A stretch of 33,048 nucleotides of DNA from Burkholderiales bacterium (lineage in GTDB: Bacteria; Pseudomonadota; Gammaproteobacteria; Burkholderiales; SG8-39). The stretch is from the NCBI GenBank assembly GCA_026416295.1, contig JAOAFL010000077.1, positions 1 through 33,048 on the forward strand. Reading direction: 5' to 3'. This document shows positions 1 through 33,048 of this stretch, piece by piece; the stretch's first letter is position 1; every line of letters begins with the position of its first letter. Made by a program: the position numbers and the translations under genes. The notes below the pieces were generated by a model. It saw only the letters and a program-made list of their open reading frames with translations. It was not told the origin of the DNA and made no database searches.

Positions 1-73
1 CAACCTGCTCGCGATGCGGCCGACCGAGGATCGCGCGCGCCGTCTCGACATGATGCGGCGGCTCGTCGTGCAC
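1..73 (-). CDS. Possible 5' part of a divergent gene, unidentified
   Basis: The minus strand here is open to the window edge in a frame with strongly GC-rich third codon positions. The frame stays open back to a stop near base 150. The only conventional start I can see is a GTG at 71-73, giving about 24 residues before the edge. The peptide resembles no family I recognise. The same codon boundaries on the plus strand are also open, so strand is not certain. The minus strand is preferred because a plus-strand promoter for the next gene sits at 127-155. This may equally be non-coding. Confidence 0.2.
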   Translation of the reverse strand, partial: MHDEPPHHVETARAILGRPHREQV

Positions 74-126
74 CTTGCGCTTTTCGTGCGCGGCAAGCTC
101 GAGGTCGAGCGACTCGGCGAGTTCTG

Positions 127-155
127 TTGCTCGGCGCGACCGCTGCGCCTAGAAT
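127..155 (+). promoter_or_regulatory. Sigma70-type promoter of the lipoyl-carrier gene
   Basis: A -35 hexamer TTGCTC (127-132) and a -10 hexamer TAGAAT (150-155) are separated by 17 bases. Transcription would start near 162. The leader carries a good Shine-Dalgarno AAGGAG at 171-176, twelve bases before the ATG at 189. The same TAGAAT -10 form recurs upstream of the toxin-antitoxin pair, the tRNA and argA in this window. Confidence 0.55.
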
Positions 156-188
156 CGCCCGCGAACGAACAAGGAGAACCCGCGCACC

Positions 189-641
189 ATGGCTGAAGTC
201 CGCGGCTGCCATTTCCCCGACGAGCTGCTCTACGACGTCGACAACCACATCTGGTACCAGGAACTGCCCGACGGCAACGTCAGGCTCGGCATGACGAGCG
301 TCGCCACCGCGATGGCCGGGCAACTGGTCGCGTTCACGCCGAAAAAGGTCGGCCGCTCGGTCGAGGCGGGCAAGTCCTGCGCGACGGTGGAGTCCGGCAA
401 ATGGGTCGGTCCGGCCAAATCGGCGGTCGCGGGCACCGTGGTCGCGGTCAATGACGCGCTCGTCGCAAAACCGTCGCTCGCGAACGAGGACCCCTACGGC
501 GCGGGCTGGCTCGTGGTGATCAAGCCGGCCGACTGGGCGACGGTCAAGGCGGGCCTTACGCCCGGCTCCCAGGTCGCGCCGAAATACGAGGCGAAGATGG
601 CGGCGGACAACTTCGCCGGCTGCGCGCCGGCGTGCAGGTGA
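189..641 (+). CDS. GcvH-like lipoyl carrier protein, probably LbpA type
   Basis: This 150-residue protein has the GcvH lipoyl fold. The lipoylated lysine is K71 in the motif VESGKWVG, where glycine-cleavage H proteins usually read ESVKAAS. GcvH is normally about 125-130 residues; the extra length, the ESGKWVGP motif, the stretch AFTPKKVGRSVEAGKSCATV before it and the cysteine-bearing C-terminus (FAGCAPACR) match what I recall of LbpA. LbpA is the lipoate-binding carrier of the sulfur-oxidising heterodisulfide reductase-like (sHdr) pathway. There is no gcvT or gcvP beside it. The neighbours instead are a probable persulfide-sensing regulator and a lipoate ligase. The alternative is an orphan GcvH serving glycine cleavage. 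The lipoyl-domain assignment is secure; the LbpA assignment is inference. Confidence 0.85.
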   Translation: MAEVRGCHFPDELLYDVDNHIWYQELPDGNVRLGMTSVATAMAGQLVAFTPKKVGRSVEAGKSCATVESGKWVGPAKSAVAGTVVAVNDALVAKPSLANEDPYGAGWLVVIKPADWATVKAGLTPGSQVAPKYEAKMAADNFAGCAPACR

Positions 642-1015
642 CCGAGGCGGCGATGCAGCGCGCGGCGGTCGCCGAAATGAACCTGCAGGAGCTGCAGTCG
701 CGCGCGCTGCGCGCCTCGGGGCTGCTCAAGGCGATGTCGAACCCGGTGCGGCTCATCATCCTCTGCCAGCTCGCTGAAGGCGAGAAATCGGTCGGGGAGC
801 TGGAGCGCGTCGTGGACGTGAGCCAGTCGGCGCTGTCGCAGCACCTTGCGCTGCTGCGCCAACGCGGGATCGTCAGATTCCGGCGCGAGGGCCAGACGAT
901 CTACTACGCGCTCGCCGGCCCCGAGGCGCCGACGCTGCTCGCCGCGCTCTACGCCGTCTATTGCAGCAACATCCGCGGCGCGCGCGCACCGCGCGCACGC
1001 CGCAGGCCGGCCTAG
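632..1015 (+). CDS. ArsR-family regulator, probable persulfide sensor
   Basis: This is a winged-helix ArsR repressor of up to 127 residues. The recognition region reads VSQSALSQHLALLRQRGIV, followed by a wing with RREGQTIYYAL. Counting from the GTG at 632, cysteines lie at C45 (in LIILCQL) and C111 (in YAVYCSN), 66 residues apart. The sensor cysteines of SqrR (C41/C107) and BigR (C42/C108) have the same spacing and form di- or polysulfide bridges with sulfane sulfur. No metal-binding CVC motif of the ArsR/SmtB metal sensors is present. The start is uncertain: GTG 632, GTG 638 (overlapping the upstream TGA as GTGA), ATG 653 and ATG 677 are all possible. It overlaps the lipoyl-carrier gene and is probably co-transcribed with it. 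It shares the palindromic stop CTAG with the convergent gene. Confidence 0.9.
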   Translation: MQVTEAAMQRAAVAEMNLQELQSRALRASGLLKAMSNPVRLIILCQLAEGEKSVGELERVVDVSQSALSQHLALLRQRGIVRFRREGQTIYYALAGPEAPTLLAALYAVYCSNIRGARAPRARRRPA

Positions 1016-1371
1016 TCGGCCGGTTTCGGCACCGGCGGCGAAAGGCAGCCGACCAGCCGCTCGATCCGGAAGCGGTTGAATTCGTTCCAGGCGGCGACGA
1101 CGCGGTCCTCGGCTTGCGCGTCGCCGCTCTTTTCCGCCGCATAGACCGCATCGAGCAGTGCGGCGAGCGGCTCGGCGAGCTCCCTCGTTCGCGTATCGCC
1201 CGGCGTCCAGCCGATGCGCATGCCGGCCTTGCGGAACGCCTCGGCGTCGGGCGCGCGCTGCGCGAGTTCGCGCAGCTTCGCGAGCCGCGCGATGTCCTCG
1301 CGCAGGAGCTGGGCGCGAAAGAGGCTCGTTTCCGCGGCGGCGAGCCGCTCAAGTTCGGCGATGAGCCGCAT
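1012..1371 (-). CDS. Unknown 119-residue helical protein coupled to the lipoate ligase gene
   Basis: I do not recognise a family. The protein is rich in Ala, Arg, Glu and Leu and looks all-helical, with no signal peptide or membrane segment. A single cysteine lies near the C-terminus. The ATG at 1369-1371 has a GGAG Shine-Dalgarno seven bases upstream, and it lies 23 bases inside the end of the ligase-hydrolase gene. This indicates translational coupling and a role tied to that protein. Its stop TAG overlaps the stop of the convergent arsR-type gene in the palindrome CTAG (1012-1015). The reading frame and start are well supported; the function is unknown. Confidence 0.7.
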   Translation of the reverse strand: MRLIAELERLAAAETSLFRAQLLREDIARLAKLRELAQRAPDAEAFRKAGMRIGWTPGDTRTRELAEPLAALLDAVYAAEKSGDAQAEDRVVAAWNEFNRFRIERLVGCLSPPVPKPAD

Positions 1372-3223
1372 CGTTGCGCTCCGAAAGTATGCCGCGGATG
1401 AAGGCGATCGCGGCGGCGAGCACCGGCTCGCGCGCCTGGTGCAGCGGATAGTGCGCGCAGCCCGGAATGCGAAGGACGCGGAGCCGTCCGGGGAGCAGCC
1501 GCGCGAGCGCGGCGATCTGCGCCTCGGAGAAGAATTCGTCGTCCTCGCCCTGGATCGCGAGCACCGGCACGCGCACGCGCCCGACATAGGGTTCGAGCCC
1601 CCAGCCGGCCCCCGGCCCTTCGGCGGTCCAGACCTCGACCAGGCGCGCGAACAGCGCGTCGGTCTTTTCGCCATGGTGGCGGAAAAGCCTCGCGCGCAGG
1701 TCGCCTCGTTCGAATTCCTCGATCTGCCGCCGGATCGCGGCAAGCGTCCGAGCCTCGCGAAAGAGGTGCGGCGAGAGCGCGATCACGCCGCGCACGCGCT
1801 CGGGGTGTTCGCCGGCGCAGGCGAGCGCGATCGAGGCGCCGTCCGATTGCCCGACGAGGATTGCTTCGCGCACTCCGGTCTGTTCGAGCACCTCGGGCAG
1901 CGACACGAGCGCCTCTTCGAGGAGATAGCGGCGCGAGTAAGGCGGCGCGAGCGGCTCGGATTCGCCCGAGCCCCAGCGGTCGTAGACGAGCGCGCCGCAG
2001 CCGGTCGCGCGCGAAAGCCGCTCGGGAACGTCGCGCCAGAGCCGCGCGCTGCCGAGCGCATCGTGCAGGAAAACGAGCGTCGGCGCGCGCTCCGGGCCGG
2101 GGCCGCGCCAGTGCCCGCGCAGCGTTCGCCCCGCCGCGCGCAGATCGCGCTGCGCGAGCGCCTGCTCGATCGCCTCCCGAAAGTCGGCGGGCGTAAGCCC
2201 CACCAGCTCGCACGCCGAGCGCGCAAAGAACGCCTCCACCGCTTCGCCGGCCTGCGCTGCCGCGACACCGCGAAGCGCCGCCTCGAGGTCGTACACCGCG
2301 CGCGGCGGGCTGACGAAAAAGTCGCCGGTGACGAGCGCTTCCCGGATGCGCCGGCCCGGCCCTTCGAGCCGCAGGTCGGCGCGCACGGTCCCGCCGCGGC
2401 GAAAGAGGGTTGCCGATACCTGCGGGGCCTCGCTCCCCGGCGCATCGAGCAGGCCCACGAACGCCTCGGTGCCGAACTGCTCTTCGAGCAGCCGCTCGGC
2501 GAGCCGCTCCTCGTACTCGGTCGCCTCGGCCCACTCGGGCGCAAGGCCGAGTTCTTCGCGAAAGCCTTCGAGCAGGGCCGCCTGGACCTCCTCGATCGCC
2601 GGCCGGCGTCCCATCGCCTCGGCGAGGGTGACGACGCGCCGGCGCGCGTCGTCCAGCTCCCGGCGCGCGAGCTTTTCCACCGGCACGCGCAGCACCTCGA
2701 TCATGCGCGCCGGGTCGAAGTCGACGAGGAGCGTTCCCTGGAAGAAGAGCGTTCCGCCCTCGACGAGCCCGCCGGTGCCGCTTACCTTGCGGCCGCCGAT
2801 CTCGATGTCGTTGCGCGGGCGGAATTCGGCGGCGACCCCGAGGCGGCGAAGCCCGGCGGCTGCGGCGCGGCAGAGGCGCGCGGCGGCCGAGCCGAGATCG
2901 CCTCCGACGGCACCGCGCGGTAGCACCAGTTCCCAGCCGAGCACGCCCTCGTCGAGGTAAAGGCCGCCGCCGCCGGTGATGCGGCGACCCACTTCGATTC
3001 CGTGCCGCGCGCAGTACTCGAGCCGCACCTCGTGCGAGAGCATCTGGTGCAGCCCGACGAGCGCCGAGGGTCGAAAGCGAAGGAACCGGATCGTGTCGGG
3101 GATGCGGCGCGCCGCATGCGCCTCGACGAGCGCCTGATCGAACGCGACGTTCGCGCGGCCGCCGCGCATTCCGGTGTCGATCACCCGCACCGGGCGGCGG
3201 CCTTGCGGCGCTGGCGCGTTCAT
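1349..3223 (-). CDS. Lipoate-protein ligase fused to an alpha/beta hydrolase
   Basis: This 624-residue protein carries two enzymes. Residues about 10-240 form a biotin/lipoate ligase (BPL/LPL) catalytic domain, with RRITGGGG at 80-87 in place of the usual RRxSGGGxVxHD and the active-site lysine K146 in GGRKVSGTGG. Residues about 240-350 resemble the accessory domain of bacterial lipoate ligases. Residues about 365-624 are an alpha/beta hydrolase: nucleophile elbow GQSDG with S460, acid D561 or D562 in GEDDEFF, and H591 in GCAHYPLH. The ligase would activate lipoate or octanoate with ATP and attach it to a carrier such as the nearby lipoyl protein. The hydrolase could release or supply lipoyl groups, but that is speculation. 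The gene lies 10 bases after the dehydrogenase gene and overlaps the next small gene. The fusion is continuous in one frame with no sign of a frameshift. Confidence 0.88.
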   Translation of the reverse strand: MNAPAPQGRRPVRVIDTGMRGGRANVAFDQALVEAHAARRIPDTIRFLRFRPSALVGLHQMLSHEVRLEYCARHGIEVGRRITGGGGLYLDEGVLGWELVLPRGAVGGDLGSAAARLCRAAAAGLRRLGVAAEFRPRNDIEIGGRKVSGTGGLVEGGTLFFQGTLLVDFDPARMIEVLRVPVEKLARRELDDARRRVVTLAEAMGRRPAIEEVQAALLEGFREELGLAPEWAEATEYEERLAERLLEEQFGTEAFVGLLDAPGSEAPQVSATLFRRGGTVRADLRLEGPGRRIREALVTGDFFVSPPRAVYDLEAALRGVAAAQAGEAVEAFFARSACELVGLTPADFREAIEQALAQRDLRAAGRTLRGHWRGPGPERAPTLVFLHDALGSARLWRDVPERLSRATGCGALVYDRWGSGESEPLAPPYSRRYLLEEALVSLPEVLEQTGVREAILVGQSDGASIALACAGEHPERVRGVIALSPHLFREARTLAAIRRQIEEFERGDLRARLFRHHGEKTDALFARLVEVWTAEGPGAGWGLEPYVGRVRVPVLAIQGEDDEFFSEAQIAALARLLPGRLRVLRIPGCAHYPLHQAREPVLAAAIAFIRGILSERNDAAHRRT

Positions 3224-3233
3224 CGGCGCGCGC

Positions 3234-4013
3234 CTAGAACGTGCCCGGGTAGGCGCCGCCGTCGATGAGCAGGTTCTGGCCGGTGATGTAGCCGGCGTGG
3301 CTGCTCGCGAGGAACGCGCAGGCCGCGCCGAACTCCTCGATCGTACCGAAGCGCTTCGCCGGGATCGCCTGCTCGAGCGCCGCCTTCACTTCCTCCGGCG
3401 TCCTGCCCTGGCGGCGCGCGTTGAATTCGGTGTTCTGCCTCAGCCGGTCGGTCCAGAAGCGGCCGGGCAGGAGGTTGTTGATCGTGACGTTGTGCTGCGC
3501 GACCTGGCGCGCAAGGCCCGCGACGAACCCGGTGAGCCCCGAGCGCGCGCCGTTCGAGAGCCCGAGTTCGGCGATCGGCATCTTCACCGCGCCGGAGGTG
3601 ATGTTGACGATGCGGCCGAAGCGGCGCCGGATCATGCCGTCGAGCGTCGCGCGGATCATCTCGATCGGCGCGAGCATGTTGGCGTCCAGGGCCTTCAGCC
3701 AGTCCTCCCGCGTCCAGTCGCGAAAATCGCCCGGCGGCGGCCCGCCGGCGTTGTTCACGAGGATGTCCGGCTCGGGGCACGCCGCGAGCGCCGCCGCACG
3801 GCCCTCCGGGGTGGCGATGTCGCCGGCGACCGCGGTCACCGAGACGCCGGTCGCGCGGCGGATTTCGTCGGCGGTCGCCTCGAGCGCCTCGCGCCCGCGC
3901 GCGGTGATGACGAGATTCGCGCCCTCGCGCGCGAGCGCCATCGCGCAGCCCTTGCCGAGGCCCTTCGAGGCCGCGCAGACGAGCGCCGTCTTTCCGCGGA
4001 TTCCGAGGTCCAT
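3234..4013 (-). CDS. Short-chain dehydrogenase/reductase with a degenerate catalytic site
   Basis: This 259-residue SDR has a Rossmann fold with the cofactor motif CAASKGLGKG (residues 13-22) and NNAG at 87-90. The catalytic serine is in place (S140, in NITS). The usual YxxxK is replaced by S153 and R157 in the stretch LGLSNGARSGLTGF. Both catalytic Tyr and Lys are therefore missing at the classical positions. I recall a SDR subfamily that keeps this SNGAR variant, so this is probably a conserved feature rather than an error. The substrate is unknown; automatic annotation would call it 3-oxoacyl-ACP reductase-like. A strong Shine-Dalgarno (AGGAGG) overlaps the stop codon of the upstream ATPase gene, which implies one transcript with it and with the ligase-hydrolase. 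Confidence 0.9.
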   Translation of the reverse strand: MDLGIRGKTALVCAASKGLGKGCAMALAREGANLVITARGREALEATADEIRRATGVSVTAVAGDIATPEGRAAALAACPEPDILVNNAGGPPPGDFRDWTREDWLKALDANMLAPIEMIRATLDGMIRRRFGRIVNITSGAVKMPIAELGLSNGARSGLTGFVAGLARQVAQHNVTINNLLPGRFWTDRLRQNTEFNARRQGRTPEEVKAALEQAIPAKRFGTIEEFGAACAFLASSHAGYITGQNLLIDGGAYPGTF

Positions 4014-4024
4014 CGCGATGCCTC

Positions 4025-5488
4025 CTAGCGTCGCTTGCCGAGGATCGAGCCGAGCACGCCGCGCAGCACCTGCCGGCCGATTTCCGAGCCGATCTGGCGC
4101 GCGGCGCTGTGCGCGACCGACTCGAGGATCCCCCTCGACTGGCGACCGCCGCGCGGGCCGGTGCGCCCGAAGAGCAGGTCGCGGACCGCGCCGAGCGCCG
4201 AGGGCGCCTGCGCGTCGGCTGCGCGCCCTTTCAACTTCTCGTAGGCCGACTCGCGGTCGACCGGCTGGTCGTATTTGCCCGCAAGCGGCGAGGACGCAAG
4301 GAGCGCGCGGCGCTCGGCCTCGGAGATCGGGCCGAGGTGACTTGCCGGCGGCACGACGAGCGCGCGCTCGACCACGTTCGGCCTGCCCTTTTCGTCGAGG
4401 AAGGAGACGAGCGCCTCGCCGACCGCAAGCTCCGTGATCGCGCGCTCGACATCGAGGCGGGGGTTCGCGCGCAAAGTGCTCGCCGCCGACTTCACCGCCT
4501 TCTGGTCGCGGGGGGTGAAGGCGCGCAGCGCGTGCTGCACGCGGTTACCGAGCTGCCCGAGCACCGACTCCGGGATGTCGAGCGGGTTCTGGGTGACGAA
4601 ATAGACGCCGACGCCCTTCGAGCGGATGAGCCGCACCACCTGCTCGATCTTCTCGAGAAGCGCCTTCGGCGCCTCGTCGAACAGAAGGTGCGCCTCGTCG
4701 AAGAAGAAGACGAGCTTCGGCTTCTCCGGGTCGCCGACTTCCGGCAGGTTCTCGAAGAGCTCCGCGAGCATCCACAGCAGGAACGTGCTGTAGAGCTTCG
4801 GCGAATTCATCAGCCGGTCGGCGGCGAGGATGTTGACCGTTCCGCGGCCGCCCACGGTGCGCATGAGGTCCGCGATCTCCAGCATCGGTTCGCCGAAGAA
4901 GCGGTCGGCGCCCTGGTTTTCGAGCGCAAGAAGCGCCCTCTGGATCGCGCCGATCGAGGCGGCGGAGATGTTCCCGTACTGCGTGGTGAACTGCGCGGCG
5001 TTCTCGCCGACGTGCTGCAGCATCGCGCGCAGGTCCTTGAGATCGAGGAGCAGCAGCCCGGAGTCGTCGGCGATCCGGAAGACGAGATTTAGCACGCCCT
5101 CCTGCACCTCGTTGAGGCCGAGCATCCGCGCAAGAAGGAGCGGCCCCATGTCGGAGACGGTCGCGCGCACCGGGTGCCCATGCTCGCCGAAGACGTCCCA
5201 GAAGACGACCGGACACGCCTCCCAGCGCGGCTCGATCTGCAGCGCCTTGAAGCGCTCGACGACCTTCGGGTTCGCGCCCCCTGCTTTGGCAAGACCCGAG
5301 AGGTCGCCCTTGATGTCGGCCATGAAGACGGGAACGCCGATCGCCGAGAACGCGTGCGCCATCGTCTGCAGCGTCACCGTCTTTCCGGTGCCGGTCGCGC
5401 CGGCGACCAGGCCGTGGCGGTTGGCGAGCGCCGGAAGCAGGCAAAGCGCGGTCTTTCCCGCCTTGGCGATCAGAAGCGGCTCGGCCAT
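4025..5488 (-). CDS. HerA-like ATPase of the DUF853 (YjgR) family
   Basis: This protein of about 487 residues belongs to the DUF853/helicase HerA-like family (E. coli YjgR, about 500 residues). It has a Walker A motif GATGTGKT near the N-terminus, a Walker B motif [14 protein letters not shown] in the middle, and the family's [30 protein letters not shown] segment. The C-terminus is basic and Gly/Arg-rich. The family is a set of predicted FtsK/HerA-type ATPases with no firmly established role. ATG 5488 (MAEPLL) and ATG 5494 (MPMAEP) are both possible starts. Only 12-18 bases separate it from the divergent yebC, so its promoter must lie in that AT island or inside yebC. It is the first gene of a four-gene minus-strand unit. 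Confidence 0.9.
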
Positions 5489-5492
5489 GGGC

Positions 5493-5504
5493 ATTAAAAT
5501 TATG
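5493..5504. promoter_or_regulatory. AT island between divergent yebC and HerA-like gene, overlapping -10 elements
   Basis: The start codons of yebC (5507) and the HerA-like gene (5488 or 5494) are almost back to back. The only AT-rich sequence is ATTAAAATTATG. On the plus strand it contains TAAAAT (5495-5500), six bases before the yebC ATG. On the minus strand it reads CATAAT (5499-5504), a few bases before the ATPase start. Neither gene has a Shine-Dalgarno. I see no good -35 on either side. If these are the promoters, both mRNAs would be leaderless or nearly so. Confidence 0.35.
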
Positions 5505-5506
5505 GC

Positions 5507-6235
5507 ATGGCGGGTCACAGCAAGTGGGCGAACATCAAGCACCGCAAGGCCGCGGCCGACGCGAAAAAAGGCCGGATCTTCACGCGGCTCATCCGCGAGA
5601 TCACGGTGGCGGCACGGCTCGGCGGCGGCGACCCGGGCGCGAACCCGCGCCTTCGGCTCGCGCTCGAAAAGGCGCGCGACGCGAACCTTTCGAAGGACGC
5701 GATCCAGCGCGCGATCCAGCGCGGCACCGGCGAGCTCGAAGGCGCAGCCTACGAGGAGGTGCGCTACGAGGGCTACGGGCCGGCGGGCGCGGCGGTGATG
5801 GTGGACTGCCTCACCGACAACCGCACGCGCACGGTCGCCGAGGTGCGCCATGCATTCACGAAGAACGGCGGCAACCTCGGCGCCGACGGCTCGGTCGCGT
5901 ATCTCTTCCGGCACTGCGGGCAGTTCGTCTTCGCGCCCGGAACGCCGGAAGACAGGGTGATGGAGGCGGCGATCGAGGCCGGCGCCGACGATGTCGTCAC
6001 GAACGACGACGGCTCGATCGAGGTGGTCTGCGCGCCGGCCGAGTTCGAAAAAGTGAAGGCGGCGCTGGAAAAATCGGGCCTCAAGCCAGAACTCGCCGAG
6101 ATCACGATGAAGCCGCAGAGCGAGGTGACGCTCGCGGGCGAGGAGGCGGTGCGCATGCGGCGGCTGCTCGAGGCGCTCGAGGCGCTCGACGACGTGCAGA
6201 ACGTCTACACCACCGCCGCGCTCGAGGCGGCGTGA
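5507..6235 (+). CDS. yebC: YebC/TACO1-family translation and transcription regulator
   Basis: The 242-residue protein begins with the hallmark [18 protein letters not shown]. It shows the family's three-domain pattern, with the acidic pocket around [24 protein letters not shown] and [15 protein letters not shown]. YebC proteins act in the cytoplasm. Members bind DNA as regulators, and related YebC proteins help ribosomes through proline stretches. The gene overlaps ruvC by GTGA, the usual yebC-ruvCAB arrangement in proteobacteria. No Shine-Dalgarno precedes the ATG. Confidence 0.97.
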
Positions 6236-6747
6236 GAGTCCTCGGGATCGACCCGGGACTGCGAGCGACCGGTTTCGGCGTCATCGAGCGCGCGGGCGGG
6301 CGGCTGCGCTACCTTGCGAGCGGCACGGTGCGCTCGGGGACAGGCGACCTCGCCGCGCGGCTGAAGGTCCTGCTCGAGGAACTCGGCGAGGTCATCCGGC
6401 GCGCCAATCCGACCGAGGTCGCGATCGAGAAGGTCTTCGTCAACGCGAACCCGCAATCGACCCTCGCGCTCGGTCAGGCGCGCGGCACCGCGATCTGCGC
6501 CGCGGTGCTCGCCGGGCTGCCGGTCGCCGAGTACACCGCGCTCCAGGTCAAGCAGGCGGTGGTCGGAAACGGCCACGCCTCGAAGGCGCAGGTGCAGCAC
6601 ATGGTGAAGCGGCTGCTCGCGCTGCCGGGCGACCCGAGCCCGGATGCGGCGGATGCGCTCGCCTGCGCGATCTGTCACGCGCACGGCGCAGGGCGCGGCC
6701 GCTATACGCTGCGCGGGCGCAGGCTGCGCCGCGGCCGGCTGCTGTGA
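6232..6747 (+). CDS. ruvC: Holliday junction resolvase RuvC
   Basis: The 171-residue endonuclease starts at GTG 6232, which overlaps the yebC stop as GTGA. The four catalytic acids fall at exactly the E. coli positions: D7 in LGIDPG, E66 in AIEKVF, D138 and D141 in PDAADALA. RuvC cuts Holliday junctions symmetrically, working with the RuvAB branch-migration motor encoded downstream. The C-terminal tail is basic. Start choice is fixed by the LGIDPG motif, which must follow directly. Confidence 0.97.
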
Positions 6748-6772
6748 GCGGCGCAACCCGCGGAAAACGCCG

Positions 6773-6838
6773 ATGAGAAACCGCACGCCGCAGCAGGCGC
6801 CGGGCTCGATCGAGGCGAGGAAGGAGCGCCGTCGGTGA
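6773..6838 (+). CDS. Possible 21-residue leader peptide before ruvA
   Basis: The 87-base gap between ruvC and ruvA contains an ATG at 6773 that opens a 21-codon frame rich in Arg. Its TGA (6836-6838) overlaps the ruvA GTG start (6835-6837). The geometry is that of translational coupling, the same GTGA overlap used elsewhere in this window. No Shine-Dalgarno is visible before the ATG, and the sequence may be chance. The ruvA Shine-Dalgarno (AAGGAG) lies inside this frame. Confidence 0.2.
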
Positions 6839-7410
6839 TCGGACGGCTGAGCGGCCGGCTCGCCGCGAAGCACCCGCCGCAGGTGCTGGTCGAGGTGGGC
6901 GGCGTCGCCTACGAGGTGGACGTGCCGATGAGCACGTTCTATGCGCTGCCGGCGACCGGCGAGCCGGTGACGCTGCATACGCACCTCGTCGTGCGCGAGG
7001 ACGCGCACCAGCTCTACGGCTTCGCGACGCTCGAGGAGCGCGCGGCGTTTCGCGAACTCATCCGCATCTCGGGGATCGGCGTGCGCACGGCGCTTGCGGT
7101 GCTCTCGGGGCTGTCGGTCGCGGAGCTTGCGCAGGCGGTCGCGCTCCAGGAGCCGGCGCGGCTCACGAGAATCCCCGGGATCGGCAAGAAGACCGCCGAG
7201 CGGCTCCTGCTCGAGCTGAAAGGCCGGCTCGCGGAGGCGCTTCCCGCGCCGACCGAGGCCGCCGGCGAGGGCGCGGGCGACATCCTCAACGCGCTCGTCG
7301 CGCTCGGCTACAGCGAAAGGGAGGCGCGCGCGGCGATGAAAGCGCTGCCCGCCGGCGTCGGCGTCGCCGAGGGGATTCGCCAGGCGTTGAAGGCGCTCGC
7401 GCGCGGCTGA
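6835..7410 (+). CDS. ruvA: Holliday junction DNA helicase subunit RuvA
   Basis: The 191-residue protein starts at GTG 6835 with AAGGAG about ten bases upstream. It has the N-terminal OB fold (MIGRLSGRL), two helix-hairpin-helix motifs ([17 protein letters not shown] and [17 protein letters not shown]), and a C-terminal RuvB-binding domain with [15 protein letters not shown]. It forms the tetramer that holds the four-way junction and loads RuvB. In many genomes ruvB follows directly; here a toxin-antitoxin pair lies between the two. Confidence 0.97.
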
Positions 7411-7425
7411 AGCCGCCGCGCGCGT

Positions 7426-7454
7426 TTGACCCCCCTGTGGCCGGGCCCTAGAAT
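7426..7454 (+). promoter_or_regulatory. Sigma70-type promoter of the toxin-antitoxin pair
   Basis: A -35 TTGACC (7426-7431) and a -10 TAGAAT (7449-7454) are 17 bases apart. This is one of the best promoter matches in the window. It sits just after the ruvA stop and about 28 bases before the antitoxin GTG. It could also drive ruvB, which is coupled to the toxin gene. Antitoxin-mediated repression of it would be typical of the family, but I cannot identify a clear operator. Confidence 0.6.
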
Positions 7455-7481
7455 CGTCTGCCCAAATTCCTGACCAGGCCG

Positions 7482-7826
7482 GTGGCCGACACCTTCAACG
7501 TCCACGAGGCGAAGACGCACCTCTCGGAGCTGCTCGAACGCGCCCGGGCCGGCGAGGAGATCGTGATCGCGAAGGCGAACCGCCCGATCGCGAAACTCGT
7601 GCCGATCGCGCCCCGGCCGAGAGCGCGCGTTGCGGGGCTGAACGCAGGCGCGATCACGTATATCGCCGAGGACTTCGACGCGCCGCTCCCGGACGAATTC
7701 TGGGAGGGGCGGCCGGACGATTCCCTCAACGTCTGGATCCGGGAGCAGGCGCGGCGGCGGCGCAAGGCCGCGGGACGGCGACGCGCGACGGCAAGGCGGG
7801 CGCCGCGGCGCGCCGCGCGCAGGTAG
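7482..7826 (+). CDS. Phd/YefM-type antitoxin with a long arginine-rich tail
   Basis: Residues 1-70 match the Phd/YefM antitoxin fold: FNVHEAKTHLSELLERARAGEEIVIAKANRPIAKLVPI, followed by the toxin-neutralising segment ITYIAEDFDAPLPDEFWEG. The start is GTG 7482. Relatives usually stop soon after this segment, at about 75-85 residues. Here the frame runs on for some 36 residues into a tail with about half Arg (QARRRRKAAGRRRATARR and on). Codon choice in the tail includes rarer codons (AGG, GGA, CGA, GCA). The tail may bind nucleic acid or may be read-through after a lost stop. The PIN toxin gene starts four bases downstream, so the pair is a type II toxin-antitoxin module. Confidence 0.85.
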   Translation: MADTFNVHEAKTHLSELLERARAGEEIVIAKANRPIAKLVPIAPRPRARVAGLNAGAITYIAEDFDAPLPDEFWEGRPDDSLNVWIREQARRRRKAAGRRRATARRAPRRAARR

Positions 7827-7830
7827 CCGC

Positions 7831-8217
7831 GTGCGCGTGCTGCTCGACAGCCACGCGTTCCTCTGGTGGGACCACGCGCCGGCGCGTCTGTCGGCGCGGG
7901 CGCGCTCCGCGATCCGCGCGATCGGCAACGAGGTGTTCGCGAGCGTCGCCAGTCTGTGGGAGCTGCAGATCAAGCGCGTGCGCGGCAAGCTGCATCTCGC
8001 GCGGCCGCTCGCGCAGATGCTGCGCATCCACGAGGAGCGCAATGCGTTCCGGCTTCTCAGCGTCACGCCGGCGCATCTGTGGGCCCTGGAGAACCTGAAG
8101 GCCACGCGCGGGGATCCGTTCGATCTCATGCTGCTTGCGCAGGCGACAGCCGAGCGCCTCGCCCTGGTGAGCCGCGACGCGGCGCTGCGCGGCCACGGCG
8201 TCGAGATCATCTGGTGA
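7831..8217 (+). CDS. PIN-domain toxin (VapC-like ribonuclease)
   Basis: The 128-residue protein starts at GTG 7831. It has the PIN-domain acidic residues: D6 in [11 protein letters not shown]44 in [12 protein letters not shown]95/D98 in [12 protein letters not shown] and D116 in [11 protein letters not shown] toxins of this family cut RNA and are held inactive by the cognate Phd-type antitoxin, here encoded just upstream. The TGA stop (8215-8217) overlaps the GTG start of ruvB (8214-8216), so translation of ruvB is probably coupled to the toxin gene. All catalytic acids are present, so the toxin looks intact. Confidence 0.9.
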
Positions 8218-9257
8218 TCGAGACCGACCGCCTGATCTCGGCCGCACCGCTCGCGGGCGAAGAGGAGCGGATCGAGCGCACGCTGCGGCCTGCGACGCTC
8301 GCGGAATACATCGGCCAGGAGAAGATCCGCCGCCAGCTCGAGATCTTCATCCGCGCGGCGCGCGAGCGGCGCGAAGCGCTCGATCACGTGCTCCTTTTCG
8401 GCCCGCCGGGGCTCGGCAAGACGACGCTCGCGCACATCGTCGCGCGCGAGCTGGGCGTCAACCTGCGCCAGACCTCGGGACCCGTTCTCGAGCGCGCGGG
8501 CGACCTCGCGGCGATGCTCACCAACCTCGAGCCGCGCGACGTGCTCTTCATCGACGAGATCCACCGCCTGTCGCCGGTCGTCGAGGAGATCCTCTATCCG
8601 GCGCTCGAAGACTACAAGCTCGACATCATGATCGGCGAGGGACCGGCGGCGCGTTCGATCAAGCTGGATCTGCCGCCCTTCACGCTGGTCGGCGCGACCA
8701 CGCGCGCCGGCATGCTGACCAATCCGCTTCGCGACCGCTTCGGCATCGTCGCGCGCCTGGAGTTCTACGACGAGACGGCGCTCGCCGCGATCGTGCGCCG
8801 CTCGGCCGGGCTGCTCGCGGTGCCGATCGAGGAGGCGGGCGCCGCCGAGATCGCGCGCCGCGCGCGCGGCACGCCGCGCATCGCGAACCGGCTCCTGCGC
8901 CGCGTGCGCGACTATGCGCAAGTGAAGGCCGACGGACGGGTGACGAAGGCGGTGGCCGAGGCCGCGCTCGCGATGCTCGAGGTCGACCCGCTGGGGCTGG
9001 ATGTCATGGACCGCAAGCTCCTTCTTGCGGTGATCGAGAAGTTCTCGGGCGGCCCGGTCGGTCTGGAGAACCTCGCGCACGCGATCGGCGAGGAGGCCGA
9101 CACGATCGAGGACGTGATCGAGCCCTACCTCATTCAGTCCGGGTACCTGCAGCGCACGCCGCGCGGGCGCGTCGCGACCGTGTCCGCCTACCGCCACTTC
9201 GGCTTGGCGGCGCCGGCGCGCCAGCGCGACCTGCTTGCCGAGGGCGACGGCGCCTGA
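8214..9257 (+). CDS. ruvB: Holliday junction ATPase RuvB
   Basis: The 347-residue AAA+ motor starts at GTG 8214, overlapping the toxin stop. Walker A is GPPGLGKTT (63-71), Walker B LFIDEIH (D114, E115), and the sensor/arginine region includes [10 protein letters not shown] and [17 protein letters not shown]-terminal winged helix ends in [13 protein letters not shown]. It drives branch migration with RuvA. No separate ribosome binding site is obvious, which supports coupling to the toxin gene. Length matches the family. Confidence 0.97.
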
Positions 9258-9285
9258 GCCGCGGGGTGCGGCGCGGCGCGTGGGC

Positions 9286-9291
9286 TACAAT
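9286..9291 (+). promoter_or_regulatory. Candidate -10 element directly before ybgC
   Basis: TACAAT lies six bases before the ybgC GTG (9298). No Shine-Dalgarno and no convincing -35 are visible. If used, transcription would begin at or next to the start codon and the tol-pal mRNA would be leaderless. Confidence 0.35.
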
Positions 9292-9297
9292 CGACCG

Positions 9298-9720
9298 GTG
9301 CGGCAGGCGCCCGGCGCGCAGACCGAATTCGCCTGGCAGGTACGGGTCTACTACGAGGACACCGACCGCGGCGGCGTCGTCTATTACGCGAATTACCTGC
9401 GGTTCTTCGAGCGCGCGCGCACCGAGTGGCTGCGCGCGCTCGGCGTCGAGCACGAGCGCCTGGCGAGCGCCGAGGGCCGCGGCTTCGTCGTCGCGCGCGC
9501 CGAAATCGATTTCCGGGTCGGCGCGCGCCTGGACGACCTGCTCACCGTCACGGTGCGGCCGCTCGAAGTGCAGCGCGCTTCGCTCTGGCTCGGGCAGCAG
9601 GCGCGGCGCGCCGACGGGCGCGTGTGCGCCGAGGCGCGCATTCGCGTCGCGTGCGTGCGCCTGCGCGACATGCGGCCGCAGCCGCTTCCGGCGGCGCTGC
9701 GCGCGGAGCTCGGCGCATGA
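9298..9720 (+). CDS. ybgC: Acyl-CoA thioesterase YbgC of the tol-pal operon
   Basis: The 140-residue hot-dog-fold thioesterase has the signature YYEDTDRGGVVYYANYLRFFERAR with the catalytic Asp in EDTD. GTG 9298 is chosen because the TACAAT -10-like element lies immediately upstream and the family motif follows about 17 residues later. An upstream ATG at 9235 would add a low-complexity extension that runs through ruvB. YbgC hydrolyses acyl-CoAs and is the conserved first gene of tol-pal operons. It overlaps tolQ by ATGA. Confidence 0.93.
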   Translation: MRQAPGAQTEFAWQVRVYYEDTDRGGVVYYANYLRFFERARTEWLRALGVEHERLASAEGRGFVVARAEIDFRVGARLDDLLTVTVRPLEVQRASLWLGQQARRADGRVCAEARIRVACVRLRDMRPQPLPAALRAELGA

Positions 9721-10400
9721 CGGTCACGCAGGAGTACGACCTCTGGTCGCTCGTCGTCGGCGCCTCGCCGGTGATCAAGGGCGTGATGCTGCTCCTGGTC
9801 GCCGTTTCGTTCATGTCCTGGACGTTCATCTTCCGCAAGTGGTTCGCGATCCGGCGCGCGCGCGAGCAGACCGACCGGTTCGAGCGCGAATTCTGGAGCG
9901 GCAACGACCTCGCCGCGCTCTACCAGGGCGCGGTGAACGCGCGCCACACGATCGGGAGCCTGGAGCGCATCTTCGAGGCGGGCTACCGCGAGTTCGCGAA
10001 GCTGCGCGGCCAGCGCGGCGCCGACGCCGCGATGCTCGTCGACGGCGCGCGCCGCGCGATGCGCGCGACCTTCCAGCGCGAGATGGACTATCTCGAACGG
10101 CATCTCGCGTTTCTCGCCTCGACCGGCTCGGTGAGCCCCTACGTCGGCCTGTTCGGCACGGTCTGGGGGATCATGCACGCGTTCCGCAGCCTCGCGAGCG
10201 TGCAGCAGGCCACCCTCGCGCAGGTCGCCCCCGGTATCGCCGAGGCGCTGATCGCCACCGCGATCGGGCTCTTTGCCGCGATCCCGGCGGTGGTCGCCTA
10301 CAACCGCTTCTCGCACGACATCGACCGCCTCGCGATCCGCTTCGAGAGCTTCATGGAGGAGTTCTCGAACGTGCTGCAGCGCCAGGCGGCGCTGCGCTAG
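9717..10400 (+). CDS. tolQ: Inner-membrane motor protein TolQ
   Basis: The 227-residue protein is of the MotA/TolQ/ExbB family. One N-terminal membrane segment (about residues 16-36) precedes a cytoplasmic region. Two more segments follow around the motif SPYVGLFGTVWGIMHAF and PGIAEALIATAIGLFAAIPAVVAYN. With TolR it forms the proton-driven motor that energises TolA for outer-membrane constriction at division. ATG 9717 overlaps the ybgC stop. Confidence 0.97.
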   Translation: MTVTQEYDLWSLVVGASPVIKGVMLLLVAVSFMSWTFIFRKWFAIRRAREQTDRFEREFWSGNDLAALYQGAVNARHTIGSLERIFEAGYREFAKLRGQRGADAAMLVDGARRAMRATFQREMDYLERHLAFLASTGSVSPYVGLFGTVWGIMHAFRSLASVQQATLAQVAPGIAEALIATAIGLFAAIPAVVAYNRFSHDIDRLAIRFESFMEEFSNVLQRQAALR

Positions 10401-10405
10401 GATCG

Positions 10406-10819
10406 ATGGCGCGGCTGCACTCGCGTCGCGCGCCGATGCACGAGATCAACGTCGTGCCCTACGCCGACGTGATGATCGTGCTGCTCGTCATCTTCATGGT
10501 CACCGCGCCGCTCGCGGTGCCGGGCGTGATCGAGCTGCCGTCGGTCGAGCGGGCACCGACAGCGAAGCCCGTGCCGATCGAGATCCTGATCGCGGAGGGC
10601 GGCGCGCTCGCGCTGCGCGAGCGCGACGCCGCCGGGCGCGTCGTCGCCGAGCGGCCGATCGCGCGCGAGGACCTCCCCCGCCTCGTAAAAGACCCGAAGA
10701 CGCCGGTGCTCGTCGCCGGCGACCGCAACGTGAAGTACGAGGCGGTGATCGCGCTGCTAGACGAGCTGCGCGCGCACGGCGTCGAGCGCGTGGGGCTGCA
10801 GGTGAAGCCGCGGCGATGA
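10406..10819 (+). CDS. tolR: Motor protein TolR (ExbD family)
   Basis: The 137-residue protein has a short cytoplasmic N-terminus (MHEINVVPYADVMIVLLVIFM begins at residue 11) and a single membrane helix carrying the proton-relay Asp, D21. A periplasmic domain follows and ends in LLDELRAHGVERVGLQVKP. It pairs with TolQ as the stator/rotor of the Tol motor. It starts five bases after the tolQ stop, with weak Shine-Dalgarno similarity (AGGATCG), and overlaps tolA by ATGA. Confidence 0.96.
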   Translation: MARLHSRRAPMHEINVVPYADVMIVLLVIFMVTAPLAVPGVIELPSVERAPTAKPVPIEILIAEGGALALRERDAAGRVVAERPIAREDLPRLVKDPKTPVLVAGDRNVKYEAVIALLDELRAHGVERVGLQVKPRR

Positions 10820-11592
10820 GCGCGGCGGCGCTCGAGGCGCGCAAGGAGCCGGGCGCGCTCGCCTCGGCGCTGCTCGCCGCGCTGGTGCACGCGGCGCTCT
10901 TCGCGCTGCTCGTCTTCGGCGTCCGCTGGCAGAACCCGCCGCCCGAGCCGGTGCTCGTCGAGCTCTGGGCCGCGCCGCCGGATCCGGCGCCGGCGCCGAA
11001 GGCGGAGCCGCCCCCGCCGCCGAGCGCGGAACCTGCGCCGGCGCCGACCGCGGCGCCGCGCATCGAACGGCCGGACATCGAACTGAAGGCGCCGTCGCCC
11101 AAGCCGAAGCCCGAGCCGGCGAAGCCGCTCGCCCCGCCGCAGGCGCAGAAAGCGCCGCCGAAGGCCGACGCCACGAAGACGCCGTCGCCCGAGGACGACG
11201 CGCGCCGGCGGCTGCAGGAGGAACTTCTGCGCGAGCAGCAGGCGCTCGCGGCAGAGCGCGAGCGCGCGGCGCTGCGCGAGAATCTCGCGCGCGAGGCGGC
11301 GGCCGCGAACGCGCGCGCGCTCGCCGCCTGGATCGAGCGCATCCGCGCCAAGATCCGCGGCAACATCCTGCTGCCGCCGGACCTGAAGGGCAATCCCGAG
11401 GCGATCTTCGACGTCGTGCAGCTGCCCACCGGCGAAGTGCTGTCGGTGAGGCTGCGCAAGTCGAGCGGGCACGCGGGGTACGATCAGGCGGTCGAGCGCG
11501 CGATCCTGAAATCCTCGCCGCTGCCGAGGCCCGATCGGCCGGAGCTTTTCCAGCGCGAACTCGAGCTGCGGTTCCGTCCGCTCGAGCGCTGA
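10816..11592 (+). CDS. tolA: Periplasm-spanning protein TolA
   Basis: The 258-residue protein has one membrane anchor (about residues 17-38). A Pro/Ala/Lys-rich linker follows (residues about 45-135), then a charged Arg/Glu/Ala coiled-coil stretch and a C-terminal TolA/TonB-like domain with IRAKIRGNILLPPDLKGNPEAIFDVVQLPTGEVL. It links the TolQR motor to TolB and Pal. It is shorter than E. coli TolA (421 residues), mostly because the helical domain is reduced, as in other betaproteobacteria. No separate promoter is evident. Confidence 0.95.
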   Translation: MSAAALEARKEPGALASALLAALVHAALFALLVFGVRWQNPPPEPVLVELWAAPPDPAPAPKAEPPPPPSAEPAPAPTAAPRIERPDIELKAPSPKPKPEPAKPLAPPQAQKAPPKADATKTPSPEDDARRRLQEELLREQQALAAERERAALRENLAREAAAANARALAAWIERIRAKIRGNILLPPDLKGNPEAIFDVVQLPTGEVLSVRLRKSSGHAGYDQAVERAILKSSPLPRPDRPELFQRELELRFRPLER

Positions 11593-11610
11593 GGCGATGC
11601 GCTTTGCCCC

Positions 11611-11616
11611 TATAAT
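11611..11616 (+). promoter_or_regulatory. Consensus -10 element directly before tolB
   Basis: A perfect TATAAT lies nine bases before the tolB ATG, in the 33-base tolA-tolB gap. No -35 at normal spacing and no Shine-Dalgarno are visible. A promoter here would give tolB-pal-cpoB an mRNA with a leader of about two or three bases. Confidence 0.45.
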
Positions 11617-11625
11617 TCGGCGCGC

Positions 11626-12894
11626 ATGCGCAGGCTCGCCGCCGCCCTGGCTCTCGCGGTCGCCCCGTTCCTCGCCAGCGCGCAGCTCGCGATCGAGATC
11701 ACCGGCGCCGGCGCGCAGCGCATTCCGATCGCGGTGGCCCCGTTCGCCGGCGAGGCGGCGCTCGGTGTCGGCGTGAGCGCGATCGTGCGCGCGGACCTCG
11801 AACGCAGCGGCCTGTTCCGCGTGCTGCAGCTTCCGCCGCTAGCGCCCGTGCCGAGCGAAGCGAGCCCGGTGAACTACGCCGAGTGGCGCTCGCGGCTCGC
11901 CGACGCGCTCGTGGTCGGCTCTGCGGCGCTGCGCGCCGACGGCCGCTACGAGGTGCGCTTCAAGCTGCACGACGTGGTGAAGGGCGCGGACCTCTCGGGC
12001 GTCGCCTATACGCTCGCACGCGAACAGGTGCGCGCGACCGCCCACCGCATCGCCGACTACGTCTACGAGAAACTCACCGGCACGCGCGGCGTCTTCTCGA
12101 CCCGAATCGCCTACGTCGTGAAGCGCGCCGAGCGCTACGAGCTGCGCATCGCGGACGCCGACGGCGCGGGCGAGGAGACGGCGCTCGCCTCGCTCGAGCC
12201 GATCATCTCGCCGGCGTGGTCGCCCGACGGGCGACGGCTCGCGTACGTCTCGTTCGAGAACAAGAAGCCGGTGATCTACGTGCACTCGCTCGCCGACGGC
12301 CGCCGTCAGGTGGCGGCCAATTTCCGCGGCTCCAACTCCGCGCCCGCCTGGTCGCCCGACGGCACGCGGCTCGCGGTCGCGCTTTCGCGCGACGGCGGCA
12401 CGCAGCTCTACCTCATCAACCCCGACGGCAGCGGCCTGCGGCGGCTGACCCATTCGAACGCGGTCGACACGGAACCGGCGTTCGCTCCCGACGGTCAGAC
12501 GATCTACTTCACCTCCGACCGCGGCGGCAGCCCGCAGATCTACCGCATGCCGGTCGCCGGAGGAGAAGCGCAGCGGGTGACCTTCGAGGGGGCCTACAAC
12601 GTTTCGCCGCGCGTGAGCCCGGACGGCCGGCAGCTCGCGTTCGTCACGCGCACGAACGGGCGCTTTCAGCTCGCGGTGATGGACCTCGCGACCCGCCAGA
12701 TGCAGGTGCTCACCGACAGCGAGCGGGACGAATCGCCGAGCTTCGCGCCGAACGGCCGCATGATCCTGTTCGCGACCGTGATCGGTGGGCGCGGGGTGCT
12801 CGCGGCGGTGTCGGCCGACGGACGCGTCAGGCAGCGGCTTTCGGTCGCCGCGGGCGACGTGCGCGAGCCGGCGTGGGGGCCGTTTACGAACTGA
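11626..12894 (+). CDS. tolB: Periplasmic beta-propeller protein TolB
   Basis: The 422-residue protein has a cleavable signal peptide (hydrophobic core LAAALALAVAPFLA, cleavage near ASAQ). A TolB N-terminal domain follows, then a six-bladed WD40-like propeller with repeats such as SPAWSPDGRRLAYVS, APAWSPDGTRLAVAL and SPRVSPDGRQLAFVT. It binds Pal and TolA in the periplasm. A TATAAT element just before the ATG and the lack of a Shine-Dalgarno suggest a second, near-leaderless promoter inside the tol-pal cluster. Confidence 0.97.
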   Translation: MRRLAAALALAVAPFLASAQLAIEITGAGAQRIPIAVAPFAGEAALGVGVSAIVRADLERSGLFRVLQLPPLAPVPSEASPVNYAEWRSRLADALVVGSAALRADGRYEVRFKLHDVVKGADLSGVAYTLAREQVRATAHRIADYVYEKLTGTRGVFSTRIAYVVKRAERYELRIADADGAGEETALASLEPIISPAWSPDGRRLAYVSFENKKPVIYVHSLADGRRQVAANFRGSNSAPAWSPDGTRLAVALSRDGGTQLYLINPDGSGLRRLTHSNAVDTEPAFAPDGQTIYFTSDRGGSPQIYRMPVAGGEAQRVTFEGAYNVSPRVSPDGRQLAFVTRTNGRFQLAVMDLATRQMQVLTDSERDESPSFAPNGRMILFATVIGGRGVLAAVSADGRVRQRLSVAAGDVREPAWGPFTN

Positions 12895-12913
12895 ACGCAA
12901 AGGAGCGAACGCC

Positions 12914-13492
12914 ATGAGAGTCTTCGTCCTCGCCGCCGCAGCGCTCGCGGCCGCGCTCGCCGGCTGCCGCAGCACGCCGGAAGAACAGTCGCCTGCGGCG
13001 GTCGAGGAGCGCCAGCCCGCGGCGGTCGCCGCCCCGACGCCGGCGCCCGCGGCAAAGCCGCAGCCGGTGAAGCCGGGCGAGATCGCGCGCGTGGACCTCA
13101 CCGCCGGGAAACCCGCCGCGGCGCCGAGCCCGCTCAAGGACCCGGCGAACATCCTTTCGCGTCGCTCGATCTACTTCGACTACGACCGCTACGAGGTGAA
13201 GGAGGAGTACCGCCCGATCGTCGAGGCGCACGCGAAGTACCTGCGCGAAAACCCGGAGGCGAAGGTGCTCATCCAGGGCAACGCCGACGAGCGCGGCAGC
13301 CGGGAGTACAACATCGGTCTCGGCCAGCGCCGCTCGGATGCCGTGAAGCGCATGCTGATCCTGCTCGGGGCGCGCGAGGCGCAGATCGAATCGGTGAGCC
13401 TCGGCGAGGAAAAGCCGGTCTGCACCGAATCGAACGAGGCGTGCTGGGCAAAAAACCGGCGCGGCGACATCCTGTATCAGGGCGAGTACTGA
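12914..13492 (+). CDS. pal: Peptidoglycan-associated lipoprotein Pal
   Basis: The 192-residue protein has a lipoprotein signal with lipobox LAGC and acylated C18. A Pro/Ala-rich linker of about 60 residues precedes an OmpA-like peptidoglycan-binding domain with SIYFDYDRYEV and the motif GNADERGSREYNIGLGQRR. Pal anchors the outer membrane to the cell wall and is the partner of TolB. The linker is longer than in E. coli Pal (173 residues). A Shine-Dalgarno (AAAGGAG) precedes the ATG. Confidence 0.97.
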   Translation: MRVFVLAAAALAAALAGCRSTPEEQSPAAVEERQPAAVAAPTPAPAAKPQPVKPGEIARVDLTAGKPAAAPSPLKDPANILSRRSIYFDYDRYEVKEEYRPIVEAHAKYLRENPEAKVLIQGNADERGSREYNIGLGQRRSDAVKRMLILLGAREAQIESVSLGEEKPVCTESNEACWAKNRRGDILYQGEY

Positions 13493-13493
13493 G

Positions 13494-14306
13494 GTGCGCG
13501 CACGGTCCTGCGTCGCCGCCGCGATCGCCTGCGCCGCGCTTGCCGGCCCGGCCGCGGCGCAAGGCCTGTTCGACGACAACGTCGCCCGCCAGCGAATCGC
13601 CGAGCTGCGCAAGCAGGTCGAGGCGGCGCACAAGGCGTTCGAGGAGCGGCTGGCGAGGATCGAGGAGCGCGTCGGCCGGGCCGAGGACCGCTCGGTGCTC
13701 GTCGACCTCGCCGCGCAGATCGAGGCGCTGCGCGCCGAGATCGCCCGGCTGCGCGGCCAGCTCGAGGTGGTGCAGTACCAGATCGAGACCGCGGACAAGC
13801 GCGGCAAAGACCTCTACCTCGACATCGACACGCGGCTGAGAAAGCTCGAACAGGTGCGCGAGCAGGCCGCCGCGCAGGCGGAAAAGCCGCCGGTGGAGGC
13901 CGGCCCGACGGCCGCCGAAACGAGGGTCTACGAGGCGGCGCTCAACCAGTTCAAGCTCGGCAACTACGCGCTCGCGATTTCCGCCTTCCAGGGCTTTCTC
14001 GTCGCGTACCCGAACTCGAAGCTCGCCCCTTCCGCGCAGTACTGGATCGGCAACGCGTACGCGGCGCAGAACGATCACAAGCAGGCGATCGCGGCGCACC
14101 AGAAGGTGCTGTCGGCCTGGCCGAACGACGCGCGCGCCGCCGATGCGATGCTGAACATCGCCACCGCGCAGGAGGCGCTCGGCGACCGGCGCGCGGCGCA
14201 GAAGACGCTGCAGGACCTGGTCGCGCGCTACCCCGAGAGCGCGGCCGCCGCAAGCGCCCGCCAGCGCCTGCAGGCGCTCGCCAAACTGCCCCCGGCGAAA
14301 CGCTGA
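13494..14306 (+). CDS. cpoB: Cell division coordinator CpoB (YbgF)
   Basis: The 270-residue exported protein starts at GTG 13494, one base after pal. The signal peptide ends near GPAAAQG. The N-terminal half is a predicted coiled coil ([20 protein letters not shown] and later heptads) for trimerisation. The C-terminal half has three TPR-like repeats beginning at [20 protein letters not shown]. CpoB coordinates peptidoglycan synthesis with Tol-driven outer-membrane constriction. Its stop TGA overlaps the queC start. Confidence 0.94.
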
Positions 14307-14992
14307 AGCGCGCGGTCGTCCTGCTCTCCGGCGGCCTCGATTCCGCGACCACGCTCGCTTGGGCACGGCGCGAGGGCTACGCGTGCTGGTGTCTGTCGGT
14401 CGACTACGGGCAGCGGCACCGCGCGGAACTGGCGGCGGCGGCGCGCGTCGCGGCGCGGCTCGGAGCGCGCGAGCACCGCATCCTGCGGCTCGATCTCGCG
14501 CAGTTCGGCGGCTCGGCGCTCACCGACCGTGCGATCCCGGTGCCGGTCGCCGGCCGGCAGGCGGGCATTCCGGCGACCTACGTGCCGGCGCGCAATACGG
14601 TGCTGCTTTCGCTCGCGCTCGCGTGGGCCGAGGTGCTCGGCGCGCGGCACCTCTTCATCGGCGCGAACGCGGTCGACTACTCCGGCTACCCGGACTGTCG
14701 GCCCGAGTACCTGCGCGCGTTCGAAGCGATGGCGAACCTCGCCACCAAGGCGGCGGTGGAGGGAACCCGCATCGAGGTGCGCGCGCCGCTCGTCGATCTG
14801 CCGAAGGCCGAGATCGTGCGGCTCGCGGTCGCGCTCGGCGTCGATCCGGCCGAGACCGTGAGCTGCTATCAGGCCGACGCCGACGGCGGCGCCTGCGGGT
14901 GCTGCGACGCCTGCCGCATCCGCAGGAAGGGTTTCGCCGACGCAGGCATCGCGGATCCGACCCGCTATGCGCACGCCCGCGCTGGCGAATGA
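14303..14992 (+). CDS. queC: 7-cyano-7-deazaguanine synthase QueC, apparent CTG start
   Basis: The 229-residue enzyme makes preQ0 from 7-carboxy-7-deazaguanine, ATP and ammonia in queuosine biosynthesis. The ATP-pyrophosphatase loop [13 protein letters not shown] is at residues 7-19, and the zinc site is CGCCDAC with a further Cys in VSCYQ. No ATG, GTG or TTG is available in frame upstream without running deep into cpoB, and the loop must be kept. The likely start is CTG 14303, which overlaps the cpoB stop as CTGA and is followed by the typical [10 protein letters not shown]. The next ATG (14529 or 14540) is not a valid alternative, since it would delete the active site. queE, often adjacent to queC, is absent here. 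Confidence 0.92.
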
Positions 14993-15006
14993 ACGGTGGC
15001 GGCTGC

Positions 15007-15012
15007 TAGAAT
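15007..15012 (+). promoter_or_regulatory. Candidate -10 element of tRNA-Lys
   Basis: TAGAAT lies 26 bases before the mature tRNA 5' end, just after the queC stop. The -35 region inside queC (TGGCGA at 14983-14988, spacing 18) is a poor match. Transcription would begin near 15019, leaving a short 5' leader for RNase P to remove. Confidence 0.45.
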
Positions 15013-15038
15013 TCGCGCCTTCGCGCAAGCGTGCGGTC

Positions 15039-15114
15039 GGGTCGTTAGCTCAGCTGGTAGAGCAGCGGACTTTTAATCCGTTGGTCGGCGGTTCGAATCC
15101 GCCACGACCTACCA
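15039..15114 (+). tRNA. tRNA-Lys (anticodon TTT)
   Basis: The 76-base gene folds as a standard cloverleaf. The acceptor stem is GGGTCGT paired with ACGACCT (first pair G-U). The D arm is TTAGCTCAGCTGGTAGAGC, the anticodon arm CGGACTTTTAATCCG with TTT at positions 34-36, and the T arm GGCGGTTCGAATCCGCC. The 3' CCA is encoded (15112-15114). It is the only tRNA gene I see in the window. Confidence 0.97.
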
Positions 15115-15200
15115 AAAGCCTGCACGACCGGCAAACCGCAGGTCGCGCCGCGGCCCGCGCCGGCGCCCGGGGCGAGCGCCCCGGCGCACCTCGTTTCGCG

Positions 15201-16220
15201 ATGAAAGCGATCGTCGCCGACGAACCGTTGCCCGCCTCGGACCCGCGCTCGCTCGTGGACGCCGAGGTGCCGGAGCCGCCCGCGCCCGTCGGGCACGATC
15301 TGCTCGTTCGCGTCGAGGCGGTGTCGGTCAACCCGGTGGACGCCAAGATGCGCATGCTCGCGGTACCGGGCGCAAAGCCCGGGCGCCGGATCCTCGGCTA
15401 CGACGCCGCCGGCGTCGTCGAGGCGGTCGGCGACAAGGCGACGCTGTTTCGCCCGGGCGACGAGGTCTATTACGCCGGTGCGCGCGAGCGTCCGGGCAGC
15501 AACGCCGAGCGCCAGCTCGTCGATGAGCGCATCGTCGGGCGCAAGCCGGCGACCCTCGATTTTGCGCACGCGGCGGCGTTGCCGCTCGCGACGATCACGG
15601 CGTACGAGGCGCTCGTCGATCGCCTGGGCGTCGATCCGGTGGGCGGCCACGCCGGCGCGCGCCTGCTCGTCATCGGCGGCGCGGGCGGCGTCGGCTCGAT
15701 GGCGATCCAGATCGGGCGGCGTCTCGGGCTGGAAGTGATCGCGACCGCCTCGCGACCGGAATCCCGGCGCTGGTGCCGCGCGCTCGGCGCCGCGCGGGTG
15801 ATCGACCACCGCCGGCCGCTCGCCGAAGGGCTGACGGCGATCGGCGTCCCCGAGGTCGACTACGCGCTCGTCTGCAGCGACCTCGACCAGTACTGGCCGC
15901 AGCTTGCCGACATCGTCAGGCCGCTCGGCTCGATCTGCTCGATCGTGCGCAACGAGCGGCCGGCCGATATCCTCGCGCTGCAGCGCAAGAGCCTGCGCTT
16001 TGCCTGGGAGGGGATGTTCGCGCGCGCAAGTTTCGGCACGCCGGACATGATCGAGCAGCACCGGCTGCTCTGCCGCGTCGCCGACTGGGTCGACGCGGGC
16101 GACATCCGCTCGCCGCTCACCGAGCGCCTGAGCCCGATCAACGCGGCGAACCTGCGCGCGGCGCACGCGCGCGTCGAGTCGAAGACGATGATCGGCAAGC
16201 TCGTGCTCGCGGGCTGGTAG
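15201..16220 (+). CDS. Zinc-type alcohol dehydrogenase-like / quinone oxidoreductase
   Basis: The 339-residue MDR-superfamily protein starts MKAIVADEPL. It has an N-terminal GroES-like domain (VRVEAVSVNPVDAKMR, LGYDAAGVVEAVG) and a Rossmann domain with the NADPH motif VIGGAGGVGSMAIQIGRRLG. The structural-zinc cysteine cluster and the usual catalytic-zinc Cys/His set are not seen, so it probably belongs to the zinc-free quinone oxidoreductase-like branch. The substrate is unknown. The 86 bases between the tRNA and this ATG contain no clear promoter. It converges with spoT, with four bases between the stop codons. Confidence 0.9.
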   Translation: MKAIVADEPLPASDPRSLVDAEVPEPPAPVGHDLLVRVEAVSVNPVDAKMRMLAVPGAKPGRRILGYDAAGVVEAVGDKATLFRPGDEVYYAGARERPGSNAERQLVDERIVGRKPATLDFAHAAALPLATITAYEALVDRLGVDPVGGHAGARLLVIGGAGGVGSMAIQIGRRLGLEVIATASRPESRRWCRALGAARVIDHRRPLAEGLTAIGVPEVDYALVCSDLDQYWPQLADIVRPLGSICSIVRNERPADILALQRKSLRFAWEGMFARASFGTPDMIEQHRLLCRVADWVDAGDIRSPLTERLSPINAANLRAAHARVESKTMIGKLVLAGW

Positions 16221-16224
16221 CGCG

Positions 16225-18339
16225 CTACTCGCGCAGCCGCTGGATCTTCTCGACCTCGGGAATGCGGCGCAGCGCGCGCATCACGCGCGCGAGATGCCGC
16301 CGGTTGGCGACCTCCAGCACGAACAGCATCGTGGTGTAGACGGCGCGGTCCTCGTCGGTGCTGATCGAATCGATGTTCGAGCCCGCCTCGGCGATCGCCG
16401 AGGCGACCTTGGCGAGCACGCCGCGCTGGTTGGCGACCGTCACCCGGATCGCGCTCGGGAACATGCGGGTCGTTTCCGGATCCCATTCGACGTCGATCCA
16501 CAGCTCGGGCTCGGCGCGGCGCGAGCGCGCGATGCCGCGGCAGTCGGCCGCGTGCACGACGAGCCCCTGCCCCTTCTTCATCGAGCCGACGATCGCATCG
16601 CCCGGGATCGGTCGGCAGCAGCTCGCGAGCTGCACGGCCATGCCTTCGGTGCCGCGGATGACGATCTGCGCCGCGCGCCCGAGCGGCTTCGGCTCGGCGT
16701 CCGCGCGCATCACCAGCCGGCGCGCGACCACCGCCGCGAGCTGCTTGCCGAGCCCGATGTCGGCGAGCAGCTCGCGCCGGCTGCGCCCGACGGTCTCGCG
16801 CACCACGCGCTCCCAGCGCGCCTCGTCGATGTCGGCGAGCGCGACGCCGTAGCCGCGCAGCGCCTGCTCGAGCAGCCGCTCGCCGAGCGCGGCCGACTCT
16901 TCGTACTGCATGGTCTTCAGGAAGTGACGGATGTTGGAGCGCGCCTTCGCGGTACGCACGTACTGCAGCCAGGCAGGGTTGGGCTTCGCGTAGCCGGTGG
17001 TGATGATCTCGACGCGGTCGCCGCTGCGCAGCTCGGTCCGCAGCGGCACGAGCTCGCCGTTCACCTTCGCCGCGACGCAGCGGTTGCCGATGTCGGTGTG
17101 CACCGCGTAGGCGAAATCGACCGCGGTCGCACCGCGCGGCAGCGAAAGGATGCGGCCCTTCGGCGTGAACACGTACACCTCGTCGGGGAACAAGTCGAAC
17201 TTGACGTGCTCGAGGAACTCGTGCGAATCGCCCGACCGGCTCTGGATTTCGAGCAACGACTGCAGCCACTGGTGGGTCTTCTTCTGCAGCTCCGAGAGCG
17301 AGGCGTCGTCCTCCTTGTACATCCAGTGCGACGCGACGCCGGACTCGGCGATGCGGTGCATCTGCTCGGTGCGGATCTGCACCTCGATCGCGACGCCGTA
17401 GGGACCGACGAGCGTCGTGTGGATCGACTGGTAGCCGTTCGCCTTCGGGATCGCGATGTAGTCCTTGAACTTGCCGGGCACGGGCTTGTAGAGCGCGTGC
17501 AGCGCCCCGAGCGCGAGATAGCAGCTCGGCACGTCCTTTACCACCACGCGCAGGCCGTAGATGTCGTGCACCTCGGAAAACGACAGATGCTTCTCGACCA
17601 TCTTGCGATAGATCGAGTACAGGTGCTTTTCGCGGCTGGTCACCGTCGCGGCGAGCCCCGCCTCGGCGAGCCGCGCCTTCACGGCGGACTCGATCCGCGC
17701 GACCAGTTCGCGGCGGTTGCCGCGCGCCGCGCGCATCGCCTTGGCGAGCACGCGATAGCGCAGGGGGTGCAGGTGCGCGAACGCGAGTTCCTGAAGCTCG
17801 TGATAAACGGCGTTCAGGCCGAGGCGGTTGGCGATCGGGGCGTAAATTTCGAGCGTCTCGCGCGCGACGCGGCGGCGCTTGGCGGGCGGCACCGCGTCGA
17901 GCGTGCGCATGTTGTGCAGCCGGTCGGCGAGCTTGATGAGGATGACGCGCACGTCGCGCGCCATCGCAAGGAGCATCTTGCGGAAGTTCTCCGCCTGCGC
18001 GTCCTCGGCCGACTGGAATTCGATCTTGTCGAGCTTGGACAGGCCATCGACCAGCTCGGCCACCGGGCGGCCGAAGGCGTCGGCGATCTCGTCCTTGGTG
18101 ACCGAGGTGTCTTCCATCACGTCGTGCAGGAGCGCCGCCTGCAGCGCCTGGGCGTCCAGCCGCCACTGCGCGAGGATTTCGGCGACCGCCAGCGGATGCG
18201 AGATGTACGGTTCGCCCGACTGACGGGTCTGCCCCGCGTGCGCGGCCTCGGAGAAGCGGTACGCCTGCTCGAGGCGCGCGACGTCCGCCGGCTTCAGATA
18301 GCCGAACCGGGATGCGTCGAGCAGGGCGACCTCGGCCAT
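16225..18339 (-). CDS. spoT: Bifunctional (p)ppGpp synthetase/hydrolase SpoT/RelA
   Basis: The 704-residue protein has an HD hydrolase domain with metal ligands H48, H72, D73 and D139. Each is offset by five from those of Streptococcus Rel (H53, H77, D78, D144), so the hydrolase looks active. The synthetase domain keeps D259 in HDIYGLR, GYQSIHT (302-308) and E319 in EVQIRTEQMH. A TGS domain (about 386-445), a helical region and a C-terminal ACT domain (about 628-700) follow. It controls the stringent response by making and degrading ppGpp. The order gmk-rpoZ-spoT is typical of proteobacteria and is kept here. All key residues of both activities are present. Confidence 0.96.
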   Translation of the reverse strand: MAEVALLDASRFGYLKPADVARLEQAYRFSEAAHAGQTRQSGEPYISHPLAVAEILAQWRLDAQALQAALLHDVMEDTSVTKDEIADAFGRPVAELVDGLSKLDKIEFQSAEDAQAENFRKMLLAMARDVRVILIKLADRLHNMRTLDAVPPAKRRRVARETLEIYAPIANRLGLNAVYHELQELAFAHLHPLRYRVLAKAMRAARGNRRELVARIESAVKARLAEAGLAATVTSREKHLYSIYRKMVEKHLSFSEVHDIYGLRVVVKDVPSCYLALGALHALYKPVPGKFKDYIAIPKANGYQSIHTTLVGPYGVAIEVQIRTEQMHRIAESGVASHWMYKEDDASLSELQKKTHQWLQSLLEIQSRSGDSHEFLEHVKFDLFPDEVYVFTPKGRILSLPRGATAVDFAYAVHTDIGNRCVAAKVNGELVPLRTELRSGDRVEIITTGYAKPNPAWLQYVRTAKARSNIRHFLKTMQYEESAALGERLLEQALRGYGVALADIDEARWERVVRETVGRSRRELLADIGLGKQLAAVVARRLVMRADAEPKPLGRAAQIVIRGTEGMAVQLASCCRPIPGDAIVGSMKKGQGLVVHAADCRGIARSRRAEPELWIDVEWDPETTRMFPSAIRVTVANQRGVLAKVASAIAEAGSNIDSISTDEDRAVYTTMLFVLEVANRRHLARVMRALRRIPEVEKIQRLRE

Positions 18340-18381
18340 AGGGGGAAGTTTAGTCCGGCGCCCCCCGCGCCGGGCAACGCC

Positions 18382-18609
18382 TCAGGCGGGCGGCGGTGTC
18401 GCCGAGCCGGGGTTGCGCTTGAGCACCTCCAGGCCGACCTTGCCGGCGGCGATCTCGCGCAGCGCGATCACGGTGGGCTTGTCCTTGTTCGGCTCGACGA
18501 GCGGCGTTGCGCCGGCGCTCAGCTGCCGGGCACGGTAGGTCGCCGCGAGCGTCAGCTGAAAGCGGTTCGGGATGCGCTTCAGGCAGTCGTCGACGGTGAT
18601 CCGGGCCAT
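18382..18609 (-). CDS. rpoZ: RNA polymerase omega subunit
   Basis: The 75-residue protein begins [30 protein letters not shown], the omega signature, and carries [19 protein letters not shown]. Omega stabilises the beta' subunit and forms part of a ppGpp site, which fits its place before spoT. The ATG (18607-18609) lies 31 bases inside the end of gmk, so the two are co-transcribed and probably coupled. A 42-base gap separates it from spoT. It is shorter than E. coli omega (91 residues) only at the C-terminus. Confidence 0.96.
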
Positions 18610-19199
18610 GCGTCTTGCGTTTGCGGGGATCGGGCGCCCTGCCTCAGACGCTCTGCGCGGATGATCGCCTTGAGGTCCTGCAGGGCCGTATCGAAATCGG
18701 CGTTGATAATAGCATAGTCGAACTCGCCGGCGTGCGCGATCTCCTCGCGCGCGTTGGCGAGCCGCCGCCGGATCACGTCCTCGGCATCCAGTCCGCGTGC
18801 GCGCATGCGGCGCTCCAGTTCCTCGAGCGACGGCGGCAGGATGAAGATGCCGACCGCGCGCGGAAAAAGCCGCCGCACCTGGCGCGCGCCCTGCCAATCG
18901 ATTTCGAGCAGCAGGTCCGCGCCGCGCGCGAGCGCCTCGTGCACCACCGATCGCGCGGTGCCGTAGCGGTAGCCGTGCACCTCGGCCGACTCGAGGAACT
19001 CGCCGCGCGCCTGCATCGCCGCGAAGGTGTCCTCGTCGACGAAATGGTATTCGCGGCCGTTGCGCTCGCCCGGGCGCGGCGGGCGCGTGGTGTAGGAGAC
19101 CGACAGCGCGAGCGTCGGGTCCTCGCGCAGCAGCGCGTCGATCAGCGTGCTCTTGCCGGCGCCCGAGGGCGCGGCGACGATGAACAGCCGCCCGCTCAT
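18579..19199 (-). CDS. gmk: Guanylate kinase
   Basis: The 206-residue enzyme converts GMP and ATP to GDP and ADP. The P-loop is APSGAGKST (residues 9-17). The GMP-binding region has [20 protein letters not shown], and the lid and core include [17 protein letters not shown] and IFILPPS. The ATG at 19197-19199 overlaps the yicC stop as ATGA. The C-terminus beyond about residue 190 reads low-complexity ([16 protein letters not shown]) and overlaps rpoZ, so it is probably a harmless extension. Confidence 0.96.
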
Positions 19200-20062
19200 T
19201 CGATGTTCTGCACCTGCTCGCGCACCTGCTCGACGAGCAGGCGAAGCTCGAGCGCGCACTGCGCGAGCGCAAGTCCCGCGGCTTTCGCCGCGAGCGTGTT
19301 CGCCTCGCGGTTCATCTCCTGGGCGAGGAAATCGAGCCGCTTGCCGACCGCGCCGCCCGACTCGAGCGCCTGCTCGATCTCGTCGAGGTGGGCGCGAAGG
19401 CGCGTGAGCTCCTCGTCGACGTCGCTGCGGGCGGCGAGCAGCGCGAGTTCGGCCTGCAGGCGCGCCTCGTCGGTCGATGCCGCGGCCTCGCGCAGGCGCT
19501 CGGCAAGGCGAGCCCGCAGCGCCGCGCGCGCCTCCGGCACGAGCGGCGCGGCGCGCGCGAGCACCGCGCGCATCGCGGCGAGCCGCTCGCGAAGGCTCGC
19601 CGCGAGGCGCTCGCCTTCGCGCGCGCGCGCGGCGCAGAGGTCGTCGAGGACGCGCGCGGCGAGCGCCTGCACCGCGTCGCGCGCGGCGGCTTCGTCGAGC
19701 GGCGCCTCGGCGAGCACCCCGGGCCAGCGCAGCACGTCGGCGAGCGCAAGCGGCGCCGCCTCGGGGAACGCGCGCCGCGCCTCGTCGGCGAGCCGGCGCA
19801 GCTGCGCGAGCGCGGCGGCGTTCAGCGTCCTCGCCGGCGCGCCGGCGGCCGGCGCCCCGAGGGCGAGGCGGCAGTCGACCTTGCCGCGCGCAAGGCGCGC
19901 GACGAGCATGTCGCGCAGCAGCGGTTCGAGCGCGCGCAGCTCGTCGGCGACGCGCAGCTGCAGGTCGAGGAAGCGCCCGTTCACGGTGCGGATCTCGAGC
20001 GCGAGCGCGCCGCGCGGCGTGTCGGCGGCGCCGGCGGCATAGCCGGTCATGCTGCGGATCAT
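19196..20062 (-). CDS. yicC: YicC-family endoribonuclease
   Basis: The 288-residue protein begins MIRSMTGYA, the family hallmark, and ends with the conserved block [22 protein letters not shown], then a helix rich in Leu/Val. YicC in E. coli is reported as an endoribonuclease affecting small-RNA turnover. The ATG at 20060-20062 is fixed by the family N-terminus; a longer frame exists upstream but reads low-complexity. It overlaps gmk and heads the yicC-gmk-rpoZ-spoT unit. It is divergent from the kinase gene. Confidence 0.94.
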
Positions 20063-20130
20063 CGTCGTCTGTCGGCGAGCGGAGGCTGCGCGGGCACGAC
20101 GCAGGCGCGCGGCCGCCGGTCGGGGGCGGC

Positions 20131-20137
20131 TATCATA
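20131..20137. promoter_or_regulatory. Overlapping symmetric -10 elements between yicC and the kinase gene
   Basis: CTATCATAG is palindromic around its centre base. It reads TATCAT (20131-20136) on the plus strand, nine bases before the kinase ATG. On the minus strand it reads TATGAT (20132-20137), about 70 bases before the yicC ATG. No -35 is convincing on either side. Symmetric -10 sequences can start transcription in both directions. Confidence 0.35.
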
Positions 20138-20145
20138 GGCCAAGA

Positions 20146-21093
20146 ATGTCGTCGCAGGCGAACCGCCCGCTGCCCGAGGGGTTTCAGCTGGAGAACTACC
20201 GGATCCTGCGGGTGCTCGCCTCGGGCGGATTCTCGTTCGTGTACCTCGCGCACGACGAGCGCGAGGCGCCGGTCGCGCTCAAGGAATACCTGCCGGCGGC
20301 GCTCGCCCTGCGGACTGGCGACGCAGCCGCGCCGGTGGTGCCCGAGGAACACGCGGCGCTGTTTCGCCGGGGCATGAAGCGGTTCTTCGAGGAAGGCCGC
20401 GCGCTCGCCGGGCTGCACCATCCGAACGTCGTTCGGGTGCTCAACTTCTTCCGCGCGAACGGCACCGCGTACATGGCGATGCGCTACGAGCGCGGCCGCA
20501 CGCTCGAAGAGCACATCCGGCGCCGGCGCGGGCCGCTCGCCGAGGACTGGCTGCGGACCACGTTCGGCGCGCTGCTGCGCGGCCTGCGCGAGGTGCATGC
20601 GCGCGGGCTGCTGCACCTCGACATCAAGCCGGCGAACGTCTATCTGCGCAACGACGGCGAACCGCTGCTCATCGACTTCGGCGCGGCGCGCCGGGCGCTC
20701 GCGACCGAGGCGGCGGCGCTCGCGCCGGTGCACACGCCCGGCTTCGCGTCGCCGGAACACCAGGCGGCGGGCGCGGACTGCGGACCGTGGAGCGACATCT
20801 ACTCGGTCGGCGCGACGCTGTACGCGTGTCTCGCCGGCGCGCCGCCGTTGGCGGCGGCCGAGCGGCTCGCGAGCGACCGGCTCGTGCCCGCGCGTCGCGC
20901 GTGGTCCGGACGGTATTCGGCCGACCTGCTCGACACCGTGGACTGGTGTCTGCGGCTCGATCCCCGCGAGCGGCCGCAGAGCGTGCTCGAGCTGCAGAAG
21001 GTGCTCGACGGCGAGCGCGCGCCGGCGCACCGCGGCGAGGCGCCCGTGCTCGAGCGGCTGCGCGACGCTATAGTGCGGTTCGCGAAGCGATGA
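20146..21093 (+). CDS. Cytosolic Hanks-type Ser/Thr protein kinase
   Basis: The 315-residue protein is essentially a bare kinase domain. It has a glycine-rich loop ([12 protein letters not shown]), ATP-binding lysine K46 in VALKEYLP, catalytic loop [11 protein letters not shown] (D159, K161, N164), DFG at 177-179, and an APE-like SPEH. The catalytic loop has HLD instead of HRD, making it a non-RD kinase. No membrane segment, PASTA or FHA domain is present. The next gene encodes a PP2C phosphatase whose ATG overlaps this stop, so the pair likely acts on shared targets. The kinase-phosphatase-rph order beside yicC is one I know from betaproteobacteria. ATG 20146 is preferred, with a -10-like element just upstream and no Shine-Dalgarno. 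Confidence 0.92.
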
Positions 21094-21890
21094 ACTACGA
21101 GCTCTTCCAGGCGAGCCGCATCGGCGCGCGGCGCGAGCAGCAGGACCGCCTCGGGCACTGGTCGAGCGGCGAGGCGCTGCTCCTTGCGCTCGCCGACGGC
21201 ATGGGCGGGCACGTGCGCGGCGAGCTCGCCGCGACGGTCGCGGTCGAGACGCTCGGCGCGGCGTTTCGCGCCGAGGCGCGCCCGCGGCTCGCCGACCCGG
21301 CGGCCTTTCTCGCGCGGGCAGTGGCGCGCGCGCACGCGGCGATCGCGCAGCGGGGCCGCGAGCTCGGGCTCGGCGATTCGCCGCGCACGACGCTCGTCGC
21401 CTGCGTGGTGCAGGAGGGCCGCGCCTGGTGGACGCACGTCGGCGACTCGCGCCTGTACCTCATTCGCGACGGGCGCGTCGCGGCGCGCACGCGCGACCAC
21501 AGCGTGGTGCAGCGACTCGTCGACGCGGGCCGCATCCGCGAGGAGGCGGTCGCCGCGCATCCGGATCGCCACAAGCTGCTCGCCTGCCTCGGCGGGCCGG
21601 TCGCGCCGCGCCTCGAGCCGCCGGCGAGCGCGGCGCTCGTCGCGGGCGACCTCGTGCTGCTCTGCTCCGACGGGTTCTGGGCGCCGCTCAGCGAACGGCA
21701 GCTGCTCACCGCGCTGATCGGCCGGCGTGCGCAGGAGGCGCTCGCGGCGCTCGTGCGGCTCGCCGAGGTGCGCGCCGGCCGCGACGCGGACAACCTCTCG
21801 GTGCTCGCGCTCGACTGGCGGGGGCCGGACGGTTCCGGCGCGACGACCGCTGCGGCGGGGGCCGAACCGCTCGAGGCGACGCGCGAATGA
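21090..21890 (+). CDS. PP2C-family Ser/Thr phosphatase
   Basis: The 266-residue protein phosphatase has the PPM/PP2C motifs in order: REQQDR (metal Asp D19), ADGMGGH (D36, G37), [22 protein letters not shown] and a final [10 protein letters not shown]. These provide the Mg/Mn-binding aspartates. It probably reverses the action of the kinase encoded just upstream. ATG 21090 overlaps the kinase stop, and the gene's own stop overlaps the rph start, so the three genes are translationally coupled. No membrane segment is seen. Confidence 0.94.
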
Positions 21891-22603
21891 GAGCGAACGG
21901 GCGGCGTGCCGACGAGCTGCGCCCGACGCGCTTCGTGCGCGGCTACACGCGCCATGCCGAGGGCGCGGTGCTCGTCGAATTCGGCGACACGCGGGTGCTG
22001 TGCACCGCGAGCGTCGAGGAGTCGGTGCCGCCGTTTCTGCGCGGCAGCGGCCGCGGCTGGGTGACCGCGGAGTACGGGATGCTGCCGCGCGCGACGCACA
22101 CGCGCACCGAGCGCGAGGCGGCGCGGGGCGCGCAGTCCGGCCGCACCCAGGAGATCCAGCGCCTCATCGGGCGGGCGCTCCGCGCGGCGATCGATCTCGC
22201 GCAACTGGGCGAACGCACCGTGCGGCTCGACTGCGACGTGCTGCAAGCCGACGGCGGTACGCGCACCGCGGCGATCACCGGGGCCTTCGTCGCACTCTAC
22301 GACGCGCTCTGCTGGATGCGCGACCGCGGCATGGTCGCGACGCTGCCGGTAAAAGACTTCGTCGCTGCCGTCTCGGTCGGCCTGCGCGCGGGCGAAGCGC
22401 TCCTCGACCTCGACTACGCCGAGGACGCCGCCTGCGACACCGACATGAACGTGGTCATGACCGGCGCCGGCCGCATCGTCGAGCTGCAGGGCACCGCCGA
22501 GGGCGAGCCGTTCGATCGCGGGGCGCTCGACCGCATGCTCGCGCTCGCGGCGGCCGGCGTCGCGGAACTCGTCGCGCGCCAGCGCCGCGCGCTCGGCCTC
22601 TGA
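21887..22603 (+). CDS. rph: Ribonuclease PH
   Basis: The 238-residue phosphorolytic exoribonuclease trims tRNA 3' ends. It starts [30 protein letters not shown] and carries [21 protein letters not shown] (phosphate-binding and RNA contacts), [18 protein letters not shown] and [18 protein letters not shown]. Length and motifs are complete. It overlaps the phosphatase gene by ATGA. The usual followers rdgB and hemW are not here; the convergent yggX ends four bases away. Confidence 0.97.
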
Positions 22604-22607
22604 ACGC

Positions 22608-22880
22608 TCAGGTCTTCGGCGGCACGTAGCCGGCGGCGCGGTCGGCGCCCTCGCCGAAGAAGTGCCGCTCGGTCTGCTCGGCGAGGTACTTGCGCGCGCG
22701 CGGATCGGCGAGGTTCAGGCGGTTCTCGTTGACGAGCATCGTCTGCAGGCGCAGCCACTCCTGCCACGCCTGCTTTGAGACGTTCTCGAAGATGCGTTTG
22801 CCGAGTTCGCCGGGAAACGGCGGCGCGTCGAGCCCCTCGGCCTCGCGGCCGAGCTTGACGCATTTCACCATTCTCGCCAT
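22608..22880 (-). CDS. yggX: Probable Fe(2+)-trafficking protein YggX
   Basis: The 90-residue protein begins [18 protein letters not shown] with the conserved Cys7, and has the family core [33 protein letters not shown]. YggX protects iron-sulfur proteins from oxidative damage and takes part in iron trafficking. It follows argA by six bases on the same strand and may be co-transcribed with it. Confidence 0.96.
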
Positions 22881-22886
22881 GGGGGT

Positions 22887-24206
22887 CTAGAGGCGCTTGA
22901 CGAAGATCTTGGAGCCGCGCTTCCAATTGTACAGCGCCTTGCGCGCCTCGGGCAGCGCCTCGAGCCCCGCTTCGCGGAAACCCTGCGCGAGGAACCAGTG
23001 CTGCGCGCGCGTCGTGAGCGCGAAGAGCCGACGCAGCTTCATCTGCCGCGCGCGCGCCTCGGCCGAGCGCAGCAGCCGCTCGCCGTAGCCCGCGTCGCGG
23101 TACTCGGGCGAGACCGCGAGGCAGGCGAGTTCGGCGCTTCTTTCCTCGGCGAACGGATAGAGCGCGACGCAGCCGACGATCACGCCGTCGTGCTCGATCA
23201 CCTGGAAGTTGCCGATTTCGCGCTCGAGGCGCTCGCGCCCGCGCTTGACGAGCGTGCCGTCGGCTTCCAGCGGCTCGATGAGGGCGAGGATGCCGCCCAC
23301 GTCCTCGATGCGCGCGGCGCGCAGGTGCTCGAGCGGATCGGCGGTGATCAGGGTGCCGACACCCGAGTGGGTGAACAGCTCGAGCAGCGTCGCGCCGTCG
23401 GTCCGGCGCGACACGAGGTGGGCGCGCGCGACGCCGCCGGCGAGCGCGCGCAGCGCGCACTCGAGCGCGCGCGCGAGGTCCTTGTGCGCGCCGGCGCGCT
23501 TTCGCAGCGCCTCGGCCTCGCGCGCGGTGAGTTCGTGAAGCGGCTCGCCCCGTCTGTCCTGAGGCAGGCGCTCGCAGAGCACGAGCAGCTTGTCCGCGCG
23601 CAGCGCGGTCGCGACGCTCGCCGCGACGTCCTCCCACGCGAGGTTGAACACCTCGCCGGCGGGCGAGTAGCCGAGGTTCGGCACGAGCACGATCTCACCG
23701 TCCTCGAGCCGCCGTGCGATCGCCGCGCCGTCCACCTTGCGTACCGCGCCGGTGTACTGGTAATCGACGCCGTCCACGACCCCGACCGGGCGCGCGGTGA
23801 TGTAGTTGCCCGAGCCGACGCGAATCGCGGCGCCCGCCATCGGCGAATTGGGCAGCCCTTGCGAGAGCAGCGCCTCGATCTCGACGCGCAGGACGCCCGC
23901 GGCGTGCTTCACCGCCGTGAGCGAGTCGGCGTCGGTGATGCGCAAGCCGCGCGCGTAGCGCGAGCGCAGGCCCTTCGCCTTGAGTTCGGCCTCGATCTGC
24001 GCCCGCGCACCGTGCACGAGGACGAGCCGGATACCGAGCGCGGCGAGGAGGTTCACGTCGTGCACGAAGCGCGCGAAACGCGCGCGCTCCTGCACCATCT
24101 CGCCCGGAAAGCCGATCACGAACGTGCGGCCGCGGAACGCGTGCACGTAGGGCGCCGCCTCGCGGAACCAGCGCACGAAGAGTTCGGGGTTCGGAAGCGT
24201 GCTCAT
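22887..24206 (-). CDS. argA: N-acetylglutamate synthase ArgA
   Basis: The 439-residue enzyme catalyses the first step of arginine biosynthesis, acetylating glutamate with acetyl-CoA. Residues about 1-275 are an amino-acid-kinase-like domain (LVLVHGARAQIEAEL, GAAIRVGSGNYITA), which usually binds arginine for feedback inhibition. Residues about 290-439 are a GNAT acetyltransferase with the CoA-binding motif YRDAGYGERLL. The layout is that of proteobacterial ArgA. The ATG at 24206 lies about 15 bases after the start expected from the promoter at 24228-24255, so the leader is short. Confidence 0.96.
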   Translation of the reverse strand: MSTLPNPELFVRWFREAAPYVHAFRGRTFVIGFPGEMVQERARFARFVHDVNLLAALGIRLVLVHGARAQIEAELKAKGLRSRYARGLRITDADSLTAVKHAAGVLRVEIEALLSQGLPNSPMAGAAIRVGSGNYITARPVGVVDGVDYQYTGAVRKVDGAAIARRLEDGEIVLVPNLGYSPAGEVFNLAWEDVAASVATALRADKLLVLCERLPQDRRGEPLHELTAREAEALRKRAGAHKDLARALECALRALAGGVARAHLVSRRTDGATLLELFTHSGVGTLITADPLEHLRAARIEDVGGILALIEPLEADGTLVKRGRERLEREIGNFQVIEHDGVIVGCVALYPFAEERSAELACLAVSPEYRDAGYGERLLRSAEARARQMKLRRLFALTTRAQHWFLAQGFREAGLEALPEARKALYNWKRGSKIFVKRL

Positions 24207-24227
24207 GCGGCGCGCATTCTGCGGTCG

Positions 24228-24255
24228 ATTCTACGGGAGCGACCCGGGCGGTCAA
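24228..24255 (-). promoter_or_regulatory. Sigma70-type promoter of argA
   Basis: Read on the minus strand, TTGACC (24250-24255) and TAGAAT (24228-24233) are 16 bases apart. Transcription would begin near 24221, about 15 bases before the argA ATG. No Shine-Dalgarno is visible in the short leader. I see no clear ARG box. Confidence 0.55.
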
Positions 24256-24313
24256 CCGCGCGCGGTGGCCGCGCGTTTAGCGCGCAGACCGCCATCGAGA
24301 ACCGAGGATCGCC

Positions 24314-24826
24314 GTGCGCCGTCGCCTTGCAGTCTCGCTCGCCGCCGCCGCGCTCGCCGCCGCCGCGCTCGCTGCCGCCGCGCCCGCCCGCTCGACCGAG
24401 GAAGCCGACGAGACGCGGCTCTTCGGCGCGGTGCTCGCGCTCGTCGCGCAGTTCGTGCGCGCCGCCGCGGCGCCCGGGCCCGAGGCGGCGCGCCGGCACG
24501 TGGACGAGATCCTTGCCGGCCGCAACAGCGAGGCGAACCGCGCCGCGGGCGAGCTGTTCGCGGAACTCGCGAAGGAGGTGCAGCCCGAACACCGCGGGAC
24601 GCTCGCTGCGATCGCGAAGGACCTTCTTGCGATCGCGCGGCGCGAGCAGGCGCGCGCGCCGGCCGATGTCGCGCGCGAGCGCGCGATCGCTGCGCGCAAG
24701 GAACTGCACGCGATGGGGCTGCGCTACTGGGACGAGCAGCAGTACCGCGAGGCGCTCGCGCGCGGCGACCGTATCGCGGTGGAGCTTTTCGAAGCGGCCG
24801 GGGCGCTCAGGCCCGGCGGGCGCTGA
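24314..24826 (+). CDS. Small exported protein of unknown function
   Basis: The 170-residue protein starts at GTG 24314, with GAGG about nine bases upstream. Its signal peptide is an Ala-rich core (AAAALAAAALAAAA) likely cleaved near APARS. The mature part is charged and mainly helical, with segments such as FAELAKEVQPEHRGTLAAIAKDLL. It has no cysteine and no second membrane segment. I do not recognise a family. It is divergent from argA and converges on rsmE. Codon use matches its neighbours, which supports a real gene. Confidence 0.65.
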   Translation: MRRRLAVSLAAAALAAAALAAAAPARSTEEADETRLFGAVLALVAQFVRAAAAPGPEAARRHVDEILAGRNSEANRAAGELFAELAKEVQPEHRGTLAAIAKDLLAIARREQARAPADVARERAIAARKELHAMGLRYWDEQQYREALARGDRIAVELFEAAGALRPGGR

Positions 24827-24858
24827 GGCGGCGGCCGGCGACGCTTGGCGGTCGGCGT

Positions 24859-25584
24859 CTAGAAATCCCCCGCGAGCGCGTTGAGCGCGGCGAGCGCCGC
24901 AGGCGCCGCGGTCTCGGTGCGAAGCACGCGCGGCCCGAGCCGCACCGCGACGAAGCCGGCGCTTCGAAGGAGCGCCTCTTCCGCTTCGTCGAACCCGCCC
25001 TCCGGACCGCAGGCGATGACGATCTCGCGCTCGCCCGGGCCGAGCGCATCGCGCAGCCGCCGCTCGCCTCGCGGGCTGAGGAGAAGCTTCAGCGACCGCT
25101 CGGGCAGGCGCACGAGGCATTCGGCGAGCGCTGCGGGCGGCTCGATCGGCGGCAGGCGGTTTCTTCCGCACTGCTCGCAGGCGGCGATCGCGATGCGGCG
25201 CCAGTGCGCGAGTTTCGCCTGCGCGCGCGCGGGATCGAGCCGCCCTTGCGTTCGCGCGGAGACGACCGGCCGGATCGCGGCGACACCCAGTTCGACCGCC
25301 TTCTCGATCGTCGCGTCCATGCGCTCGCCCGTCGAAATCGCCTGAACGAGCGTCACCGCGAGCGGCGATTCGCGGTCGATGTTCCGCCGCTCGCCAAGCT
25401 CGACCTCGAGGCCGCGGCGCTCGCGCGCGACGATGCGGGCCGGCACCTCGCCGCCCGCGCCGTCGAAGAGCACGATCGAATCGCCCGGTCGGAGCCTGAG
25501 CGCGCGCACGTGGCGCACGATCTCTGCCGGCAGCCGCAGGCGCTCACCGGAGGCGAGGTCGCCGGCGAAATAGAACCGCGGCAC
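24859..25584 (-). CDS. rsmE: 16S rRNA m3U1498 methyltransferase RsmE
   Basis: The 241-residue SPOUT-family enzyme methylates U1498 of 16S rRNA. It has the N-terminal PUA-like part (MPRFYFAG, EIVRHVRALRLRPGDSIVLFDG). Typical SAM-binding motifs follow: QAISTGERMDATIEKAVELGV, IACGPEGGFDEAEEALL and LGPRVLRTETAAPAAL. The start is GTG 25582-25584, since the conserved PRFYF follows directly; no strong Shine-Dalgarno is seen. It lies 41 bases after the dehydratase gene and is probably the last gene of the sugar-acid transcript. Confidence 0.95.
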   Translation of the reverse strand: MPRFYFAGDLASGERLRLPAEIVRHVRALRLRPGDSIVLFDGAGGEVPARIVARERRGLEVELGERRNIDRESPLAVTLVQAISTGERMDATIEKAVELGVAAIRPVVSARTQGRLDPARAQAKLAHWRRIAIAACEQCGRNRLPPIEPPAALAECLVRLPERSLKLLLSPRGERRLRDALGPGEREIVIACGPEGGFDEAEEALLRSAGFVAVRLGPRVLRTETAAPAALAALNALAGDF

Positions 25585-25625
25585 CGGCAGCGTTTCGGAG
25601 CGCGCGGGGCTTGCGCCGTGGGCGG

Positions 25626-27149
25626 CTAGAGCGTCGCGCCGACCACCCAGGGCGCGAACTCGTCCTCGCCGAAACCGAGAAGCTCGGACTTCGTACGCTT
25701 TCCGGAGGCGGTCTCGAGAATGAGACGGAAGATCCGTTCGCCCGCCTGCGCGACCGTCTCCTCGCCGTCCACGATCGTGCCGCAGTTGACGTCCATGTCC
25801 TCTTCCATGTGCCGGAAGAGCGCGGAGTTGGTCGCGAGCTTGAGCGAGGGCACGGGCTTGCAGCCGAACACCGAGCCGCGGCCGGTGGTGAAGCAGACGA
25901 TGTTCGCGCCGCCCGCGACATGCCCGGTCACCGAGACCGGGTCGTAGCCGGGGGTGTCCATGAAGACGAGCCCCTTGGCGGTCACCGGCTCGGCGTACTC
26001 GTACACCGCGACGAGGTTGGTGGTGCCGCCTTTTGCCGCCGCGCCGAGCGATTTTTCGAGGATCGTGGTGAGCCCGCCGGCCTTGTTGCCCGGCGACGGG
26101 TTGTTGTTCATCTCGGCGCCGTTTCGTCGCGTGTAGTCCTCCCACCAGCGGATCCGGGCGAGGAGCTTTTCGGCGACTTCGCGCGACACCGCCCGGCGCG
26201 TGAGCAGATGCTCGGCGCCGTAGATCTCCGGGGTCTCGGAAAGGATCGCGGTGCCGCCGTGGCGAACGAGCAGATCCGCGGCCGCCCCGAGCGCGGGATT
26301 CGCGCTCACGCCCGAATAGCCGTCCGAGCCGCCGCATTCGAGCCCGAGGACGAGGTGGCTCGCGGGCACCGGCCGCCGCTCGATGCGGTTCGCATCCGGG
26401 AGCAGCTCCTTCACGCGCGCGATGCCCTCGCGCACCGCCTTCGTCGTTCCGCCCTTTTCCTGGATGGTGAACGCGTGAAGCGCCTCGCCTGCCCGCAGGT
26501 TCGAGCGCTCGAGCCAGATCCTCACCTGGTTCGCCTCGCAACCCAGCCCGACGGCGAGCACCGCGTAGAAATTCGGGTGGCGAGCGTAGCCGGTGAGCGT
26601 GCGCCGGAGGATCTCCATGCCTTCGCCTTCGGCGGCCATGCCGCAGCCGGTCTTGTGCGCGAGGGCAACCACGCCGTCCACGTTCGGAAAATCGGCGAGC
26701 TTGTCGCGGAAGTGGTCGGCGATCATGCGCGCGACCGTCGCCGAGCAGTTGACGCTCGTGAGGATGCCGATGTAGTTGCGCGTCGCGACACGGCCGTCCG
26801 CGCGCACGATGCCTTGGAAGGTCGCGGGCGGCGCGACGTAGTCGGTCGGGCGGACATCGGCGCAGAAGGCGTAGTCGCGCTCGAATTCGCCCATGCCGAG
26901 GTTGTGCACGTGGACGTGTTCGCCGGCCCGGATGTCGCGCGTCGCAAAGCCGATGATCTGGCTGTAGCGCCGCACCGGAGAGCCGGCGCGCAGGTCGCGC
27001 ACCGCGACCTTGTGGCCGGCGGGAACGCGCCCGAGGATGCGTACGCCCCCTTCGGCGGCGAGGAGCGTTCCCTCGGGCAGTTCCACGCGGGCGATCACCA
27101 CGTCGTCGGCGGGGTCGAGGCGGATGGTGAGATCTGCGCTCTTCAGCAT
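25626..27149 (-). CDS. Altronate/galactarate dehydratase family protein (UxaA-like)
   Basis: The 507-residue protein fuses an N-terminal SAF domain (about residues 1-90) to the UxaA/GarD dehydratase core (about 105-507). Core motifs include ATRNYIGILTSVNCSATV, HKTGCGM, LGLECGGSDGYSGVSANPALG and NNNPSPGNKAGGLTTILEKS. The family removes water from hexaric or hexonic acids such as D-altronate or D-galactarate, using iron. The exact substrate cannot be read from sequence. It sits 24 bases after the PdxA-like gene, with a GGAGG Shine-Dalgarno, in an operon with a TRAP transporter, so an imported sugar acid is the likely substrate. Confidence 0.92.
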   Translation of the reverse strand: MLKSADLTIRLDPADDVVIARVELPEGTLLAAEGGVRILGRVPAGHKVAVRDLRAGSPVRRYSQIIGFATRDIRAGEHVHVHNLGMGEFERDYAFCADVRPTDYVAPPATFQGIVRADGRVATRNYIGILTSVNCSATVARMIADHFRDKLADFPNVDGVVALAHKTGCGMAAEGEGMEILRRTLTGYARHPNFYAVLAVGLGCEANQVRIWLERSNLRAGEALHAFTIQEKGGTTKAVREGIARVKELLPDANRIERRPVPASHLVLGLECGGSDGYSGVSANPALGAAADLLVRHGGTAILSETPEIYGAEHLLTRRAVSREVAEKLLARIRWWEDYTRRNGAEMNNNPSPGNKAGGLTTILEKSLGAAAKGGTTNLVAVYEYAEPVTAKGLVFMDTPGYDPVSVTGHVAGGANIVCFTTGRGSVFGCKPVPSLKLATNSALFRHMEEDMDVNCGTIVDGEETVAQAGERIFRLILETASGKRTKSELLGFGEDEFAPWVVGATL

Positions 27150-27173
27150 GGCGTCCTCCGGGCGAGGCGGATG

Positions 27174-28163
27174 TTAACGCGCCGAGGCGAGGAGCGCCGC
27201 GACGCGCAGCGCCTCCAGGAGACTCCCCTCGTCGGCGCGTCCGGTGCCCGCGATGTCGAACGCGGTGCCGTGATCGGGCGAAGTGCGGGGAATCGGCAGC
27301 CCTGCGGTGACGTTGACGCCCGATTCCATGCCGAGTGCCTTCACCGGCCCGTGCCCCTGGTCGTGGTACATCGCGACCACGAGGTCGTAGTCGCCGCGCG
27401 CGGCGAGATAGAACAGGCTGTCGGCCGGAAGCGGCCCCTCCACCTGCCAGCCGCGCGCGCGTGCGGCGGCGACCGCCGGCGCGACCTTCGTTTCCTCCTC
27501 GCCGCGGCCGAAGAGGCCGCCCTCGCCCGCGTGCGGGTTGATACCGCAGACGCCGATCCGCGGCTCGCGGCCGAGGAGCCGCAGCGCGAGGTCGCGCCCG
27601 CGGGCGATCGTGCGCTCGACGAGCGGCGCGTCGATGCGCGCGATCGCGTCGACGAGCCCCATGTGCGCGGTGACGTGGACGACGCGCAGCGAAGGCGACA
27701 CGAGCGCAAGCGACACCTCCGGCGTTCCGGTGAGTTCGGCAAGGAGTTCGGTATGGCCCGGATAGCGGTGGCCGGCCGCGTTCAACGCCTCCTTGCTGAT
27801 CGGCGCGGTGCACACGGCATCGAGCGCGCCCTCGCGCGCAAGCCGCACCGCGCGCTCGATGAAGCGGTACGCCGCCTCGCCCGCCGCCGCCGACACCTTG
27901 CCGCGCGCGAGATCGGCGGGAACGAGCGCGAGGTCCACGACGTCCACCGCGCCGCGCGCGAAAGCGGCTTCACGCGGGTGCGCGATCGGGCGCACCGCGA
28001 GCGGCGAGCCGAGGAGTGCGCCGGTCGCCTCGAGCCAGCGCGCATCGCCCACGACGAGCGGGCGGCAGAAGCCGTGTACGTCGGGATGCGCGAGCGCCTT
28101 CAATATCACCTCCGGCCCGACGCCGGCCGGATCGCCCATCGTGATCCCGACGCGCGGACGCAT
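27174..28163 (-). CDS. PdxA-family dehydrogenase, probably PdxA2-type sugar-acid enzyme
   Basis: The 329-residue protein has the PdxA motifs: GITMGDPAGVGPEV at the N-terminus, a metal-binding His in GHTELLAELTGT, another in VTAHMGL, and MYHDQGHGPVKALG near the C-terminus. PdxA oxidises 4-phosphohydroxy-threonine in vitamin B6 synthesis. PdxA2 relatives act on 4-phospho-D-threonate or 4-phospho-D-erythronate in catabolism. Placement between dctM and the altronate-type dehydratase favours the catabolic role. The DUF1537-type kinase that usually supplies the phosphorylated substrate is not in the window. A housekeeping PdxA cannot be excluded. Confidence 0.9.
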   Translation of the reverse strand: MRPRVGITMGDPAGVGPEVILKALAHPDVHGFCRPLVVGDARWLEATGALLGSPLAVRPIAHPREAAFARGAVDVVDLALVPADLARGKVSAAAGEAAYRFIERAVRLAREGALDAVCTAPISKEALNAAGHRYPGHTELLAELTGTPEVSLALVSPSLRVVHVTAHMGLVDAIARIDAPLVERTIARGRDLALRLLGREPRIGVCGINPHAGEGGLFGRGEEETKVAPAVAAARARGWQVEGPLPADSLFYLAARGDYDLVVAMYHDQGHGPVKALGMESGVNVTAGLPIPRTSPDHGTAFDIAGTGRADEGSLLEALRVAALLASAR

Positions 28164-28209
28164 CAGCGCGAGCCGCGAGGCTGCAGGATCGCGCCGGCCG
28201 CGCCCCGCC

Positions 28210-29613
28210 TCAGAAGAACTGGCGCGGAAGCCACAGGACGACCTCCGGCACGAAGGTGCAGAGCGCGAGCATCGCGAGAAGCGGAACGAGCCAGGGCAGG
28301 ATCGCGATCGTCGTGCGCTCGAAGGAGAGCTTCGCGACGCGCGACAGCACGAAGAGCACCGTGCCCATCGGCGGATGCAGCAGCCCGATCATCAGGTTGA
28401 GCACCATCACCACGCCGAAGTGCACCATGTCCACGCCGAGTTTCGCGCACACCGGCGCAAGGATCGGAACGAGCAGCGTGATCGCCGCGACCGGCTCGAG
28501 AAAACAGCCGACGAAGAGCATGAGCAGGTTCGCAAGGAGCAGGAACATCGCCGGGTCGTGGGTGAACGAGAGCACCCATTCAGCGACCGCGTCGGTGACG
28601 CGCGTCACCGTGAGCAGCCAGCCGAAGATCGAGGCGGCGGCGACGATGAAGAGCACCGCGGCGGTGGTCTCGATCGTGTCCATCGTCAGCTTGACGAGGC
28701 GCCGCCAGTCGAGCGTGCGGTACCACACGAGGCCGAGAAAGAGCGCCCAGACCGAAGCGGCGATCGCGCCTTCGGTCGGCGTGAACACGCCCATCGTCAT
28801 GCCGCCGACGAGGATCACCGGGGTGAGGAGCGCCATCCCCGCGGAAACCCCGAACAGCCGGTCGAGAACCAGAAGCAGCGCGAACACCGCGATCACCGCC
28901 CAGCCGCCCGGAAGGCCGAGCCGGTAGAGCGCCCAGGCGGCGAGCGGCACGCAGGCGACGGTGGCGACTTCCAGCGACGCCTTGGCGAGGCGCGCGCCCG
29001 AGAACGGCACGTCGCGCCCGTAGCCGCGCCGGTGCGCGAACCAGGCGACCGTGATCATCATCGCCGCGCCCATGAGGACCCCGGGGATCACCCCGGCGAG
29101 GAAAAGCTGGCCGATCGAGACGCCGGCCATCATGCCGTAGATCACGAAGGGGAGCGACGGCGGAATGATCGGCCCGACGGTCGCGGAGGCGGCGGTGACG
29201 CCGACCGCGAACTCGGTCGGGTAGCCGTGGTCCTTCATCGCCTTGATCTCGATCGTGCCGAGGCCCGCCGCATCCGCGATCGCGGTGCCCGACATGCCGG
29301 CGAAGACCATGGAGCCCACCACGTTCACCTGCGCGAGCCCGCCCTTCATCCAGCCGACCAGCGCGAGCGCGAAGTTGTAAATGCGGTTGGTGATGCCTGC
29401 CGAGTTCATCAGGTTGCCGGCCCAGATGAAGAACGGCACGGCAAGGAGCGGAAACGAGTCCACGCCGCCGTACATCCGGTGGATGACGACGAAGTCCGGG
29501 ACGTTGCCCGAGACGATCACGTAGATGAGCGCGGCGCCCGCCATCGCGATCGCGACCGGCACGCCCCCCGCCATCAGGGCGAGGAAGGACGCCATCAGGC
29601 CGCCGCCGGTCAC
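28210..29613 (-). CDS. dctM: TRAP transporter large permease DctM
   Basis: The 467-residue membrane protein has about 12 hydrophobic helices and family motifs such as PLLAVPFFIWAGNLMNSAGIT, GMSGTAIADAAGLGTIEIKAM and ATVGPIIPPSLPFVIYG. It forms the sodium-driven channel of the TRAP uptake system with DctQ and DctP. The start GTG 29611-29613 overlaps the dctQ stop as GTGA, a normal arrangement for these genes. Confidence 0.96.
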   Translation of the reverse strand: MTGGGLMASFLALMAGGVPVAIAMAGAALIYVIVSGNVPDFVVIHRMYGGVDSFPLLAVPFFIWAGNLMNSAGITNRIYNFALALVGWMKGGLAQVNVVGSMVFAGMSGTAIADAAGLGTIEIKAMKDHGYPTEFAVGVTAASATVGPIIPPSLPFVIYGMMAGVSIGQLFLAGVIPGVLMGAAMMITVAWFAHRRGYGRDVPFSGARLAKASLEVATVACVPLAAWALYRLGLPGGWAVIAVFALLLVLDRLFGVSAGMALLTPVILVGGMTMGVFTPTEGAIAASVWALFLGLVWYRTLDWRRLVKLTMDTIETTAAVLFIVAAASIFGWLLTVTRVTDAVAEWVLSFTHDPAMFLLLANLLMLFVGCFLEPVAAITLLVPILAPVCAKLGVDMVHFGVVMVLNLMIGLLHPPMGTVLFVLSRVAKLSFERTTIAILPWLVPLLAMLALCTFVPEVVLWLPRQFF

Positions 29614-30185
29614 CGCGCCTCGCCCTCCGCCTCGGGCCGCTCGAGCACGCTGTAACCCTGTCGCCAGTGCCGCCAGGCGACCTGGAGCGATCGCAGGAAC
29701 ATCACACCGAAGCCGAACATCATCGCGCCGAACACGAGCCCCATCGGCAGGTCCACGATCGCCATGCGCGAGCGGCCGATGCGCTCGATGAGCAGCCAGC
29801 AGAGCCAGGTCGCGTAGCCGAGGAAGGCGCAGCGAAACAGATCCACCGCGGTGCTGAGCGCCCGCCCCATCGGCCGCGGCATCAGCCGGTAGAAGAAGTC
29901 CACCTGGATGTGGTTGTTCTTGCGCACCGACATCGCCGCGCCGACGAAGACGAGCGCGACCAGAAAGTAGCGCGCGATCTCCTCGGTCCAGCCCGCCGGG
30001 TCGCCGAGCACGTAGCGGGTGAACACCTGGTAGAAGACGACGCCCGCGAGCACCCAGAAAAGGGCGAACGACACCCAGTCCTCCCAGGCGTACGCCGAGA
30101 GGTCCACCGGCTCGTCGGTGACGTGGAAACCCGCCTCGTCGAGCACCTCGTGCGCGACGCGGGGGTTCTGCCCGCGGGCGTCCAT
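29610..30185 (-). CDS. dctQ: TRAP transporter small permease DctQ
   Basis: The 191-residue protein has four membrane helices, after a cytoplasmic N-terminus of about 35 residues that is longer than usual. The family motif TRYVLGDPAGWTEEIARYFLV and KNNHIQVDFFYRLMP are clear. ATG 30183-30185 is chosen because it follows the dctP stop by 16 bases; a longer frame runs into dctP and reads low-complexity. It works with DctM and DctP. Confidence 0.93.
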   Translation of the reverse strand: MDARGQNPRVAHEVLDEAGFHVTDEPVDLSAYAWEDWVSFALFWVLAGVVFYQVFTRYVLGDPAGWTEEIARYFLVALVFVGAAMSVRKNNHIQVDFFYRLMPRPMGRALSTAVDLFRCAFLGYATWLCWLLIERIGRSRMAIVDLPMGLVFGAMMFGFGVMFLRSLQVAWRHWRQGYSVLERPEAEGEAR

Positions 30186-30201
30186 GCCCGGCGCGCGGCC
30201 G

Positions 30202-31194
30202 CTACTTGATCGCCTGCAGCCGGTCGTAGATCTCCTTCGGCCACGGAAGCGGGCCGCCATCCGGCAGCCGGCCCTGCGCGTAGAACTTCTGCACCGCCTC
30301 GATGAACGGCCGGCGATCCACCTGCACGACCGTCTTGCCGCGCCGGGCGAAGTCGGTCGCAAGGCGCTTCTCGATCTCGATGATCTCGGCGGTCGCGCGC
30401 GCCGCGGCCTCCTCGAACACCGACTGGAAGGTCTTGCGGTCGGCCTCCGAAAGCCTGTTCCACAGCGGCCCGCCGATGATGGTGAGGAGCGCATCGGTGA
30501 TGTGCGCCGTCAGGTTGATGTGCGACTGCACCTCGTAGAACTTCTTCGCCTCGATCGTGGGCAGCGGGTTCTCCTGCGCTTCCACCGTCTTGTTCTGCAG
30601 CGCCAGGTACACCTCGGCGAACGCGATCGGCGTGGGGTTCGCGCCGACGGCGCGCGGGAAAAGCGTGTAGAGCGGCGCATCCGGCACGCGGATCTTCAGT
30701 CCCTTCATGTCCTCGGGCTTGTGGATCGCCTTGTTCGCCGTCGTCTGGCGGTTGCCGTAGTAGGTGATCGCGACCACGGTGTTTCCGCCCGAGGCCTTCT
30801 GGTAGCCGGCGGCGAGCTCGGCAAAGAGCGGGCTCTTCGCGAACTTCTGCCAGTGATCGAAGTCGCGGAACATGAAGGGTGCCCCGCCGATCGAGATCGG
30901 CCCGTAGGTGCGGCCGGCGAAGAGCTGGCCGGTGTAGATGATGTCCACCGTGCCGAGCGCAAGCCCCTGGTTGATCTGCGTTTCGTTGCCGAGCGAGGAC
31001 GCGGGAAACACGTCCATCGCATAGCGGCCGCCGGTGCGCTTGGCGATCTCGCCGGCGGCCCAGACGGCGACCGTGTGGTAGGGCTCGCTCGTCTCGTAAA
31101 CGTGCGCGAACTTGAGCTTCTGCTGCGCGATGCCGGGGCCGGCGGCGAATGCGGCTGCGACACCGAGGGCTGCTGCGATGCGACGTACCGTCAT
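30202..31194 (-). CDS. dctP: TRAP transporter substrate-binding protein DctP
   Basis: The 330-residue periplasmic binding protein has a signal peptide (AAALGVAAAFAAGPGIAQQ). The DctP fold shows LKFAHVYETSEPYHT, GLKIRVPDAPLYTLFPRAVGANPTPI, and AEVYLALQNKTVEAQENPLPTI. The conserved Arg in KIRVP usually binds the carboxylate of organic acids. The ATG at 31192-31194 is preferred over an earlier one because AAGGAGGAG lies just upstream of it. Ligand identity cannot be read directly. The adjacent dehydratases point to a sugar acid. Confidence 0.95.
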   Translation of the reverse strand: MTVRRIAAALGVAAAFAAGPGIAQQKLKFAHVYETSEPYHTVAVWAAGEIAKRTGGRYAMDVFPASSLGNETQINQGLALGTVDIIYTGQLFAGRTYGPISIGGAPFMFRDFDHWQKFAKSPLFAELAAGYQKASGGNTVVAITYYGNRQTTANKAIHKPEDMKGLKIRVPDAPLYTLFPRAVGANPTPIAFAEVYLALQNKTVEAQENPLPTIEAKKFYEVQSHINLTAHITDALLTIIGGPLWNRLSEADRKTFQSVFEEAAARATAEIIEIEKRLATDFARRGKTVVQVDRRPFIEAVQKFYAQGRLPDGGPLPWPKEIYDRLQAIK

Positions 31195-31220
31195 GGCTAC
31201 TCCTCCTTGAGGGACGCGGG

Positions 31221-32948
31221 TCAATGATTGTCGCGGGGCACGAACGCCCCGGATTTCCCGACGAGGAAGTCGAGGTCGGCCCCCTCGTCGGCCTGAAGCA
31301 CGTGATCGTAATAGAGCTTCCAGTAGCCGCGCTCAAGCGGCGGCGCAGGCGGCTGCCACGCTTTGCGGCGCCGCTCGAGCTCCTCTGCGGGCACGAGCAG
31401 CTCGAGCCGCCGGGCTTCGACATCCAGCTCGATCGGGTCGCCGTCTCGCACGAGCGCGAGCGGCCCGCCGGCGGCCGCTTCCGGCGCGACATGCAGGACG
31501 ACCGTGCCGTAGGCGGTGCCGCTCATGCGCGCATCCGAGATGCGCACCATGTCGGTCACGCCTTTTTTCAGAAGCTTGCGCGGAAGCGGCATGTTGCCGA
31601 CCTCGGCCATGCCGGGGTAGCCCTTCGGGCCGCAGTTCTTGAGCACCATCACCGAGCGCTCGTCCACCGCGAGCCGCGGATCGTCGATGCGCCGGTGCAG
31701 GTCCTCGATGTTCTCGAACACCACCGCCCGGCCGCGGTGCTTCATGAGCTGCGGGCTCGCGGCCGACGGCTTGATGATCGCGCCGCGCGGGCAGAGGTTG
31801 CCGCGCAGCACCGCGATCCCGGCGTTCTTCTTGAACGGTTTCGCCCAGGGGTGGATCACGTCCCGGTTCCAGCAGGGCGCGTCCTTCACGTTCTCCCAGA
31901 TCGTCCTGCCGTTCACCGTGAGCGCGTCGCGGTGCAGTTTCCCCGCCTCGCCCAGTTCGCGCAGCACCGCGGGCAAACCGCCCGCGTAGCAGAAGTCCTC
32001 CATCAGGTACCTGCCCGAGGGCATGAGGTTGACGAGGGTATGGACGCCCCGCCCCAGCCGGTCCCAGTCTTCGAGCGAGAGCGCGACGCCGACGCGGCGC
32101 GCGATCGCGATCAGGTGGATGACGGCGTTCGTCGAGCCGCCGATCGCGGCGCAGGTGCGGATCGCGTTCTCGAACGCCTCCCGGGTGAGGATCCGGGACA
32201 TCGTCGTGCCTTCGCGCACCAGTTCGACGATGCGGCGGCCGGCGGCGCGCGCAAGGAGGTTGCGCCGCGCATCCACCGCCGGATAGGCGGCATTGCCGGG
32301 CAGGCCGATGCCGAGCGCTTCGACCATCGAGGCCATGGTGGAGGCGGTGCCCATCGTCATGCAGTGTCCGTGCGAGCGGTGCATGCAGCTTTCCGCCTCG
32401 TGGAACTCTGCCTCGCTGATGCGGCCCGCGCGCAGGTCCTCCGACAGCGACCACACGTGGGTACCGGAGCCGATGCGTTCGCCCTTGTACCAGCCCGACA
32501 GCATTGGCCCGCCAGAGACGCCAATCGTGGGCAGGTCCACGCTCGCCGCCCCCATCAGCAGCGCCGGCGTGGTCTTGTCGCAGCCCATCAGCAGCACCAC
32601 GCCGTCGATCGGATTGCCGCGGATCGACTCCTCGACGTCCATGCTCGCCAGGTTGCGGTACAGCATGGCGGTGGGCCGCAGCAGCGTCTCGCCGAGCGAC
32701 ATGACCGGAAACTCGAGCGGAAAGCCGCCGGCCTCCCACACGCCCGCTTTCACGTGCTCGGCCAGCGTGCGGAAATGCGAGTTACACGGCGTCAGCTCGG
32801 AGTAGGTGTTGCAGATGCCGATGACGGGACGGCCGTCGAACTGATCGTGCGGCACGCCGCGGTTCTTCACCCACGAGCGGTAGATGAACCCCATCTTGCC
32901 GCCGCGCCCGAACCACGCCGAGCTGCGGCGCGGTCTGCGCCCTGCCAT
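31221..32948 (-). CDS. IlvD/Edd-family sugar-acid dehydratase (L-arabonate/D-xylonate type)
   Basis: The 575-residue enzyme is of the IlvD/Edd family. The iron-sulfur cysteines are C55, C123 (in MGCDKTTPA) and C196, and the catalytic serine is S476 in DARMSGTAYGT. Their spacing (68, 73, 280) equals that in the structurally known Rhizobium L-arabinonate dehydratase (C59, C127, C200, S480). It therefore probably dehydrates a pentonic or related sugar acid rather than serving branched-chain amino-acid synthesis. It is the first gene of the TRAP operon, with AAGGAGG at 32961-32967. ATG 32948 is preferred over one at 33008, which would run through the operator. Confidence 0.92.
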   Translation of the reverse strand: MAGRRPRRSSAWFGRGGKMGFIYRSWVKNRGVPHDQFDGRPVIGICNTYSELTPCNSHFRTLAEHVKAGVWEAGGFPLEFPVMSLGETLLRPTAMLYRNLASMDVEESIRGNPIDGVVLLMGCDKTTPALLMGAASVDLPTIGVSGGPMLSGWYKGERIGSGTHVWSLSEDLRAGRISEAEFHEAESCMHRSHGHCMTMGTASTMASMVEALGIGLPGNAAYPAVDARRNLLARAAGRRIVELVREGTTMSRILTREAFENAIRTCAAIGGSTNAVIHLIAIARRVGVALSLEDWDRLGRGVHTLVNLMPSGRYLMEDFCYAGGLPAVLRELGEAGKLHRDALTVNGRTIWENVKDAPCWNRDVIHPWAKPFKKNAGIAVLRGNLCPRGAIIKPSAASPQLMKHRGRAVVFENIEDLHRRIDDPRLAVDERSVMVLKNCGPKGYPGMAEVGNMPLPRKLLKKGVTDMVRISDARMSGTAYGTVVLHVAPEAAAGGPLALVRDGDPIELDVEARRLELLVPAEELERRRKAWQPPAPPLERGYWKLYYDHVLQADEGADLDFLVGKSGAFVPRDNH

Positions 32949-32978
32949 CGCTGTGCGTCTCCTCCTTGCGAGGCGCGC

Positions 32979-33008
32979 AGCGTACGCGGCGCCGGTGCCG
33001 TTGGTCAA
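32979..33008 (-). promoter_or_regulatory. Candidate promoter of the sugar-acid operon
   Basis: On the minus strand, TTGACC (33003-33008) is followed after 18 bases by TACGCT (32979-32984), a weak -10. Transcription would begin near 32972. The -35 partly overlaps a set of TTGGTC/GACCA half-sites, a layout suited to repression. Confidence 0.35.
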
Positions 33009-33009
33009 G

Positions 33010-33020
33010 TGGTCAGACCA
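33010..33020. promoter_or_regulatory. Palindromic operator of GntR/FadR type
   Basis: TGGTCAGACCA is a perfect inverted repeat around one central base. It matches the TGGTnnnACCA core bound by FadR-subfamily GntR regulators (FadR, LldR, PdhR, UxuR). A further outer pair, TTGGTC and GACCAA, spans 33001-33021. It lies 62 bases upstream of the dehydratase ATG and next to the candidate -35. The regulator gene is not in the window; it may lie beyond the right edge. Confidence 0.5.
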
Positions 33021-33048
33021 ATCGGGCCGGCGTCCTGCTACGCTTCGC

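Follow-up and report, generated by a model that had tools for sequence, protein, structure and literature searches.

The window, by which we mean the whole stretch of 33,048 nucleotides analysed here, is one contig whose left end breaks off within an operon. The first gene that is complete in it encodes the lipoate-binding protein LbpA, with the conserved lysine K71 and, near the termini, the cysteines C7 and C145, a pair that sets LbpA apart from GcvH. A regulator gene lies beside it, and the opposite strand carries a small conserved gene, for whose product no match was found in Pfam or NCBIfam, the gene under study and a short-chain dehydrogenase/reductase (SDR) gene (Table 1). The gene under study is a single unbroken frame beginning with ATG, which joins a lipoate-protein ligase to an alpha/beta hydrolase. 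The SDR gene is located 10 bp upstream of it on the same strand, and judging from this arrangement the two are probably co-transcribed. In other genera (L034:6625-7820, L033:5136-6346), genes for a MaoC-like dehydratase and a protein of the 2-phosphosulfolactate phosphatase (ComB) family come after the fusion, on its strand. SDR or MaoC genes directly adjoin the fusion in different lineages, neither link being constant across them, and both are common in acyl-chain metabolism.

Table 1. Features at the fusion locus (positions in the window)
Feature	Position	Strand	Evidence
LbpA, GcvH-like lipoate-binding protein; K71 in ESGKWVG, C7, C145	189..641	+	GCV_H PF01597, two-cysteine signature, shdr neighbourhood in relatives
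ArsR-type regulator, BigR/SoxR/sHdrR-like	632..1015	+	NF040642 BigR E 3.4e-29 (under cut-off), HTH_5, same site beside lbpA in relatives
Small conserved protein, 119 aa	1012..1371	-	Gene call; conserved in L036, L053, L056; overlaps fusion gene end
sLpl(AB)-alpha/beta hydrolase fusion gene, 624 aa	1349..3223	-	ORF and translation, domains, homologues in 12 genomes, model
Alpha/beta hydrolase part, residues ~358-610, S460/D562/H591	1394..2152	-	PF00561, structure match 9l75_B, triad
Ligase part, residues ~13-356, catalytic lysine K146	2156..3187	-	PF21948, NF053749, structure match to LplA
Short-chain dehydrogenase/reductase, FabG-like family	3234..4013	-	PF13561 E 1.6e-43; neighbour kept in L035, L036, L037

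In the fusion protein, Pfam places LplA-B_cat (PF21948) at residues 24-221 (E 1.1e-43) and Abhydrolase_1 (PF00561) at residues 381-495 (E 6.7e-20). Between them, the NCBIfam model NF053749 (LplB) matches residues 276-356 with an E value of 1.2e-12, under the model's own cut-off; the accessory LplB-like domain is backed by this match together with a full-length structural match to two-domain LplA. The AlphaFold2 single-chain model of the fusion has a mean pLDDT of 90.7 and a pTM of 0.84. Its ligase half is nearest to bacterial LplA, for example 5ij6 (Z 33.9, 307 residues, 2.3 A). The hydrolase half matches 9l75_B (Z 34.4, 254 residues, 1.9 A, 26% identity) and valacyclovir hydrolase (2ocg; Z ~30.4-30.5, 16% identity). 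It belongs to the alpha/beta hydrolase superfamily, as both the fold and a Ser-Asp-His triad are present, with the nucleophile S460 in a GQSDG motif. The fold of this half is generic, its nearest structures are not acyl-ACP thioesterases, and no sequence feature diagnostic of acyl-ACP or acyl-CoA thioesterases was found in it.

The original prediction of one frame joining ligase and hydrolase is borne out by the Pfam and NCBIfam domains, the 12 genomes described below and the confident single-chain model. Its coordinates are exact, and K146, S460, D561/D562 and H591 lie where it had put them; in the alignment D562 is the invariant acid of the triad and D561 is not, and K146 is invariant across fused and unfused ligases. 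It had also noted that the ligase motif departs from the usual form. The motif is indeed RRITGGGGLYLDEG, but it is not peculiar to the fusion protein, since aligned unfused sLpl(AB) show the same departure from canonical VxHD, small changes apart, with D91 as the sole invariant position. YLD is an ordinary trait of the sLpl(AB) clade, and the idea of an aberrant ligase motif was rejected.

The same fusion architecture was found in 9 of the 98 genomes in the window's family. A GTDB scan detected it in seven other betaproteobacterial-type metagenome-assembled genomes (MAGs), in partial overlap with the family set, and in one alphaproteobacterial MAG, two more relatives of which carry it as well, so that three alphaproteobacterial genomes are known. 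In total, at least 12 genomes from two bacterial classes contain the fusion, although unfused sLpl(AB) genes are the majority in the family and in the wider sample. Among loci with known record titles the carriers are MAGs only, which could point to two genes joined by assembly or annotation. However, the same junction recurs in 12 separately assembled genomes sharing ~55-77% identity, and all have the full-length architecture; this search, which the original prediction had suggested, refutes an assembly artefact and, with the confident model, rules out chance or a sequencing-derived joining of two genes, making such an origin next to impossible.

In the tree, the fused ligases make up a single clade with moderate support (83/70), and so do the fused hydrolases, separate from their stand-alone relatives, with full support (100/100), which suggests that one fusion event lies behind all copies. 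The fused ligase groups (100/100) with unfused sLpl of lip clusters, for example L040 and L124. Simple pairwise omega values are similarly low for the ligase half (0.15-0.25) and the hydrolase half (0.16-0.31), indicating that both are kept by purifying selection. Compared with the stand-alone relatives, which have the same triad and a GxSDG motif with D461 likewise invariant, the fused hydrolase clade has fixed new residues at 15 positions, including 388-389 near the oxyanion loop. In a single MAG (G051; L039:8694-10541), an in-frame gap removes 17 residues of the hydrolase, among them the nucleophile serine, and the ligase is intact, so the hydrolase half may be auxiliary. A Rosetta-stone test gave no support for an origin from split partners, as no separate hydrolase gene was found within ~1.5 kb of slpl(AB) at 16 unfused loci. 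Stand-alone hydrolases often adjoin MFS-like or EamA-like transporter genes and not lip genes, which gives no clear hint of their substrate, and plasmid records with homologues are annotated just as 'alpha/beta hydrolase'.

The gene-neighbourhood survey called for by the original prediction revealed a shdr-lbpA cluster beside the fusion in relatives. In four of them (L035, L036, L037 and L053), genes for DsrE-like, Fe-S and CCG-domain proteins and an HdrA-like flavoprotein precede those for LbpA, which closes the shdr cluster, and the ArsR regulator, and the fusion is nearby. In the window's own genome (G000), the remainder of the shdr cluster lies on contig C98, adjoining lipX, lipS2, lipT, lipS1 and tusA. 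What distinguishes sLpl(AB) is that its gene occurs in genomes alongside lbpA, shdr and lipS1/lipS2 (PMC10332631), and these genes are found in the fusion genomes. LipS1 homologues are present in all of them save G007, which is 56% complete; in G027, LipS1 and LipS2 were matched by NCBIfam models below the cut-off. A histone-deacetylase-family gene lies beside lipS1 in the lip clusters of G027 and G864 (L040:12620-13702, L113:4932-6014; PF00850 E 7.4e-63 for the L040 copy), and its product is possibly a lysine deacylase tied to lipoylation.

In unfused kin, slpl(AB) is located inside or directly beside lipS1-lipT-lipS2, and the gene order lipS1-lipT-lipS2-slpl is known from Hyphomicrobium denitrificans (PMC10332631). 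Among the betaproteobacterial fusion genomes, the lip cluster is readable in eight (G000, G001, G012, G864, G028, G049, G035 and G051), all of which have lipS1-lipT-lipS2 and lack slpl(AB). G876 and G881, which are alphaproteobacterial, have the fusion itself after lipS1-lipT-lipS2, where it occupies the slpl(AB) slot. Moreover, PF21948 searches detected no second sLpl in the fusion genomes: in G000 they returned the fusion and one other protein, LipB, adjoining LipA, and other matches in the window's genus are likewise single per genome, being confirmed as LipB in G000. The empty slot, its occupation by the fusion in G876 and G881 and LipB as the sole other PF21948 protein make the fusion the probable sLpl(AB) ligase of the sHdr-LbpA pathway in the organisms that carry it, and LbpA of the window its probable substrate. 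This pathway had escaped the original prediction, in which neither the ligase was recognised as a dedicated sLpl(AB) nor the product of 189-641 as the LbpA of sHdr sulfur oxidation with LipS1/LipS2. Four of the eight genomes (G028, G049, G035 and G051) have another type of shdr cluster from which its own ligase gene is gone, and here the native ligase was apparently replaced by the fusion. At L080, L081, L082 and L083, in genomes of other genera, slpl(AB) is the single gene missing from a second type of shdr-lip cluster, a gap that suggests such a displacement. A 252-residue LplA-like protein with a weak PF21948 match (L081:168-926; similar in L048 and L053) is encoded near shdr or fusion loci of fused and unfused genomes alike.

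The fusion shares with known sLpl(AB) (PMC10332631, PMC6067878) the LplA and LplB domains, the catalytic lysine, the clade and the association with lbpA, shdr and lipS1-lipT-lipS2. However, known sLpl(AB) are ~350 residues long and end after LplB, whereas the fusion adds an alpha/beta hydrolase of ~250 residues and, in betaproteobacteria, is not encoded within the lip cluster. Fusion of a lipoate ligase to another enzyme of lipoate metabolism is also seen in the bifunctional lipoate-protein ligase/lipoyl synthase (NF053790), but its second half is a radical-SAM LipA and not a hydrolase. The hydrolase 9l75 ('A novel PE hydrolase and its structural basis'), on which a literature search found no paper, has the same fold as the fused hydrolase but stands alone and has GHSVG at its nucleophile in place of GxSDG. 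Human valacyclovir hydrolase (BPHL, 2ocg) has this fold too, and its nucleophile Ser is likewise followed immediately by an Asp; it is a stand-alone hydrolase of amino-acid esters and homocysteine thiolactone. A literature search limited to open-licence papers found no published enzyme pairing ligase and hydrolase, in agreement with what the original prediction had said, and the fusion is apparently a conserved domain pairing in a known pathway that has so far gone undescribed.

Characterised sLpl(AB) forms octanoyl- or lipoyl-AMP and modifies LbpA (PMC10332631, PMC6067878). Its substrates are limited to octanoate or lipoate in free form, and it does not act as an octanoyltransferase (PMC6067878), so that the pathway needs a source of free acid; the main text of PMC10332631 and PMC6067878 does not mention a thioesterase. 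By analogy with these relatives, the ligase half would adenylate free octanoate (or lipoate) and pass the acyl group to the LbpA lysine, here K71, after which LipS1/LipS2 would insert sulfur. The hydrolase half may cleave an acyl donor (the thioesters octanoyl-ACP or octanoyl-CoA, for example, or an ester of octanoate or lipoate), and the freed acid would then go to the ligase half within this one protein. Given the substrate limit of sLpl(AB), the likeliest role appears to be that of a (thio)esterase supplying the ligase, with salvage and de-acylation as rivals. Such a release of precursor, one of the options raised by the original prediction, is a reasonable idea and would be compatible with the known substrates. 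We give not quite even chances to the fusion being an sHdr-LbpA sLpl(AB) with a C-terminal esterase-type hydrolase that feeds free acid to the ligase. A self-supplying lipoate ligase in the narrower sense, whose hydrolase frees octanoate from acyl carrier or CoA for re-activation and attachment to LbpA, is a tentative proposal, more a possibility than an expectation. Counting against supply, most sLpl(AB) bacteria lack the fusion and function with an unfused ligase, so the process can do without a fused supplier; the nearest structures are 9l75 and valacyclovir hydrolase, the G051 hydrolase has no nucleophile serine, and the SDR and MaoC links are inconstant.

The hydrolase might rather serve salvage. 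Acting on amides or esters (lipoamide, lipoyl-lysine, degraded LbpA), it would free lipoate or octanoate, and one protein would both detach and reattach the group, which suits a ligase using free lipoate. Serine hydrolases are among the known lipoamidases. In addition, the GxS-D-G motif with its invariant D461 matches S122-D123 of valacyclovir hydrolase, a close structural match, in which D123 neutralises a free amino group that adjoins the carbonyl being cleaved (PMC4198189). However, the closest relatives are ester hydrolases, an amidase signature is absent, and D461 is common to stand-alone hydrolases and hence was not acquired for the fusion, so that we consider salvage unlikely. Quality control, in which wrong acyl groups would be stripped off the lipoyl thiols of LbpA or mischarged acyl-AMP would be cleared, is distinctly unlikely, as acyl groups on LbpA are not known in its sulfur chemistry. 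AcoC-type E2 proteins do combine a lipoyl domain with an alpha/beta hydrolase fold, and the fusion has a weak match to NF011457 (AcoC-type E2). The alpha/beta hydrolase ABHD11, a glutaryl-lipoyl thioesterase (lipoyl deglutarylase) acting on protein-bound lipoyl (PMC12643935), also speaks for it by functional analogy only; this enzyme is mitochondrial and unfused, and it was not seen among the listed sequence and structure matches, an absence that does not exclude kinship.

Alternatively, the hydrolase could have an ester or lactone from elsewhere in metabolism as its substrate and be fused for expression, stability or scaffolding, with no action in the lipoate pathway. The transporter genes beside the stand-alone relatives and the loss of the nucleophile in the G051 lineage would fit such a role. 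It is nevertheless somewhat unlikely, since the fusion has been kept in 12 genomes of two classes under purifying selection on both halves and 15 hydrolase positions, including those at the oxyanion loop, have switched to fixed residues.

A conserved hydrolase attached to the ligase of the pathway, in a protein that stands in for the usual ligase, is a candidate enzyme for the supply of free acid, the role we favour, or, in sulfur-oxidising bacteria, for the turnover of lipoyl groups. A self-supplying ligase, if true, would explain the origin of free octanoate in the sLpl(AB)-LipS1/S2 pathway, and the fusion may thus reveal the source of the free fatty-acid precursor of this sulfur-oxidation pathway.
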